From positions 147,631 through 211,630 of the forward strand of contig NW_014575400.1 of the NCBI RefSeq assembly GCF_000803265.1: a DNA stretch of 64,000 bases, read 5' to 3'. The notes below the pieces were generated by a model. That model was not told the DNA's origin, made no database searches, and worked only from the letters and a program-made list of their open reading frames with translations. Shown in pieces: positions 1 through 64,000 of the stretch (position 1 is the first letter of the stretch; the number at the start of each line of letters is the position of its first letter). Origin of the DNA: Ordospora colligata OC4. Lineage: Eukaryota > Microsporidia > Ordosporidae. Both the position numbers and the translations under genes were made by a program.

Positions 1-282
1 GAGTTTAGGCACCCAGAGCCAATATTCAAAGGAGATACAAGCAGATCAACACTCAAGAAGATCCTTGAGATAGTCAAGGCCAACGAGGAAGAACTAATTG
101 AGCTTGGATGCCAGGATATTATGTTAAATCCCAAGGGATGCATCGGGATCAAAAGATACCTAGAAGATTATTTTGATGATCCAGGGATTCTGGATGTTTT
201 TGAGCGCACATTTGTGTTTTCTCCACACAGAAGATCCTCTGCAGACGAGCTTCTCAAAAGAAAGTTTTTTGAAGCAGTTTAG
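1..282 (+). CDS. Protein kinase, C-terminal fragment (CMGC-like), 5' end outside window
   Basis: An open frame runs from base 1 to a TAG at 282 and encodes the last 93 residues of a gene that begins upstream. The segment PIFKGDTSRSTLKKILEIV resembles the piece after kinase subdomain IX in CMGC kinases (CDK/GSK3/DYRK: 'PhFpG.s...qL..I'). The ending SPHRRSSADELLKRKFF matches the kinase subdomain XI signature with its invariant Arg and the final 'LL.H.FF'. The catalytic loop and nucleotide-binding lobe are not in the window, so neither activity nor subfamily can be judged. It converges with GFA1 across a 210-bp spacer in which I see nothing further. Confidence 0.6.
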   Translation, partial: EFRHPEPIFKGDTSRSTLKKILEIVKANEEELIELGCQDIMLNPKGCIGIKRYLEDYFDDPGILDVFERTFVFSPHRRSSADELLKRKFFEAV

Positions 283-492
283 CTCAAGCAAGGCGTTGTA
301 TTTTCCATTCACATTATATGCCTGATGATTCCAGGCAATCAATCAATCACGAATGACGGTGATCATGAATAAAAGCATATGTAATAGTAGTCTCATTACA
401 ATATCCATAAAAACAACTATAGAAAACAGGATTGCGAAGATATCACAAATCAGTTTATTTGCGAATCCATTCGATGCATGACATACTTTGGA

Positions 493-2484
493 CTATTCAA
501 CTGTTACTGACTTTGCCAGGCTTCTAGGAAAGTCTGGATCATATCCCTTTGCTACAGCAAGATGGTACGACAGAAGCTGAAGTGGAATGACAGCCAGCAC
601 ACCTTGAAGACAGTCAACTGTTTTGGGTATTTTGAGCACTTGATGCACAGAATAGTCATCAGCAACATCCTCAGTGCATATCACCATTGGATTCCCATTT
701 CTTGCACAAATCTGCTCCATTGCATTTCTGGCCTTATCATAGTTCAAATCATTTGCTGCAATGAATATTAACTCAAGTTTGTCATCAACAAGTGCAATTG
801 GACCGTGCTTAAGCTCACCTGCCGCCAAACCTTCTGAGTGAATATATGTGATTTCTTTGATTTTGAGTGCGCCCTCCAGGCATGTTGGATACTGATACCC
901 TCTGCCAAGTACTAGCATACTTGTGCAGTCTTTCATCTTTCCGTTCGCAATAGATCTTACTGATTCATTCAGCATCAATGTTTTGTCTATTTGTGAACTA
1001 ATGCTCTTAAGGCCTTCAATAATCTCCTTTCTTCTGTTTGTATGCAAAGGATTGCATTCACTGAGTTTTAGTGTGATTAGAACCAATGTAATGTACTGGG
1101 AGGTGTAAGCCTTTGTACTAGCAACACCAATCTCAGGACCGGCATTGATATGCACTCCACATGCAGTTTCCCTTGAGATTGTGCTTCCAATTGTATTTGT
1201 TATGCCTATACATAATGCATCATTTTTTAAACAATATCTCATTGCCATAGCACTATCTGCAGTCTCTCCACTCTGTGACATAATAAATACCGCATCATTG
1301 CTTGTTACAGGCGGCTTTCTGTCAAGAAAGTCAGTTGCCATTTCAACAGTAACAGGCACACCAACCAATTCCTCAAAAAGTGCTCTGCAGGAAAGACATG
1401 CATAATAACTAGTTCCGCATGCTATAAAAACAATTCTCTGTGCGCTTCGTATGGCATCGATGTAATCCTTCAGTCCATCCAAAAAAACACTATACCTGTC
1501 AAAATCAATTCTACCTGCCATTGTCCTTATAACCGAATCCTTTTGTTCGTTAATTTCTTTTATCATGTAGTGATCATACTCTCCTTTCATTATAGAGCTT
1601 AATTCCATATTTATTGTCTTTACTTCTCGTTCCTTTACTGTTGTATCGTGCTCCTTGGCAATCAATCTGTGTATCAGCACATTCCCATTTGATACGTGTG
1701 CAATGTCATTATCTTCCAGATAAACAATGTTTCTTGTGTGCTCTATCAATGCAGATGCATCAGATGAAACAAATACTTCCGAAGGCGTTGCTTCTCCTAA
1801 ACCTGAATTATCATAAGGATCATAAACAACTCTTATAGATTTTGGGATCGAGCCTTGCGCTAGTTTCAATCCAATTAAAACAGGTGATGACTTCCTAACA
1901 ATAACCATTTCATTTGGAAAGTATGAAGATACAAACACAAACGCAAATGCACCATCGCATTGCTTCGCAACATTCTTAATTACATCAACGAATGAAACAC
2001 ACTTATTATCTTTGCTCATCTGTATGTAAGTGTCCATTGCAAGTTTTGCTGCACATTCTGTATCTGTATTCGACTCAAAAATAAATCCTTTCTTCTCAAG
2101 ATCCACTCTAATTTCCTTATAGTTTGTTATAATTCCATTGTGGACAACAAGAAAGTGATTGTCTTTATCACTGCTCAGTGGGTGGCTATTTTCAACGGAC
2201 GGTTGTCCGTGTGTTGCCCACCTTGTGTGTGCAATTCCTGCATATCCTTGCACCTTTCTGCTTAGATTAATATTGCATTGTGTCTGCACTGCTTGAGCAA
2301 GGCATTCAACCTTCCCAACTGCCCTGATCCTTACGAGTTGAATGTCAGAGTCGTCAGTGATGCAGATACCAGCCGAATCGTATCCGCGATACTCTATGCG
2401 CCTTAATCCATTCACTAAAACATCGATAATTCGTTTCTTGCTCATTTCTGTGGCAAAACCTGCGTATCCAAATATCCCACACAT
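493..2484 (-). CDS. GFA1: Glutamine:fructose-6-phosphate amidotransferase
   Basis: Cytosolic enzyme making glucosamine-6-phosphate from fructose-6-phosphate and glutamine, the committed step toward UDP-GlcNAc and spore-wall chitin. The open frame extends five codons further upstream, but the start must be the Met at 2484 because the glutaminase nucleophile has to be Cys2 (MCGIFGYAG). The N-terminal class II glutaminase domain contains AHTRWATHG and VVHNGIITNY. Two SIS domains follow: the first with ACGTSYYA and SQSGET, the second with GRGYQYPTCLEGALKIKE and HSEGLAAGELKHGP. The typical C-terminal end PRSLAKSVTVE is present. At 663 aa it is full length for a fungal GFA1, with all key motifs intact. 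Confidence 0.96.
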   Translation of the reverse strand: MCGIFGYAGFATEMSKKRIIDVLVNGLRRIEYRGYDSAGICITDDSDIQLVRIRAVGKVECLAQAVQTQCNINLSRKVQGYAGIAHTRWATHGQPSVENSHPLSSDKDNHFLVVHNGIITNYKEIRVDLEKKGFIFESNTDTECAAKLAMDTYIQMSKDNKCVSFVDVIKNVAKQCDGAFAFVFVSSYFPNEMVIVRKSSPVLIGLKLAQGSIPKSIRVVYDPYDNSGLGEATPSEVFVSSDASALIEHTRNIVYLEDNDIAHVSNGNVLIHRLIAKEHDTTVKEREVKTINMELSSIMKGEYDHYMIKEINEQKDSVIRTMAGRIDFDRYSVFLDGLKDYIDAIRSAQRIVFIACGTSYYACLSCRALFEELVGVPVTVEMATDFLDRKPPVTSNDAVFIMSQSGETADSAMAMRYCLKNDALCIGITNTIGSTISRETACGVHINAGPEIGVASTKAYTSQYITLVLITLKLSECNPLHTNRRKEIIEGLKSISSQIDKTLMLNESVRSIANGKMKDCTSMLVLGRGYQYPTCLEGALKIKEITYIHSEGLAAGELKHGPIALVDDKLELIFIAANDLNYDKARNAMEQICARNGNPMVICTEDVADDYSVHQVLKIPKTVDCLQGVLAVIPLQLLSYHLAVAKGYDPDFPRSLAKSVTVE

Positions 2485-2617
2485 TGTTCTATGCGTCACA
2501 AATATTTTTATTTATACAAATGTTTTGATTGACATACATGTGCCTTAGTGCATCAGACCAGGTATTTAACAAACCCATCATACTTGATTTGACTCTTTTT
2601 TATTACCAAGCCATTGA

Positions 2618-3319
2618 ATGAGAATTGTAGTGAATGATAAGAAGCTGTTCAAGGCTGCACTGAAGTCTTTGTCGTGCAGGAAGGAAATCACAATTGATGC
2701 GATGCATAACAGAATGATTTTATCTTCACATGGATTTTCACATGCACAGTGTAGGTTTTACCTGTCAATTGATACACTTGGATCTGACATTCCATCTGAC
2801 TTGGATCATCTTGTGTTTACTGTGAATCCTTTTCATCTATTTGAAGGCATTTTACTGCTTGATGAGTATGACATAGTGATTGATGACAGTATGAAACTAA
2901 CAGACTTGAAAAGTACCATAATGATTCCATTTATTTCGACAGTAGTAAATGAATATGAGGATATGGGATTGCCTGTTACGAAGTGTGTGCTTACACCAAA
3001 GATTGCAAGCACACTTGGTATGCTAAGAGGCATAGTTGTTTATGAAGCAATAAATAGCAAGTTACTTGTCAAGAAGAGTACATGTGACGGTGTTGATGAG
3101 ATTGAGATTTGTAATACTGAGTTTCTAATGAATGGAGACCTGAAGTTCAAATGCAATAATGACTGGACAGATTTTCTTGATGCTTTTGAGGAGCATTCTG
3201 AGAGTGTAATGCTGACATTCAGCTCAAGCCTGCTATCAGTTCAGTTTTTACTCAAGAATCACACAGAAGGGTATTTGGAAATTCAAGTTCCTAGATTGAT
3301 TGTTGATCAAATAATGTAA
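2618..3319 (+). CDS. PCNA-fold sliding clamp subunit, Rad9-like
   Basis: A 233-aa protein with the layout of one sliding-clamp subunit. The opening MRIVVNDKKLFKAALKSLS followed by an 'ItIDAMHNRMILSS' strand pattern resembles the start of Rad9, where a helix follows 'Kalh.LSri'. Near the C-terminus NDWTDFLDAFEEHSESVMLTF fits the Rad9 segment 'FkaFL.fAE....v.L.F'. If correct, it belongs to the 9-1-1 DNA-damage checkpoint clamp in the nucleus. The long phosphorylated tail of fungal and animal Rad9 is missing. Hus1, Rad1 or a diverged PCNA-like protein are alternatives; the fold is better supported than the paralog assignment. It is divergently transcribed from GFA1. Confidence 0.5.
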   Translation: MRIVVNDKKLFKAALKSLSCRKEITIDAMHNRMILSSHGFSHAQCRFYLSIDTLGSDIPSDLDHLVFTVNPFHLFEGILLLDEYDIVIDDSMKLTDLKSTIMIPFISTVVNEYEDMGLPVTKCVLTPKIASTLGMLRGIVVYEAINSKLLVKKSTCDGVDEIEICNTEFLMNGDLKFKCNNDWTDFLDAFEEHSESVMLTFSSSLLSVQFLLKNHTEGYLEIQVPRLIVDQIM

Positions 3320-3381
3320 GCACGTAAAATGGGATCAGCAATAATTTTATAGCACGTTAAAGATGGCAGCCAAATACCCTA

Positions 3382-4170
3382 ATGGACACAAATACTGGAG
3401 AATGCAATATTGCAGAAGTTGATATATCTGAATGGGCAGCACAGAAGATAAAAGATGCGCTTGAGGCAAAAGGATATTGTGTTAATGAGATGAGTGTAAA
3501 TGTCAAGATGCACAGACAAGGCACAACGATCAGAATAGTGTATATAGTGAGTTTTGAATGTGTTAAAGATGGAGTAAGCTGTGGAGTGAAAGGATTCCAC
3601 AGTATATATGATGGAGCAGAAGGAATAGAGGACTTTGATTGGTTTGCAGAGTTCTTTGCAGAAATGGAAGCAGAAGCTGTACTGAGATATGGAAGTAATG
3701 TTGTTGATGAATGTATTGAAAGACAAAGTGAAAATAAGGTATGTCAAAGTATAAATACACCAGAGGCGAAGACCAAAAAGATGATTCATACTACAAGGAT
3801 AAATTGCGAAGCAGATGAAATTTGTGCGTTTCTATTAGACAAGCAATACATTTGTGTATGGGGTGTCGATGTTAGAGTTGATGATAATAAGGTAGTAATT
3901 GGGAATGTGACTATACAGAATCTTAAAGTTGAGAAGCAGCATGATGGAGCAATGTGTGTTACAATGTATTGGAAGTTTGATGGATGGAGCATGTTCTCTG
4001 ATGTCTCAGTTCATATTGAATCGAAAGATGGGATTAGCAAGGTAAGGGTCAAGCAGGAGCAGGTTCCAATCACAGCAGTCAAGAATGTTGAGACGTGGTG
4101 GCGAGAAGCGGCATTTTCACGGATTGCATTGAATTTTGGATTTTCGATTATGCCAGTTGAAGATGAATGA
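3382..4170 (+). CDS. AHA1: Activator of Hsp90 ATPase, Aha1-like co-chaperone
   Basis: A 262-aa protein with two parts. Residues about 10-120 resemble the Aha1 N-terminal domain (ISEWAAQKIKDAL, then paired strands and FDWFAEFFAEMEAEAV). Residues about 135-262 resemble the AHSA1 C-terminal domain, ending VETWWREAAFSRIALNFGF, which corresponds to the Aha1 'w......f..ik..FGyG' ending. Aha1 binds the middle domain of Hsp90 in the cytosol and stimulates its ATPase. It is shorter than yeast Aha1 (350 aa), as expected for a microsporidian. A CCC lies 4 bp before the start ATG. It is followed after 75 bp by the FAM72 gene on the same strand. Confidence 0.62.
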   Translation: MDTNTGECNIAEVDISEWAAQKIKDALEAKGYCVNEMSVNVKMHRQGTTIRIVYIVSFECVKDGVSCGVKGFHSIYDGAEGIEDFDWFAEFFAEMEAEAVLRYGSNVVDECIERQSENKVCQSINTPEAKTKKMIHTTRINCEADEICAFLLDKQYICVWGVDVRVDDNKVVIGNVTIQNLKVEKQHDGAMCVTMYWKFDGWSMFSDVSVHIESKDGISKVRVKQEQVPITAVKNVETWWREAAFSRIALNFGFSIMPVEDE

Positions 4171-4245
4171 GGATATGCACAAATGCAATAAAATATGGTG
4201 TTACAATAATGAATAAAAGGGTTGGATGCATGATTGAATTAAGAA

Positions 4246-4644
4246 ATGGATTGTGGAGATACAGAATATGTGATCAGGTGCTTTGGATGCTCAAGCATTG
4301 TGTGCCGCAGGGCAATGAGATCAATGCTTTTGTTGAATACCAAGATCAAGGTTTACTCAGCAAGCAGCTCTACAGAGTGTGTGCAATGTATTAGAGATGT
4401 ATATATGGCATACATGTGTAAGTGCATTGTGATTGATATCAGTTGCAAATGCTGCCGCATGGTGCTTGGATATTACATTGTCAGGCCATGCATTGAATGC
4501 ACAGCAGGCATCTGTAGTGGCCGTAGATGGATATTTGATACGAGCTCTGTAAAGCCTTCGGCTAGAAAGCCAGGATATATGATTCAGGCACATGAGCTGC
4601 AACACTTTAGCACCGATTACGATCATGAAATCAAAATAAGATGA
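4246..4644 (+). CDS. FAM72 family protein
   Basis: A 132-aa cysteine-rich protein. Its cysteine layout and linking residues follow FAM72. It has an N-terminal CFGCSSIVCRRAMRSMLL, matching the family's 'CkfC...L..RgMkavLL', and a CKCIVIDISCKCC segment matching 'CKCklkdIaClkC'. It then has GYYIVRPCIEC..GICSGRRWIF, matching 'GYHVivPC.sC....NNGHfWmF'. It probably folds around metal-bound cysteines. Human FAM72A binds the uracil glycosylase UNG2 and promotes its turnover; whether that applies here is unknown. An alternative frame beginning at 4167 overlaps it but has no family signature. The start is the first in-frame ATG. Confidence 0.7.
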   Translation: MDCGDTEYVIRCFGCSSIVCRRAMRSMLLLNTKIKVYSASSSTECVQCIRDVYMAYMCKCIVIDISCKCCRMVLGYYIVRPCIECTAGICSGRRWIFDTSSVKPSARKPGYMIQAHELQHFSTDYDHEIKIR

Positions 4645-4786
4645 TTAAAATGTTGGAACCAACCTAATTTATTACAGCATACAAGAGCTGTATGCAAATA
4701 CATTGAATAGTTATCTGGAGATCTGACACTGATCAGCCTAGGAACTGTTTTATGCAACCCTGATGCGTTTAATAAATATGCATTAT

Positions 4787-5794
4787 TCACCATTTCAATC
4801 TGATATAATACATCAATGCCATTAGCAATATAATCAACAGCACATTGCCAAGAACTATCATGATGAGAACAACCTCAAACTTCTCTACATTGCTTCTGTT
4901 TGTGTTTTCACTCAGAATCTCCAGAATTCCATTTATCACATCGCATCTTCTGTTTAATAGATCTGCTCTATGCTTGATGTCAAGATACCTCTTACATGTC
5001 TCATACAACGGAGAAAAAGCCGGATAGTCCCACACAAACTCAGGCTCATCAAGAATGTTTGATCCAAGATTCAGATTAAACCTCAGTCGATGTAGTTTAC
5101 CAATCATCTTTAGTATCTCTCTTCTGTTCTTACTGACCTTACCTTCACGCTCCATCTCTTCAGGAAACTCTTTGACATCTTCAATTGTGTTGTCAACAAG
5201 ATTCTCAAAGTAATCAAGCTTCACACTCTGTGCAATTGCAATAGAAACCACCATCTTACTAAAATGATTCTCAGAGTTCAGGTATATTATGTCGTTCATA
5301 ATAAATGGATTTTCAGTTATTCCATACTTGAATGACTCAACCTCAATGTCTGATGCCTCATATGGATTCTCCTCATGCTTGGACACAAGCTTAACTATCA
5401 TCGACTCCTGATTTGCATCCATTCCCCAGCAGACCACCACCCCATACTCATAGAAAAAGCAATCTAACCCTTCATCTCCCTCTCCCCCAAAGCTCATTCT
5501 TGTGTACAGGCATTCTCCAAAATACATCGAAACCTTACTGCAAAGTGAGTTCTTTTTCAGATACTTGTACAAGTTCTTGAGATCATAGTTATCTGCAGTG
5601 CAATATGCAGTCACACAAAACAGATTGGTGTCTGGTGCTACGTTTTCCTCTTTTGGCAGTACGTCTGGCTCAATCTTGAGAGAACATGCTTCCTTCAGTA
5701 AACGTAGTTCTATCCTGGCTTGCTTCCTACCTCCGGTGTTTGGCTCCCTATTTATATCTGTGAGATACACCTTTTGCTTGCTATAATCACTCAT
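4787..5794 (-). CDS. RMD1/Sif2-type (DUF155) membrane protein
   Basis: A 335-aa protein of the DUF155 family (yeast Rmd1, fission-yeast Sif2/Sif3, human RMND1). Diagnostic stretches are LFCVTAYCTADNYDLKNLYKYL, GLDCFFYEYGVVVCWGM and the helical C-terminal half with KNRREILKMIGKLHRLRFNLNL, which matches 'l....g.L..lR..inL.s..Ld.PefyWd'. One transmembrane helix lies at the extreme C-terminus (VVLIMIVLGNVLLIILLMALMYY), so the protein is tail-anchored with a short basic end. Family members act at vacuolar, ER or mitochondrial membranes, with unclear biochemistry. A CCC sits 5 bp before the ATG. The gene converges with the FAM72 gene. Confidence 0.75.
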   Translation of the reverse strand: MSDYSKQKVYLTDINREPNTGGRKQARIELRLLKEACSLKIEPDVLPKEENVAPDTNLFCVTAYCTADNYDLKNLYKYLKKNSLCSKVSMYFGECLYTRMSFGGEGDEGLDCFFYEYGVVVCWGMDANQESMIVKLVSKHEENPYEASDIEVESFKYGITENPFIMNDIIYLNSENHFSKMVVSIAIAQSVKLDYFENLVDNTIEDVKEFPEEMEREGKVSKNRREILKMIGKLHRLRFNLNLGSNILDEPEFVWDYPAFSPLYETCKRYLDIKHRADLLNRRCDVINGILEILSENTNRSNVEKFEVVLIMIVLGNVLLIILLMALMYYIRLKW

Positions 5795-5869
5795 AACTAC
5801 AGGGTTAAAAAATGGGTCTTCACATGAAGCCCCTTATGCATAAAACAAATGGATTATTCGGTTTATTAA

Positions 5870-6721
5870 CTATTGGCTAGAAAAATACTCGTTCACCTCC
5901 TTCTTGAACGCTGGCGACCGTTTTCTTGTACCTTGTGGCCTTGTGAAATATTTTGAAAGTTCAGTGCGCTTGAACATCCCTTGCGTCTCAAGAATCCTTA
6001 AATACTCTTGGATTATCATCTTCTCCCCACTCAGCTCCTCAACAAACTCCTCAATTGATTGAAGAATGGTCTTTGGTGCAACGCATGAGCATAGCGATTG
6101 AAAGCTCTTGAGAATGTATTTATCCATCTTTAGAAGCTCTTTAACTGCCTGGCAATCATCAAATCCGTTTATTCTAAGCAGTTCAATTGCATCGGATGAT
6201 CTGTCGTCTCCTGAACCAATCATGGTTCTAACCTGCTCCTCATAACTATCCTGTTTATCCTCAGTTGCTCCTGAATATATATCGTCATTCACACTGCAGC
6301 TTTTGTCAATGTCCTTTAGAATCATCCCACTCAGCTTTGATGTTTTTAATACTGATTGTCTTCCACATGCAAAGCACTCCATCATTAAGCCACTGTTTTC
6401 AACATAAAAGGTCTCTGGATTGTTGCAAAGTAGACACACAACAAACGCATCTATGTATGCATATATAAGCTCTTGAACTCTTGATGCGTCATATTTGCCG
6501 GTTATTGCATATCTTCCTGCAGTAACATCTGTTCTTGTTGCCAGTTCATAACTCACAAACTTCAAGATATGCATTGGCATCCTATTGAGTGATGCAGCAA
6601 TCTCATCAAGGTTAGTCACGAATGTCTTTGTGTTTCCTGGCTTTCCCTCATACTTCACGATTGCCCTGGGCATCTTGTATCGGTAGTACGTGTCATTTGC
6701 TGTTCTGATTATGTCAATCAT
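5870..6721 (-). CDS. TIF5: Translation initiation factor eIF5
   Basis: A 283-aa GTPase-activating factor for eIF2 in the 43S/48S initiation complex. The N-terminal domain starts with RYKMPRAIVKYEGKPGNTKT, matching the universal 'fYRYKMPr...KvEGkGNGiKT' and including the catalytic Arg near residue 14. A four-cysteine zinc-ribbon region follows (CLLCNNPE ... CFACGR). The C-terminal part, about residues 165-265, is a W2/MIF4G-type helical domain (LLRINGFDDCQAVKELLK, IEEFVEELSGEKMIIQEYL). It is shorter than yeast eIF5 (405 aa), having lost most of the acidic linker. It is divergently transcribed from SPB1 with only 73 bp between the start codons. Confidence 0.92.
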   Translation of the reverse strand: MIDIIRTANDTYYRYKMPRAIVKYEGKPGNTKTFVTNLDEIAASLNRMPMHILKFVSYELATRTDVTAGRYAITGKYDASRVQELIYAYIDAFVVCLLCNNPETFYVENSGLMMECFACGRQSVLKTSKLSGMILKDIDKSCSVNDDIYSGATEDKQDSYEEQVRTMIGSGDDRSSDAIELLRINGFDDCQAVKELLKMDKYILKSFQSLCSCVAPKTILQSIEEFVEELSGEKMIIQEYLRILETQGMFKRTELSKYFTRPQGTRKRSPAFKKEVNEYFSSQ

Positions 6722-6794
6722 AGCATAAATGGGGTTTGCAGAGCAAGTTTGGAAACTGCAATTTGTTCATAAATTTCAATGCAATTTTTTATTG
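6722..6794. promoter_or_regulatory. Shared promoter between TIF5 and SPB1
   Basis: These 73 bp separate two divergent start codons and must hold both promoters. CCC (minus strand) lies just before the TIF5 ATG, seen as GGG at about 6732-6734 on the plus strand. The part nearest SPB1 is T-rich. A longer SPB1 frame starts at 6729, but the family N-terminus places its start at 6795. Confidence 0.45.
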
Positions 6795-8468
6795 ATGGGG
6801 AAGAGCAATCAGATTGGAAAGGCAAGACTCGACAAGTATTACAATCTTGCAAAGGAAAAGGGATACAGGGCACGGTCTGCATTCAAGCTGATACAGATGA
6901 ACAGGAAGTATGGGTTTTTGGAGAATGCGCACATCTTGATTGATCTGTGTGCAGCGCCGGGGTCGTGGTCGCAAGTAGCTGCGCAGGAGATGCCGCTGCG
7001 CAAGAAGATTGTTGCAATAGATATTGAGCCAATAAAGTTTATTGGAGATGTTGAGACTGTGGTTGCAGACATAACAGGTGAGCATTGCAGGTCTGAATTA
7101 AAGAGGATTCTTGGGAATCACAAGGCAGACGTGATTCTGAACGATGGGGCGCCAAATGTGGGCACGTCGTGGGAGAACGATGCATTCAATCAGAATCTGC
7201 TTGTATTGCATTCTATAAAGCTAGCAAGCGAGTTTTTGAAGAAGGACGGTGTGTTTGTAACTAAGATCTTCCGTTCTCAAGACTACTTTTCTTTATTAGA
7301 TGTGATGTCTCGACTGTTCAATGTTGTTGAGACATCGAAGCCTCTGAGTTCAAGATTGCAGAGTGCAGAGATATTTCTGGTATGTATGGGGTTTGTTGGA
7401 GAAGAAGGAGTTGAATCTGGAATGCTTGAGCCGTCTGCAGTGTTCAAGGAAGAGAAGGAAGCTGGAGGATATGAAGATTTTAACTTCTATAAGAAGCTGA
7501 AGCTTACGGATTTTCTGATGGAAGACGATCCGCAGATACTATCTGGGATGTTTCTGAAGTATTCTGAGATTGTGATTGATGTGAGCAAGGAAACTGCGGA
7601 TAAGATCCTAGAGCCTGAGATGATTGAATTATTTAAGGATCTGAAGGTGCTTGGCAGGGGAGATGTACGAACAATAATGAAGAAAAGAAAGAACATATTG
7701 AAGATGGTAAGAGAGGGAAATATTGAAATTGAGGAACTAAACTTTTTAAAAGTAGAGAATGAAGAAGAGTCTGAGGAGGAGTTTGAAGAGAAGCAGAAGA
7801 GTGTTGAAGAGAAGATCGAGGAGATCCGTGCAGAGATGGATAAGAGGGCAAGGGCTGAAGATAGGAAAAGAAAGCAGGTTTATATAGAAGACAAGATGTG
7901 TTTTTTGAACGATAATGTTTTTGAGAAGCTTAGGATGATAAAGGAAAATACGGAGATGAAGGAAGAAGAGAATGATGTTGGGCAAAGCAGAGATATAGAA
8001 GTTAGCAGCTGTTCAGATAGTCTTGATCTTGATGAGGAGGAGATGATGTGTGTTGCAAGACTAAAGGAGAATCCGGATGCATTTATTGAGGACACGATTG
8101 ACAGAAACATCCGTGACCCAAATGAAAAGTTGCCAAATTATTTACGCGAGGATCAGGCGATGTTCTATTCAAGACGGTCTAAAGCAGATGAAACTCGAAT
8201 GACGAAGAAGGAGAAAGAGGCACTGATGAGGCGAAGAACACGTGCTGAAAGGCGAGCAGAGATATTCATGAAGGATCTTATTGTTGATGATTCAGAGGAG
8301 GAGGGAAAGATAGCAAAGAAGGTATATCGATCGTCATTCAAGAAGACCAAAGCGAAGCCGAGGATTGTATTTTCGAAGAAGAAGGGATGCGGAATACCGA
8401 GAGGAAAGGGAAGGCTTGTGATGCTAGACAAGCGAATGAAGAAGGACAAACGAGTCAAGAAGGCATAA
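6795..8468 (+). CDS. SPB1: Nucleolar rRNA 2'-O-methyltransferase Spb1
   Basis: A 557-aa protein acting on pre-60S rRNA (2'-O-methylation of the A-loop in yeast). The N-terminal FtsJ domain, residues 1-210, begins KARLDKYYNLAKEKGYRARSAFKL and contains the SAM motif LIDLCAAPGSWSQVA, the downstream VILNDGAPNVG and a KIFRSQDY lysine of the K-D-K-E set. The middle carries an acidic, coiled 'EEESEEEFEEKQK' region. The C-terminal Spb1 domain is basic, with MRRRTRAERRAE and a Lys-rich end. The start at the 23rd codon of the open frame was chosen because Spb1/FtsJ proteins begin immediately before this Lys-rich motif. Shorter than yeast Spb1 (841 aa) but complete in domains. Confidence 0.93.
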   Translation: MGKSNQIGKARLDKYYNLAKEKGYRARSAFKLIQMNRKYGFLENAHILIDLCAAPGSWSQVAAQEMPLRKKIVAIDIEPIKFIGDVETVVADITGEHCRSELKRILGNHKADVILNDGAPNVGTSWENDAFNQNLLVLHSIKLASEFLKKDGVFVTKIFRSQDYFSLLDVMSRLFNVVETSKPLSSRLQSAEIFLVCMGFVGEEGVESGMLEPSAVFKEEKEAGGYEDFNFYKKLKLTDFLMEDDPQILSGMFLKYSEIVIDVSKETADKILEPEMIELFKDLKVLGRGDVRTIMKKRKNILKMVREGNIEIEELNFLKVENEEESEEEFEEKQKSVEEKIEEIRAEMDKRARAEDRKRKQVYIEDKMCFLNDNVFEKLRMIKENTEMKEEENDVGQSRDIEVSSCSDSLDLDEEEMMCVARLKENPDAFIEDTIDRNIRDPNEKLPNYLREDQAMFYSRRSKADETRMTKKEKEALMRRRTRAERRAEIFMKDLIVDDSEEEGKIAKKVYRSSFKKTKAKPRIVFSKKKGCGIPRGKGRLVMLDKRMKKDKRVKKA

Positions 8469-8593
8469 GAGACTTTTGTGAATGACTGTTAGGAGTCCAT
8501 GGGAAAGCATACAGCTATAATATACATCGATAGGTATGCGCTATTATATGCTTGAAAAATTGATTGGATAATGAATTGCAATAGTAAGTAAAA

Positions 8594-8667
8594 TTATTCA
8601 ATCTCTTTACATAATGCAAAATAATTATATTGATAGTTAGATGACTTATTCGATCTCTTTACATAAT
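8594..8667. repeat. Pair of 22-nt direct repeats
   Basis: Two copies, 8594-8615 and 8646-8667, differ at one base and are spaced 52 bp apart start to start, in the AT-rich 257-bp spacer between the convergent SPB1 and VMA3 genes. Each contains ATCTCTTTACATAAT. The rest of the spacer shows no gene. Confidence 0.8.
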
Positions 8668-8725
8668 AGCAATTGAATAATAGCTGAATAAAGCCATTTA
8701 AGAATTCTTGTTTATTTCTGAAACA

Positions 8726-9190
8726 TTATGCCTTGCCTATGTTTGATGACATTGCCATTGCGCATACCAACCCAAGAAGGCCTGTCAACTCGCCAAAAAT
8801 AAAGACAAGGAAGAATGTCGTAAGGAACTTTGGCTGCAACGCTCTAACAACACATGCGTACTTTGCAGAGTGTCCTATTGAGTAAGCAGCTGCGCCCGAG
8901 GATACTCCATTGATTATACAGGCACTCAAAACAAGCAATCCGTCGCTAAGTGTTTCTACGTGTTTATCATAGACCATGAAATAAAGGATTACCGAGTACA
9001 TTGTTGGCGCAGTGATGAAGATGATTGGGATCAGTGAATATGTGGTGTTAACAGAATGCTCTGCAGCCTTACATATACCCTCCGTTCCGGAGATAAATCC
9101 CAATCCGCTTCCTATTGCAGAGATAGACACCATCAGTCCTGGCCCTATCTTTGAGATAATTAGGCTTAGTGTTTTTTCGTCTAGCTCCAT
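8726..9190 (-). CDS. VMA3: V-type H+-ATPase proteolipid subunit c
   Basis: A 154-aa hydrophobic protein with four transmembrane helices forming the proton-conducting ring of the vacuolar ATPase. Helix 1 has the Gly-rich GLMVSISAIGSGLGFISGTEG. The proton-carrying glutamate is in helix 4, in FGELTGLLGLVCAMAMS. The family length is about 160 aa, so it is complete. VMA11 or VMA16 paralogs are possible, but the single acidic residue in helix 4 and the short N-terminus fit subunit c. It acts in acidifying vacuole-like compartments, which in microsporidia would include the posterior vacuole (inference). Confidence 0.9.
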   Translation of the reverse strand: MELDEKTLSLIISKIGPGLMVSISAIGSGLGFISGTEGICKAAEHSVNTTYSLIPIIFITAPTMYSVILYFMVYDKHVETLSDGLLVLSACIINGVSSGAAAYSIGHSAKYACVVRALQPKFLTTFFLVFIFGELTGLLGLVCAMAMSSNIGKA

Positions 9191-9291
9191 GGCGTCCCTG
9201 TTTTATTTTGATAAATATTTTTGTAAACAAGTTTCTGAATGAAACACAATATGTTTTTACAATGCTCTAGATCATTACATGGGGATGCCCT

Positions 9292-9771
9292 ATGAACAAA
9301 GGAATGCCTTCGAAGGTATCTCTTGTGAAGGCAGTTGATGGACAGATGGAGCCTGAAAACCAGTCAGATAATTGGTGTCGCCACTTTGGAACAAAGACTA
9401 AAGGAAGACTTGTTCTGAATGCGCATGAAGTGGAGTACTTGAATGGCAATAATGAATCTAATTGTTGTATTATGACGAAGGCTTACTTCTTCATTAAGAG
9501 CAATTGTTGCAATCTTCTTCTTGATTTGAACGGCGACTTTATGCTGTATAAAAAGCACAAGAACTTCAACCGAAAAAAGGACAAACCTATGTGTTCTATG
9601 AAATTTGTTGGCAGTGATGATGCAGCAAGAGATGCTATTGGATGTATTGGAGGAATATTGAGCAAAGAAAGCCTTGGATTTTGTGTGCTATCTGAGTCTC
9701 AATTTACGTTTTTGAAGGTGACGAAGATGGAGTGTTTAGATATGAAAACACCATTAAAGTTAAAGAAGTAG
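9292..9771 (+). CDS. tRNA-splicing endonuclease subunit, Sen54-like (tentative)
   Basis: A 159-aa protein. The middle reads RLVLNAHEVEYLNGNN, comparable to the 'L.peEalyLle.g' helix of tRNA endonuclease subunits. DFMLYKKHKNFNRKKDKP then resembles the Sen54 C-terminal 'F.VYk...FkrK.P..P' block, followed by a strand-like VLSESQFTFLKVTKME. There is no catalytic His-Lys set, consistent with a structural subunit. If right, it takes part in intron removal from pre-tRNA in the nucleus. CCC occurs 3 bp before the ATG. The similarity is short, so the assignment is tentative. Confidence 0.4.
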   Translation: MNKGMPSKVSLVKAVDGQMEPENQSDNWCRHFGTKTKGRLVLNAHEVEYLNGNNESNCCIMTKAYFFIKSNCCNLLLDLNGDFMLYKKHKNFNRKKDKPMCSMKFVGSDDAARDAIGCIGGILSKESLGFCVLSESQFTFLKVTKMECLDMKTPLKLKK

Positions 9772-9851
9772 GCTTTACGGATTGCTGATGAATGCCAGTG
9801 TTGTGGTCAAAGGCTGTATGAGTGATTTGGATATTTCAATGCATGCCCCTG

Positions 9852-10598
9852 ATGAGCAGCAAAACGGGTGAACAGGAGCATTTGACGAAGACAATCATAG
9901 TTACAGGGTTTACGGATGAGGCTCAACATGAAGAGGTCAGAGACAGACTTGAAGAGATGTTTGATGTGAAGGAGTGCTATACGATCCAAAATGATTATCG
10001 GGTGCTTTGTGTTCTGTTTTATGATGAGAGGAAGGCCAGAGAAGCGTTTGAGCATGTGAAAGAACACGAAAGACTGTCAGCAAGCCATATCATAAGCAAA
10101 TATGAGATTCCAAGGGAGATAGACAAGTGTGACGAGTCTAAGAATCAGAGCACGTTAGTTTTTACATTTAAAAATTCGAATGCATCTGTGGATGACAAAG
10201 AGTTTTCTGAGCAGATTGAGAAGTTTGGTGAAGTGAAGGAGATCAGATATGTCAAGACTCACCAACGATGTGTTGAATTCTATGACTCGAGGAGTGCTAG
10301 TGCAGCATTTCACGGGATGAACGAGCTGAGCTTTATGGATGGAGTTATACAGGCAAAGTGGGTGTGGGACCTCTCGACAAAGACAAGATGGGAGTTGATT
10401 AGGCTAACAGATAGTATTTTGAAGGAGTGCAAACTAGAGATGAAAGCACCACCAAAACGAGATGTAGAAGAGATACGGGACGATGTAAAGAAGAGAAGAG
10501 TGCCCGAAGGGCGCCAAAGAAACATCTTTCTTCATAGATTCGACATGTTTCTACTATCTCACATTGACGAGATTAATGAGGAGTACATTAATAATTAA
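9852..10598 (+). CDS. RNA-binding protein with two RRM-like domains
   Basis: A 248-aa protein. RRM-like domain 1 is at about residues 10-85 (KTIIVTGF as RNP2, then VLCVLFYDERKAREAF as a loose RNP1). Domain 2 is at about 100-175 (STLVFTFKN and HQRCVEFYDSRSASAAFHGM). The pattern of the second domain recalls Mei2/La-related RRMs. A basic helical C-terminus follows (PPKRDVEEIRDDVKKRR). The target RNA is unknown. The start at the eleventh codon of the open frame was chosen because CCC lies just upstream (ATGCCCCTGATG). A 168-bp spacer separates it from the convergent eL40 gene. Confidence 0.65.
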   Translation: MSSKTGEQEHLTKTIIVTGFTDEAQHEEVRDRLEEMFDVKECYTIQNDYRVLCVLFYDERKAREAFEHVKEHERLSASHIISKYEIPREIDKCDESKNQSTLVFTFKNSNASVDDKEFSEQIEKFGEVKEIRYVKTHQRCVEFYDSRSASAAFHGMNELSFMDGVIQAKWVWDLSTKTRWELIRLTDSILKECKLEMKAPPKRDVEEIRDDVKKRRVPEGRQRNIFLHRFDMFLLSHIDEINEEYINN

Positions 10599-10766
10599 AC
10601 CTAAGTTATATTATATGTTATATAAACTGGTTTGCTATCTATGCCCAGTAAGTAAGTTTGCTGTTGTTGTATGTCTTAGTATAAACAGAATATCCATGTC
10701 TACACAAGGATAGTTTGTGAATAGCTCAGTGGTAATTTTATGAAATGAAGATTTAATTATTAGTTC

Positions 10767-11168
10767 TTATTTCTTAGAGGTGGTGTTTTTTGCATCCTTT
10801 TTGCACCTAAGATCTGAACATTGGCATTTTCTGCATATCGATGCTTTGATTGCGCACCTTGCATAACATCCACGACAGATCATTTTGCTTGTTACTCTTT
10901 GATGTAGTGCAAGAGCCTTGTCGTTTTCAGACATGTTTCCTCCTCCACCAAGTACTTTCGGAGATGCTTGAACAATGTCAAGATTCTGTATTCCACACGC
11001 AGCGATTGTTTTGAAGCCTTCAAGTACATTTGTGTTGTGTAGCAGTGTAATCGCATCTGAGTTTATTCCAAATATACTACACACTGATTTCCTCAGCAAC
11101 GATATGGACGAAAGTGCCTCTACCTGGAGAAATGATGTTTCTCCACCGAACCTCAATCCGATCTGCAT
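10767..11168 (-). CDS. RPL40: Degenerate ubiquitin-like/ribosomal protein eL40 fusion
   Basis: A 133-aa precursor. Residues 1-77 align with ubiquitin from MQI through the Gly-Gly end but are very diverged (VLGGGG instead of LRLRGG). Positions equivalent to ubiquitin Lys48 and Lys63 are Asn. Residues about 78-133 are eL40, with KMICRGCYARCAIKASICRKC giving its zinc-binding cysteines. The ubiquitin-like part is presumably cleaved after the glycines, releasing eL40 for the 60S subunit. In most eukaryotes the ubiquitin fused to eL40 is nearly invariant, so this copy is probably kept only as a folding or assembly chaperone (inference). Confidence 0.85.
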   Translation of the reverse strand: MQIGLRFGGETSFLQVEALSSISLLRKSVCSIFGINSDAITLLHNTNVLEGFKTIAACGIQNLDIVQASPKVLGGGGNMSENDKALALHQRVTSKMICRGCYARCAIKASICRKCQCSDLRCKKDAKNTTSKK

Positions 11169-11190
11169 TGTTAAAGGGTAAAAATTTTAG
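11169..11190 (-). promoter_or_regulatory. Ribosomal-protein promoter elements of the eL40 gene
   Basis: On the minus strand, AAAATTTT (complement of 11181-11188) is followed by CCC (complement of 11176-11178) 7 bp before the ATG. AAATTTT plus CCC is the arrangement reported upstream of highly expressed microsporidian genes. Confidence 0.55.
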
Positions 11191-11312
11191 GATGTATATC
11201 TATGAACACAATTGGTTTGAAAGCAAGCATATTTGCATGAATAGCAGTAAGCATGTATTGATACTTTGTTTGATAATGTATCTTATTGATGATGCGATTA
11301 TGCTAACAAGAT

Positions 11313-11573
11313 TTATTGAAATATCTTGTGATATTCCCATAGCATCCTACACATAGGACAAACCTTTCTCTGCTGTAGCCAAAGTGAAAGACAATGTGTA
11401 TGGAACGTGTGATTACACTTTCCTATGCATGGTTTGCAGTCTATTGGGTGTTTACACTTGGAACACACCTGATCGAATCCTTGTTGGCATATTCCGCAGA
11501 TATCATCATCGATGTTCCATTTCCATGTGTATACGGGATAAACCTTCTTAATCTTGATGTCGATTGTGCTCAT
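11313..11573 (-). CDS. APC11: Anaphase-promoting complex RING-H2 subunit Apc11
   Basis: An 86-aa RING-H2 protein, the catalytic E2-binding subunit of the APC/C ubiquitin ligase driving mitotic exit. The opening KIKKVYPVYTWKWNIDDDICGICQQ follows Apc11 ('...WngVatW.W...dd.CGICr..F'). The zinc ligands run CGIC, CSKC, C..C, CNHTFHTHCLSLWL and CPMC. The length matches yeast and human Apc11 (84-165 aa). Rbx1/Hrt1 is the close alternative, but the TWKWNIDDDICGIC spacing favours Apc11. CCC occurs upstream of the ATG on the minus strand. Confidence 0.88.
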   Translation of the reverse strand: MSTIDIKIKKVYPVYTWKWNIDDDICGICQQGFDQVCSKCKHPIDCKPCIGKCNHTFHTHCLSLWLQQRKVCPMCRMLWEYHKIFQ

Positions 11574-11660
11574 TGCACAGGATGGGCTTGGGCTGTTAGA
11601 TTGTGAATCCAGCTATTTTGAATGAAATGTGATGCAGGCTGTAAATTTGTATGGACTGAA

Positions 11661-11706
11661 TAAAATTTTGCAATTCACACATATGGGAGAAAAAAGTATC
11701 CCTGGA
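11661..11706 (+). promoter_or_regulatory. Promoter elements of the uL22 gene
   Basis: AAAATTTT at 11662-11669 and CCC at 11700-11702, 4 bp before the ATG at 11707. The CCC position decides between the upstream in-frame Met codons and the ATG that matches the family start. Confidence 0.55.
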
Positions 11707-12258
11707 ATGGTGATGAAGTATAGTTATGAGATAAACGATCCGTCGAAGGCAGTGAAGGCAAGGATTGACAATGCAAAGGTGAGTTTCAAGAACACACGGG
11801 AAGCGTCTGGGACGCTACGTAAGCGCAAGGTGGTCGATGCGATTCAGTATCTGAAGAATGTGATTGCAAAGACGGAGTGTGTTCCATTCTGTAGGTATAG
11901 CCGAGGATGTGGGAGGACTGCACAGGCAAGGAAGTTTAGTGTGCCTGACAGAGAAGTTACCAAGCCCAATGGGGAGAAGGCAATTAAAAGAGGATATGTG
12001 CAGGTGAAAGGCAGATGGCCGAAAAAGTCAGCGGAGTTTCTGATCAATCTTCTTGAGAATCTGAAGGAGAATGCAGTATCGAAAGGACTGGAAGTTGAGG
12101 AGCTTGTGATAACGCATGTGCAGGTGAATAAGGCGCCTAAGATCTATGGAAGGACTTTCAGAGCACATGGAAGAGTGAATCCGTTCAACAAGAGTCCGTG
12201 CCATATCCAGATGGTTGCGGAGGTGATAGGAAATAATGATGTGAGCATTGAAGCCTGA
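11707..12258 (+). CDS. RPL17: 60S ribosomal protein uL22 (L17)
   Basis: A 183-aa large-subunit protein lining the peptide exit tunnel. The start [19 protein letters not shown] aligns with the family's 'MVRYs..p.npTKscKaR'. Further conserved blocks are [26 protein letters not shown] and [21 protein letters not shown], ending in SPCHIQM. The open frame continues 26 codons upstream, but that part is not conserved and overlaps the promoter elements. Complete. It is followed 57 bp later by PRE7 on the same strand. Confidence 0.96.
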
Positions 12259-12315
12259 GATTAAAGCATTCTTTTTATTTTGTGAATGATATTGTTTTGG
12301 AAAGGCCCTTGTAAT

Positions 12316-13215
12316 ATGAGAATGAGGTTGAATGAATTGCGAATGAACAGAAGATTGAACAAGGAAGTGGATTGTGAGTTGATCAAGATGTATGGTGGAC
12401 AAGAGAGTGAAAGTTGTTTTGACGGAGTAGATTCTGAGATGCAATTATGTGGAGAGATGATGAAGAAGACCTGGAACGAAGGATTGTTTGTTGATGGAGA
12501 AGATGGAGATATGCGTATTAGACAGAAACAAGTGATGGACATGAGTGAAGATACCAATATGAGGATGAAGAAGGAGGATGAAGAAAGATTTAATCCGTAT
12601 GACGATAATTCAGGAACAACAGTATGTTTGAAGCAAGAAGGATTTATTGTTATTTCGGCAGACACAAGGCACTCTTCAAGCATGGGCATAAACTCACGTG
12701 AGATGTCGAAGATATACCGGCTTGGTGATTTTTTTCTGACAGCAACTGGATTTTATGCAGATGGGCATGAAGTGTATGTGAAGATGATGTATGAGATCAA
12801 GAAGTACGAGGGGGATGGTCGAATGAGTATACACAGTGCAGCGAATATGCTCTCGAAGATTCTGTACTCAAAGAGGTTTTTCCCATACTATGCGTTTTGT
12901 ACGCTGAGTGGATTTGAAGGTAGAAAGCCATATGTATATGGATATGATCCATTGGGATCGTTTGGATCTGTGACTTGTATTTGCAATGGAAGTGGAAAGC
13001 CTATGATACAGCCGCTTCTTGATTCGTTTATTGACAAGAAGAACTGGTACGGTGCAAGCAGCACGAATGTGAGTGAGGAGGATTGTGTAAGGCTTGTTGC
13101 AAAGGCATTTAATGCAGCAGCCGAGAGGGATGTGAAGACGAAGGACGGATTGGAAGTGTATGTTTTGAGGGATGGGAGTGTTGAAAGAAGGATGATTGCG
13201 TTGAGAAGAGATTAA
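12316..13215 (+). CDS. PRE7: 20S proteasome subunit beta 6
   Basis: A 299-aa, catalytically inactive beta-ring subunit. The conserved core starts near residue 93 with RFNPYDDNSGTTVCLKQEGF, matching yeast Pre7 'QFNPYGDNGGTILgIaGEDF', and continues with ISADTRHSSSMGINSRE, KRFFPYYAFCTLSGFEG, YDPLGSFG and AAERDVKTKDGLEV to an LRRD end. The usual catalytic Thr context is not expected in beta 6. Odd: about 90 residues precede the core, where yeast has about 20, and this part is Met/Glu-rich. CCC 9 bp before the ATG at 12316 supports the long form; Met codons at 12535 and 12541 would give a normal-length protein. Confidence 0.92.
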   Translation: MRMRLNELRMNRRLNKEVDCELIKMYGGQESESCFDGVDSEMQLCGEMMKKTWNEGLFVDGEDGDMRIRQKQVMDMSEDTNMRMKKEDEERFNPYDDNSGTTVCLKQEGFIVISADTRHSSSMGINSREMSKIYRLGDFFLTATGFYADGHEVYVKMMYEIKKYEGDGRMSIHSAANMLSKILYSKRFFPYYAFCTLSGFEGRKPYVYGYDPLGSFGSVTCICNGSGKPMIQPLLDSFIDKKNWYGASSTNVSEEDCVRLVAKAFNAAAERDVKTKDGLEVYVLRDGSVERRMIALRRD

Positions 13216-13309
13216 ATTCTGTTTGGTTTATGCGGATGGATTGTTTTTTATGGATTGGGATGCATGAATTTATTTGAAACATAAGTAATGATAAGTGAAT
13301 CCCCAATTA

Positions 13310-15244
13310 ATGAGTTTTTTGATTTTTATGTTTATGCTGTTTGTGTATTCTGAGAGTCTTGGAATCAGATATGATGATATTATCAGTAAGTGGGTAACTT
13401 ATGAAAGGAGGAGGATGGCAGACAAGACATTTGATCCAGTGCAGGCGATGTTTGTGATTGAGGATGGAATGCCGTGTACTGCATTAGTAATGGGTAGGAA
13501 TGCTATTTCTAGTGCAGTTGAGATGTTTGAAGATGGATTTGAAGGGATACCCAGCGGGGGGAATATTGAGAATGCTTCTGAAGGAAGATACAGGGTCAAA
13601 GGATATGAAACGGAGATTGATGTGAAGGGAATGAATTATCTGTGCCTGAAGACAGGGATTGATGCTTTTAGGCACGTCAAGTTAGAGAGTGTGGACAAGG
13701 TTGGGATTGCATACAGGACATATTTTGGAGCGGAGCAGGCCATGGAGCTTGGAGAGAGTTTGGCTGATGTGGTGGATATGGAAGAGGTGTATGTGGTGCC
13801 TGAAGCTCTTTGTGGACTTGTATCCAAAGTTGGACACATAGATGGAGAAGCTGAATTTTTGTGTTTGGTGATATCTATGAGTGGAAGCAAGGGAATGCTT
13901 TCGTTGTATGATGTTGAGATAAGAGAGAGGAAAAGGAAATTTAAGAACCGAGCTCATGTTGAATGCCCGATGGTAAGTGACAGGACGATACAACGGATGA
14001 TTTATGAAGAGATAGAAGCTGAGCTTAGGAGGGATATACAAAGCAAGGAAGATGTGAGCGATGAGAAGAAGGATGTGACGTTTTACCCGCGAACTGGAGA
14101 AGGGCAATTGTATGATTTGAAGGTTGATATGAAACCTGTGTACAAGGAGGTCAGTAAAGGATTGAGGTACAAGGAGATAGTTGAAAACATTAAGATAATT
14201 GAAGGAGTACCGATAGTTGATGAGGAGGAGAATGTAAGGTATGTGGTTGAGGCGCCTGTGTTTAACACTGGGAACATACAGAAGATGATAATGAAAGCAG
14301 TTGAAGAAGATCGGAAGAAAATAGAAAATACGGTTGAGAAAGTTTATGCGATGATTGATGCAGAGAGAAAAGATGGAAAGCAGATTTCTGTGATAATGCG
14401 ATCTGAGTTTAGCGAGAATCCTGTTTTTGACGAAGTGTTCAAGATGTTTGGAAAGAGAGAGCATGTAAAAGCGGAAGATATTGAGCAGGGAGCGGCAAGG
14501 GTGTTAAGGAGCCAATGCGAGGTTGAGGATGAGAAGTATCTGCGTGTTTTGAGAAAAGAGAGTCAAGGAAAGAGATACTTGGATGAGGTGAAGCTACGCA
14601 AGGATGTAGATGCAATAAGAGCAGAAGTGGAGAACGATGGAATTGAGAAGATGTTTGGAGGAGCCGAGATTAATGAAGAGGATAAGTTTTTTATGAGGAT
14701 TGGCGAAATGAATAGCTGTGAGGAGCTGGAGAGGGTGAGGAGTAGATGGAATGAGCTGAAGAGAATGGAGAGTGAAAGGCAGAGGGAACTTGTAAGCAGG
14801 ATTAGTAATTTGGAGAGTTTGAGGAAGGCAATACAGGAAGGAAAGAAGAAGCAAAAGGAGGTGAGTGAGCCATGGAAGGAACAGATTAGAGGATATGTTG
14901 AGAAAGCAGATTTGGCGTATAAACAGATGAGTAAAGACATGAAGTCGAGGAGTGTAGATATTGAGGATGCAGAGCTTGAGCTAGTAGTCAAGGTGAAGAT
15001 GGCGACTGGTGAATATGACGAAAAGATCAGAAAGGAGAAAGAAGCCAAAGAAGCACAACAGAAGAGTGCTAAGGAAGTCAAAGAAGGGGATGTGAGGGAT
15101 AATATTGATGAAGAAAAGGGAACCACAAGTGGAGATGATGAAAGAAATAAAGATGAGCATGGAGTAGGAGAAAATAAGAGCGATGGAGGAAGTAATTGTA
15201 GTGGAAAGGAAGGAGTCTCGGATGAAGAAAAACAAGAGTTATAA
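13310..15244 (+). CDS. Highly diverged ER-lumenal Hsp70 (Lhs1/GRP170-like)
   Basis: A 644-aa protein with a signal peptide (MSFLIFMFMLFVYSESLG) and a C-terminal KQEL, an HDEL/KDEL-like ER retention signal. The body keeps only a faint Hsp70 plan. VGIAYRTYFGAEQAMELGESLA corresponds to the 'vP.yF...qR.al..Aa..AG' block. KQISVIMRSEFSENPVFDEVFKMFG followed by VKAEDIEQGAARVL corresponds to 'i..V.lvGGsSRiP.vq..l......N.dEavA.GAA'. The last 200 residues are charged, helical and Lys/Glu-rich. The glycine-rich phosphate loops of Hsp70 are not recognisable, so ATPase activity is doubtful. Probably a GRP170/Lhs1 nucleotide-exchange partner of BiP (inference). CCC precedes the ATG. Confidence 0.6.
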   Translation: MSFLIFMFMLFVYSESLGIRYDDIISKWVTYERRRMADKTFDPVQAMFVIEDGMPCTALVMGRNAISSAVEMFEDGFEGIPSGGNIENASEGRYRVKGYETEIDVKGMNYLCLKTGIDAFRHVKLESVDKVGIAYRTYFGAEQAMELGESLADVVDMEEVYVVPEALCGLVSKVGHIDGEAEFLCLVISMSGSKGMLSLYDVEIRERKRKFKNRAHVECPMVSDRTIQRMIYEEIEAELRRDIQSKEDVSDEKKDVTFYPRTGEGQLYDLKVDMKPVYKEVSKGLRYKEIVENIKIIEGVPIVDEEENVRYVVEAPVFNTGNIQKMIMKAVEEDRKKIENTVEKVYAMIDAERKDGKQISVIMRSEFSENPVFDEVFKMFGKREHVKAEDIEQGAARVLRSQCEVEDEKYLRVLRKESQGKRYLDEVKLRKDVDAIRAEVENDGIEKMFGGAEINEEDKFFMRIGEMNSCEELERVRSRWNELKRMESERQRELVSRISNLESLRKAIQEGKKKQKEVSEPWKEQIRGYVEKADLAYKQMSKDMKSRSVDIEDAELELVVKVKMATGEYDEKIRKEKEAKEAQQKSAKEVKEGDVRDNIDEEKGTTSGDDERNKDEHGVGENKSDGGSNCSGKEGVSDEEKQEL

Positions 15245-15304
15245 TCAATGAGAGATATAAGGCAAAAGAGTTATAATCAATGAAAGGTAAGAACAAGAGT
15301 TATA
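15232..15304 (+). repeat. Short direct repeats duplicating the 3' end of the Hsp70-like gene
   Basis: AAGAGTTATAATCAATGA occurs over the stop codon (about 15234-15251) and again at about 15266-15283, with a partial third copy near 15295. The first copy contains the last codons and TAA of the gene, so the repeat looks like local slippage duplication of the gene end. The rest of the 246-bp spacer before DOP1 is AT-rich without a gene. Confidence 0.7.
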
Positions 15305-15490
15305 GGAGATGAGAGTTATAAAGTGAATGGAATTTATTAAAGACGATTGTTTTATTGTATTTATGGTTTTGATGATTTTATGTTTGTGATGAGCTCTTAA
15401 TTGAAATATGGAATAGCTTATGATGGAGGAGGTAATCGAGAAGGAAGGAATGGGAATGTGGTTATAGCATAGAAAAATGAGCCCTTGTTG

Positions 15491-18400
15491 ATGGACAATA
15501 GCAAAGCGAAGTATGAGGCAGAGATTACGAAGAAGCTTGATGCATTTAAGAATGCGAAGGAATGGTCTGATTTTATTTCTTTGCTGAATTCACTTGACAG
15601 CACTATCAAAAGATATGCGATTGCGGATGTTCCCAAGAAGAAGCTTTTGTTCAAACGATTGAATCAGTGCCTGAATCCAGGATTGCCAGCTGGTGTGCAC
15701 AACAAGGCGTTGGAAACGTACTCTTTGGTGTTTGGGAAGCTTTCAAGAGAGGACTTTGTGAAAGAGTTTGACTTTCTGACGCTTGGTCTTTTTACGTTTT
15801 CTGCGCATAGTCGGATTCTTGTGACTGGATCGTTTTTGGATGTGCTTGAGAAGTATATTATTCCACTTGGAAAGTGTATTGAGAAGTATTGCAAGAGTGT
15901 TTTGATTGGACTGTTTCCACCGATGGAGTTTGAGTCTGGAGAGTACTACAACCGAGCAAGATTGATAATGATGGACTTTAGGAAGTTTGTATCGACGGAT
16001 ATGTTTTATCACTCACTCTGGAGTATTTTTTTGAATGATGAGAGATTGAGAATGTCTATATCAAACTACATATTTGATGCAGAAAAGGAGGATGTGATAC
16101 ATGACAGCATGAAGCTTGTATCTAAGGCGTTGTGTGCAGGTCTAGCAAGCGAATCTGCGTTGGTTGTGAGACGATGTCTTGATTTATTGATATATGTGTT
16201 TGCAGACACAGGTAGTATTGAGGATGGAATGATTACTTGTGACCTTGTTGAGGCAGTTGTGAAGCTTTTTGTAAAGAGGGATCTTTCGCTCAACAAGAGG
16301 ATTTATGCATGGATGAAGTTGAATGAGAGAGCTTGCAGATCGGATTTGGCGCTTCTTACGAATGTGATGAGGAGGTTTATTGCAAGAAGCAGTGCTGAGG
16401 ACATGCAGTTTTTTTTCAGGATTCTGATAACACTACAGGACAAAGGGAACCTGTGCGAGGTTATTATGTATAATCTTGTGTTTGAAGTTCTTGAGAGTCT
16501 TAGACAGCATAGTAATGGAGATTTTGTAAGTGTGATCAGTGGAGAGTTTTTAGAGGGACATAATGAGAAGATAGACGTTCTGAAGATAGCAAAGGTGTTT
16601 TTGACAAGTGATCTTGATGGGATGTGGAGGATATTCTATATGAAGTTAAGAAAGGAGCTTATTGAAGAGAATGAATGCGAGATGGTTAGCATGAATGATG
16701 AGTGTATTAGTGTTGATGGCATGAGATTGGGTTCTGTACAAGACCGTTATATTGAATCTTGGAATACAAATGAATGTATTTTTACAGATGTGAGTCAAGA
16801 GCAGAAAATAAAATGTGATGATAGATATGATGCAAGAGAAATAATGAAGATGCAGTTTGATACGGGAATGCGTCTTGGTTGTGACGAGATGCTTGATATT
16901 GTAAGATATGTTGTTGAGGAACATGTGATGGTTGATGTGGAGGTCTGTAAGTATCATCTTCCGTTTTTGACTGGCCTTGTGCTGCAGAATTCCCAACAGT
17001 TTGATTTTGGAGTGCTGCTTAGATTTTTGAGGCTGAGCATTGAAGTGATGAAGCTTGAGGAAGGGAATCCAGGAAGGCAAGAATGTATGCAGGAGATGGT
17101 TTACAGATTTTATATTGAAGAGAATACCGAACTTCTGAAGTTTATACAACCTTGGCTGCTCAGTGAGATTTCCGTACATCTTGAACGTGTTATTGAGTTT
17201 GATGCAGAACGTCTATTACCGCTAATGATTGAGTTTATGAAGAAATATGGAGTTGGCGTGTTTTCGAATGAGTTTATGCAACGATACCATGAGATTGTGT
17301 TGAATATGCCTGCGGGCGTTATTAAGAAGCATTTACAGGTTTATGAGATGATTGACATAAATAAGCTTGATTGCTTGATAATGTTTGAGACTCTGTGGGA
17401 AAGATTTTGTATGAGTGGGAAGGGAGCATGTTTGAAGAAGAAGGTTAAGCAGGTGGATGAAGGGTTGAATGAATGGAGATATGAACTGGATGTTGAAGTC
17501 AGTGATGTATGTGTGGCAAGCACAGCGAGAAGTAATGCAAATGCGGACCTAATGAAAGAAGGCCTGATGTTGCATTGGGATTGTGATCATTGGCTGTTTG
17601 CAGAGCTTATATGGCTATACAATGATGTTTTCAACGGGGAGTTTGAAAGGTTTCTTCTGGAAAAGATAGGAGAAGGGCAGGTTAAAGAAGTGGGATGTTT
17701 TCTAATTGCAAAGATTGAGGAGTTCAAGGGAGAGTTTGACTTTATGGAGGTATACTATGTAATCAATTGCAAGCTTGATGCCGAGGATTCTGTGTTGGAC
17801 ATGCTCTTATGCTCTTTAACATATTTTGATGATATATTTTTGTATCTTATTAGGAGCATCGAGAGATCATGCATGAATGTGAGTGAGAGAATGATTAATG
17901 GTGTATCTGATACTAATCGGATTTTTGGGGTTCTTAGATGTATAAGGAATCTATTGAGGCACTCGAGAAGATTCAGGAATTTGCTTCGGGAATCAGAAAA
18001 TTTAATAGAGTCTAAGGTATTTCTTCCAGGTGCGAATGTGAATGCGAAGGAAATGGTTTACAGGATGCTTGTGCATTTACTTGTACATAAACATGGATGT
18101 AGACAAATGAACATTGAAGTAGTGCAGATGCTTGAAGTGCTTGTGAGGAAAGGGATCCTGGATGGTGCTACATTGAATGTAATTGATGTTTTGAGGATTG
18201 CTGAGGTTGCAAAGGAAAATAGAGAAGATTCGGTGATTGTTCTTGGGATTGGATCAATACTTAGACATAGTGGCAATGCTTCTGTGATTTGTGAAGTTTG
18301 TGTGATTCTTGATAGTTGGTGTTTCTACTATCATGAGATGCTTGAATATATTTTTTCACTGCCTGATAGACTGCAGAGGAAAATTATTGCGAATGTGATG

Positions 18401-20080
18401 TCCATGCTTAAGAATGAGGGATTCGGATTGATGATAGCACGTGAAATTTTAGAAAGTATGTTGCTGAAGAGAGGAGTTGAAGCCGATCTTCCTGGTGTTA
18501 TTGATAGAAGCATGGGTTTTATGTTTGATTTTTTTGAAAGTCAATATGAACCTGATTGCGAGGATGCATGCGCCAAATGTTGTGTGAAAGGTAAGTATAA
18601 TATTGGCGAGGGTATGATTGATGATGGAGTGCCTGTGAATAAGAAGTGTGTGAATGCCAGGATGAACATATTGAAGCTTAAAGCAGCCAAACAGTTGTCT
18701 GAGCTGTTTTTTAAGAAGGTACCGATAAAGTTTATTGAAAGGCTTGTTGAACAGCCGTGTGCCCAGCTTATAGAAGTGCTTGACTTTAAGGAACAGCTTT
18801 ATGCATCGGTTCTGAATGCGCCATCGAGTAATGCACAAATGTTTAGACTGTTAATGCATTTGAATGGGCTGATAGATAAGCAGGAGCTGATGGATTTGTT
18901 TGAAAAATCAAGAGGGATGTTTGAGAGGGTTTCGTCTTATAGGATAGGGCCATACTACACGTCTCTGCTTTTTGGATTAGATACTCTTTCTAGGCTGAAT
19001 ATGAAAAATAACAGTGAGCCTCTTGTGCTGATGTTTCTGCAGAATTCTGTGTATTTCCTACAGAAACGACTTGATATTAAGTGCAAAGGCGGAGAAGATT
19101 GTTTTAAAGACGAGTTTGAGCTACTTGATGCGATTGTTGGATTTGAAGATGGTGTTTTAGGTGTGATGCCTGGGATGATAGGTGTGATATTTACATTGAT
19201 AAACTCGAATGATGCTTACCTGAGAGAGAAGGGAATAGATTTGCTTATGAGGGTGAGTTCTGAAAAGGCCGAGGTGAAGTATTGGAAACGGGAGTTTCTG
19301 GAGATTTTCCACATGCTTGATTTTTTTTCGCATGAATTGCATAAGAAAACTGCATTGATGAGGAAAATAGTGGTTGATGACCCGAATGTGATAAGTGAGC
19401 TTATTTTAAGACTTGATGGAGGGTTTTTTGTATCTCAAGCATCTGATGTGAATAACAAGGTGCTTGTACTCAAGCGGATATCTTACATTATATTCTGTGC
19501 GCCTTACAACCACTTCTTAGGTGTATCATTGAAGATAGTTGAGAAGATAGCAATGCTTATAAGTCATACGTCTGCTAAAGTTAAGAAGGAGGTATTATTT
19601 CTATCGAAAGTTCTGCTCCTGAAGATGTCGCATGATAAGCTTATTAGTCTTTATCCAATATTATTTTATGATGTTGGGGTGACTGTTGAGGAGGCTGAGA
19701 ATGAAGATTTGGCGTTACTTGGAGAAGCGCTTAAGTTGTTAGATGTTGTTTTTTTGCTGAACACGTCTCAACTTTCTGAGATTAGTGTAGTTTTTCTTGA
19801 TTTTTACAGGAAAGCAGATGGAATGAGAAAGGGAGTGTTTAGCAAGACTGAAGAGGTGTTAAGGCAAGCCTGGAAGATTGATATAGATATTGAAGAGCAC
19901 CCAATGCCAGAGAAGCGGGTGCCTTTGATGATGCCTGGGAAAGTTTGCAGAGAGAATGTCTTGAGATACATGGGCTCAGCAGCCATGTACTACAACTGGT
20001 TGAACGTAAACTGCTGTGAGATAGATTATGAGCATTTGTTTAGTATGATTCTGGATGAGTTAAAGGAGGTTCCTGAATAA
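15491..20080 (+). CDS. DOP1: Dopey family protein DOP1
   Basis: A 1529-aa protein, the largest in the window. The N-terminal Dopey domain, about residues 1-300, is clear: KYEAEITKKLDAFKNAKEW, LFKRLNQCLNPGLPAGVHNKALETY and LFTFSAHSRILVTGSFLDVLEKYIIPLG. The rest is helical repeat-like sequence without motifs. Dopey proteins act with Mon2 and a flippase at Golgi/endosome membranes in trafficking and polarity. It is shorter than yeast Dop1 (1698 aa) but near full length, unusual in a reduced genome. The open frame begins at a TTG at 15485; the first ATG is 15491, with CCC 6 bp upstream. Confidence 0.88.
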   Translation: MDNSKAKYEAEITKKLDAFKNAKEWSDFISLLNSLDSTIKRYAIADVPKKKLLFKRLNQCLNPGLPAGVHNKALETYSLVFGKLSREDFVKEFDFLTLGLFTFSAHSRILVTGSFLDVLEKYIIPLGKCIEKYCKSVLIGLFPPMEFESGEYYNRARLIMMDFRKFVSTDMFYHSLWSIFLNDERLRMSISNYIFDAEKEDVIHDSMKLVSKALCAGLASESALVVRRCLDLLIYVFADTGSIEDGMITCDLVEAVVKLFVKRDLSLNKRIYAWMKLNERACRSDLALLTNVMRRFIARSSAEDMQFFFRILITLQDKGNLCEVIMYNLVFEVLESLRQHSNGDFVSVISGEFLEGHNEKIDVLKIAKVFLTSDLDGMWRIFYMKLRKELIEENECEMVSMNDECISVDGMRLGSVQDRYIESWNTNECIFTDVSQEQKIKCDDRYDAREIMKMQFDTGMRLGCDEMLDIVRYVVEEHVMVDVEVCKYHLPFLTGLVLQNSQQFDFGVLLRFLRLSIEVMKLEEGNPGRQECMQEMVYRFYIEENTELLKFIQPWLLSEISVHLERVIEFDAERLLPLMIEFMKKYGVGVFSNEFMQRYHEIVLNMPAGVIKKHLQVYEMIDINKLDCLIMFETLWERFCMSGKGACLKKKVKQVDEGLNEWRYELDVEVSDVCVASTARSNANADLMKEGLMLHWDCDHWLFAELIWLYNDVFNGEFERFLLEKIGEGQVKEVGCFLIAKIEEFKGEFDFMEVYYVINCKLDAEDSVLDMLLCSLTYFDDIFLYLIRSIERSCMNVSERMINGVSDTNRIFGVLRCIRNLLRHSRRFRNLLRESENLIESKVFLPGANVNAKEMVYRMLVHLLVHKHGCRQMNIEVVQMLEVLVRKGILDGATLNVIDVLRIAEVAKENREDSVIVLGIGSILRHSGNASVICEVCVILDSWCFYYHEMLEYIFSLPDRLQRKIIANVMSMLKNEGFGLMIAREILESMLLKRGVEADLPGVIDRSMGFMFDFFESQYEPDCEDACAKCCVKGKYNIGEGMIDDGVPVNKKCVNARMNILKLKAAKQLSELFFKKVPIKFIERLVEQPCAQLIEVLDFKEQLYASVLNAPSSNAQMFRLLMHLNGLIDKQELMDLFEKSRGMFERVSSYRIGPYYTSLLFGLDTLSRLNMKNNSEPLVLMFLQNSVYFLQKRLDIKCKGGEDCFKDEFELLDAIVGFEDGVLGVMPGMIGVIFTLINSNDAYLREKGIDLLMRVSSEKAEVKYWKREFLEIFHMLDFFSHELHKKTALMRKIVVDDPNVISELILRLDGGFFVSQASDVNNKVLVLKRISYIIFCAPYNHFLGVSLKIVEKIAMLISHTSAKVKKEVLFLSKVLLLKMSHDKLISLYPILFYDVGVTVEEAENEDLALLGEALKLLDVVFLLNTSQLSEISVVFLDFYRKADGMRKGVFSKTEEVLRQAWKIDIDIEEHPMPEKRVPLMMPGKVCRENVLRYMGSAAMYYNWLNVNCCEIDYEHLFSMILDELKEVPE

Positions 20081-20120
20081 ATTGTTTGCTTGTGATTGGA
20101 GGAATGCCCTGTGTTTTTTG

Positions 20121-20435
20121 ATGAGAGAGGTGTATGCGGTATTTAAGGATGAAGAGAAAAAGTATGCAACTGGACCTTTTGAGCCTCTTGTTCTTGATTT
20201 AGTTCAAGGCCTGAGTGATATAGCAAGCAATGTTTACAAGGATGAGTTTCTCAGTGTTGAGCTTGATGACAATAGAATTAGGGTATTGAGGAAACCCAAG
20301 AATGTGATGGTTATTTGTGTAAGCAAGAATGATTGTGAGCACCAGATGGAATTTTTGTATCGAGTCTATGGAGTATGTAAAGCATATGAGAATTTTGGAT
20401 TGATGGACATTCTTGTGGGACGGTATTTTGATTGA
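20121..20435 (+). CDS. Hypothetical 104-aa protein
   Basis: A short protein not recognised. It starts MREVYAVFKDEEKKY and has alternating strand and helix patterns (LSVELDDNRIRVLR, VMVICVSKN, then HQMEFLYRVYGVCKAYENF) that could form a small alpha/beta or longin-like fold; this is speculation. The stop-free region reaches back to the DOP1 stop, but the first ATG is at 20121, with CCC 11 bp before it (GAATGCCCTG). It lies 40 bp after DOP1 on the same strand. Confidence 0.5.
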   Translation: MREVYAVFKDEEKKYATGPFEPLVLDLVQGLSDIASNVYKDEFLSVELDDNRIRVLRKPKNVMVICVSKNDCEHQMEFLYRVYGVCKAYENFGLMDILVGRYFD

Positions 20436-20511
20436 AGATGGATATGCTTGCTTCGAAAGCATGTTATAGCATCATAATAAATTTTGGCTGGCCTAACACA
20501 GCTGGGAAAAT

Positions 20512-20541
20512 AAATTTTTTTGATAATGGATGCCCAAAGAA
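20512..20541 (+). promoter_or_regulatory. Promoter elements of the eL37 gene
   Basis: AAATTTTTTT at 20512-20521 and CCC at 20533-20535, 6 bp before the first-exon ATG at 20542. The same pair of elements precedes eL40 and uL22 in this window, which helps identify the one-codon first exon. Confidence 0.6.
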
Positions 20542-20844
20542 ATGGTAAGTCGGTGCAAGCAGATTAATTTGTAGAGTAAAGGAACAGCAAGCTTTGGAAA
20601 GAAGAACAAGAGAAACATGGAGATGTGTAGAAGATGCGGAAGGCAATCTTATCACAAGCAGAAAAACTCGTGTTCCTCGTGTGCGTATCCTAATCCAAAG
20701 ATGAGGACGCCTGCATCAATAAAGGCAAGGCGTAGACGCAATATTGGAACGGGAAGGATGAGACATATGAAGAAAGAGAGGATTGCAGCGAAGAATGGGC
20801 ATAGGGGAAACCCCATATTGAGGGCGTTGTGGGCCAAGAATTAA
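20542..20844 (+). CDS. RPL37: 60S ribosomal protein eL37, spliced
   Basis: Zinc-ribbon protein of the large subunit, 90 aa after splicing: exon 1 is only the ATG (20542-20544) and exon 2 is 20575-20844. Exon 2 opens [14 protein letters not shown], matching the universal eL37 start 'GTsSFGkRnkksH', followed by [19 protein letters not shown] with the four zinc ligands and [10 protein letters not shown]. Without the intron the frame meets a TAG before this conserved N-terminus, and the first in-frame ATG (20617) would delete it. Introns just behind the start codon of ribosomal-protein genes are typical of microsporidia. Confidence 0.92.
20545..20574 (+). other. Spliceosomal intron, 30 nt, in RPL37
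   Basis: Begins GTAAGT and ends ATTAATTTGTAG; removal joins ATG directly to AGT and restores the conserved N-terminus. The TAATTT before the AG is shared with the second intron of this window at 56305 and probably serves as a branch-site region close to the acceptor. Confidence 0.9.
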
Positions 20845-20960
20845 AGAGATGTTCTTGAAATAATTTATTTTGGTTATTGTTTTGTATGAATATGAATGTG
20901 TAGATTTTGTGTATGTTATGATGGGCAATATGATGAATAAGGATCTTTTGCCAAGCCCTG

Positions 20961-21659
20961 ATGAAACTTTTAGTTTATGCTGGTTGTGCAATAGGCGCGT
21001 TGTTTTATGGAATAGAAAGGATAAGAGATGGAATGGAGGGAGTGAAACCATATGCAAAAGAGATTGTGCAAGGATGGAACACCACCGTATACCTGATGAA
21101 TACAGAAAGAGAGATAAGGAATATACCATTTCCACTACTGATTCAGCAGCTTAGCAATTTAGATGAGTTTGTGATAGAGAGGGGAGGAAGTGTTTATGTG
21201 ATCAAGCCGTTTAAGTCGATCCGGATAGATTCTAGCGATGGCAGATTGATATTTGGCATTTTTTATGGAATTGAAAGTGTAACAAATGATGAGGTAATAG
21301 TGAAGTATCTTATGCAAAAGTGGGAAGGAAATGTGGAGATGTACAGTAGTATTAAGGTTATGTTTACACCATATTCTGGAGATAATAGAGTGGAAAGGGT
21401 GTATAGTGGAAGATCTGAACTGTGCATATTACGGGTTCTGACACCCAAACTGAATCTCAAACAAGAGATAAGGATGATGCAGATTTCTGCTTTGAATGTT
21501 AATGAAGAAGGAAATGAAAAGTATTGGATGGATTGCTTGGGATATGAATCTATGGATGGAAGTAATAAAGAAATTGTCGAGCAGGAGATAAAAGTGTTTG
21601 AGAAATTTGATAATACAGGTCTCAATGAAAAGGATATAAAGCATAAGGATGATGAATGA
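20961..21659 (+). CDS. Hypothetical membrane-associated protein
   Basis: A 232-aa protein not recognised. The N-terminus MKLLVYAGCAIGALFYGIE is hydrophobic and is either a signal anchor or an uncleaved signal. The middle is rich in beta patterns (VYVIKPFKSIRIDSSDGRLIFGIFYGIE) and the end is acidic (KHKDDE). CCC lies directly before the ATG (CCCTGATG), supporting expression from this start. It lies upstream of a tRNA-Arg gene. The structure vaguely recalls small organelle membrane proteins with a lumenal beta domain; no function is assigned. Confidence 0.6.
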   Translation: MKLLVYAGCAIGALFYGIERIRDGMEGVKPYAKEIVQGWNTTVYLMNTEREIRNIPFPLLIQQLSNLDEFVIERGGSVYVIKPFKSIRIDSSDGRLIFGIFYGIESVTNDEVIVKYLMQKWEGNVEMYSSIKVMFTPYSGDNRVERVYSGRSELCILRVLTPKLNLKQEIRMMQISALNVNEEGNEKYWMDCLGYESMDGSNKEIVEQEIKVFEKFDNTGLNEKDIKHKDDE

Positions 21660-21730
21660 ATTTATAACGAGGAGTGTAAGTGAAATGTGATGAGCAGCAG
21701 TTGTCCGGGAATGACAAAATTAAATGTTGT

Positions 21731-21802
21731 GGGCCTCTAGTATAATGGCTAGAACAGTTGGCTTCGGACCAATCAGTCTGGGTTCGAGTCCCGGGGGGCC
21801 CG
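21731..21802 (+). tRNA. tRNA-Arg (anticodon TCG)
   Basis: A 72-nt cloverleaf. The 7-bp acceptor GGGCCTC pairs with GGGGCCC, with discriminator G. The anticodon stem GTTGG/CCAAT encloses the loop CTTCGGA with TCG at positions 34-36. The T arm is CTGGG TTCGAGT CCCGG. No intron. The A box TAATGGCTAG and B box GGTTCGAGTCC are present. Confidence 0.95.
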
Positions 21803-21805
21803 TGC

Positions 21806-21810
21806 TTTTT
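21806..21810 (+). terminator. Pol III terminator of tRNA-Arg
   Basis: TTTTT starting 4 nt after the mature 3' end. Confidence 0.8.
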
Positions 21811-21929
21811 ATATTAAACCCCAATAAGAGTTATGCTACAAAAGCTGATTAAAATGCATTTTGTCAATGACTTTTCCATGAATTTGTGAATAAGAATATA
21901 TAAAATGTTGGATTATCATGATAATTGTT

Positions 21930-22679
21930 TTATTTTCTGATAGATTCTCTGTTTTTGACTGATTGCATGATTTTATCACTGATGCTCATATTTTTCTTTG
22001 TATTTACTTTTTGAACATCATTGTTGCATCCTCGCCTTACATCAGTAATCTTTTTTTCTAACTCATTCCTTGTGTTATCAAATAGGCTCATGAAATCATC
22101 AATAAACTCCTTGTCTTCAAGCAGTCTAAGCTTACCTTTGAGATAAACCTGGCTTTCAGAGTCGATGTAACCATTATCTATGCTTTCAGGCACATAACTT
22201 ATCCATAAACTACTTATATCATTGTATTTTTTCAGAAAATCAATATGCTTCTTTTCAGGACTTCCAAATACCTTATACTGAGGTGTACTTTCAACAAGAT
22301 ACTTTTTGACATACTTCAGTCCATAGTGTTTTGGCGTTATTGTCTTTTTGAAGGCATACATGCATGGCGCTTTTGTTTTCAGACATCCTATCAAAGTCAA
22401 GCTTTCATTTGGAACAGTACCTAGAATGTATGTTGGGCAAAAGTCTCTTTTCAATGTGATTATCGAACATAAATACACAAGAACATCATGTCCTATGAAC
22501 TTTAAGCCATGCTGATGCACAGAAACAGGATCACTGATGGTTCTGGTGAAATGAGGTATGAAAGGGCGCAACAGCACAACCTTTCCATTCAATTCCTTTC
22601 TTTTGTTGTTAATTATTGAAAAGCACAAGATGAGCACCACAGCAACAAACAACAATTCATACAGCATATGAGAATGCAT
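21930..22679 (-). CDS. Hypothetical single-pass membrane protein
   Basis: A 249-aa protein not recognised. A transmembrane helix lies near the N-terminus (YELLFVAVVLILCFSII), followed by a basic NNKRKE, suggesting an N-terminal anchor with the bulk on one membrane face. The body mixes beta patterns around LKFIGHDVLVYLCSIITL with a charged helical C-terminus (about residues 185-249, Lys/Asp-rich). CCC abuts the ATG on the minus strand. It lies between two tRNA genes. No homology-based function can be proposed. Confidence 0.6.
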   Translation of the reverse strand: MHSHMLYELLFVAVVLILCFSIINNKRKELNGKVVLLRPFIPHFTRTISDPVSVHQHGLKFIGHDVLVYLCSIITLKRDFCPTYILGTVPNESLTLIGCLKTKAPCMYAFKKTITPKHYGLKYVKKYLVESTPQYKVFGSPEKKHIDFLKKYNDISSLWISYVPESIDNGYIDSESQVYLKGKLRLLEDKEFIDDFMSLFDNTRNELEKKITDVRRGCNNDVQKVNTKKNMSISDKIMQSVKNRESIRK

Positions 22680-22763
22680 GGGTGCTACATTTTGAAATCA
22701 GATTTACTTGTAAGCAATGTACTTGTACAATCGCAACATAATACACTCCACAAAATTAGTGGA

Positions 22764-22835
22764 GCCCCGTTAGCTCAGTGGTAGAGCATTAGGCTTTTAA
22801 CCTAAGGGTCGTGGGTTCGATACCCCCACGGGGCG
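22764..22835 (+). tRNA. tRNA-Lys (anticodon TTT)
   Basis: A 72-nt cloverleaf. The acceptor GCCCCGT pairs with ACGGGGC, with discriminator G. The D arm is GCTCAGTGGTAGAGC. The anticodon stem TTAGG/CCTAA encloses CTTTTAA with TTT at 34-36. The T arm is GTGGG TTCGATA CCCCC. No intron. Confidence 0.95.
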
Positions 22836-22836
22836 C

Positions 22837-22842
22837 TTTTTT
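22837..22842 (+). terminator. Pol III terminator of tRNA-Lys
   Basis: TTTTTT starting 2 nt after the mature 3' end. Confidence 0.8.
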
Positions 22843-22934
22843 AGGTACCATCATACGAAACATATTCATATACATCAATAAAACAACATCTGTTATTCAC
22901 ATCTTTATTTTGTTCTATGTATGCTACAATAAAA

Positions 22935-23534
22935 CTATTCATCGGTTAGCAGATACTTGCAATACTCAACAACCTCTACAATCTCATACAACCTCTCGTC
23001 AAACGCCTTTTCAAGAGATTCTACTTGTTTTAGCATCCGTCTTATATTTATTTTCTCCTGCTCATGTGTATTTCTTAACTGCTGTACTTCTCTCTTTAGT
23101 TCACTTGTGCTTTCCTCATTGTTTATCAGATCTCTTCGAAGTGCCTGGATATACGTTCTCAGTCGTTGCTCATTAGACTTGAGTCTGTTAATCTCTTCAT
23201 ATGCATTGCAATTACACCGTTCATTAGTGCTTGTGGGCCCATGTAGCTCTTCAGTACTACTACTATACCTGATTGCAATTGAAGGAATTGCCTCTTCAGA
23301 AAAACTCATGACATCGTCATTCTCGCTATGTGTGTGTTGCTGTAACTGTGGTCCATGATCTGAAATCTGCACTAATGAGCTCAGATTAGCAATTGAATCA
23401 GAGATGTATTTTGTGATTCCTTGCGATCCGTTCATACAAGGATATCTACTTCTGCGTGATTTAACATAAGTAAGTATATCATACACCAGTATTAAACAAT
23501 TTAAGAGCAATCCAACGGATTCTATCATACACAT
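22935..23534 (-). CDS. Hypothetical protein with N-terminal anchor and C-terminal coiled coil
   Basis: A 199-aa protein. A hydrophobic segment near the N-terminus (SVGLLLNCLILVYDILTYV) is followed by a basic KSRRSR. A Ser/His-rich linker follows, and from about residue 110 there is a long coiled coil (EEINRLKSNEQRLRTYIQAL, LKREVQQLRNTHEQEK, ERLYEIVEVVEYCKYLL). The layout suits a membrane tether or SNARE-like/golgin-type factor, but there is no recognisable SNARE layer. Function unknown. Two start codons two residues apart are equally possible. Confidence 0.6.
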   Translation of the reverse strand: MCMIESVGLLLNCLILVYDILTYVKSRRSRYPCMNGSQGITKYISDSIANLSSLVQISDHGPQLQQHTHSENDDVMSFSEEAIPSIAIRYSSSTEELHGPTSTNERCNCNAYEEINRLKSNEQRLRTYIQALRRDLINNEESTSELKREVQQLRNTHEQEKINIRRMLKQVESLEKAFDERLYEIVEVVEYCKYLLTDE

Positions 23535-23582
23535 ATATACACCGAGCTAATGAACAGAAATCAAACTCACTAATAAATATGC

Positions 23583-23587
23583 AAAAA
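23583..23587 (-). terminator. Pol III terminator of 5S rRNA
   Basis: TTTTT on the minus strand directly after the 5S 3' end. Confidence 0.75.
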
Positions 23588-23703
23588 GTTGCAGCACCCA
23601 GGATTCCCGAGTGGTCTCCCAACTCAGTACTAACCAGGCTCGTACAGGCTTAACTTCGGAGATCTGACGAGTTCCAGTGCTTTTCCGTAGATATGGCCGC
23701 AAC
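23588..23703 (-). rRNA. 5S ribosomal RNA
   Basis: On the minus strand the sequence starts GTTGCGGCCATATC and contains the universal AGCACTGGAACTCGTCAGATC, CCGAAGTTAAGC, CTGGTTAGTACTGAGTTGGG and AGACCACTCGGGAATCCTGG. It ends GGTGCTGCAAC, which pairs with the 5' end. About 116 nt, the expected size; the ends are set by the terminal helix and may be off by one or two bases. It is a solitary gene, not next to the large rDNA within this window. Confidence 0.93.
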
Positions 23704-23993
23704 TGTCACTTTTACACATGCGATACATATACTGCTCATAATATACACATAAAATAATTCACTTAAATCATCATTATATTCATGTACACTTTAATACTAT
23801 CCTTATATAAACATATAACCCAAATCATCATTTACTCAATACTCATTCATTCCAGCACATATTACCTTACTTCATCATTACCTTACATAAATACGTTAAT
23901 ATTATCTTCAATACATACACTTCAATATTTCCTACTCACCACCATTCTCTTTCATATACACTCCAACACATTAATATCATCAAACATTTATTC
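23704..23993. other. G-depleted AT-rich spacer
   Basis: About 290 bp between the 5S gene and the P5B ATPase stop, with almost no G on the plus strand and no ORF that looks genuine. Short motifs such as CATCATTA and ACATATA recur loosely. Composition resembles the spacers after 60.57 kb and 63.2 kb. Confidence 0.6.
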
Positions 23994-26900
23994 TCAATCA
24001 CTTCCCTCACTATCATCTCCACACTGCCTTTTGCCTTTCAACATCTTTGAAATCAACGGCTGTACAACAAACACCGCAATCGCAATAACCGCTATGGATA
24101 AAACAACCATCACAAACTCACTCATTCCGATCTTTACAAACTTATACTCAGGAAGCCACTCCATAGCAACATCCGGATACTTATAAACACCAACAAGCAA
24201 AAGAAAATTCACAGAAATCATTCCAATCGCAAACACCTTGAAAATCATATTACTTGCTGAGTCTTGACAATGAGGCTTATTGTTGTTCAGGTACATTCCA
24301 TTCAGAATATACATAAACACTGTTCCAAAAAAAACAAGCTCTCCAGATACAGTCTCAACACTCAGAAATGCACTGGGCTTCTCATATATTGACAGCAACA
24401 ACAATATAACACCCTCGACAGCAACAGTAATGCACAAAGGTATTGAGCTCGACTTCGTCGTAAGAAAAACATTCGGCCGTGTCGGAAATATCTTCTTGGA
24501 GGCCTTCGATCGCGTAAGCACATATGCAATAGGTACAGAAACAAACAAATCCCCATGCATCGTCTGCAAATCACTCAGGAACTTCCTTCTAATAATCAGA
24601 AATACCAACGCCATATATGCAACCACACATGATGAAATAACATACTTAAAAGTAGCAACCGACGTCACAAATGCAGACCGTCCCTCCCGGATAAGATCAA
24701 TCACAGATCCTATCTCAGAAGACATAAAATTTGCTGCAAGACTCGCCTCATTATGCGCAAGCGCAAGACCCACATCCGCACTACTAAGTGCTCCACTATC
24801 ATTCGCCCCATCTCCACAGAACATAACCACACGTCCTCTTGCTTGTAGATTCTCCACAAGAGCTTTCTTCTGTCCAGGGTTGAACCTTGCAAACACAGCC
24901 CCACGTTCTAGAATAAACTGGAAGTAATGAGTGTTTCTGAAAAAATCAAATTCCCTTCCTTCACAAGCAACTACAAAGTCCGTACTCGATCCCCGATCAT
25001 TCTCTCTATACAGGCTCAGCCTCACCTTGTCAAAAGTAAATTCTTCCTCATCTCCAACACACAGCCATTCCACATCAAAAATAGAATCTGCATTCTCCTC
25101 AATCACAGGAAATATGACTGGCATAAACTCTTCAATAATTCCACATTCCCTACCAACAGATATCGCAGTCAGAATATTATCTCCAGTACACATTAAATTT
25201 CTAATCTTTGCCTCATTCAGCTCGTCAATCGTCCTCCTTGAATCAGCTTTAAGCTTATTAGAAAACACCACAAGAGCAAGGAAATTTAGTTCAGATTCAT
25301 CCGTGCTTCTGTCTATACTTTCAGATACATCCTTATATGCCAATGAAATCACTCTATACCCACCCAATGAGTACTCTCTAACCTTCTCTTCATATCCATT
25401 CGGCACACTTTTCAGAACTGAGCGTATAGACTCAGGAGATCCTTTCGAAAAAATACTCTTCTTATTTGTATACTCCACTACCACACTCATCCTTCGTATA
25501 ACAGAGTCAAATTCATAACTCTTTACTATTGTCACATTAATCTCCTCATTAATCTCCTGTTCATGCGATCCTTCATCCCTTAAACTCATCTCATCAGAAG
25601 TCTCACGCTCCCATACTCTTTCAAGTCCAAGACTTGTCGGATACGCATCCTGAATCTCCTCGTCGCTCATTACGTGTGTTCCTTTTCTGCCTTTCTGATA
25701 ATACACTGTGCCATTAGTATCATTGTACTCCTTAAGAATCGGACCATATACCTTGCTGTGCCCACCAACAACTACACTTCGCAGGTTTTCATGCTGCACA
25801 AGCCTAGATGACGAAAAAATAAACATCTTTAGATCCAGAGAGTCACCAGAATACTTCCCGTCCAGCTCATAAACAAGATGGCACGTGCTCAGTCCAATCC
25901 TGGCCTTAATGTCCACCTTCTCAATCTCGCTCGTAGGCTTCTGTAAATCATCAATACACAGTATATCAAGTCCTTCACACGTCAACGTTCCTGTCTTGTC
26001 AAATACCACAGTATCAACCCTTCCAGCCAAGTTAATCCTATCAAGACTGCTGCAATGTATATTCCTCCTCAACAGCTTCTTGTAGCATAACTGTGTCCCA
26101 AGCCTAAGATATATCGGAAGTGCTGGATTGGCAAGTGTAAAAAACAAATCAATGCTGTATGCAACATTCATCCTATTGGAAAATCCCATCGCATCAAACA
26201 CAAAGGCCATGGTTGCAGTCAATACAATAGCAACGCATAAAATACCGAATATTACAAGCTCAGCCTCCTTAACAAATCTATTAACTACAGGCCTTGCATT
26301 TAACATATTCTTCAAAATCTGTCCACGTGCTGTATGGAACCCCGTTCGTAGAACAAGTCCAATCGCAAAGTTCTCAAATGCATCAATCGACCCCGTAATC
26401 CCAACCGTCCTAGGCTTGTTCTTATTCGTCAGATTCCTAACCCTGCATAAATTCCCTCCTCCCATGCATGCAGACATAGGCATGGTGTTAATACTCTTTA
26501 GAACGCCAGTCCCTGAATATATTATCGACTCTTGATCTGCATTCTTATATATCGGTACAGTCTCCCCTGTAAGAAGGCATTCGTTTGTTATTGCATCTCC
26601 TCGTATCACCAATGCATCACACAAAAACTCATCGCATGGCTCAATATATATCACATCCCCAGGATACACTTCCTGGCTGTCTACCTGCACAAATTGTCCT
26701 GTACGAAGTACTCGGACACTCTTTTTCTTTAAAAGTCGTCGCATGCTCATTGAATGACGGATGTCCTCCCAGTTCGTAAATACAAACGAATACATAACAA
26801 TAATGCCCATCGCCATTGCATACCTTGCATAATCAATCTCACTCCACACAAGCACACATGCAACATTGGACATAAAAGTAACACTCAATGTATTCTTCAA

Positions 26901-27485
26901 AAGAATGTCAATAATCCCAGGAATAGGCATATTCGTTATATTCTTCCCGTAAAACACATTCCTCAGTATATACTCCGCCATTTCCTTCTCTGGTGACTTT
27001 GAAACTTCTCCACTGTAAAACTCCTCAAAGCTCTTTTCAAGTGTCTTTTGCTCTGGTGGGACAATAAATCTCTTTGCAGACACATCATATATTAATCTGT
27101 AAAACTGTGACTCAATTACACGTGCTTTGCCTTCCTGTGAATATCTTTGAAGAGCACACACACCCATCGTCTCATACAATCTTACATCAATAAACTCTTC
27201 TTGCCCATTGTGATGTGTGACTATCACACAATCTGCATCTGAAATGTTACATCGAGAGCTGAGTATGACTTTCTTGGCACTCCGCACATACTTACAGATC
27301 ATGTACAGCATCCCAAATGTTGCTACACACAACACATTGTAGAGAAATACAGGCAAGCGTCTTTTGCGCCCTTCAACATTTACAAAAGGCCTTTCCTGTT
27401 TGATTGCTACGAACATTCCAAGGGCGATCAAGATCAACGGATTTTGCATTCTTATTGATCTGGAAAATAAGGAGATAACATGCAC
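23994..27485 (-). CDS. P5B-type cation/polyamine-transporting ATPase (YPK9/ATP13A2-like)
   Basis: An 1163-aa multi-pass P-type ATPase. The actuator region has PGDVIYIEPCDEF and TGETVPIYK. The fourth core helix carries NPALPIYLRLGTQLC, related to the P5B signature PPALP. The phosphorylation motif DKTGTLT is at about residue 495. The hinge GDGANDSGALSSADVGLAL is at about 890, with further C-terminal helices. P5B pumps (yeast Ypk9, human ATP13A2) export polyamines and perhaps cations from vacuole/lysosome lumens. The P5A class (Spf1) has PPELP, so P5B is favoured, although the first Pro is Asn here. Complete, slightly short. A 273-bp spacer upstream holds nothing evident. Confidence 0.87.
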   Translation of the reverse strand: MHVISLFSRSIRMQNPLILIALGMFVAIKQERPFVNVEGRKRRLPVFLYNVLCVATFGMLYMICKYVRSAKKVILSSRCNISDADCVIVTHHNGQEEFIDVRLYETMGVCALQRYSQEGKARVIESQFYRLIYDVSAKRFIVPPEQKTLEKSFEEFYSGEVSKSPEKEMAEYILRNVFYGKNITNMPIPGIIDILLKNTLSVTFMSNVACVLVWSEIDYARYAMAMGIIVMYSFVFTNWEDIRHSMSMRRLLKKKSVRVLRTGQFVQVDSQEVYPGDVIYIEPCDEFLCDALVIRGDAITNECLLTGETVPIYKNADQESIIYSGTGVLKSINTMPMSACMGGGNLCRVRNLTNKNKPRTVGITGSIDAFENFAIGLVLRTGFHTARGQILKNMLNARPVVNRFVKEAELVIFGILCVAIVLTATMAFVFDAMGFSNRMNVAYSIDLFFTLANPALPIYLRLGTQLCYKKLLRRNIHCSSLDRINLAGRVDTVVFDKTGTLTCEGLDILCIDDLQKPTSEIEKVDIKARIGLSTCHLVYELDGKYSGDSLDLKMFIFSSSRLVQHENLRSVVVGGHSKVYGPILKEYNDTNGTVYYQKGRKGTHVMSDEEIQDAYPTSLGLERVWERETSDEMSLRDEGSHEQEINEEINVTIVKSYEFDSVIRRMSVVVEYTNKKSIFSKGSPESIRSVLKSVPNGYEEKVREYSLGGYRVISLAYKDVSESIDRSTDESELNFLALVVFSNKLKADSRRTIDELNEAKIRNLMCTGDNILTAISVGRECGIIEEFMPVIFPVIEENADSIFDVEWLCVGDEEEFTFDKVRLSLYRENDRGSSTDFVVACEGREFDFFRNTHYFQFILERGAVFARFNPGQKKALVENLQARGRVVMFCGDGANDSGALSSADVGLALAHNEASLAANFMSSEIGSVIDLIREGRSAFVTSVATFKYVISSCVVAYMALVFLIIRRKFLSDLQTMHGDLFVSVPIAYVLTRSKASKKIFPTRPNVFLTTKSSSIPLCITVAVEGVILLLLSIYEKPSAFLSVETVSGELVFFGTVFMYILNGMYLNNNKPHCQDSASNMIFKVFAIGMISVNFLLLVGVYKYPDVAMEWLPEYKFVKIGMSEFVMVVLSIAVIAIAVFVVQPLISKMLKGKRQCGDDSEGSD

Positions 27486-27758
27486 TGTGTAGAATCACTA
27501 CATCTACGAATTGTCACTTGTACTCCTCATAAACTAATCTCTTAGGCATGGTTTCAAATATCCGGATCCAAAACAGAGCATACACAACACCTGATCAAGC
27601 AACAAATCGTATTATGTGTTTCACAGTGTACATTCATTAATCAAGGTGTGTTATTGAGCCATAAGTGCACCATACATGCCATTCTACATTGTCCAATCAA
27701 ATTTTATGTGCCACTGCAGAGTGATAAATAAAGCAATGCATGATGGTGTGAATTGCAA

Positions 27759-28553
27759 ATGCCTTTGTTTTGTTTGGGAAGCTCATATGAACTGGTGCTT
27801 GCTGCAAAGGACATATTTGAAAGAAGAAGCTTACTAGTTGATGCGAGCAGAACATCATTGCTTCTTGTGTTCTCAGGCGCTTTGCTTATGGTGTTCCAGG
27901 GTCAAGCGTACAAGAACATTGCACTTTCAATAGTAATTAGATTATCAATGATTGCGATCGATCCAACAATATGCACTAGAATCGTGCAAGCCGATGAAGT
28001 TGGAATTCTTTCAAGCATTATCGAAGTTTTCAACAGGGCGTTGTTGAGAGAGTTGTTTTTCTGTGCATTATGCATCTGCATAGCATTTGTCACAAACACA
28101 TGTGTAGTTCCGATTCTATGGTTGATTTCTGCAATTGTTGGATCATCGCTTGCAAATAAGATCTTCACGAGCGCTTTAGTTGAGACTGGATCCGGAGAGA
28201 TTGTCTCGCATTTCATATGCTTCTATGCACTTGTTTTGATTGTAGGGAGATTTGAGCAGATTAAGAACGCATTTTATGCAGTTTTCTTTAGTTCTATTGG
28301 TGTAATGCTGATGTGGATTGTTCTTGAGATTATTTTGAAGCGTGACCTGGGTGTGGATGCAGTAAATCAGGTGATATGGAAGTCGCCGATTAGGATTTTC
28401 AGAATACCACAGGCATATCCATTTATTGCGTTGATGGGGATTGGAGTAGGATTCCAGATGAGGATGAAAGGGCTGTTTATTGCAATGAAGAAATGGAGAC
28501 GAAGGATGGCTGTGGTTATTAGAAAGAGCGAGAATAAGATAATAGAGGCTTGA
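27759..28553 (+). CDS. Polytopic membrane protein of unknown function
   Basis: A 264-aa hydrophobic protein with about six or seven predicted membrane segments (TSLLLVFSGALLMVFQG, LLRELFFCALCICIAFVTNT, CVVPILWLISAIVGSSLANK, GEIVSHFICFYALVLIVGRF, AFYAVFFSSIGVMLMWIVLEI, YPFIALMGIGVGFQMRM). The C-terminal tail is strongly basic (KKWRRRMAVVIRKSENK), probably cytosolic. The open frame begins at a TTG; the first ATG is at 27759. It is divergently transcribed from the P5B pump across about 273 bp. Transporter or ER/Golgi membrane enzyme cannot be distinguished. Confidence 0.65.
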   Translation: MPLFCLGSSYELVLAAKDIFERRSLLVDASRTSLLLVFSGALLMVFQGQAYKNIALSIVIRLSMIAIDPTICTRIVQADEVGILSSIIEVFNRALLRELFFCALCICIAFVTNTCVVPILWLISAIVGSSLANKIFTSALVETGSGEIVSHFICFYALVLIVGRFEQIKNAFYAVFFSSIGVMLMWIVLEIILKRDLGVDAVNQVIWKSPIRIFRIPQAYPFIALMGIGVGFQMRMKGLFIAMKKWRRRMAVVIRKSENKIIEA

Positions 28554-28693
28554 GCAACACGGTTGGATGTGTTGTCAAAACCAATAAATATTTGCATGTT
28601 GTATGTGTGTTGGAGTTAGATGTTGAGAATAGTTGTGTTGATGATGTATGAAATGTAGTATGAAAAGCGCGGTACGGTTTAATATTTTTTGAA

Positions 28694-28765
28694 GGGGGGT
28701 TAGCTCAGTGGTAGAGCGCTTGCTTAGCATGTAAGAGGTCGCGGGTTCAACTCCCGCATTCTCCA
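28694..28765 (+). tRNA. tRNA-Ala (anticodon AGC)
   Basis: A 72-nt cloverleaf. The acceptor GGGGGGT pairs with ATTCTCC, using several G-U pairs, with discriminator A. The D arm is GCTCAGTGGTAGAGC. The anticodon stem CTTGC/GTAAG encloses TTAGCAT with AGC at 34-36. The T arm is GCGGG TTCAACT CCCGC. No intron. Confidence 0.94.
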
Positions 28766-28768
28766 GCC

Positions 28769-28772
28769 TTTT
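28769..28772 (+). terminator. Pol III terminator of tRNA-Ala
   Basis: TTTT 3 nt after the mature 3' end, with a second T run (TTTTT) about 7 nt further on. Confidence 0.65.
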
Positions 28773-28925
28773 GATTATTTTTGTGTTTATGCATGTTTCT
28801 TTGTATTATTTCTTCATGTTTATGTGTGTGCCTTGTATGTTGTTCTATGCTCACAATCTGAAACAGCAAACAATCTGATGAAACGGGTTTATTTGAGGCC
28901 AGATGCAAGTAAATAAACAATCTTC

Positions 28926-31574
28926 ATGAAGCCAATGTTACTGATGATGCTGTTTGCATTCTCAATCAACAAAAGGGTGTTCTATATCAACCTGAAGGAT
29001 GTCAAGTCTGGAAGTGACTTCCTGAGTCAATTGTTTGAAAAGTCAGGCATCCTCAATACCATATCAAGTACAAAAAGCAGTCTTGGTGAGTCACCAGATG
29101 CTGCTGTACCTACAGGACAGGATGATCAAGCAGAACAACAACCACTTGATCAAAAACCTGCAGATCAAGCTGATGAACCAAAATCAGGCAAAGCCAAACA
29201 AGATGAGCAACAAGCATCAGAAAAGACACTCTCAAACAAAAAAGATACATCAGCAGAGCAGAGCAAACAAAAGACTGATCAAGAAACACAAGCTACTGAT
29301 GAACAAAAGGTTAAAGAAAAAGAAGCACAGAAAGTAAAAGATAAAGAAGAAGAAGAAGCTGAAGCTGAAAAGAAAAAACAAGAAAAGCAAGCCAAGGACG
29401 AACAGAAAGCAAAAGACAAGGAAGAACAGAAAGTAAAAGATAAACAAAAACAAGAAAAGACCGAACAAGAAAAGCAAGCCAAGGACGAACAGAAAGCTAA
29501 AGAAAAAGAGGAGCAGAAAAAAAAAGATAAGGAAGAAGCAGAAAAAAAGAAGCAAGAAAAAAAGGACAAAGATGAACAGAAAGCTAAAGAAAAAGAGCAA
29601 CAGAAATCCAAGAAACAAACACAAGAAAGTAATAAAAGCGAAGCAGACAAAAACAATCAATCTGAACAAGCAGATAACAAAAAACAAGATAAGCAAAGTG
29701 TAACACGTGACATTAAAAAAGATGCTAGTAAAGAGCCAAGTACTGTTACATCTGCAGATTCAAAGAACAAAACACAAGCAAGTAATAAAGCTCCACAAAC
29801 CAAAAAGAACGATGAAAGCATAAATTCAGTCCTTGAAAAATCAATTTCAGATGGTTCATCAATTACTACATCAAGTATGAACACATCAAATAAGATTCAC
29901 ACATTAGTTACTAGCATTGGAAGCATTGAGTCTATACCATCGTCAATTATGTCAGAATCAGTGCCATCAACAGTATCTGCACCTTTGATCTCATCAATGT
30001 CACTTTCTTCTGCATCTATGAATTCTATGACCTCATCAATATCTTCAGCAATTATGTCTTCAATGGCATCAGCTTCTATTATGTCACACAGCATTTCTGC
30101 TGCTCCTCAATCAACGATATCTTCTCTGATGAAAAAGATGCCTGAAATAGAAAAAGTTAAGGAGCTCAGCCCGTCAGACATTAATAAAATCTTGGAAAGT
30201 TGTGAAGACTGCGAAAGAGTCGATCAGGTGTTGGTATACAGAAATGGTGATTCTTTCACGGACTACTCCGGAAATATAAAATTTGAAGAACGAGATGGAA
30301 AGCTAGTCGATGCATCAGGATTGTTCATTGGCAAAGACTGTGGATGCCCAAAAGAAGAGATTCCAGAAATGGGCAAACTATCTGAGACAGGATTGTATCA
30401 GGATAAACAGGTTAGCAGCCAGAGCTGCCAGAAACAAGCAAATGCCATTGAAAAGATATACTCTTCAGTGGATGTCATCCAGAGTCAAAGCATGGCAATG
30501 TCTATCCATTCAGAGTCCACTTACTCAAGTGTGATGCCAATATCGAATACAACAGGAAGTGCATTATCTGGGTCTGTTTCATCTTCCGTTAGTATTCCAA
30601 GCAGTGTGTCCAGTAATACATCATCAAGTAGTTCAGGTTCAAGCGGTACATCTCCTTCAAGTATTTCACAAACTACAAGTGTTATGCAGTCTTCACCAGC
30701 AACAAGTGCATCCTCCACATCTAATGCTACACAAACATCTAACATTGCACAGGCAAGTACGAACAATCAACAATCAACACAACCTGTCGCAAATACCAAT
30801 TCAGTAATTTCAAACAGTCCACAGGCGCCATCACCTAGTGTTGCAATGCTGCCTGAAACAGTTCAGCAAGCTCCAGTGGCAACTATTTTATCACAACCCA
30901 GTAATATAAATGCACAAGCGATTGAATTGCAGGATACAAACAAAGGCTCGCATACACAAAATAAGCCATGCAGTGTATCACCAAGCATATCCATTAAGGC
31001 CATAAAGGTTAAGTACAATGACAGTTGCAAGGATGAATCTGATGTCGATGATTGTAAGAAGACGATTGAACCTGAAAGAATAAATGAAGTAACAATAACA
31101 GCACCACCAGAGACAATAACAAAAACCGAAAAGATTGAGCTTCCTCCAACTACAATTATAAAGGAACTGACGATCGTCAAGCCACCATGCACCATTGAAA
31201 AAGAAGTGATAATCACACAAGAGATTACACAAGAACCAGAAATAATCGTAGAGCAGAAGACTGTAATTAAGCCAACAACAATTGTTGAATACAAGACAAT
31301 CGAAATCACAACCACGGCAACAGAGATCATGCATGAGACAACAACAGTTACACAAACAAAGGAAGCAGAAGTTCCTATATCGACTGTTTACGTGGAGGCA
31401 TTAAGGAAGACAAAGATACCTGATGAGGGATATGTGAAAACGATCAACACCACTATAATACTTGAAGATCCTGAGGAGATGCCTGAAGAGATAGAATGTG
31501 AGGAGGAATGCGAATGCCAGGGAGATAAATGCATGAATCCATGTGGCAAGATACGGTGTGTGTCTTCTGAATAG
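28926..31574 (+). CDS. Large secreted low-complexity protein A (shared-module family)
   Basis: An 882-aa protein, not a known family. A signal peptide lies at about 1-15 (MLLMMLFAFS). Residues 60-270 are Lys/Glu/Gln repeats (KQAKDEQKAKDKEEQK and variants). Residues 290-400 are Ser-rich. A folded-looking module at about 425-495 has LVYRNG, DY, F.ER.GKLVDASGLF and GKLSETGLYQ. Residues 518-675 are Ser/Thr-rich. Residues 715-850 hold repeated Thr-Thr-Ile/Val motifs (PPTTIIKELTIVKPP, HETTTVTQTKE). The end is cysteine-rich with CxCx4Cx3C. It is first of three tandem genes sharing the module. Spore wall, polar tube or host-facing secretion is inferred from architecture only. Confidence 0.75.
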   Translation: MKPMLLMMLFAFSINKRVFYINLKDVKSGSDFLSQLFEKSGILNTISSTKSSLGESPDAAVPTGQDDQAEQQPLDQKPADQADEPKSGKAKQDEQQASEKTLSNKKDTSAEQSKQKTDQETQATDEQKVKEKEAQKVKDKEEEEAEAEKKKQEKQAKDEQKAKDKEEQKVKDKQKQEKTEQEKQAKDEQKAKEKEEQKKKDKEEAEKKKQEKKDKDEQKAKEKEQQKSKKQTQESNKSEADKNNQSEQADNKKQDKQSVTRDIKKDASKEPSTVTSADSKNKTQASNKAPQTKKNDESINSVLEKSISDGSSITTSSMNTSNKIHTLVTSIGSIESIPSSIMSESVPSTVSAPLISSMSLSSASMNSMTSSISSAIMSSMASASIMSHSISAAPQSTISSLMKKMPEIEKVKELSPSDINKILESCEDCERVDQVLVYRNGDSFTDYSGNIKFEERDGKLVDASGLFIGKDCGCPKEEIPEMGKLSETGLYQDKQVSSQSCQKQANAIEKIYSSVDVIQSQSMAMSIHSESTYSSVMPISNTTGSALSGSVSSSVSIPSSVSSNTSSSSSGSSGTSPSSISQTTSVMQSSPATSASSTSNATQTSNIAQASTNNQQSTQPVANTNSVISNSPQAPSPSVAMLPETVQQAPVATILSQPSNINAQAIELQDTNKGSHTQNKPCSVSPSISIKAIKVKYNDSCKDESDVDDCKKTIEPERINEVTITAPPETITKTEKIELPPTTIIKELTIVKPPCTIEKEVIITQEITQEPEIIVEQKTVIKPTTIVEYKTIEITTTATEIMHETTTVTQTKEAEVPISTVYVEALRKTKIPDEGYVKTINTTIILEDPEEMPEEIECEEECECQGDKCMNPCGKIRCVSSE

Positions 31575-31600
31575 ATACTGGATCTGAGTTGAATTAAATT

Positions 31601-31678
31601 GATATAATATCTGAGTTCTTGAAAAGTCTAATGATTTATGATATAATACCTGAGTTTTTTAAAAAGTCAATGGTTTAT
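31601..31678 (+). repeat. Imperfect 39-nt tandem duplication
   Basis: Units 31601-31639 and 31640-31678 both start GATATAATA and contain CTGAGTT and AAGTC. They differ at about seven positions. They lie 26 bp after the stop of protein A in the 243-bp spacer before gene B, which holds nothing else evident. Confidence 0.8.
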
Positions 31679-31817
31679 GCATGGTTAGAATCAAAGAATT
31701 TCCATCTAGGAAGTAAATCACATAACTGAAAGATTTGACGGATATCAACAGTAAAACATGTTTTGATGTGATAACTTGAAACAAATGAGATATAAGCAAT
31801 GTTTTTGCGAAACATAA

Positions 31818-33455
31818 ATGAAAACAGCATTGGTGTTGGTGATGTTCAGATACTTTGTACGAGCAGATGTGTTCAAGGAGGTTAATTTGGAGCGTCTTTT
31901 GAGCAGTGATTCTAAGGACACACAGTCTGACGTAATAGGTAGCTCATCTTTAAGCGAAGGCTCGAAGATGCCATCGATGCTCATGGGACAAGAGAAAGAC
32001 GCTAGCGTGGAAAAGCCAAGCGATGTTCCGATTATTATTATATCTTCTGAAGAGAGCATGAAAGGCAAGACAGGGCAAGAGCGTGAGCAGCAGGTTATTT
32101 CAATTGTGAAAGGTGTTCTATCTGATCAGAACATCAAGGCGGATCTTCAGTCTCTATCTGATGGGAATGCAAATGAGATTAATGATTCTGGAAGATTCAG
32201 AGAGAGTGATGAGAGTGCTAGAATTCCTGGAGTGGTGTACACGCCATCAGTAGCAAATATTGCAGGGGGAAGTAGCAATGAATCATATTGGACTAGCATA
32301 ATTGACGATGACGGAAAGGTCAAGAAGGTTAAAGTGAATGTCAAGGTTATGACGATTGTGCAGGATATTGAAGAGCCAAAAGGGCAAGGCAAGGATGATA
32401 AGAATCTAAATGGTGTGAATGGATCAGAGGAGAAGCAAGAAGCGACTCAGGGGAATGCAGATGTTTCTACCAAGGTATCTACAATTGGAGTGAATGATAG
32501 GAAGGAAAAAGATAAGGAGAAAGAGAAAGAGAAAGAGAAAGAAGAAAAGGAAAAGGAAAAGAAAGAGAAAGAAAAGGAAAAGAAAGAAAAAGAAGAAAAG
32601 GAAAAGAAAGAAAAGGAAAAGAAAGAGAAAGAAAAGGAAAAGAAAGAGAAAGAAAAGGAAAAGAAAGAGAAAGAGAAAGAAGAAAAGGAAAAGAAAGAAG
32701 AAAAGGAAAAGAAAGAAGAAAAAGAGAAAAAAGAAAAGGAAAAGGAAAAGGAAAAGGAAAAGAAAGAAAAGAAGGAGAAAGAAGGTAATGATAAAGACAA
32801 GAAAAACAAGGAAGACAGTGATAAAGATAAAGATAAAAAAGAGAAGCTAAAACAGAAGGAAGATAAGAGAAAAAATGAGAAGGACAAAAAAGATGATGAT
32901 GAATCTTCAGATGCATCCTCTATAAAAAGTATCTTTGGATTTTCAGATAAAGGCAAAGACACAGAGTCTAAGAAAGAGGATATAAACGAAAATGATAGTA
33001 GCAATAAGGAAGAAAAAGAAGGCAAGAATAGGAAAGAAAAGAATGGTGGCCGAGACGACAAGGATAGGAAGGATAAAGAGGAAAAGAAAGAAAACAAAGA
33101 TAAGAAGGAAGATAGGAAGGAAAAGAAAGACCAAGAAAACAAAGATAAGAAGGAAGATAAGAAGGAAGATAAGAAGGAAGATAAGAAGGAAGATAAGAAG
33201 GAAAAGGATGAAAATAACAGCGATAAGAATGATGATAAGAATAACAAGCGAGAAGGAAAGAAGGAAGATAAGGAAGAAAGAAGTCCTGAAATGAACGATT
33301 TGTTTTATGTTCTGAAAAACATGCCTGAGAGAACTAATCCCAACAAGCCTGGTGGAAAATTGTTTGTCGAAGGAAACTTTGCAGCTGTCAAGGAAGAAAA
33401 GCTGAAAGATAAGAAGTTTACCTTCTCTGGATATATCCAGGCAGCAAGCACATAA
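31818..33455 (+). CDS. Secreted Lys/Glu-repeat protein B (shared-module family)
   Basis: A 545-aa protein. A short signal peptide (MKTALVLVMFRYFVRA) is followed by a Ser/Asp/Glu-rich region. Residues about 232-324 are an almost pure Lys/Glu tract encoded by homopurine DNA, residues 440-462 include five DKKE units, and the C-terminal module covers about residues 490-545. The module reads MNDLFYVLKNMPE, GGKLFVEGNFAAVKEEKLK and KFTFSGYIQ, aligning with the last half of the module in neighbours A and C. No cysteines are visible in the C-terminal region. The repeat tract probably varies in length between isolates. It is the second of the tandem trio; function unknown. Confidence 0.72.
   Translation: MKTALVLVMFRYFVRADVFKEVNLERLLSSDSKDTQSDVIGSSSLSEGSKMPSMLMGQEKDASVEKPSDVPIIIISSEESMKGKTGQEREQQVISIVKGVLSDQNIKADLQSLSDGNANEINDSGRFRESDESARIPGVVYTPSVANIAGGSSNESYWTSIIDDDGKVKKVKVNVKVMTIVQDIEEPKGQGKDDKNLNGVNGSEEKQEATQGNADVSTKVSTIGVNDRKEKDKEKEKEKEKEEKEKEKKEKEKEKKEKEEKEKKEKEKKEKEKEKKEKEKEKKEKEKEEKEKKEEKEKKEEKEKKEKEKEKEKEKKEKKEKEGNDKDKKNKEDSDKDKDKKEKLKQKEDKRKNEKDKKDDDESSDASSIKSIFGFSDKGKDTESKKEDINENDSSNKEEKEGKNRKEKNGGRDDKDRKDKEEKKENKDKKEDRKEKKDQENKDKKEDKKEDKKEDKKEDKKEKDENNSDKNDDKNNKREGKKEDKEERSPEMNDLFYVLKNMPERTNPNKPGGKLFVEGNFAAVKEEKLKDKKFTFSGYIQAAST
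32514..32785 (+). repeat. 272-nt uninterrupted homopurine tract
   Basis: Every base on the plus strand from 32514 to 32785 is A or G, made of GAAAAG, GAGAAA and GAAGAA units. It encodes a Lys/Glu polymer inside protein B. Such tracts can form triplex structures and are prone to slippage and assembly error. Confidence 0.95.
33144..33203 (+). repeat. Five 12-nt tandem repeats
   Basis: Five perfect copies of GATAAGAAGGAA in frame, encoding DKKE five times within protein B. Confidence 0.95.
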
Positions 33456-33565
33456 TCAAATAAATAATTAGGCAAACTCTATTATAAAGTATTGCAGATG
33501 ATGTATTGATTATGAAACATTTGTTTTGAACATTGTTTTAGCAGAATTGATTGGTGTTTGCAGGC

Positions 33566-34543
33566 ATGAGAGGATTGCATGTGTCAGGGATCATTTCGAT
33601 TATGTGGATTATCATAGCACATGCCAGTGCAGTTCATGAATTCAACAGAGATGATGAAAGCACGGTTGAAATAGTCTTGTTGAATGATGAATCAATTAAC
33701 ACACAGCAAAGACACTCACAAGCAAATACGATTCGCAATCCAAAGAAAAACACAGACAAAGCATCCAAAGACAAAGCATTGAGAGATCTTCTAACAATCC
33801 TTCTTGGACGCATCCTTACAGAAAAAGCAAGTGTGACAGGAAGCAAGTCAGCTGATGAACCGCATCTCAACTCTATACAAACCAATAAAGATACACAAAT
33901 CATTGCAAATAACAAAGATATCACACAACATGATAAAGAAGTATCATCAAATGACGCTAAGACAAGAATAGAGATGCTTAAGAGCATCGAGCACATTCCC
34001 ATGAACTACAATTTACTCTGTACATTTTTTCAGAATATCGGCTTCATCCGAGACAAGCTCAAGAATAAACCTGGAATAGGAGTTGTTCGTAATGTCATTG
34101 TATATGACAATGGTAATCAACTGATCGATTACTGGAGTAGATTAGTATTCAAAGAGCAGGCAGGCAGGCTTATTGATGAAACTGGGTATTTTGAGGGAAT
34201 CAAAGTTAGTAAGTTTGAAGATGTACTAAAGGATGGTAAGATGACAGTGTCTGGACTGATTCAAAAACGTGATATTTCTAGTATGGAAGCTTTAGATACA
34301 CTCAATACTATAAAGCTGCTGCTTAATGAGGTTGCAAATGAAAAAAAGATTCCACTTCACAACCTGATCAATGAAAGCTGCACATTATCAACAGTAGAAG
34401 AAGTGGTGTTCTATGCAATGCATCCTTCAATAAATAATGAAGAAAGTGCATATGTGTGCATATGTTCAGACTCATTCTGTAAAGAGCCATGCAAAGAAGT
34501 CATTCTAATGAAGAAAAAGGACATAGTAAACAGAAATGGCTAG
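33566..34543 (+). CDS. Secreted protein C (shared-module family)
   Basis: A 325-aa protein with a signal peptide (GIISIMWIIIAHASA). A charged linker follows, and a folded region from about residue 150. The module at about 171-233 reads VRNVIVYDNGNQLIDYW, AGRLIDETGYFEGIK and DGKMTVSGLIQ and aligns along its length with protein A; the second half matches B. Past the module come a helical segment and CICSDSFCKEPC, a CxCx4Cx3C motif like the end of A. The open frame begins at a TTG at 33551; the first ATG is at 33566 and starts the signal peptide. It is the shortest family member, with least low-complexity sequence. Confidence 0.75.
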   Translation: MRGLHVSGIISIMWIIIAHASAVHEFNRDDESTVEIVLLNDESINTQQRHSQANTIRNPKKNTDKASKDKALRDLLTILLGRILTEKASVTGSKSADEPHLNSIQTNKDTQIIANNKDITQHDKEVSSNDAKTRIEMLKSIEHIPMNYNLLCTFFQNIGFIRDKLKNKPGIGVVRNVIVYDNGNQLIDYWSRLVFKEQAGRLIDETGYFEGIKVSKFEDVLKDGKMTVSGLIQKRDISSMEALDTLNTIKLLLNEVANEKKIPLHNLINESCTLSTVEEVVFYAMHPSINNEESAYVCICSDSFCKEPCKEVILMKKKDIVNRNG

Positions 34544-34648
34544 TTGATTATCAATTACATTTGCATCAGCTCTTACTCCTAAAAGAATAAATCAAGACCT
34601 GGCAATCCATATTCATAACTAATCGAGTAGAAATAAACATAATACTTT

Positions 34649-36568
34649 TTAATTGCTTATTGTGGCTTTCGTAATGTCCAGAATGTCTTCAAACTCAAGC
34701 TTCTCATCGGCCATTTGATCCAGAATGTCTTTGAATGCATTGATATCGAAATTCTTGTTTTCTTTGCCAAACCTAACATTTATCTCCTGGTTCTCAGCCT
34801 CCTTCTTCCCAATAACACACACAAATGCATATCCTTGTGTTTCTGCTGTCCTTATCCTCTTGTTCAGAGTGTTATTGTCATCAATCACATCAACCCTAAA
34901 TCTAGAGAGCAAAACCTTCACTCCATTAACATATTCTGCATTTCCCATGCTAACAATAGCAATCTGTCTCGGTGACAACCAGAATGGCAGCCTCTTCCCA
35001 AAGCTCTCAAGAATAATTGCAATCATTCTTTCTATGCTTCCAAGAATCGCCCTGTGTATTATAACAGGCGTTTTTTGCTGTCCATCGCTGTCACGGTATT
35101 CCAATCCAAACCTCTGTGGAAGCTGAAAGTCAAGCTGAATAGTTGCACACTGTATTGCCCTTCCTAATGCATCATGGAGGATAATATCAATCTTAGGTCC
35201 ATAGAATGCTCCATCGCCCTCATTGATTTTAAATGGAATTCCACACTCATCCATGGCATCAGAAAGCGCCTTTTCTGCATCATCCCATTCATTAATAGAC
35301 CCAAGATACTGGGTAGGTCTTGTGCTCAATCCCAATTCAAACCTAAACTTGAATATTCGATAAACAAACCTTAGAAACTCAATGCATCCCTTAATCTCAT
35401 CCTTCACTTGCTCCTTAGTGCAGAATATATGTGCATCATCCTGTTGAAATCTTCGTACCCTGGTTAATCCTGTAAGTGCGCCAGTCAGTTCGTTTCTGTG
35501 CAGTACTCCAAAATCCGCATATCTCAATGGAAGCTCTCTAAAACTGTGGTCCTGGTGCTTGAACATGACACAATGACCAGGGCAGTTCATAGGCTTCATT
35601 GCAAACTCATTTCCCTCGATAATAAACATATTCTCCTTATAATTTGTAAAGTGTCCACTTTCTTCCCATAGCTGTGTGCAAAAAATGTTTGGCGTTATAA
35701 CTTCTTTAAATCCTCTTTTCCTATACTCTCCTCTCAAAAACTCAATCAACGTGTTGTAAATAATCGCTCCATTAGGAAGAAAGAAGCACGATCCTGGTGA
35801 ATACTTTGAGAAAAAAAACAACTCAAGCTCAGTGCCTATTCTCCTATGGTCTCTTTCTTTTGCTTCTTGCTTCTTCCTTAAATATTCTTGCAGTAGCTCT
35901 TTCGATGGAAATGCAATTCCGTACACCCTTTGTAACGACTCCCGATTCGGATCATTCAAAAAGTATGCGCTACCATTCTTCAGCACCTTAACTGCCTTTA
36001 TCATCCCAGTCGATCTTACATGAGGCCCAAGACACATGTCCACAAACTCTCCTGATTTATAGACAGTACTTCCTCCTTCAATTTTATTCAGAAAATGTGT
36101 CTTAAATGGATTGTCCTTATACATCTCCAACAACTCATTTCTACTCTTTGCACTTTTTTCAAACCTTGCATTTCTCTTTATAATTCTATACATCTCATCC
36201 TCAATCTTCTTATAATCATCAGACGAAATCGCCTCAGAAACATGCACATCGTAGAAAAACCCTTCTTCTGTCGCAGGCCCATGAGATAGCCTTGCTCCAG
36301 GATACAGGTTCAACAGTGCATTTCCTAGAACATGTGCTGACGAGTGCCAGAATACCTCCCTTCCTTCAGCATCATCAAACCTCACAAACTCTAGCACACA
36401 ATCATTCTGTATTTCTGTGCACATATCGCTCAAAACACCATCGATCTTGCACACCACGACATCATTATCACCTTTTCTGGTTTCATTGTATACATCATAT
36501 GCACTCTTACCCTTTACAATCTTGATCTCTTCTTCTCCAAGCCTTACTTTCAAACATATTTCATTCAT
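34649..36568 (-). CDS. THS1: Threonyl-tRNA synthetase
   Basis: A 639-aa class II synthetase charging tRNA-Thr in the cytosol. It has an N-terminal TGS domain. The editing domain has HSSAH and the paired CLGPH. The catalytic core has motif 2 LHRNELTGALTGLTRVRRFQ with QDDAHIFC, zinc ligands at NCPGHCVMFKH, and motif 3 HRAILGSIERM. The C-terminal anticodon-binding domain begins near PFWLSPRQIAIVS. The editing residues look intact. The longest frame has five extra codons, but CCC lies before the ATG at 36568, which is preferred. Complete for the family. Confidence 0.96.
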   Translation of the reverse strand: MNEICLKVRLGEEEIKIVKGKSAYDVYNETRKGDNDVVVCKIDGVLSDMCTEIQNDCVLEFVRFDDAEGREVFWHSSAHVLGNALLNLYPGARLSHGPATEEGFFYDVHVSEAISSDDYKKIEDEMYRIIKRNARFEKSAKSRNELLEMYKDNPFKTHFLNKIEGGSTVYKSGEFVDMCLGPHVRSTGMIKAVKVLKNGSAYFLNDPNRESLQRVYGIAFPSKELLQEYLRKKQEAKERDHRRIGTELELFFFSKYSPGSCFFLPNGAIIYNTLIEFLRGEYRKRGFKEVITPNIFCTQLWEESGHFTNYKENMFIIEGNEFAMKPMNCPGHCVMFKHQDHSFRELPLRYADFGVLHRNELTGALTGLTRVRRFQQDDAHIFCTKEQVKDEIKGCIEFLRFVYRIFKFRFELGLSTRPTQYLGSINEWDDAEKALSDAMDECGIPFKINEGDGAFYGPKIDIILHDALGRAIQCATIQLDFQLPQRFGLEYRDSDGQQKTPVIIHRAILGSIERMIAIILESFGKRLPFWLSPRQIAIVSMGNAEYVNGVKVLLSRFRVDVIDDNNTLNKRIRTAETQGYAFVCVIGKKEAENQEINVRFGKENKNFDINAFKDILDQMADEKLEFEDILDITKATISN

Positions 36569-36636
36569 TTGAGGGCATTGCATCTCAAATAATCTTTATT
36601 TAAACTTCATGCACAAATATTATATTCATTTACATA

Positions 36637-37827
36637 TCAAATTGGGTTTAAGCACATCCTTGCACTTCCATTGTGATTTTCAGGCGATTTGCCAATTCTT
36701 CTCATCCCTTGGAAAACTGCATCCCACATTACATTTGCAAGCACATTAGGAACATTATCTGCCCTGCTTAGCATAAACTTAATATTTTCATGCAGATATT
36801 TGGCATTCACATACGTTCCTGTCTCCACAAGCCTTTTGAAAGTAAACGCTAGTAATAGTTTATGCCTTAAACAAGTCTTTGCTTCAAATAAACTATTCAA
36901 TCCATCTTGTACCAAATAGTCAAATGATCTTTCAAATAATGATGAAATGGCATCAATCTTGTACTCCTCGCATCCGTCATAACAGATAAGAACATCAAGC
37001 GCTTCTTTGCATCTATTCTGTATCACTCTTTCAGTTGCACTTTGCACAAGATCACGAAAGCATCGGAAGCTTGCTTCTATCTTGTCTCTGTATTTTTCTT
37101 CAGAAATTATCCTAATTGCATCTTGGAGATATCTTGGCTTCCATAACAACCTAATTTCATTTACATCGTTCTCCACTCTCGTATAATTACAAAATACATC
37201 ATTTGGATTCATAAAATCACATTTATACTTGCATAGAATATGCTCTGGAAGATCATCAAGCATTTTTTGTGCTTCTTCCATTGCTGCTATCTTAAAATCC
37301 GCACTGTCCATCAAAACACTTGCAACAATAGCTCCATGTTCATAATACTTCCTACGTCCATCAATAAAATGCTTATTAACTCCTTTTATTAAAAGGCTCA
37401 TGTCATCAGCTTCTATTGTATGGCTTCTTAATGCCATAACCACACATCTTGTAAAAAATAAATCCTGATCAGGCAATCTATTAATGCCCTCTAGGAAGCA
37501 TTTCCCAACTATCTTAAACATCATCCGAGGACTCCTCGAGCATCTTATGACATCAAGACAAACATCAGATTGTCTCTCTATACAATACATTTGCATACAT
37601 CTCTTCTCAAATTCCTCATTGTCTACAGACACCCTGCATTTTTCGTAAAGTATTGCTTGAGAATCAACTGAAACTTTGCTGTAGTACTTCAGAAAACATT
37701 CTTGAACACACTCAGGATTCCTTTTTAGATACAAGTCAATGAATCCAATCGCATCAGAACAGTTATGTAAAATTTGATTAACTATCCATGGCTGGTCTTC
37801 TGCTTTTAATACCTCGTCTCTAAGCAT
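36637..37827 (-). CDS. TEL2-like protein (TTT complex)
   Basis: A 396-aa helical-repeat protein. The segment YEHGAIVASVLMDSADFKIAAMEEA resembles the Tel2 'R..GM.vAe.ls' block. RLLWKPRYLQDAIRIISEEK with LRHKLLLAFTFKRLVETGTY resembles the conserved C-terminal TELO2 domain ('kP.yLrdc...L......sLr.rl.iL..l...A.eL'). Tel2, with Tti1 and Tti2, is an Hsp90-linked maturation factor for the PIKK kinases TOR, ATM and ATR. The protein is about half the length of yeast Tel2 (688 aa). CCC 6 bp before the ATG at 37827 supports this start rather than the one seven codons upstream. Moderately confident. Confidence 0.55.
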   Translation of the reverse strand: MLRDEVLKAEDQPWIVNQILHNCSDAIGFIDLYLKRNPECVQECFLKYYSKVSVDSQAILYEKCRVSVDNEEFEKRCMQMYCIERQSDVCLDVIRCSRSPRMMFKIVGKCFLEGINRLPDQDLFFTRCVVMALRSHTIEADDMSLLIKGVNKHFIDGRRKYYEHGAIVASVLMDSADFKIAAMEEAQKMLDDLPEHILCKYKCDFMNPNDVFCNYTRVENDVNEIRLLWKPRYLQDAIRIISEEKYRDKIEASFRCFRDLVQSATERVIQNRCKEALDVLICYDGCEEYKIDAISSLFERSFDYLVQDGLNSLFEAKTCLRHKLLLAFTFKRLVETGTYVNAKYLHENIKFMLSRADNVPNVLANVMWDAVFQGMRRIGKSPENHNGSARMCLNPI

Positions 37828-37908
37828 TTTATAAGGGATATATATCATATGTCAAACTTATTTATTATTATATTTATTCTTTATTGCTCTCTATCTAAAT
37901 AACATTCA

Positions 37909-40900
37909 CTAGCCAACAGATATCGATGCCACAGTGCTTTCACCTTCATTTTGTGTTTGATCTGCACTGATAGAAGACATATTTATTCCGTTTACAAACG
38001 GCGTTAGCTTTTCCACTATCTCATCTATGACAATCTCATCAGAAATCAGCAAACTGTCATTTGGAATCTTCTTTTGTTTTATATCCAATACAACATCGTC
38101 CATGCTTTTTCCATCTAAGCTTTTTGCATCAATACTTTCCAAGCATACCGATTCCGGTTGTTTTACATAAGACTCAATTCTTGAGTATGCGACTTTTGGT
38201 ATCTCATTATACACCGTACTGATGCTTGCATCTTTACTAATACTCTCTTTTGACTCAATCACTGTAACCATTCTAGTTCTCATTCTTTTCGATTTACTTT
38301 CTTTTTCAGTTGTATCTTCATCGCTTGTTCCTATCACAGATCTAGATATAACAGGTAATACAACAGAAACAATCTCATCATTATGACTACGATCGGCATT
38401 ACGATGCATTTTGAATTCTTTTAGCTTCTTTCCAACCACTGCTTCAACCTTCTCCTCAAACCCATCTAATTCCCTTTCAAGCCTTCGTACCTGATCTTCA
38501 ACAACTGAACTCACCACACTAATATGCATATCCTTGTCCAACTCTTTGGCAACCGTACTGATAACAGTCTTAGTTACCACCTCATGCTCCGTAAGCGTCT
38601 CCTTCAATCCCTTTAACACATCAACCACACTTTCTATCATAACTCTATCTTCATCATTCTTAGAAATATCTCTAGCAATCTTCTTCTTGCCATTTTTCTT
38701 GCCGTATCGCAGTATCTCAGGTTCATCAGCATAAACTGATTTTAGATTGTATTTATTCTTCATGGCAGATGCATGATGCTCATTCTCTTTTGGCAGTTTC
38801 TGTCTTTTAGTATCAAATTCATGCGTAGATAATCTCTCAATCGATAGCACACTCATTATTGATTTTATAGAGTCTTTCTCAGCTTCTTTATCTTCATTCT
38901 CACTAACACTATCTATATCCTTACTACTCGATATTCCATTATACATACCTATATCATTCGCTCGGTCATCATGCAATCCAGGCACTTTCGCTCCATACTT
39001 CTTAATATCATTCAAGCCTTCCATATGCTTTAGATAACGTGGTAAATAAACACTAGATTCTATATGCTCTTCATCCATGGTATCTTTGTCATGTACTCGT
39101 ATCATCTCAAATTCATTCTGTTCATTCTTCATATTCTTGTTTCTTTCCATCGTTAGTATCATGTCAATTAGTTTCTGTTCTCTCTCTTCATTCATTGAAA
39201 TCCTCTTCATAAGCTCTTCAACCTTCTTTTCATACTTGCTCATTATGATAGAATGCTCTTCATCTTCTTTAGTCTGTGAAGCATGAGGTATATTCAGAAC
39301 AGTAGCCACAGAAGGCAGTGCTATTGATTGGCTCTGTGATAAGATGGAATCATGAACATTCTTTGTCTTTGTAACTGTCTCCACTACTGTGGTTGTTAAT
39401 TTCTTCGTAGCCACATTCTTTCCATTCAATATGCTCTCTTTTGTAGATGGTAATGCCTTGTTGATCTTCATAAATTCAGAAACTCCCTTTAACAACTCTT
39501 TAAATGCATCTTCATACTCCATGGGCATACGGTCCTTATGCATAGATTCCAAATATCCCTTATTAGAAGGTTCAGGTACGCTTTTGTAGACTGTTGTTGT
39601 GTGTTCTTTGCTAATCGTGAGCGTGGTTGTGTGAGGAACTGTATATAATGCACTTTCTGGTGATTGATGATGCAGAAGTTCAGCTATTGATGGCTTATCA
39701 GGTACTATGGTTGTAACAATCTTCTTGTTGGCATTGTGTGTCTCCGAGTCGAGCAGACTCTTGATTTGTTCAAGCAAATCAAACTCCATCAGTTTTTGTG
39801 TACTTGGCTTATACTTTTTATTTTTAAAGCCATTCTTTGTCTTATTTTCAAGAGCAGCTGCTGAGAAAGCACTTGATTCAGATTCAGCACGATCATCTGT
39901 TTCTATTTTGCTATCCATGCCATCTCTATCAACATACATTGTCTTAAGAATTGTTGTAGTGAGATCACGCATGCCTCGAGACACTCTTGGATGCCTTGTA
40001 ATTGTTCTGGTTGTTATTATTGTTTGTGTTTTCATCTTCTTTGATGCCATGTCTTCTGCTTGCTCAATCAACCGTGCCTTGGTTGTTGTTGTTGTGGTTG
40101 TTGTTCTCAATGTAATTGTTGACACAGATACTCCAGTGTCTTGATTAAGAAGCATCCTTGGATCATCTTTTTGTGTATATCTTTCAGGATATATATTATG
40201 GAACACATCTGAGTCCCTGATAAATACAGGAATCACGTTATTTCTTTCTATTATAACAGGTTCATTAAGGTTTGTGAGGGAATGAGAAGGCATCTCTTCT
40301 GTAGAGGTATCAGGCACTGAACGTTTGTTATCGATGTTCTGAATGACTTTAGGAAGCTCTATTACAGAAGATTTCCTTGCACACATGCCACCTAGATTTG
40401 AATTCTCAGTGATGCTATTGTACAGAGTTTTTAATTCGTCGCTCATAGACATATATTGCCCATTTGCACGGATTTTTGCTGCCCAGTCATACAAGTCACA
40501 AGCTCTGTATGATGTGCCATTATACGAAGCAATGTCGCCTTTGTAGACAATATTTTCAGAAGTTTTTGTGGGTAGAGCATCTGTTAGAAACGTAGCCATC
40601 GCTTGTGCAGAACCGTTTCCACCATCAGCATTTGGAGTATATCCGCTACCATATATGTTTTTGCTGATTTTTTTCTCGACAAACTTGACAAATGGCTTTT
40701 CATCTGCATGAATAGTTTTCGTAATAACAGTGCCTGATGGACTTTGAATTTGCATAATCCTAAGAGCATTGTCCGAAGCAGCAATGCCTGACTTTGAACA
40801 TGCATCCTTGCATTTCAGATCATCTTCAATGCATTTACATGATAAAGTTCTGTTAAGTGGCGAAGTGCCAGGCACAACCATGCCTTGGGTGGCAATACAA

Positions 40901-40938
40901 GTAGCCATAAGTAATTCGATAATCAAAACGGCATTCAT
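37909..40938 (-). CDS. Large secreted Thr-repeat protein D
   Basis: A 1009-aa protein, not a known family. A signal peptide (MNAVLIIELLMATCIATQG) is followed by the cysteine motif SCKCIEDDLKCKDAC (CxCx6Cx3C). The rest is hydrophilic and mostly disordered, with many short Thr/Val repeats (TITLRTTTTTTTTK, HTTTLTISKEHTTTVYK, KKLTTTVVETVTKTK) and Lys/Glu coiled-coil stretches at about 590-660 and 790-860. The repeats and the CxC motif recall protein A on the other side of ThrRS and TEL2. The open frame begins 25 codons earlier, but only the Met at 40938 starts a signal peptide. Probably spore wall or polar-tube associated (inference). Confidence 0.72.
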   Translation of the reverse strand: MNAVLIIELLMATCIATQGMVVPGTSPLNRTLSCKCIEDDLKCKDACSKSGIAASDNALRIMQIQSPSGTVITKTIHADEKPFVKFVEKKISKNIYGSGYTPNADGGNGSAQAMATFLTDALPTKTSENIVYKGDIASYNGTSYRACDLYDWAAKIRANGQYMSMSDELKTLYNSITENSNLGGMCARKSSVIELPKVIQNIDNKRSVPDTSTEEMPSHSLTNLNEPVIIERNNVIPVFIRDSDVFHNIYPERYTQKDDPRMLLNQDTGVSVSTITLRTTTTTTTTKARLIEQAEDMASKKMKTQTIITTRTITRHPRVSRGMRDLTTTILKTMYVDRDGMDSKIETDDRAESESSAFSAAALENKTKNGFKNKKYKPSTQKLMEFDLLEQIKSLLDSETHNANKKIVTTIVPDKPSIAELLHHQSPESALYTVPHTTTLTISKEHTTTVYKSVPEPSNKGYLESMHKDRMPMEYEDAFKELLKGVSEFMKINKALPSTKESILNGKNVATKKLTTTVVETVTKTKNVHDSILSQSQSIALPSVATVLNIPHASQTKEDEEHSIIMSKYEKKVEELMKRISMNEEREQKLIDMILTMERNKNMKNEQNEFEMIRVHDKDTMDEEHIESSVYLPRYLKHMEGLNDIKKYGAKVPGLHDDRANDIGMYNGISSSKDIDSVSENEDKEAEKDSIKSIMSVLSIERLSTHEFDTKRQKLPKENEHHASAMKNKYNLKSVYADEPEILRYGKKNGKKKIARDISKNDEDRVMIESVVDVLKGLKETLTEHEVVTKTVISTVAKELDKDMHISVVSSVVEDQVRRLERELDGFEEKVEAVVGKKLKEFKMHRNADRSHNDEIVSVVLPVISRSVIGTSDEDTTEKESKSKRMRTRMVTVIESKESISKDASISTVYNEIPKVAYSRIESYVKQPESVCLESIDAKSLDGKSMDDVVLDIKQKKIPNDSLLISDEIVIDEIVEKLTPFVNGINMSSISADQTQNEGESTVASISVG

Positions 40939-41075
40939 CTTGCTTGATTTGTTTACATGAATACATGAATTAAACCTTGAAGCCTGCTGTGATAGTATTG
41001 AAAAATTGCACACAGTAAATAAAAGTAAAACATTGTTTCATAAACAGCATAAAAACAATTGGCTCATAAACAGTC

Positions 41076-42299
41076 ATGGTAAGATGTTGTTTGGTTGTTT
41101 TAGTCCTCGGATATGCATTCTCAAGTATTGTGGCGGAGCATGAACACAATAAGGGTGTTATTGAAAAGCCATATCCCCAGGTAGCATATCATCCGAATGG
41201 AGCTAATGAAAAGGTTGGAGTGAAAGGAACGCATGTAGAAGCAGATGGCTTATCTCTTAGAAGACACACCGATGAGGGTGGGCTTGTGGCATTTCTTGAG
41301 CCAAATCCACATGAAGAATGGAGTTTTTCATATACATTTACAAACGCAGCACTAAGGTTTCCACATATTGGAGGTGTTTATCTATGGTATACATCTGAGA
41401 TTCCAGACCAAGGCGAGTACAAGGGTGGAAACGACAAGTTTGATGGCATAATGGCGGGGCTTGAATTTAGAGGTGCACAACCAGAGATAGTGATGGCATT
41501 CAATAATGGCGAAGAAAGCCTGAAAGGATCTGAGGATATGAATCTACACAGAGATGTAATAAATCCAGCAAGGCTTAGAGGAGTAAATGATATAACAGTG
41601 AAGGTGATATCCACAAAAAAGAACTTCAAGGTGGAATTGTATGACGGAGATAGGCTACTTTACGACAGCTTCAGATATCATGGAAATGGCAACTCAATAA
41701 AGATAGGCTCTGGAAAGTATTTCAACATCACATCATTTTATGACCGAGCACCTTCAAATAGTGTGTACAAGCTACGAAATGCAGAGCTCTTTGAAAGGAT
41801 AGAAACCGATGAATATACGATCCATGCGATTCATGCACCGTATGTAAATGAAGGTCCACGATCACCAGACAGTGTTATGCATGAAGAAGAGGAGATAAGA
41901 CATCTTGTATCCAAGACCGAATATCTGCATAACTATCTTCAGCTGATTATTGGAGACATAAACGACACATCATTTGACAAGATATTGCATACTCTTCATG
42001 AGCAGCAAAAGCAGGTTATGAAAAAGATGGATGAAATTACAGCATCATCAGGTAAATCAGGCACAGTGGACACAAAACTGATGTCATTATCTGAGAATAT
42101 GAACAGCATTGACATTCGAATCCAGAAGATTCAGAAAGCATTTGCGGATCTTGATCATATTGTAAACAAGTTAAGTGACAACCACAACAAGAGTTCAAAC
42201 TTTCTGGTTTATGTGATTCTTGGAATAGCAATGGCAGGATTTGTATTTGCAGCGGTCAAGGAGTACAATGCACTGAGAATCAGGCAGAAGGCTATTTGA
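41076..42299 (+). CDS. L-type lectin-like cargo receptor (ERGIC-53/Emp47 family)
   Basis: A 407-aa type I membrane protein. The signal peptide (CCLVVLVLGYAFSSIVA) precedes an L-type lectin domain at about residues 30-245, with HIGGVYLWYTSEIP, NDKFDGIMAGLEF and VKVISTKKNFKVELYDGDRLL. A coiled-coil stalk covers about 270-370. There is one transmembrane helix near the end (NFLVYVILGIAMAGFVFAAV) and a short basic tail (KEYNALRIRQKAI). These proteins carry glycoproteins from ER to Golgi. The tail lacks a canonical KKxx or FF export signal. It starts 137 bp from and divergent to protein D. Complete. Confidence 0.85.
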   Translation: MVRCCLVVLVLGYAFSSIVAEHEHNKGVIEKPYPQVAYHPNGANEKVGVKGTHVEADGLSLRRHTDEGGLVAFLEPNPHEEWSFSYTFTNAALRFPHIGGVYLWYTSEIPDQGEYKGGNDKFDGIMAGLEFRGAQPEIVMAFNNGEESLKGSEDMNLHRDVINPARLRGVNDITVKVISTKKNFKVELYDGDRLLYDSFRYHGNGNSIKIGSGKYFNITSFYDRAPSNSVYKLRNAELFERIETDEYTIHAIHAPYVNEGPRSPDSVMHEEEEIRHLVSKTEYLHNYLQLIIGDINDTSFDKILHTLHEQQKQVMKKMDEITASSGKSGTVDTKLMSLSENMNSIDIRIQKIQKAFADLDHIVNKLSDNHNKSSNFLVYVILGIAMAGFVFAAVKEYNALRIRQKAI

Positions 42300-42463
42300 A
42301 TGCAATAAAGACTATACATGAACTTTAGAAAAGCTTGGAGCTGTTTATGATTGTTTTTATCCTATGAATTAGTTGCACATGCCATTTATATTAGCTTAGT
42401 AATGATATGCAAATTTGTGAGATATTCATGCCTATGATTAGAATGTAATCAAACAAAATCCCT

Positions 42464-43489
42464 ATGCAGCTATTCTGGGAAAAGTTGAGCAAGCCGTACT
42501 TTGCAGTTGCACCGATGGTTGGAAATTCAGAGGAAGCATGGCGCATGCTTTCCAGGAGATACGGTGCAAACATATTATACACAGAAATGGTTCACTGCGA
42601 GTCCTTTTTGAAGGGAAGCTGTAATCCTTGCAACAATCAATGGTATACGACCTCGGAGAGTGATCGACCGTTGATTGTCCAAATTTCTGGAAGCTCTCCA
42701 CAGAAGATGCTAGAGGCTGCATTGATCATCCAAGACCAGTGTGATGCAATTGATGTTAACTTTGGATGCCCACAGAAGGTTGCAAAGAAGGGAGGATATG
42801 GTGCATATCTCCAGGACAACTGGGAGTTGACTGCAGAGATTATAAGGATGCTGTCAATTAATCTAAAGATTCCTGTTACATGTAAAATCCGGGTATTTGA
42901 GTGTATTTCCAAGACTGTTGAATATGCAAAAATGATTGAGAGTGCAGGATGCTCAATGCTGGCGGTTCATGGACGAACAAGAGATCAGAAAGGTGTTATG
43001 ATGGGGCTTGCAAGCTGGGATCATATCAAAGCAGTGAAACAGAACTTGAGGATTCCTGTACTTTCGAATGGCAACATAATGAGTCATGAAGATGTCTTGA
43101 GATGTCTTGAATACACTGAATGTGATGGAGTGATGGTTGGAGAGGCTCATCTGCACAATCCGCTTGTGTTTTGCAAATTAAGAGGCTCATGCCTGGACAT
43201 GATCAGAGAATATATTGAAATATGTAGTAAGCATCCAAATAGTGCAGGCATCAGGCATATGAAGTCTCATTTATTCAAGCTTTTGTCTGTATACTTTAAA
43301 GAAAGGCCCGAGATGAGGCCGGTTCTTGATGGATGCGATAATATCGAGAAGATAAAAGAGTTCTACTTAAGACTTGCGAGTGAAGCAGTGCTTTCAGAGA
43401 ATAAAGACAATGGATATGGTATATACGAGATGAGGCCGGAGCCTGTGGATCTGATATGTAGCATTATGAATGAAAGCCGGAGTTTATAA
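42464..43489 (+). CDS. DUS1: tRNA-dihydrouridine synthase 1
   Basis: A 341-aa FMN enzyme reducing uridine to dihydrouridine in the tRNA D-loop. Typical landmarks are APMVGNSEEAWRML, YTEMVHCESFLKG, the substrate-binding and catalytic Cys block DVNFGCPQKVAKKGGYGAYL, VTCKIRVF, the His motif AVHGRTRDQKG and VLSNGNI followed by VMVGEAHLHNP. It ends in a helical RNA-binding domain. CCC directly precedes the ATG. Length is slightly below yeast Dus1 (423 aa), lacking the C-terminal tail. Confidence 0.95.
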   Translation: MQLFWEKLSKPYFAVAPMVGNSEEAWRMLSRRYGANILYTEMVHCESFLKGSCNPCNNQWYTTSESDRPLIVQISGSSPQKMLEAALIIQDQCDAIDVNFGCPQKVAKKGGYGAYLQDNWELTAEIIRMLSINLKIPVTCKIRVFECISKTVEYAKMIESAGCSMLAVHGRTRDQKGVMMGLASWDHIKAVKQNLRIPVLSNGNIMSHEDVLRCLEYTECDGVMVGEAHLHNPLVFCKLRGSCLDMIREYIEICSKHPNSAGIRHMKSHLFKLLSVYFKERPEMRPVLDGCDNIEKIKEFYLRLASEAVLSENKDNGYGIYEMRPEPVDLICSIMNESRSL

Positions 43490-43523
43490 CAAAAACACAT
43501 AGCAATGCAAACCCTGTTTTGGT

Positions 43524-44114
43524 ATGACAGAGCATGATATATCGAAGTTGATTGAAGAAGCTAGTGTGATTGAGAAAGACTTGAAGAATTGCGAGAGCAA
43601 TTTTGAAAACATAGGCGGACTTGCAATACGTGTGCAGTCGTTTTCTAGAACGGTCCATGGCTTGAACCATGAAACTTCTGAAACTCGATATCTTTACAAA
43701 CAGGCTGATGCGTTTAATAAAAGGCTAGTTAAGTTAGGCAGTTTGCGTACAAAGCAAAAAGATGAAGCAAACGAGGAATTAATGCATGCAAACATCAAGC
43801 CAGAAAAGCAATATATGGAAAGTAGCGAGGGACTTGCGCAAGAAATGGTCTCTGACAGCGACTTTTTTTCATCAAGCACAAAAAGGATAAATGATGTGTT
43901 GATGAATGCGATGGATGCGTTTGAGACAGTCAAGAGACAGAATGTATACATAAACAGAACAAATGACAGGATCAAGACAGGGTTAAGCCGCTTAGGTCTC
44001 AGTAAACAGATGATTGATGAGATTGACAGGAGATACCTGTCAGACAAGTTTCTATTCATGGGAGGCATTGTGCTTTGTGTGATACTTTTCTTTTTGCTGA
44101 GAATGTTTTTGTGA
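43524..44114 (+). CDS. Qb-SNARE, Bos1/membrin-like
   Basis: A 196-aa tail-anchored protein. An N-terminal helical region is followed by a SNARE helix at about 115-170. The end reads RLGLSKQMIDEIDRRYLSDKFLFMGGIVLCVILFFLLRMFL, matching the membrin/Bos1 ending ('lGls...i..IerR...Dk.i..Gg...') with one C-terminal transmembrane helix. The central layer residue is probably Q near NRTNDRIK, but I cannot fix it. It would drive ER-to-Golgi vesicle fusion. Gos1 or Vti1 are possible alternatives. CCC upstream; 34 bp after DUS1 on the same strand. Confidence 0.65.
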   Translation: MTEHDISKLIEEASVIEKDLKNCESNFENIGGLAIRVQSFSRTVHGLNHETSETRYLYKQADAFNKRLVKLGSLRTKQKDEANEELMHANIKPEKQYMESSEGLAQEMVSDSDFFSSSTKRINDVLMNAMDAFETVKRQNVYINRTNDRIKTGLSRLGLSKQMIDEIDRRYLSDKFLFMGGIVLCVILFFLLRMFL

Positions 44115-44253
44115 TAGAGAGATTAGCATTTGTGGTTTATCAAATAAATCGATTAGCGTTTATGAATTTTAATTTGAATCTAGAACTAACTTGTTTATTG
44201 TTTAATTATGCAATTAATGTATTGGATCAGTGAAATTACATATACATTTATTT

Positions 44254-44964
44254 TTAAATATATGATTCCATTTTTTTATCTATGCTTTGCATTATTTTCT
44301 TTACATTGAGTCTGAATCTGGACTTCTTCAGTGTAAATATCAAGTTTTTTGCCTTTTTTAATGCAGTATTGACAATAGAATATCTTTTCTTGCATTCACC
44401 TTGCATAATTGTTTTGATCGGTATCCACCTTATTTCATCAATTTCTTTCTTTGTCTGTGTTTTAAATGGATAGCTTGTTTTTACATTGAATACGAAGTAG
44501 AAGGTAATCTTTTCGAAGATGAAGATTGGCAAGTTGCATATTTTACTACCTGCATCGTATCCTATCTCCTCATAAACCTCTCTGGTGGCACAGTCAATGC
44601 CATTCTCATTCATGCATTTCTTGCCTTTTGGAAACGAATAGTTTTTCAGCTTTTTCTTTTCCTTAACGACAAGGACATGCGTCATGCTAGGATCGAGTAA
44701 TATTGCTCCAAACACTTTCACTGACTGTCTGTATTTTATGAATGCCTTTAGAGACTCATCGACATTTGTCTCAATTCCAACATGCGCAAGAAGCTGCTTG
44801 CTGAACTCTACAAACGAAATGCTTGTGATGTTGTATACGTCTATTATAAACCAATGCGCCTCTTCCAGAATGAAGAAGAGACGCTCTGCAGAGTTTATTT
44901 CGTCACTTTGCAGGCACATCAGAAATCTTGAAGCCACACTATTCAGGATATTATTCTTGATCAT
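44254..44964 (-). CDS. DCP2: mRNA decapping enzyme Dcp2
   Basis: A 236-aa Nudix hydrolase removing the mRNA 5' cap. The N-terminal regulatory helices (LQSDEINSAERLFFILEEAHWFIIDVY) match the Dcp2 box-A-preceding domain. The Nudix signature is exact: G, five residues, E, seven residues, REVYEEIGY, beginning at GKKCMNE. WIPIKTIM represents box B. It lacks the long disordered C-terminus of yeast Dcp2. The open frame begins at a TTG; the first ATG is at 44964, with CCC upstream on the minus strand. Convergent with the SNARE gene over a 139-bp AT-rich spacer. Confidence 0.93.
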   Translation of the reverse strand: MIKNNILNSVASRFLMCLQSDEINSAERLFFILEEAHWFIIDVYNITSISFVEFSKQLLAHVGIETNVDESLKAFIKYRQSVKVFGAILLDPSMTHVLVVKEKKKLKNYSFPKGKKCMNENGIDCATREVYEEIGYDAGSKICNLPIFIFEKITFYFVFNVKTSYPFKTQTKKEIDEIRWIPIKTIMQGECKKRYSIVNTALKKAKNLIFTLKKSRFRLNVKKIMQSIDKKMESYI

Positions 44965-45084
44965 TGGCAATCAATAAGGGTATGCATGAACTTGTGTTGT
45001 TTCATGCATGAATAAACGATTAGATAGAAAATACCTGATGCATGAAGATTGAGGTTGATTTATGACAACAAAAACAAGCCCTCA

Positions 45085-46356
45085 ATGAGTGAGGAAGATC
45101 AAGGGCAGAATAATCAGGATTCGGCCACTATAAACCTGAAGAGGCGTAGAAGGGTGAAGGAGAGTAAGGCAGCATCTAAACCACCACAAGTGTATCCACT
45201 GACAAAATGTAAACTGAGGTACATGAAGTTAAGTAAGATGGCACATTTGTTGTCACTTGAAGACAACATACTGAGCTTGTGCGAGATGGACAAGTCGTCT
45301 GAGGGAGTAAGCGGCCAGAAGCAGATGGTTGAGCAATTGAGAGGAAGTCCATTGTCTGTTGGGACGCTAGAAGAGTTTGTTGATGATCATCATGCAATTA
45401 TCACTACAGGTGTTGGACTAGAGTATTATGTTAACATAATGTCTTTTGTGGATAAGGATCTTCTTGAGCCGGGATGCACGATTTTGCTGAACCATAAGGA
45501 CAACAGTGTTGTGGGGGTACTTGAGAGAGAGATGGATCCGATGGTGAATGTTATGAAACTGGAGAAGGCACCTTCTGAGACATATGCAGACATTGGTGGG
45601 CTTGAGGAGCAGATACAGGAGATAAAGGAAAGTGTGGAGCTTCCACTGACGAATCCCGAGCTTTATCAGGAAATGGGGATACGGCCACCGAAGGGAGTGA
45701 TACTATATGGACTCCCAGGCACTGGAAAGACACTTTTGGCAAAGGCTGTTGCAAACCAGACTTCAGCAACGTTTCTTAGGGTTGTAGGCACAGAGCTGAT
45801 TCAAGAGTATCTAGGAGAAGGACCAAAGCTTGTGAGGGAGTTGTTCAGGGTTGCTGATATGCATGCGCCATCGATTATTTTTATTGATGAAATAGATGCA
45901 ATTGGAGGAAGGCGGTACAACACATCATCTGGAGGAAGAAGAGAAGTGCAAAGGACAATGTTAGAGCTGCTGAATCAACTAGATGGGTTTGACACGAGAA
46001 ACGACATCAAGGTGATTATGGCCACGAACAAGATAGATGCGCTTGATCCTGCCTTGATCAGACCAGGGAGAATTGATAGAAAGATTGAATTTGGAATGCC
46101 AGATGCAGCAACTAAGAAGAAGATATTTGGCATACACACCTCTAGGATGACTCTGGATGAGAATGTGAGTATTGAGTCTTTGATAACCAGCAAGGAGGAT
46201 CTAAGCGGGGCGGATATAAAGGCTATTTGTACAGAAGCAGGAATGATCGCGCTAAGGGAGAGAAGAAAGATGGTGACGATGAAAGATTTTATTACAGCAA
46301 GGGAGAAGGTGTTTTCATCCAAGCAAAAGGCAACATCTGCAGGGCTTTACTCTTAA
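45085..46356 (+). CDS. RPT2: 26S proteasome regulatory ATPase subunit Rpt2
   Basis: A 423-aa AAA ATPase of the 19S base ring. Near-universal Rpt2 blocks are [55 protein letters not shown], Walker A GLPGTGKT, Walker [10 protein letters not shown] and [11 protein letters not shown]. The C-terminus is GLYS, a variant of the HbYX-like gate-opening end GLYL. Odd: the Walker A has Leu where almost all proteasomal ATPases have Pro (GPPGTGKT). The start at the 13th codon of the open frame is chosen because CCC lies directly upstream of 45085. Confidence 0.97.
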
Positions 46357-46469
46357 ATAAAGGCATTTTCGTTTTGTGACTATTATTAAGGATTTGAATA
46401 GATTAAGAGAATTGAAGTTTGAATTGATGTGATATGATTAAGTTAGATGGTATTTTATAGTATTATGAG

Positions 46470-46931
46470 TTATTTCTTTGTGAATCTATTTGATTTCATA
46501 CCTGATCCAATAAAGATATAATATGTTCCATCATGCTCTACCGAAAAGTTGTTTGTTCGTTTTATGAATGTTTTTACCAGGTTGTTTTTAAAGACGATCA
46601 CAAGTGAATTTACTCTTTCCTCAACAACTATTCCAGTTCTCCCATCCGAGATTTTTACCTTTGCACCGGTCAGCTCGGATGTGTATATCTTGTTTGCAAA
46701 CATTGCAGGATTTATTGTGCCTTTAAGCCTTGACAGATACTCTGTGAACATCTTGTTTATCCTTAAGAAGTCTGTATATTTGATTTTTGATCTTTCAATG
46801 CCTTTTATTGCTGGAAATGATTGCTTACATGCCTTTGAGAATTCTCTGTCTGCCAGGACAAAAGGGAACGATTCTGAGCGAATGGTTTCTTTTTTCAAGT
46901 GTGCGCCGTAGTGGCGCTCTATGTTGAACAT
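46470..46931 (-). CDS. POP4: RNase P/MRP protein subunit Pop4 (Rpp29)
   Basis: A 153-aa protein binding the RNA of RNase P and RNase MRP for tRNA 5' processing. The C-terminal half is the Rpp29 Sm-like barrel: LTGAKVKISDGRTGIVVEE, SLVIVFKNNLVKTFIK and NNFSVEHDGTYYIFIGS, matching 'Gaivevv.s....GitGiVl.Et..vf.i......k.ipK....F.ve..g..y.iyG'. The N-terminal 60 residues are basic and helical. Size fits a minimal Pop4. Convergent with RPT2 over 113 bp. Confidence 0.85.
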   Translation of the reverse strand: MFNIERHYGAHLKKETIRSESFPFVLADREFSKACKQSFPAIKGIERSKIKYTDFLRINKMFTEYLSRLKGTINPAMFANKIYTSELTGAKVKISDGRTGIVVEERVNSLVIVFKNNLVKTFIKRTNNFSVEHDGTYYIFIGSGMKSNRFTKK

Positions 46932-46973
46932 TTATGCCCTACTTTGAATTTTCGATATTAATGCAATGCAACT

Positions 46974-47270
46974 ATGGAAAAGAAGAACAGGGATCTTGCG
47001 AAAAAAAACACAGAGCTCAAGGAGAAGATATCGAAGATGACTGTAATGTATTCTGAATTGCTCAAGACGAACATTAAGCGCGAATATACAGAGTTCAGAA
47101 TTCGTAAGAAAGCTATTGGTCTCTTAGAAGACAGTATTGGCGTGGTAAATGATGTTGCAGAGAACCTGAGAGAGATAAAGGCAATGATCTTGAGGAAGGA
47201 TGCCTTAGAAGTTCTTGAGGACAAGTTGAATGCACAAGATGGAGTGAAGCCTAGGAAACTCTCAATGTGA
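46974..47270 (+). CDS. Small coiled-coil protein
   Basis: A 98-aa protein not recognised: an N-terminal coiled coil (MEKKNRDLAKKNTELKEKISK) and a second helix (IGLLEDSIGVVNDVAENLREIKAMIL), with a basic end. It lies 33 bp before the PheRS alpha start on the same strand and 42 bp from the POP4 start, divergent. It could be a small complex subunit (kinetochore, trafficking or prefoldin-like), but nothing specific is visible. Confidence 0.55.
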   Translation: MEKKNRDLAKKNTELKEKISKMTVMYSELLKTNIKREYTEFRIRKKAIGLLEDSIGVVNDVAENLREIKAMILRKDALEVLEDKLNAQDGVKPRKLSM

Positions 47271-47303
47271 TGAAGACATATTTTCAAGATGATTTTAAGC
47301 CCT

Positions 47304-48731
47304 ATGATTGAAAGAGTGGTGGAGACTGTGATTGAGAGGCTTAGAATTAGTGATGAGGTAAGGTCATCTGACATTGATGCGCCATATACCAGTATACATG
47401 GTGCATTTATCAGTCTTGAAAGTAAGGGAGTGTGTAATGTTCAGATGAATGAGAGTTTTGAGGAGGTGCTAACTAATGAGGGCGAGGAAGTTGAGAAGAA
47501 TGGAAGTGAGGAGTATTTGCTGTTTAAGTCGATTGGACAGGATGGAATAAGTCTTGAGGATCTCGAAAGGTACAAACTGGGGAAGATGAATGCATTTAAA
47601 AACAAATGGATTAGGAAGGAGGGAGACAGAGTGTTCAGGAATGTTGGTGATATTGAAGATGGAATAAGAAGGATGATTATTAGTTTGAAGAGTGGAAATG
47701 CTTCTGAAGAAGATCTGGAAACCTTGAGAAGGAGAAAACTTATTTACAAAAGAAAGAGCGTTGTGTTAATAGCAATCAAAGGGCCGATGTTTGAAGCAAG
47801 TAGCTATGTAACGGAACTAACCGCTGCGATGGTGCAGAGTGGTTCTTACAAAGACGCAATCTTCAAAAACTACAACTTTGATACTCGAGGAAATATCCCG
47901 CAGTCTGGATCGCTGCATCCTCTGATGAAGATGAGGGATGAATTCAAGAGAATATTCGTAGGAATGGGATTTAGCGAGATGTGTACCAGTCAATATGTTG
48001 AGTCATCATTCTGGAACTTTGATGCATTATTCCAACCTCAGGATCATCCATCAAGAGATGCGCATGATACTTTTTTTGTTAAAAATCCTGAGATAAGCAC
48101 GGAATTCCCTGCAGAATACCTGAAGGAAGTATCTGAAACACACTGTGGAGGAAAGTATGATTCACTGGGACATAGAAATGCATGGAGCATTTCAGAGGCA
48201 CAAAAGAATATCCTAAGAACACATACAACATCTGTGAGTGCTAGAAAGTTGTATGAGTTAGGAAAGAGCGGATTTGTGCCCACAAAGCTGTTTTCTATTG
48301 ACAAGGTGTTTCGAAATGAAAGTGTAGATGCAACGCACCTTGCAGAATTTCATCAGGTTGAAGGATTAATTGTTGACAAGGGACTGACCATAGGACATCT
48401 TATGGGTGTTTTACAGGAGTTTTTTGGTAGACTTGGTATGGAAGACATCAAGTTCAAGCCTGCATTTAATCCATATACTGAGCCATCTATGGAGGTGTTT
48501 GGGTATCATAAGGAGCTTGGTAGGTGGATAGAGATAGGAAATTCAGGGGTTTTCAGACCTGAGATGTTACGCCCGATGGGATTTGATGCAGATGTGAGTG
48601 TGATTGCATGGGGACTCTCTCTTGAAAGACCGGCAATGATTAAGTATGGATTGAAGAATATCCGCGATCTTGTTGGACATAAGGTTGATATCGAGTTTTC
48701 TAGAAGAAGCGAAATATGTTTTTTTGATTAA
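47304..48731 (+). CDS. FRS2: Phenylalanyl-tRNA synthetase alpha subunit
   Basis: A 475-aa subunit of the eukaryotic/archaeal-type cytosolic PheRS. The N-terminal winged-helix DNA-binding-like region is followed by the class II core: [88 protein letters not shown] and [20 protein letters not shown]. All are diagnostic. CCC is adjacent to the ATG at 47304, which is preferred over the in-frame ATG five codons earlier. Complete. Confidence 0.96.
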
Positions 48732-48759
48732 AGGATGTTCTGAATATGATTTATCCCTA

Positions 48760-51606
48760 ATGTTTTATATCAGCAAGACTGTGGTGCCTGGAGATTTTTG
48801 TGTAAAGATTTTGTGCAATCGGTTTGGAGTTTATCTGATACAAGCATCATCAGTTGTTAAGTATATTATTATAGATGGAAGAACAGTTTATGCCAAGAGG
48901 ATTGATTTTTTTGATGTTGTTAAATCTGCAGTGGCTTTTGAGAATAGCATTGTGGTTGTTTTTAACGGATATATACGACAACTGGATGGGAATCTTGATG
49001 AGAGGAGCGTGCATGTGTTTGGAAGAAGTGATATTGATTATAGGAATCCAGGTTCATATGTGGCATGTGCAAAACAAAGTATTTGCATTGTATCGTTTTT
49101 TGGGCATATGGTGCTTTATGGGATTAAGGAAGGATTGCTTGCTGAACCGATGAAGTATAGAATGGGGCAATGTGCAGCTGTAGTCCTAGACTTTAAGGCA
49201 ATTGATAGTAATGACAGATATGCCTCTCTTGAAAAAAGTTGTAATGGAACGATAGTTAAAGTATATGAGTATGATTGTTTTTCAAGAACAATCAAGGTGT
49301 TGACTGAGCATATAGTGGATGATGCTGGATATATGATTGTCCCGTTGCATGGCATGATATTTGCAGTGTTTTCAAGTACAAGTGTTTTTATTTTCAGGAG
49401 CATTTATAAAGTGGAAAGGTACGATATTTTGGAATTACTTAGACTATCTGGAATTCCTGATCTAAATTTATTGGTGGGTAGTGTTTTTACATGTAATGCA
49501 ATTGATCCTGATGGAATTGATGGATTGGCTGTGGTTGTGAATGAATATGGCCATGTTTTTGAGGTCAGAGTTACAGAGTGTATAGAGCTGCATTATGCAA
49601 CCAAAATATGTGTGTGTAAAGATATAGCGATTGATCATTACGGTCATCTTGTTTGTTTAGCACATGATTTTATCAATCAAGTATATTTTGTTAAGAGAGA
49701 AGAAGGAAGCATAAGCATTATGCATGCAGATGATATTAGTAGCAGTATGATCTGTAGAAGTGCGTATATTATGCATGATGGATTACATCATGTTTATGTG
49801 TGTAACAGAACAAACGTAGGAGAGATTGTTGAGGCATTATCGATTGATTTTGTTTGTAAAGCTAGAATTATTGAAGACTCTAGCCATGAAGTTAATGTAA
49901 AGGAAGATTGTGAGAATAATGTAGTTAAAGATGTATTTTCATCTGGAGATGTGATTTGCGTATGTTATAACAATAAGATTTGCAACATCAAGATGAACAA
50001 AACACAATTTGAGAAGCAATATGAACTTGATTGTGATAATGAAGTAGTTGGATATTTCAGAACCAGGAGCCATGATGTTTATCTAATGAAAGAATCGATG
50101 ATACTACGTGATTTGATAATAGATGATAAATATGCAAAAGAACCTGAAATATATGTGAAGGAAGTAAATTATGAGTATTTCTGTGGATCGTCTGAATATG
50201 TTATTTTTGGAAGCAATAGTAAGATATTGCTGTTTGAAGGATCTGTTATGGAGTGCATTGAGATTGGAGTGGTTGTTAAAGGATTGGAGATGCATGAGAA
50301 TTATTTATTTGTTGTAACTGGACGACATGTTATACGTGTGTATAATATTTCAGAGAGAAGGTTTGTGTTTATTCAACTGCTTTTTGAGGATATTGAGTAT
50401 GTGATGGCATTTGAAGGCTATTTGTATGTAGTTGGATATTCAATGCACAAGTTCAAAATTAATACGGATGGATCTCTTGGATTTCCTAGCAGAATGAAGC
50501 ATAATGGAAAGGCGATTGGAAGAAAGGGTAGAATTATGATACTTGAGAATGGTTGCATAGATGTTAGATGTCAAAGAGTGATCGGAGTTGATGGGAGAAA
50601 GAGTGTGTTTGTGGATGGAAAAGTGATAGTAGGAGAAGGAGTATGGCTGAGTGTTTATGATTACAATGAGAATCGAAGGATTATGATTGATTGCATAACT
50701 CATGTAGATGGAGAATGCAAGATACTGATGGATGGGATTGGATATGCAGAAAATGTGAATTTCAGGTTCAGTATTAAGAAGTTTGATGGAAGCAAGATAC
50801 TTGAAGGAGCTGGAGCAGTCATTGATGCAGCGTTATGTGGAGAATACTGTGTTGTTGCAGTAAATGATTCTGAAAAATGTATTAATGAATCTGAAGAAGG
50901 ATACCTTTTGAATGTATATAAACAGGATTCATTGATATATGGATTTAGAATTGATTATGCACCAAGTGTTCTGAGAATAGATAAATGTAGAGTATACTGT
51001 ACATCATCTAATGTGATACATTGCTATGAGGTTGGAATTAGGACACTTCTGAAAAAGTTCCGAATTGAGTTTCCATCGAAGATTAACTGTTTATGCACGG
51101 ATGATTCAAGGGTTTTTGTTGGTACGGAGAAGGATTCGGTGTTTGTCTTGAAGAATGGAAATATAGAGTATAAAGATGATGTTTCTCGATTCATAGTGTC
51201 GCTGGCAAAGTTTGATAAAGACAAACTGATTGTTGGTGAAATGACTGGTGAAATGATGATTATGAAGTTATTCGAAAATCATGCATTAGTGGTTGCATCG
51301 ATATTTGTGAATGACATACCGATCATGTTTATACCTGGAGAGTATGTACTTGCAGTGTGTCTGAGTGGAAAGGTGATTGAGATACAGGAAGTAGACAAGG
51401 AGTTGTTTGGCTTTTTGCAGAAGGTAGAAGATCAAATTTCGGTGCTTTCTGAAAAATCTTTTTTTGAAGCATTTAATAAAACAAGATTTGTTGATGCAGA
51501 CTATCTGAAGCAGGTTTATGATATGAATGATAAGGGAATGTGTGATATTTACAAGAACAGAGAGTTTGATGTAGAACGAGCTTTTGATGTAATTAGTAGA
51601 TTCTAG
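48760..51606 (+). CDS. CPSF-A/DDB1/SF3b130 family beta-propeller protein
   Basis: A 948-aa protein composed of repeated beta-strand units, as in three-propeller DDB1-like proteins. Early family signatures: an N-terminal YISKTVVPGDFCVKILCNRF, 'YRNPGSYVACAKQSICIVSFFGHMVLYGI' spaced like the 'GR......i..iDp..r.i.l..Ydg....i' block, AIDPDGIDGLAVVVNEYGHVFEV like the 'DP.G..yllgd..G.lf.l' block, and a helical end (FLQKVEDQISVLSEKSFFEAF). SF3b130/Rse1 in the U2 snRNP, Cft1 in 3' processing, or DDB1 all fit; splicing is plausible because the genome has introns. The frame starts 30 codons earlier inside FRS2, but CCC marks 48760. Confidence 0.6.
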   Translation: MFYISKTVVPGDFCVKILCNRFGVYLIQASSVVKYIIIDGRTVYAKRIDFFDVVKSAVAFENSIVVVFNGYIRQLDGNLDERSVHVFGRSDIDYRNPGSYVACAKQSICIVSFFGHMVLYGIKEGLLAEPMKYRMGQCAAVVLDFKAIDSNDRYASLEKSCNGTIVKVYEYDCFSRTIKVLTEHIVDDAGYMIVPLHGMIFAVFSSTSVFIFRSIYKVERYDILELLRLSGIPDLNLLVGSVFTCNAIDPDGIDGLAVVVNEYGHVFEVRVTECIELHYATKICVCKDIAIDHYGHLVCLAHDFINQVYFVKREEGSISIMHADDISSSMICRSAYIMHDGLHHVYVCNRTNVGEIVEALSIDFVCKARIIEDSSHEVNVKEDCENNVVKDVFSSGDVICVCYNNKICNIKMNKTQFEKQYELDCDNEVVGYFRTRSHDVYLMKESMILRDLIIDDKYAKEPEIYVKEVNYEYFCGSSEYVIFGSNSKILLFEGSVMECIEIGVVVKGLEMHENYLFVVTGRHVIRVYNISERRFVFIQLLFEDIEYVMAFEGYLYVVGYSMHKFKINTDGSLGFPSRMKHNGKAIGRKGRIMILENGCIDVRCQRVIGVDGRKSVFVDGKVIVGEGVWLSVYDYNENRRIMIDCITHVDGECKILMDGIGYAENVNFRFSIKKFDGSKILEGAGAVIDAALCGEYCVVAVNDSEKCINESEEGYLLNVYKQDSLIYGFRIDYAPSVLRIDKCRVYCTSSNVIHCYEVGIRTLLKKFRIEFPSKINCLCTDDSRVFVGTEKDSVFVLKNGNIEYKDDVSRFIVSLAKFDKDKLIVGEMTGEMMIMKLFENHALVVASIFVNDIPIMFIPGEYVLAVCLSGKVIEIQEVDKELFGFLQKVEDQISVLSEKSFFEAFNKTRFVDADYLKQVYDMNDKGMCDIYKNREFDVERAFDVISRF

Positions 51607-51640
51607 TTTGAATAACTGCAGACTTGGATCAAACCCTATC

Positions 51641-52189
51641 ATGTATAAGATAGAGCCACTGCTTCCGAGTGATGCATTTTCATTGGATGTAATAAATCTG
51701 GACTATAGTACAGAGAGTTTTCCATTAAGTTATTACTTGTATTACATCATAAACCATACGGAAGATTGCATGGCAGTTGTTTCTCCTGTAGAAAGAAAGC
51801 GTTCGTTTTATTGTCTTAGAGATGTCTATGGAATTTTGATGGGAAGGCTGGAAGAGAAGGACAATGTTATATGTGCGCATATTTCTGTATTGAGTGTGCA
51901 ATTTCGAAAAAGAAGGAATGGATTTGCAAGGCTCTGCATGGATATACTAGAAAACAATGCAAATATATACAAGGCATATTTTATGGACCTGTATGTTAGA
52001 TGTACCAATGCATGTGCAATCGATTTCTATAAGAAATTAGGATATACTGTTTACAGACGAGTGCTTGATTACTATCATGATACAAATGGTTATGAGGATG
52101 CGTTAGACATGAGAAAGTCTCTAAAACTTGATCCTGAAAACAAATTTATGCAAAAGGGCTCGGACATACATGCCTCAAAATTGAATTGA
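51641..52189 (+). CDS. NAT3: N-terminal acetyltransferase NatB catalytic subunit
   Basis: A 182-aa GNAT enzyme (Naa20) acetylating proteins beginning Met-Asp/Glu/Asn/Gln co-translationally. The family pattern is followed closely: INLDYSTESFPLSYYLYYI, YGILMGRLEEKDN, HISVLSVQFRKRRNGFARLCM (acetyl-CoA binding loop), FMDLYVRCTNACAIDFYKKLGYTVYRRVLDYY and ALDMRKSL. CCC lies 4 bp upstream of the ATG at 51641, favouring it over one 11 codons upstream. Complete. A 214-bp spacer follows with a perfect hairpin-forming inverted repeat at 52347-52369. Confidence 0.95.
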   Translation: MYKIEPLLPSDAFSLDVINLDYSTESFPLSYYLYYIINHTEDCMAVVSPVERKRSFYCLRDVYGILMGRLEEKDNVICAHISVLSVQFRKRRNGFARLCMDILENNANIYKAYFMDLYVRCTNACAIDFYKKLGYTVYRRVLDYYHDTNGYEDALDMRKSLKLDPENKFMQKGSDIHASKLN

Positions 52190-52345
52190 TTGTACCAGGA
52201 TTATATTTGGTATGCCTGAAGATTAAGTTGTTCTACGCATGTGTTAATCTACACTTCTTATTGAAGGTTTATTTGTGCATGCGAACCTGAACCTTGTAGA
52301 AAGTCAATAAATGGCACTCAAAGCATTATTTAATCTCGAATCTTC

Positions 52346-52370
52346 TATGCTATGGCTGTTTAATAGCATA
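52346..52370. repeat. Small perfect inverted repeat
   Basis: TATGCTAT and ATAGCATA form an 8-bp stem with a 9-nt loop, between the convergent NAT3 and SPT6 genes. It may be a chance hairpin or lie near the 3' ends of both transcripts. Confidence 0.5.
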
Positions 52371-52403
52371 AGCAATGTCTGAGTAATTGCTTAATGGCTT
52401 GGC

Positions 52404-55079
52404 TCAAATAGATTTTCTATATCTCATAAACTCATCCAATGTAGCAAAGTTCATTCCTTCATATACTAGATGTTCATTCACAGTTATATATTCCTTGAAA
52501 CAGCGCCCATTGCTATACATCATGCAAATCTTTCCTGGATATTTTCTGCTGAAGTAAAACCCGTACCTTATGTAACTTCCCCCTTGGCCTAGATACTCTA
52601 ATAGACTACCTTCGTTTTCAAAGTAGTATTTGTGATCTTTTATGCTTTTGACATTCATAAGTATTTTCTTTGTAACCTTCGATATGAATTCATCCAAACT
52701 ATCGTATATGCATTCTTTGTAGCAATATTTTTCATCTTCCACCACCTTCATATGCACATAAACATCATCTAGAATCTTCAAAACCACTATTGGAGATCCA
52801 TCATTTTTGCTTGCTCTCAGAACCAATGGCAAGCATTTGTCTCTAAGATAGCATTCTGATTCTTCACTATTTAGATTTCTGAATAATGGATGTGTCATAA
52901 ACCGGTAATGCTGCGATCTTCTATGCTCTTGGACAACTATTGATCCTGTGTAAGACAGCATAAAGCAATTCATACATTCTATCTTTACCATAACAAGTTG
53001 GTTGAGAAAAAGTTCTTCTGTTTGTTTAGATTTCTTGACATAAATGGCAGCAGATGTGCATGCTGAACTCAAGAGGTAATATGTATCTCCACACTTAACA
53101 ACACTTGCTTCAAAAGTCTTTCCAATCAGAGACTCATCGCTCCCCGTCAATTCTTTAAACACAAAATGATCAGGGAGACCTGAATACAAGGCTCTATCTC
53201 TAAGTGCAAGCATTCCACACATATCATCAAGAAGTGCCTTATTGTTGGAAGTACCTGCAAAGTCCAATGAATTTGGATTCATAAACACATTTTTATGGTT
53301 ATTCAATAATTCACGCACATAATCAAATGTAGGTTTTTTTGCAAACTCTAACTGATCATATAATGACTTGCACATATCTCTGCATATTTCGTAATTCCTT
53401 GGATGTATACATGTAGAATCAAATGGCTCTACTTGTGAAACTTTTGCAAATATTCCAGAATTTACTCGAAGATACACCACAAGGTTTGTGTATTCAACAT
53501 CATTATCACATATTGATGCAAGGTCCTCCAACCTCTGTACATTCCTGAGTTCTTTGAATCTTTCTTTCAAACAAAGATTATTTGAAATAAGAGACAGGAG
53601 TCCGCCATTTCTACTGTTTTTGAGCAAATAGTTCGCATCAACACCAACCGCAGATATAGCAGTAAGTATACCTCTTCTAATAGTCTCTATTGCATCCTTT
53701 CTTGACAATGATTCTTGTGGCAAATATACAATACCTTTACTTATCAGCTCTGCATATTCAATTTCAGGGCATATAATAAGTCTGGCAATACTGCAGCAGA
53801 ATGCATATGTATCGTTGCTTGACATCATGGCTACTCGATTCTCTACATACACTGGGTTCCAAGGCATGATGATTTTCATCAGTCGTTTTATCAATGTTGT
53901 AGATCCGCTCACTGCGGTACTACATGGATTAAACTGGTTAAAAAACTCCAATAGTTTGAACTCTTCACTATCCTTTACAACAATCGATTCAACAAATTCT
54001 CCTTCAAAATCCAAAATAACTGCTTTAAAGTATCTCTTTTCTTCAGTTATTCCACATATATGCATTCCTTCTCTTTTAATACCGATAGAGCCATTCACTA
54101 TACGGTCAATAGTGTTTAAAAATATTTTCCTTTTTGCATCTTTATTTCTTTTCTCCTCAAGCACCAATGGAACAATAACCTCACAGGCTTTTTCCATTGC
54201 CACAAGAACAATTCTTCTTCGATGATTATTCCACTGGTCATCAGAGGCCATGTCACTTTGATACATCTCTATTAGCACTCGTTCTATAATCTCATTGTCA
54301 ACTCCAATCCCATTATCTTCATCTTCTATGCCGTATTGTTTATGTATGCTATATAGAACATTTCTAAATGTTGGATGGCAAGAAATAGCCGTGGCAATTC
54401 TGTCTACTTCTCCTAAAGATGGTTCTACTGATGAATATCCAGGCTCATATACTCTCTTTGCCATTCTTATGTTTTCGCAAAAATCTTCCACAGAAAGTAA
54501 TTCATTTGGCATCACAATATCTTTTCCACTTTGTTGTTTGTATGAAGAATACCACCTAAGCTCTCGGATACTATTAATATTGTGCAGAAGCACATCATCT
54601 CCATATTTCTTTTTCATGTCTCCTTTTAGCTTTACAAACTCTTTATACTCATAAAAAACATCCACAATTGTGTATCCATCTTCAATTCCAATTCCTTCAA
54701 TTCCAGTGTGCAATAATGCAAAGTGTATCGAATAACCACAGGATAAAAGGTTAATAACTTTCTTTAGAGACACTTGATCAACCTTGAGATTATTTTGTGC
54801 ATAAACATATACATCTTCTGCATCAACAACTTCATTTGTCATAGAAACATTCTCTTTATGCTTACTCGATTCAGATTTCTGTCCTTCAAGCACATAATTG
54901 TATTCTTCCCCCGTTCCAAAAATCTCTAAAAACAAAGAATCCCTTTCACCATAATCAGCAGAAGACACACTATCTTCATCTACATTTTCCTCCTCAAAAA
55001 GATCCACGAGTGCCTGTTTCTTAACTTGTTGCTTTCGCTTCCTGTTAATATTGATCTCTTCATCGCTAGAATCATTCAT
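52404..55079 (-). CDS. SPT6: Transcription elongation factor and histone chaperone Spt6
   Basis: An 891-aa nuclear protein travelling with RNA polymerase II. It has a short acidic/basic N-terminus (MNDSSDEE, RKRKQQ). A helical core and YqgF-like domain (FKAVILDFEGEFVESIVVKD) follow, with a helix-hairpin-helix region near AISAVGVDANYLLKN and the S1-like region around LIGKTFEASVVKCGDTYYLLS. The C-terminal tandem SH2 begins HPLFRNLNSEESECYLRDKCLPLVLRAS and runs to the end. The yeast protein is 1451 aa; the loss is mainly in the acidic N-terminus and linkers. The tandem SH2, the most family-specific part, is well preserved. Confidence 0.88.
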   Translation of the reverse strand: MNDSSDEEININRKRKQQVKKQALVDLFEEENVDEDSVSSADYGERDSLFLEIFGTGEEYNYVLEGQKSESSKHKENVSMTNEVVDAEDVYVYAQNNLKVDQVSLKKVINLLSCGYSIHFALLHTGIEGIGIEDGYTIVDVFYEYKEFVKLKGDMKKKYGDDVLLHNINSIRELRWYSSYKQQSGKDIVMPNELLSVEDFCENIRMAKRVYEPGYSSVEPSLGEVDRIATAISCHPTFRNVLYSIHKQYGIEDEDNGIGVDNEIIERVLIEMYQSDMASDDQWNNHRRRIVLVAMEKACEVIVPLVLEEKRNKDAKRKIFLNTIDRIVNGSIGIKREGMHICGITEEKRYFKAVILDFEGEFVESIVVKDSEEFKLLEFFNQFNPCSTAVSGSTTLIKRLMKIIMPWNPVYVENRVAMMSSNDTYAFCCSIARLIICPEIEYAELISKGIVYLPQESLSRKDAIETIRRGILTAISAVGVDANYLLKNSRNGGLLSLISNNLCLKERFKELRNVQRLEDLASICDNDVEYTNLVVYLRVNSGIFAKVSQVEPFDSTCIHPRNYEICRDMCKSLYDQLEFAKKPTFDYVRELLNNHKNVFMNPNSLDFAGTSNNKALLDDMCGMLALRDRALYSGLPDHFVFKELTGSDESLIGKTFEASVVKCGDTYYLLSSACTSAAIYVKKSKQTEELFLNQLVMVKIECMNCFMLSYTGSIVVQEHRRSQHYRFMTHPLFRNLNSEESECYLRDKCLPLVLRASKNDGSPIVVLKILDDVYVHMKVVEDEKYCYKECIYDSLDEFISKVTKKILMNVKSIKDHKYYFENEGSLLEYLGQGGSYIRYGFYFSRKYPGKICMMYSNGRCFKEYITVNEHLVYEGMNFATLDEFMRYRKSI

Positions 55080-55201
55080 TTCAAGGTCTTTATAAAAATC
55101 ATCTTTAACAACAACATCCCTCCCTGATATTCAAGGAAGTTGTTTATAGTTCTCAAGGATCACAAAACATGGATATATAAAGAATAACCTCTTTTATTGC
55201 T

Positions 55202-55927
55202 TCAAACACGATTCTTGTCGAGTTGGTTCAAAATATCTGCAAACTCAAGCAGAGGATTTAAGGTCTTCGGCTCTTCAACCCACTGATCTGGGAGGAGGAT
55301 TGAAGACGTGGCTTCAAGTGCTGCAATCGATGCTTTGGCAAAATTTTCGGTTGTTGGTGTTGCTCCACTGCATGACGTATACACGTCCTTGATACCTGCC
55401 AGTTCAAATATCTTCTTGTTCACACTTGAAGAAATAATCCCTGCTCCTCTGGGGGCTGGAATAACCCTAACAATCGATGTTCCGCACTTACCTGATGCCC
55501 TGCATGACACAGTGTGCGGAGTTCCTTTGGTGCCATCCCACAGCCCAAGTCTCACTGGCCTGATTGCACATTTCGCCCTTATTATTGCACCTCTGATTGC
55601 CGAAGCTGCTTCTTTTGATGATTTGGTTCCTATTCCAATATGTCCCTTCTCATCTCCAACAACCACCACTACCTTTATCTTGGTCTTCTGCCCTGCTCTG
55701 GTTTGCTTCTGAACAGACTTAACAGACAGCAGCTCTTCCTTCAGAGACGAACCACACAAAAAATCAACAATCTCTGCTTCCCTGATCACATGGGAAAATT
55801 TAAATATCTGGTCCAACGAAGTGATCTTACGCATCTTCACCAGCTTTCCAAGTGCAGTCTTTGGAATCCATTCCTCCTCTCGTTTAACAAACGGCTTTCC
55901 AGTGCTTTTTCTTTCAGTACCTTCCAT
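55202..55927 (-). CDS. RPS2: 40S ribosomal protein uS5 (S2)
   Basis: A 241-aa small-subunit protein involved in decoding fidelity. Conserved blocks: [105 protein letters not shown] and [13 protein letters not shown] at 55934-55936 (CCC on the minus strand) lies 6 bp before the ATG. Complete. A GTAAGT-like sequence in the middle is in frame and not an intron. Divergent from the VPS9 gene, 69 bp between starts. Confidence 0.97.
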
Positions 55928-55996
55928 TTTGAGGGTTTCATTATAAGATTTTTTTTGTCAAGTCTGTCACAATACATTAACAACATCAAAGCTTAT

Positions 55997-56885
55997 ATGC
56001 AGTCACATTCAAAATATACATCTGTTTTAGGCCAATGTATGTTGTCGGATGCACTGAAACATTTAATCACTTTATTCAAAACAGAAAAAATGTGCAAAGA
56101 TGCATGTGTCAAGGCGCTTCTATCTCTTTCATTGACACCAGCTGGGAAGATAATAGACAGCTTTACTCAAGACATGAAGCTTGTTAAAAACAATCCCGAA
56201 CTTCTACAGACATTTTACGATTATATTTCTGAAAAGTACAGAATTAAATGCGAGGCAGGTATTGCATTGGTTGAAAAAATGACAATCACAAATAGATTTA
56301 ATGAGTAAGTGTTTCATCATTTGTAATTTTAGACTTATGGACATCAATGATTCGACAAATCAACTTATTAATAAAAAGCTTATTCTGTACAAATGGATTA
56401 AGCCAGAACATCTTGAACTTGGGATAAACAATGAAAGTCTGGAACATTTGTTTCCATTATTCGAAGCCATTGCTTCTCTTTCAACACCTACAGAAAAGAT
56501 TATACATTTAATGCAAATCATAGAAAAGCTGTATGGTACAATAGGCCAGCATGAAAATCAAGGAGAAATGCTTTCTGCAATAATATACTGTATCGTAAAA
56601 TCTTCTGTTCCTAACATCTACTTAGAAGTGCAATTTATGGTTAAGTACAGAAGACGTATTGTTGATATTTGCATGCCTGAATGCTTGCATGGGATAGGAA
56701 TCAGTATACATTGCAACTGTCCTGCACCAAGAATGTATGGCGAGAAGGAGATTACATATTATCTGACATCATTTCAGGCAGCAATAGATTTCATTAGAAG
56801 AATGGAGTATTATGATTTGAAAATCAATGAATCTGAATTTCACAGAAATATAATGGAAGCAATAAAGTTAGTAAAGGATTTCTAG
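55997..56885 (+). CDS. VPS9: VPS9-domain Rab5/Vps21 GEF, spliced from two exons
   Basis: Two adjacent short frames become one 286-aa protein when a 28-nt intron (56305-56332) is removed: exon 1 is 55997-56304 and exon 2 is 56333-56885. Before the junction is a helical region (LLQTFYDYISEKYRIKCEAGIALVEKMTITNRFN). Across and after it the sequence continues INKKLILYKWIKPEHLELGI, matching Rabex-5/Vps9 'vEk.imtklY......D......ki..y.WvtPeHL.ip'. The VPS9 core includes TPTEKIIHLMQIIEKLY, SAIIYCIVKSSVPNIYLEVQFM and EITYYLTSFQAAIDFI. It activates Rab5/Vps21 on endosomes. Confidence 0.88.
56305..56332 (+). other. Spliceosomal intron, 28 nt, in VPS9
   Basis: Begins GTAAGTG and ends TGTAATTTTAG. Removal converts a stop (TAA within GAGTAA) into a continuous frame GA|A CTT and fuses the two halves exactly inside a family-conserved region. 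The 3' end resembles the RPL37 intron (TAATTT before AG). Confidence 0.88.
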
Positions 56886-56918
56886 CATTATTACAGAATA
56901 TTCTGAATGATCCCTGGA

Positions 56919-57413
56919 ATGAATGATTCTGGATCATATTCATGCACACCATACCAAGGCATAAACTCTCCAGATGCGCATAAGCTTTTCGTTACAAACA
57001 TCCCAAGTAAAGTTGGAAAGCATTTGATATACGAACTGCTTATACAAGTATCAAAGGTGGAATCTTTGTATTATAATCAAACGAAAGGATATTGCTTTGC
57101 AACATACAAAACACATTCTGAACTAGAATACACTTGTAATGTTCTTAAGGGCGTGAAGCTTTATGGAAAAAGAATATATTTTGGAATGGCGGAGCAACAA
57201 TCACGCGTTATAGTAAAAAATATTGGAAGTGAAGTCGATGATGTTCTTCTCTGGAATGTGTTCAGCAAATTTGGATCATGCTATGTAGAAATAACAGATC
57301 AAAGAACTGCATTAATTACATATAGAAAAAAAGAGCATGCATCAAGAGCAGTGAGTATTGGAAATGGACAGGCAGTGGGAAACTCAAATGTTATTGTAGA
57401 GCATACGAAATAA
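56919..57413 (+). CDS. Two-RRM protein, Hsh49/SF3b49-like
   Basis: A 164-aa RNA-binding protein. RRM1 at about 20-90: KLFVTNIPSKVGKHLIYELLIQ, KGYCFATYKTHSELEYTC and LKGVKLYGKRIYF. This parallels SF3b4 'vYVGNLdekVse.lLwELFlQ' and 'GyGFVEF.sEeDADYAi..mN.iKLYGKPIRV'. RRM2 at about 93-164: RVIVKNIGSEVDDVLLWNVFSKFG and TALITYRKKEHASRAV. SF3b49 helps U2 snRNP recognise the branch site. CCC lies 4 bp before the ATG at 56919. The family identity is moderately supported; two RRMs are clear. Confidence 0.68.
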   Translation: MNDSGSYSCTPYQGINSPDAHKLFVTNIPSKVGKHLIYELLIQVSKVESLYYNQTKGYCFATYKTHSELEYTCNVLKGVKLYGKRIYFGMAEQQSRVIVKNIGSEVDDVLLWNVFSKFGSCYVEITDQRTALITYRKKEHASRAVSIGNGQAVGNSNVIVEHTK

Positions 57414-57455
57414 TCAATTATGAAAGATTAAGTACACAAGTAAATCGAACTTTAT

Positions 57456-59777
57456 TCAATTTTTGTTCTTTCCAATCAAGTTCAATCCAAATATACTTAG
57501 TCTTTTTTTCTTTTCTGAATAAGCCTTCAATGCATCTCTAAGACAATCACCATAGTTAATTATGGTGTTGCTTTCATTTGCAGATTTCAATTCATGGCTC
57601 ATGTCAACTATCAATGAATTGATTTGGTCAATCAATCCACCCACATTCCGGACTTTTAAGAAATAAATGTTGTGTTTCATGCATTCAATTTGCTTTTCAA
57701 TAAACATTCTGGCATGTTTATACTTTACTTTTAATTTGGATTTAGGAAAAGCATCATCAAAACTATTATATACCTTAAGAGACTTGCTAATCGCATTTAC
57801 ACCTTCTTCAAGTTTTGATTTCATATTTAATATCTCTAAACTGTTGAGAAGCACCTTATTTAATCCATTAGATATAATAAACTCATCGATATCAGCTAAA
57901 GCATCCGGAGACAATTCTTTCTTATGCTCTTTATTTATGGCATAACCAGACATGTTTTCATTGGCCTGTGGCTTTGATGATGCATTATAATCAAACGAAT
58001 CATTTTTATATCCTGAATTTGAATCATTAATATTTGCATACTGGTTTCCATAGTTAGCAAAACCCAGGGTAGAGCAGTCTATTGGATCTGCATCGTAGCT
58101 TAGCTCTTTGCTTGTAGTATGCGAATCGTTCATATTTGATTGCAAGTAATCAAACCTGAATGAACTATTCAGGTCTGCATTGGCGTATGAGGTATCTGTG
58201 TGAATCCCATTCTGCATGTTGATGTAATCTGCAAAGCTTTCTGATTTAAAACCTGGTTCCATGCCTTGAGATCCGCTATTAAAGTAGTAATCTGTTTTAT
58301 TCATGCTTTCACCAAGTTTTGTATGATCATTATCAAACATATCTATTTGACCCAGCTGCTTTTCAAATCTCTGTGATAAGTCTAGAGTCATTGCGGCTCT
58401 TGGCTTTGTGTGGATATGCCCTATTTCTCCATGTTTTTGTGGACTGTTATAGTATTGCTGATGCTGCACCTGCTGATTAAAAAATATTGGTGATGATTTC
58501 ATTCCCTTCTCTATAGATTTTCTAGAATTTCCAGTTCCTTTGCTATCAAATACAGATGAAAATCCCAGCCATCCATCGGCCATTATATTAGAGCCATTCG
58601 AAGAGTTTGCTAAAAATGTGTTTGTCCCTCTTCCTCCACGATTCTGATATTCAGGTCCCATAGCTGATTCTTGAAACATACTTTGGCTTCCATGCATCAT
58701 ATTGGAAGCCATGTGATTGTTTCCAACATACCCCGATAATGAGTAACTTCTCGGATCACTGATTCTTTGATTGTTAGCTCTTGCTTGTGAAGTGTACATG
58801 TTGTTTTGCAAATGGATGCGTTGTTCGGAATGCTTTTGTGGCATAAAATACTTTCCTGCATGCAAATAATTCGGGTTTGGAGCAATCACCTTTTCATCAT
58901 TTCTCATAATTGGTGCCTTAGTAAAAACTTCGCTCTTAGACCTGCATTCATTTGATTTCATATTATACTTCAAATATTCCTGATTACCATCTACTTCATT
59001 ACGCATAGACATATAAGCTGCTTCTTTAAAATATCCATTATATAGAGGTTGCTCAAACATTGCATTTATTCCTCTTTCTTCATTTATATGATGCATGCTC
59101 TCATTGTCATTCCTATATTTATCATTACTTGACAAATCACCCAAAAAGTTCATTCCATGCATAAATCCAGCCTTAAACTCTTGAGATCCTACGCTATATT
59201 GTTTGTGCATTGAGTTCTGAATCGTACAAGAGTTAGATCTATCTCTTTTACTTCCCATCTCCTGTGAACCATACTTCTGTGGCATGCCATTTTTTGTGAT
59301 TGAGTGTCCCTCGTCCATTTGCGCACTTGCATTCCTAATCGATGTAAACCAATCCTGACTTCCATTCTGCATATTGTCTATAACACCAGATTCTGACGTT
59401 CCACTTCTTTCAAATCTACTTAAGTTACCTGAAAACATTCTGTCTCTCTCATAATTATTATGCGTACTCAAATCCTGAAGATTAAACCCTTCTGCTCTCC
59501 CTGTCCAAGAATCTGATGCTGAGAACGGTATTTCTTGTTTTTGCTCAGACCTACGGTCTCTTCTACTTTCACCTGCTGCCTTTTCTATTCTTTTGAATCT
59601 TTCGTCCATTCCATTCACATACTCTTCTCTAGTTTTGCTCTCTTCAAATATCCTTTGTTCAGCTCTAATCGCAGCTTCCTTAATTTGTCCCATATCATAC
59701 CCAGGGAATATATTTGAATCCTTCAATGCAGTAAACAGCTTCAAAACCATCTTCTTTCTTTCATCTTGAGGCAGCAT
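57456..59777 (-). CDS. Mediator tail subunit Med15/Gal11-like (KIX domain)
   Basis: A 773-aa protein, mostly Asn/Ser/Met/Gln/Gly-rich and disordered. Only the first 70 residues look folded: MVLKLFTALKDSNIFPGYD, IKEAAIRAEQRIFEESKTREEYVNGMDERFKRIE. This follows the Gal11/Med15 KIX domain ('...ll..L.......Ai.iEa.iF.kS.SkeEY...m..kv..i'). The last 180 residues are helical (LDIDEFI..GLNKVLLNSLEIL), as in the Med15 Mediator-association region. It would relay activator signals to RNA polymerase II. The disordered middle is unusually long for a microsporidian protein. Moderate confidence. Confidence 0.55.
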   Translation of the reverse strand: MLPQDERKKMVLKLFTALKDSNIFPGYDMGQIKEAAIRAEQRIFEESKTREEYVNGMDERFKRIEKAAGESRRDRRSEQKQEIPFSASDSWTGRAEGFNLQDLSTHNNYERDRMFSGNLSRFERSGTSESGVIDNMQNGSQDWFTSIRNASAQMDEGHSITKNGMPQKYGSQEMGSKRDRSNSCTIQNSMHKQYSVGSQEFKAGFMHGMNFLGDLSSNDKYRNDNESMHHINEERGINAMFEQPLYNGYFKEAAYMSMRNEVDGNQEYLKYNMKSNECRSKSEVFTKAPIMRNDEKVIAPNPNYLHAGKYFMPQKHSEQRIHLQNNMYTSQARANNQRISDPRSYSLSGYVGNNHMASNMMHGSQSMFQESAMGPEYQNRGGRGTNTFLANSSNGSNIMADGWLGFSSVFDSKGTGNSRKSIEKGMKSSPIFFNQQVQHQQYYNSPQKHGEIGHIHTKPRAAMTLDLSQRFEKQLGQIDMFDNDHTKLGESMNKTDYYFNSGSQGMEPGFKSESFADYINMQNGIHTDTSYANADLNSSFRFDYLQSNMNDSHTTSKELSYDADPIDCSTLGFANYGNQYANINDSNSGYKNDSFDYNASSKPQANENMSGYAINKEHKKELSPDALADIDEFIISNGLNKVLLNSLEILNMKSKLEEGVNAISKSLKVYNSFDDAFPKSKLKVKYKHARMFIEKQIECMKHNIYFLKVRNVGGLIDQINSLIVDMSHELKSANESNTIINYGDCLRDALKAYSEKKKRLSIFGLNLIGKNKN

Positions 59778-59920
59778 ATAGGCTCAAAATATTCTCTTTT
59801 TTTATCCTCTGGCCCATCCATGTTTCAAACTACAATAACAGTCCAAGAAAGCATTTAGAAAGCATTTTATTTGACATAATACTATCAACATCCTCAGAAG
59901 TCATCATTGGGAATATCCGT

Positions 59921-60571
59921 TTAGCTCTCGGATGATTCATCATAAATCCCAATGTCATCATATCCAATGTCTTTCTTGGAGTACTTCTTGTTCCTTTCGC
60001 TGCGTGCAGAGCTGTTGAATCCAGAACCTTCAGATTTGTTAAGACAACTTTGAATAATATTCTCATGCTCTAGTATGATCGGTTTCAGCTTATCTGTTGC
60101 AAAAGTAAAAACATGTCCACTCTCACTTGCTATCAAGAGAAGAATCTCTGTCCCTGTAAGAATATTCAACTCATACGCTTTTTTCATTATCCCTCTTTTC
60201 CTTTTGCTAAAACAGACGCTTCTCTTGTTCTTACCTGCTATGTACTCAAGCTTTATCTTCTTCTTTCCATGGCTTCTTGCTCGAGGCTTTTCAAAGGTAA
60301 TTGATGGATGCATGTTGTTCTGTTCAAAACTTTGAGGTGATGGAGACATTCCATTGCTTTGGAATTGTGATGAAGAAATAGGATGATGATTATAGTAGTT
60401 GTACTGTTGATCGAATGCATAACTCATGCCTTGGGCTCCCCAGTTAGGATATGGAAATCCTTCAGGGATATTCTCATTCATTCCAAAAAGTGGGATCCCA
60501 TAATCGATTTCTGCACCTACTTGCGATCCTTCTTGTTCTTCTTTCTTCCCACGCTTTCTATCCTCTTCCAT
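59921..60571 (-). CDS. MADS-box transcription factor (SRF/Mcm1 type)
   Basis: A 216-aa DNA-binding protein. The MADS domain at about residues 105-165 reads KKIKLEYIAGKNKRSVCFSKRKRGIMKKAYELNILTGTEILLLIASESGHVFTFAT, matching SRF/Mcm1 with the SAM-type extension LKPII. The N-terminal 100 residues are Gln/Asn/Ser/Met-rich, and the C-terminus has a short acidic end (YDESSES). Mcm1 in yeast directs cell-cycle and mating genes and recruits Mediator through partners; the neighbouring Med15-like gene is suggestive but may be chance. CCC precedes the ATG. Confidence 0.92.
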   Translation of the reverse strand: MEEDRKRGKKEEQEGSQVGAEIDYGIPLFGMNENIPEGFPYPNWGAQGMSYAFDQQYNYYNHHPISSSQFQSNGMSPSPQSFEQNNMHPSITFEKPRARSHGKKKIKLEYIAGKNKRSVCFSKRKRGIMKKAYELNILTGTEILLLIASESGHVFTFATDKLKPIILEHENIIQSCLNKSEGSGFNSSARSERNKKYSKKDIGYDDIGIYDESSES

Positions 60572-60784
60572 CTCCTTAAAGGGTCAATTTTCATATTTCT
60601 AAAGAGCATCCTCCAATTAACCACACATTCTCCTTTACGTTAACATTTAGTTCTATAATACAATCAATAAATAGCATTTACATAACAATAAAACACATCC
60701 ACTCCCTTTCAATAAATCACCGAAGTCATACTCCCTACAATCAACTTTTACAAACAACACATTTATTACTCTAACCTACAAAAA

Positions 60785-61252
60785 TCAGCAAATAATTCCC
60801 AATGAATCATCATTCAATGTACCCACCGCATATATCTTCGTAGAATCTATCTTTGTCCCAATTATTTTCAGTCTAATCATAGTGTTCTTTGATATTTCGT
60901 TCTCCAGTAGAAAATTAGGAATCTGATGATTTGATATAAACACTGTGAGCGGTCCTACAGATGCAAACACTCCCATTTTATTTGTCTCAACCACACTTGC
61001 ATCAATTATTTCACCTTTCAACGGCTTAAGCGTAAGCGCTTTGTACTTCACAGTAAATATCGTTTCTCCACTTAACAACACCCTGCTGTCTCCTATCTCA
61101 TCTATTCCAAGAACCATAACTATATATCCATCCGATCCACATGATCCTTCTACTTTTGACAGCAGATATTCTTTTATCAATACCTGTATATTCGGTCCAA
61201 GGTAACTCGGACTTAAGTGAATCTTTTGCAAAAAATCTTTTACAAAAAACAT
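60785..61252 (-). CDS. RPB7: RNA polymerase II subunit Rpb7
   Basis: A 155-aa stalk subunit pairing with Rpb4. MFFVKDFLQKIHLSPSYLGPNI is the classic Rpb7 start. VEGSCGSDGYIVMVLGIDEIG and VKYKALTLKPLKGEIIDASVVETNKMGVFASVGPLTVFISNHQIP carry through the tip domain into the S1/OB domain. The open frame begins 13 codons upstream, but CCC lies before the ATG at 61252 and the family start agrees. Rpc25 is a paralog alternative, less likely by sequence. A 213-bp G-poor spacer separates it from the MADS gene. Confidence 0.92.
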   Translation of the reverse strand: MFFVKDFLQKIHLSPSYLGPNIQVLIKEYLLSKVEGSCGSDGYIVMVLGIDEIGDSRVLLSGETIFTVKYKALTLKPLKGEIIDASVVETNKMGVFASVGPLTVFISNHQIPNFLLENEISKNTMIRLKIIGTKIDSTKIYAVGTLNDDSLGIIC

Positions 61253-61918
61253 TTCTGCTAAGGGCACTCTATCCAAGCATTTAAAACACAAATATAGCTT
61301 ACAAATCGATTAAAAACTCTAACCATGGTGTTTACGATACCTCACATCCACATGAATATATAATGCAAACATCTTCTATTTTACAAACTTATAAAAACAT
61401 ACAATACTTTAATATTCTTATAGCATTTATATAAATAAACTTTCGTTAAGTTCAAGTCAAAACCTTCATTATTATTTACCATTAGCTATAGTTTATCTCA
61501 AATATCATTCTTATTGATATGCCAATTCGTTAATCAATCATGCTCTTAATTACACATTGAGATTCCGTTGCATTTCCTTTCTTTATAAACACACACAATT
61601 AATCAATTTAATATACTTCATCCATCCTTTTGATATACTATAACTTGCTCATTCGTGTGTCTTACTTCAATTATATCTGCCATTGATTTCATTTCTGATG
61701 CTTTCATTAATTATATCACTCATCAGCTCATATAAATATCTGTCAAAGTTATTGTGAAACATATTTCATAGTTCATAAATACCGTTATTGCTCATGCTGA
61801 GCAGTTATAATCTTTGTGTTCAAATCATTACTAGATGAATTTAGGCCTGCACGTATTATCTCTGGAGCGGCTAATGTGGATGTAATAAGTTCCACTGTTT
61901 TTTGAACTGGATTAGTAG
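61253..61918. other. Gene-free AT-rich region
   Basis: About 670 bp with no open frame worth calling, no tRNA and no clear repeat. It contains the upstream region of RPB7 at its left end. It marks the start of a 2.7-kb gene-poor stretch that looks subtelomeric. Confidence 0.55.
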
Positions 61919-63184
61919 TTATTGAGTGTCACACACTTGTACTGGTATATCTATATAACATGTTGATGGTTCATCTTCTTGTTGTTTGAAATCCATACTA
62001 TACCATTGATACAAATCTTCTAAATTATTTTCATCAGCAGCATTTCGCCATTCTATAGATCTTTTATTCAACTTTATGTATTCCAATAGCATAACTATTA
62101 GCATATTCATTTTACAATCATTAATAGCATTATCTTATCCCAATTTTTTAATCTCTTGCACTTGACATTCTTTTGCATTTTTTAATATATTGTCGATTGC
62201 ATACCGTAATTTGGCTGATTGTATATCAAATATTCTTTTAATATCATTTGAATCTTCCAGATATTTTTATTGAAATATCTTAACATTCTTAACGTCTTCA
62301 CTTTCTTCCTTTTGATTTTTATGCATCAGGCATCTAACTCGAATAATGCGTAGAAAATCTACTTTGAACTTTAATTTAGTTGCTAAATCAAAGCCTACTT
62401 CTAATCTGATACACCATTTTCATTATCATTCTTTATTACGAATTTTATCGTCGAATTACCATCCTTATATTTCTTTAAAATGGAATAATATTTGAATTTA
62501 ATATTTTTATCGTCAGGAATTTCTCCATTCATGATTTTTTCGATATCCTTTTCCATACTTTCTACTACATTTCTGAATCAATTTTTCTTCATTTTTTCAT
62601 ATAGTGCACGTCCATCATTATATTTTATATATTCATCAAAAAGTGTGCTTTGAATTACAAAATACCTGACTAAAACGTCATGTCTCTTTGATAAAATAGT
62701 TCTTTATAAAACCTGATTATTTTTTTATAATCATCATATGTATAATTCTCATATGATCTACCAGTTAGAAGATCAATCCTTTCAATATTAACATCACTAA
62801 ACATTTCTTCGGCTGATAGATCTTTTTCTTTGATGCATCTTCCTTGTATTTTTCTGATATTTGCTGTTGATCATCATATTTTATAAACTTTCTACACATA
62901 ACCAATAAAACATTCTTTCTTTTTTAAGATCGTATAATTAATTTTTTAAAAGATACTTCTTTATCTATTTCATCCATCTCATTGAGTATATCTTTGATTA
63001 TTTCTGTATTTTCAGGTGTAATTTGTTTATCTAAATAACCAGGCAATCTTTGCTTAAGACTATTCATTTTTTCATTAGCTTTTGGTTGTAAACACTGAAT
63101 TTATTCGTCTATTTTATCAAGTCTGTTCTTAAGTTCCTTAAAATTTAATGTTTTCCATCCATAACTTTTTTCCGTCCACAGCAT
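61919..63184 (-). pseudogene. Decayed gene, Lys/Glu/Asn-rich protein of unknown family
   Basis: On the minus strand a coding-like sequence starts at an ATG at 63184 and can be followed through at least three frame changes and about five in-frame stops of all three types to a final open piece at 61919-62110. Recognisable pieces include LPGYLDKQITPENTEIIKD, MNGEIPDDKNIKFKYY and EWRNAADENNLEDLY. Hydrophilic helical composition continues throughout, as expected for one former protein of roughly 410 aa. Stops of different types and several indels argue for decay rather than recoding. Assembly error near a sequence end remains possible. No family was recognised. Confidence 0.7.
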
Positions 63185-63657
63185 AGTATTGTTGCTATTA
63201 TACCACACAATATATTATATTACTAGATAAATATATATCAAACTAACAATAATTATTCGTTTATTCCATCATTTGTTATATTACTTTCTGATCTACAACT
63301 TCATTATCTTATTGCCTTAATATTATTTTACTATTATCATCTACTACTTCATTTCTTACTTTCTCATCTATCACTCTATTGTTGTAATATTTCACCCTTC
63401 AATTCATCAACAACCTTATTCCAATCCATAAAATGCATCAGACATCACATATTGTTACTGAAATAGTAGCAAAACTACTCCAAACAGATTCGCAATAATA
63501 CTACTCACAGACTTACCTAGTATCTCATCATTCATCTTATTCTTCTCATTTACCACTCACTTCTTCACTTCTTTATCACTCACTTCTTCACTTCTTTATC
63601 ACTCTTTCTATTAATGTATACAACTACACTTGCTATTGTCATTAACAGACCGACCTA
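63185..63657. other. AT-rich spacer, no gene seen
   Basis: About 470 bp; the first 100 bp are extremely AT-rich (runs such as ATATATTATATTACTAGATAAATATATA) and the remainder is G-poor on the plus strand. A small tandem repeat at 63554-63604 is the only structured element. Confidence 0.55.
63554..63604 (+). repeat. Two 23-nt tandem repeats
   Basis: Two identical copies, 63554-63576 and 63577-63599, of a unit that begins CACTCACTTC and ends CTTCTTTAT, plus five bases of a third. Pyrimidine-rich on the plus strand. Confidence 0.9.
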
Positions 63658-63984
63658 TCACATCATCACTATGTTCATCACACTCATATACTCTCTTATC
63701 ATTGCACTTGCAAGCATTACAGCTCTCATAGATCCTATAATCAGACTTCCTCCTATCATCACTCCATGATACCAACCTGCTTGATTCTTACTCATCACAT
63801 ATCTCATCATATTCAGTATTATTGCTATACTTACTGCTGTAGTAATCATCTTGTTAATATCATCAGTACTCGTATCATTCCCATTCCCATTCATTATACT
63901 TATTATTATCATAGCCATCTCAACTATCATTGCTAATACACATAATCCAACACATACCATCTTTGCAATCATTTGATCTCTCAT
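63658..63984 (-). CDS. Met/Ile-rich multi-pass membrane protein, possibly partial
   Basis: A frame of 108 aa from the ATG at 63984, open to the window edge upstream, so the true start may lie outside. Three or four hydrophobic segments (MVCVGLCVLAMIVEMAMIIISIM, KMITTAVSIAIILNMM, VMIGGSLIIGSMRAVMLASAM) alternate with short polar loops containing GNGNDTSTDD. Composition is very rich in Met, Ile and Val. Small membrane proteins in families are common near microsporidian chromosome ends, but I do not recognise this one. It could also be a fortuitous frame in biased DNA. Confidence 0.4.
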   Translation of the reverse strand: MRDQMIAKMVCVGLCVLAMIVEMAMIIISIMNGNGNDTSTDDINKMITTAVSIAIILNMMRYVMSKNQAGWYHGVMIGGSLIIGSMRAVMLASAMIREYMSVMNIVMM

Positions 63985-64000
63985 GCTACTCAACTTACCT

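What the first reader, a model, noticed from the sequence alone, without database searches (positions are those of the whole stretch)
28926..34543. Three tandem secreted proteins share an undescribed small module inside unrelated low-complexity sequence
Proteins A (28926-31574), B (31818-33455) and C (33566-34543) lie head to tail, each with a signal peptide. A and C align over about 60 residues (A: LVYRNG...DY...GKLVDASGLF...GKLSETGLYQ; C: VIVYDNG...DY...GRLIDETGYF...GKMTVSGLIQ), and B keeps the second half (GGKLFVEGNF...KKFTFSGYIQ). The repeats around the module differ completely (Lys/Glu/Gln, Lys/Glu, or almost none). This looks like a lineage-specific secreted family made by tandem duplication with rapid change outside one conserved domain. 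Location in spore wall, polar tube or host interface is inference.
Basis: partly seen in the sequence, partly recalled or inferred. Interest (0 to 1): 0.85.

Follow-up and report, generated by a model that had tools for sequence, protein, structure and literature searches.

The report
Microsporidian secreted tandem module family
Two (probably three) neighbouring genes of a tiny spore-forming parasite encode secreted-looking proteins built around one small, undescribed folded domain joined to very different floppy stretches, most likely parts of the parasite's spore coat or invasion tube.

Summary
The A-C relationship is real. The module of A (residues ~405-520) and of C (~141-256) match at E 1e-11 to 1e-14, find each other in the 2.28 Mb genome, and give the same predicted secondary structure, confident for A (core pLDDT 89-95) and fairly confident for C (71-92). 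No Pfam family or solved fold matched significantly. C is not Ordospora-specific: it has orthologues in four named Encephalitozoon species and a more distant metagenome protein. A and B were found only in Ordospora pajunii (plus one unnamed protein for B), with consecutive locus tags in the same order. Between the two genomes A's module is 97% and B's tail 96% identical; A's Ser-rich stretch 64%, B's second Lys/Glu stretch 49%. Best reading: extracellular structural proteins (spore wall or polar tube) with a conserved contact module on fast-changing disordered arms. Location, function and the date of the duplication are not established.

The parts
28926..31574 (+). Protein A, 882 aa, hydrophobic N-terminus
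   Evidence: ORF; open frame 885 aa in the genome
29106..29825 (+). A Lys/Glu/Gln-rich arm (residues 61-300)
   Evidence: composition K26 E16 Q15 percent
30138..30485 (+). A module (residues 405-520)
   Evidence: homologous to C; model with core pLDDT 89-95; 112 of 116 identical in O. pajunii
30486..30965 (+). A Ser-rich arm (residues 521-680)
   Evidence: 29 percent Ser; 102 of 160 identical in O. pajunii
30966..31490 (+). A Thr/Ile/Glu/Pro-rich stretch (residues 681-855), weak 12-13 residue period
31509..31544 (+). A C-terminal motif CECQGDKCMNPC (residues 862-873)
   Evidence: tail 27 of 27 identical in O. pajunii
31818..33455 (+). Protein B, 545 aa, no cysteine
   Evidence: ORF; no Cys; open frame exactly 545 aa
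32523..32891 (+). B Lys/Glu arm (residues 236-358)
   Evidence: composition of residues 231-358 K51 E36 percent
33351..33440 (+). B probable half-module (residues 512-541)
   Evidence: weak: 2-6 of 5000 and 0 of 3000 shuffles; not seen by hhalign
33566..34543 (+). Protein C, 325 aa, hydrophobic N-terminus
   Evidence: ORF; orthologues
33986..34375 (+). C folded region (residues 141-270) holding the module
   Evidence: pLDDT 71-92 over residues 151-270; alignment
34457..34492 (+). C C-terminal motif CICSDSFCKEPC (residues 298-309)
   Evidence: Cys and Pro invariant in 10 of 10 aligned C proteins

Best explanation
A and C are tandem paralogues, with B a probable truncated or eroded third member: secreted microsporidian proteins carrying one small alpha+beta module. 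Shown: the shared module, its common predicted secondary structure, and the shared C-terminal cysteine motif of A and C. Inferred: after export they become part of an extracellular assembly, most likely the spore wall or polar tube; the module makes a specific protein contact, the cysteine tail forms disulfide cross-links, and the charged or Ser/Thr-rich arms act as fast-evolving spacers, possibly glycosylated.
For: A-C homology. Strands and helices coincide after a constant offset of 146 (145 after one inserted residue in A): A strands 28-36, 48-52, 55-58, 63-67, helix 72-78, strands 79-81, 87-89; C strands 174-181, 194-198, 201-204, 209-214, helix 217-223, strands 224-226, 232-234. The cysteine motif is in A and C and in none of the other 47 of 49 window ORFs; 0 of 40000 shuffles of A and 0 of 100000 of C hold it. 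O. pajunii locus tags HK407_08g13280 (A), 13290 (B), 13300 (C) give the same order. Hydrophobic N-termini and no later membrane-like stretch. Conserved module and tails against faster arms in A and B. Known polar tube proteins share the style: adjacent genes ptp1-ptp2, Lys- or Ser-rich sequence, conserved cysteines (PMC10468886, section 6 read).
Against: No localisation, expression or proteomic evidence was found: twelve locus tags at or near the C orthologues gave no paper. No fold match suggests a function. B lacks cysteines and its link is weak. The two models share nine aligned sequences, so their agreement is not independent. C's own module changes faster than A's (50 of 65 against 112 of 116 identical), so the constraint is not uniform. 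A's signal peptide and Lys/Glu/Gln arm have no counterpart in the O. pajunii entry, which begins at A residue 355.
Confidence: 0.5

Rival explanations
1. They are secreted host-interface proteins: released into the vacuole or host cell during growth, where the module binds a host protein, and the arms vary under host pressure.
For: Hydrophobic starts and no later membrane span; fast-changing arms in A and B; no print record of wall or tube location.
Against: A's module and cysteine tail are nearly frozen (112 of 116 and 27 of 27 identical), which is not what a fast arms race would give; C is kept across Encephalitozoon species and Ordospora, whose hosts differ (hosts recalled).
Confidence: 0.22
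2. They are secretory-pathway (ER or Golgi-like) resident proteins or chaperone-like factors that use the module to bind client proteins during wall and tube assembly.
For: Signal-peptide-like starts without a membrane anchor fit any lumenal protein.
Against: No retention signal such as KDEL or HDEL at the C-termini read; long Ser/Thr-rich and Lys/Glu arms are more usual in surface proteins (recalled).
Confidence: 0.13
3. B is not a member: its tail resembles C's module end by chance, and the true family is A plus C only.
For: hhalign finds nothing at the tail; no A-B match at the module; full-length B scores 1.5 bits against the C profile, below three unrelated window ORFs at 2.1-3.4 bits; no cysteine. 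The tail was also picked because it looked alike, so the shuffle counts flatter it.
Against: B-tail profile: 10 of the 11 distinct C-family entries rank directly behind B's own relatives in a set of 63; 0 of 3000 shuffles of C and 0 of 2000 of P0002 as good, at the corresponding place; B lies between A and C; A and B align over residues 1-26 by hhalign, E 2.3e-5, though that is the hydrophobic start.
Confidence: 0.4

Closest known systems
C orthologues of Encephalitozoon (Eint_071530, EHEL_071540, EROM_071480 and others)
   Same: Orthologues of C, 39-43% identical over 97-100% of it (EROM entry 54% over 55%), with the same module and cysteine tail
   Different: Uncharacterised; names given by sources contradict each other (spore wall protein, geranyltransferase, guanylyltransferase, hypothetical). 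No A or B counterpart was found in Encephalitozoon within the length limits
Polar tube proteins PTP1 and PTP2
   Same: Adjacent genes, cysteines, compositionally biased sequence (PMC10468886 section 6)
   Different: PTP1 and PTP2 have 06 locus tags (Eint_060150, Eint_060140); C orthologues have 07 tags. PTP sequences were not aligned here
Polar tube protein PTP4
   Same: Six cysteines, about 278 aa, 07 locus tags; C has six cysteines
   Different: Different locus (EHEL_071080 against EHEL_071540); sequences not compared here
Antonospora locustae SWP2 and relatives
   Same: Secreted, four cysteines conserved across microsporidia (PMC5697631, passages)
   Different: Its cysteines are spread out (117, 146, 173 and a fourth), not a compact C-x-C-x4-C-x2-P-C tail; sequences not compared here

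Membership tests
PTP1-PTP4 polar tube proteins | Orthology, judged by Encephalitozoon locus tag | tested here: not met
   For C only: its orthologues are Eint_071530, EHEL_071540, EROM_071480; PTP1-PTP4 are Eint_060150, 060140, 111330, 071050 and counterparts. A and B had no Encephalitozoon orthologue to compare
PTP1-PTP4 polar tube proteins | Adjacent ptp1-ptp2-like genes for secreted proteins with conserved cysteines | tested here: inconclusive
   Adjacent; A has 15 Cys, C 6, B none; secretion judged by hydropathy only
PTP1-PTP4 polar tube proteins | Presence in the polar tube | not testable with these tools
   Needs proteomics or antibodies
Microsporidian spore wall proteins (features as listed in PMC5697631) | Signal peptide | tested here: inconclusive
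   Hydropathy rank 4 (C), 9 (A), 14 (B) of 49; no SignalP
Microsporidian spore wall proteins (features as listed in PMC5697631) | Four conserved cysteines | tested here: inconclusive
   A and C have a conserved four-cysteine tail with spacing unlike that reported for AlocSWP2; B has none
Microsporidian spore wall proteins (features as listed in PMC5697631) | Localisation to the wall | not testable with these tools
   Twelve locus tags gave no paper
Any Pfam-A family | Match above the curated cut-off | tested here: not met
   A and B: no family at E<=1; C: Gastrin at 16.9 bits, cut-off 22.2. Ten C orthologues: best E 0.013, the same hit
Any fold in the PDB | Significant structural match to the module | tested here: inconclusive
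A/C module family as defined here | Module | tested here: met
   A and C; B weak
A/C module family as defined here | C-terminal C-x-C-x4-C-x2-P-C | tested here: met
   A and C, 10 of 10 aligned C proteins, P0012. Not met by B, which has no cysteine

The most novel reading that the evidence does not exclude
The module is an undescribed extracellular domain with a new fold that, paired with a C-x-C-x4-C-x2-P-C tail, defines a family of microsporidian wall or tube building blocks; tandem copies swap their disordered arms while one contact surface stays fixed.
Probability: 0.3. Interest if true: 0.55.

Novelty: new member of a known kind. Interest (0 to 1): 0.36.

Why it matters
Microsporidian wall and tube proteins are hard to recognise across species because their sequences drift. 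A small conserved module plus a cysteine signature gives a handle for finding relatives that ordinary searches miss. The Encephalitozoon orthologues of C are unannotated or carry contradictory names, so a shared architecture would correct that annotation and name a concrete protein to localise.

Tried and rejected
B's N-terminal part as a match to C's N-terminal part (an eye catch of mine): rejected, 1490 of 5000 shuffles as good; A's N-terminal part likewise, 378 of 5000. A-B similarity by hhalign lies only over residues 1-26, the hydrophobic start (E 2.3e-5, probability 76); I do not count it as proof of homology.

Relatives elsewhere: the C family gave none confirmed in the prokaryote genome collection (94 stretches matched a pattern) or in viral contigs (58 stretches); A and B were not tried there. 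PDB sequences: best E 0.57. NCBIfam: only below-cut-off hits, the strongest (TolA, 36 bits, cut-off 59.45) in A's low-complexity arm.

Duplication timing: the tree puts A outside all C proteins, but holding A with Ordospora C costs only 2.69 log units, AU p 0.268. One extra residue (Y-x-N-G after the first strand) is shared by A and Ordospora C and absent from the other C proteins aligned; it fits a duplication in Ordospora but is a single character.

Limits: could see only proteins of about 485-1543 aa (A) and 300-953 aa (B) that share short words with the query region, so a shorter A homologue in Encephalitozoon could be missed. EhSSP1 (EHEL_111090, PMC6703431 passages) was considered and dropped as a different locus.
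Full report
What is there. The window lies in a 2.28 Mb, 13-contig genome. The nearest named relative of C is from Ordospora pajunii, 70% identical; by size and divergence the genome is probably Ordospora colligata (inference; no call names it). The three ORFs are at the stated coordinates and strand. The stop-to-stop frames are 885, 545 and 330 aa against ORFs of 882, 545 and 325 aa, so there is no long hidden upstream extension.

A and C are homologous. BLASTP gives 32% over 84 residues, E 9.3e-12. A profile of ten C-family modules scores A at 46.5 bits (best domain), E 1e-14, in a set of 63 entries (49 window ORFs and 14 fetched proteins, C being in it twice); the best unrelated entry reaches 3.4 bits. 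hhalign aligns 92 columns at E 2e-10, probability 96.9. In the whole genome C finds only itself and A (2.2e-8), A's module only itself and C (7.1e-9), and the more distant P0011 the same two places. The tool says such counts are lower bounds.

The predicted fold. C was predicted from ten sequences: mean pLDDT 55 because of long low-confidence stretches, but block means 71-92 over residues 151-270. A's module, predicted from eleven sequences, has mean pLDDT 83.5 and block means 89-95 over residues 11-110 of the piece. Strands and helices coincide after a constant offset: helix, short strands (five in A; in C the second is only two residues), short helix, two short strands, long helix. The two alignments share nine sequences, so agreement is partly expected. 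Searches of solved structures (both models) and of viral models (A module only) found nothing significant, and no Pfam family applies.

A second shared feature. A holds CECQGDKCMNPC at residues 862-873 and C holds CICSDSFCKEPC at 298-309, both within the last 28 residues. The pattern C-x-C-x4-C-x2-P-C occurs in 2 of the window's 49 non-overlapping ORFs, A and C; 0 of 40000 shuffles of A and 0 of 100000 of C contain it (without the proline: 0 of 40000 and 1 of 100000). Its cysteines and proline are invariant in 10 of 10 aligned C proteins, and A's last 27 residues are identical in O. pajunii. A and C thus share module plus tail; in A about 340 residues lie between the two.

B is a weak member. 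Its last 30-55 residues score better against C's profile than all but 2 (30 residues) or 6 (55 residues) of 5000 shuffles. A profile of B's tail ranks 10 of the 11 distinct C-family entries directly behind B's own relatives; 0 of 3000 shuffles of C and 5 of 3000 of P0003 were as good, 0 of 2000 for P0002, 19-29 of 2000 for P0004, P0007, P0008 and P0009, but 646 of 2000 for P0011 and 421 of 2000 for A's module region. Against it: hhalign of the B and C families finds nothing there, A's profile does not pick the tail, a genome search with the tail finds only itself, full-length B scores no better against C's profile than unrelated ORFs, and B has no cysteine. The tail was also picked because it looked alike. 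I put B's membership at about 0.6.

Distribution. C's relatives: O. pajunii, E. intestinalis, E. hellem (three entries), E. cuniculi, E. romaleae, two unnamed proteins of source lgn and a 437-aa protein from a JGI contig. The C family gave no confirmed relative in prokaryote genomes or viral contigs. A was found only in O. pajunii and B in O. pajunii and one unnamed JGI protein, under length limits that could hide relatives. O. pajunii's locus tags 08g13280 (A), 13290 (B) and 13300 (C) show the same order.

Rates. Between the two Ordospora genomes A's module is 112 of 116 identical, its Ser-rich arm 102 of 160, its Thr/Ile-rich stretch 148 of 175, its cysteine tail 27 of 27. B (against P0014, the JGI relative): residues 67-190 111 of 124, first Lys/Glu arm 81 of 110 aligned (13 gaps), second arm 34 of 70 aligned (32 gaps), tail 55 of 57. 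C: module core 50 of 65, linker 67 of 110 aligned (5 gaps), cysteine tail 24 of 28. Faster change outside the module holds for A and B; C's own module changes faster than A's, so the constraint is not uniform. A's first 354 residues have no counterpart in the O. pajunii entry.

Timing. A lies on a long branch outside all C proteins, but holding A with Ordospora C is not rejected (AU p 0.268).

How it most likely works. Shown: two genes, probably three, for proteins with hydrophobic starts, no later membrane-like stretch, a common module and, in A and C, a cysteine tail. Inferred: export, incorporation in the spore wall or polar tube, module as contact surface, tail as disulfide cross-link, arms as spacers. 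The analogy with polar tube proteins (adjacent ptp1-ptp2, Lys-rich PTP2, conserved cysteines) comes from PMC10468886, section 6 read; it is an analogy only, since the C orthologues have other locus tags than PTP1-PTP4.

Literature. Twelve locus tags at or near the C orthologues (EHEL_071530, 071540, 071550, Eint_071530 and ECU07_1510 to 1580) gave no paper in the held library. The E. cuniculi tag of the orthologue is not known to me, and EROM_071480 and KMI_08g13820 were not searched, so this is not proof of absence. Two wider topic searches brought one listing (PMC3879972, listing only) and none. Other papers were seen as passages only: PMC6703431, PMC5697631, PMC9997559, PMC10158259.

Noticed in passing
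37909-40938 (-): A 1009-aa ORF with a hydrophobic start, CKCIEDDLKCKDAC near its N-terminus (similar to, but spaced differently from, the A/C tail) and Thr-rich runs; no Pfam match above cut-off and no second match in the genome at E<=1.
   Followed up: partly
41076-42299 (+): Possible legume-like lectin protein (Lectin_leg-like, E 0.0025, 17.7 bits, below its cut-off of 24) with a hydrophobic start, perhaps a secretory-pathway cargo receptor.
   Followed up: partly
23994-27449 (-): P5-type ATPase.
   Followed up: no
29367-29628 and 32518-32774: The Lys/Glu-rich arms of A and B both show an 87-bp (29-residue) tandem period by TRF; may be a coincidence of similar composition.
   Followed up: no
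30966-31490: Thr/Ile/Pro-rich stretch in A with a weak 12-13 residue periodicity, 148 of 175 identical in O. pajunii; no second copy in the genome.
   Followed up: partly
13310-15244 (+): 644-aa ORF with a strongly hydrophobic start and no Pfam match at E<=0.01, another candidate secreted protein.
   Followed up: no
P0003-P0006, P0008 (C orthologues): Public names for the same orthologue contradict each other: spore wall protein, geranyltransferase, guanylyltransferase, hypothetical.
   Followed up: no
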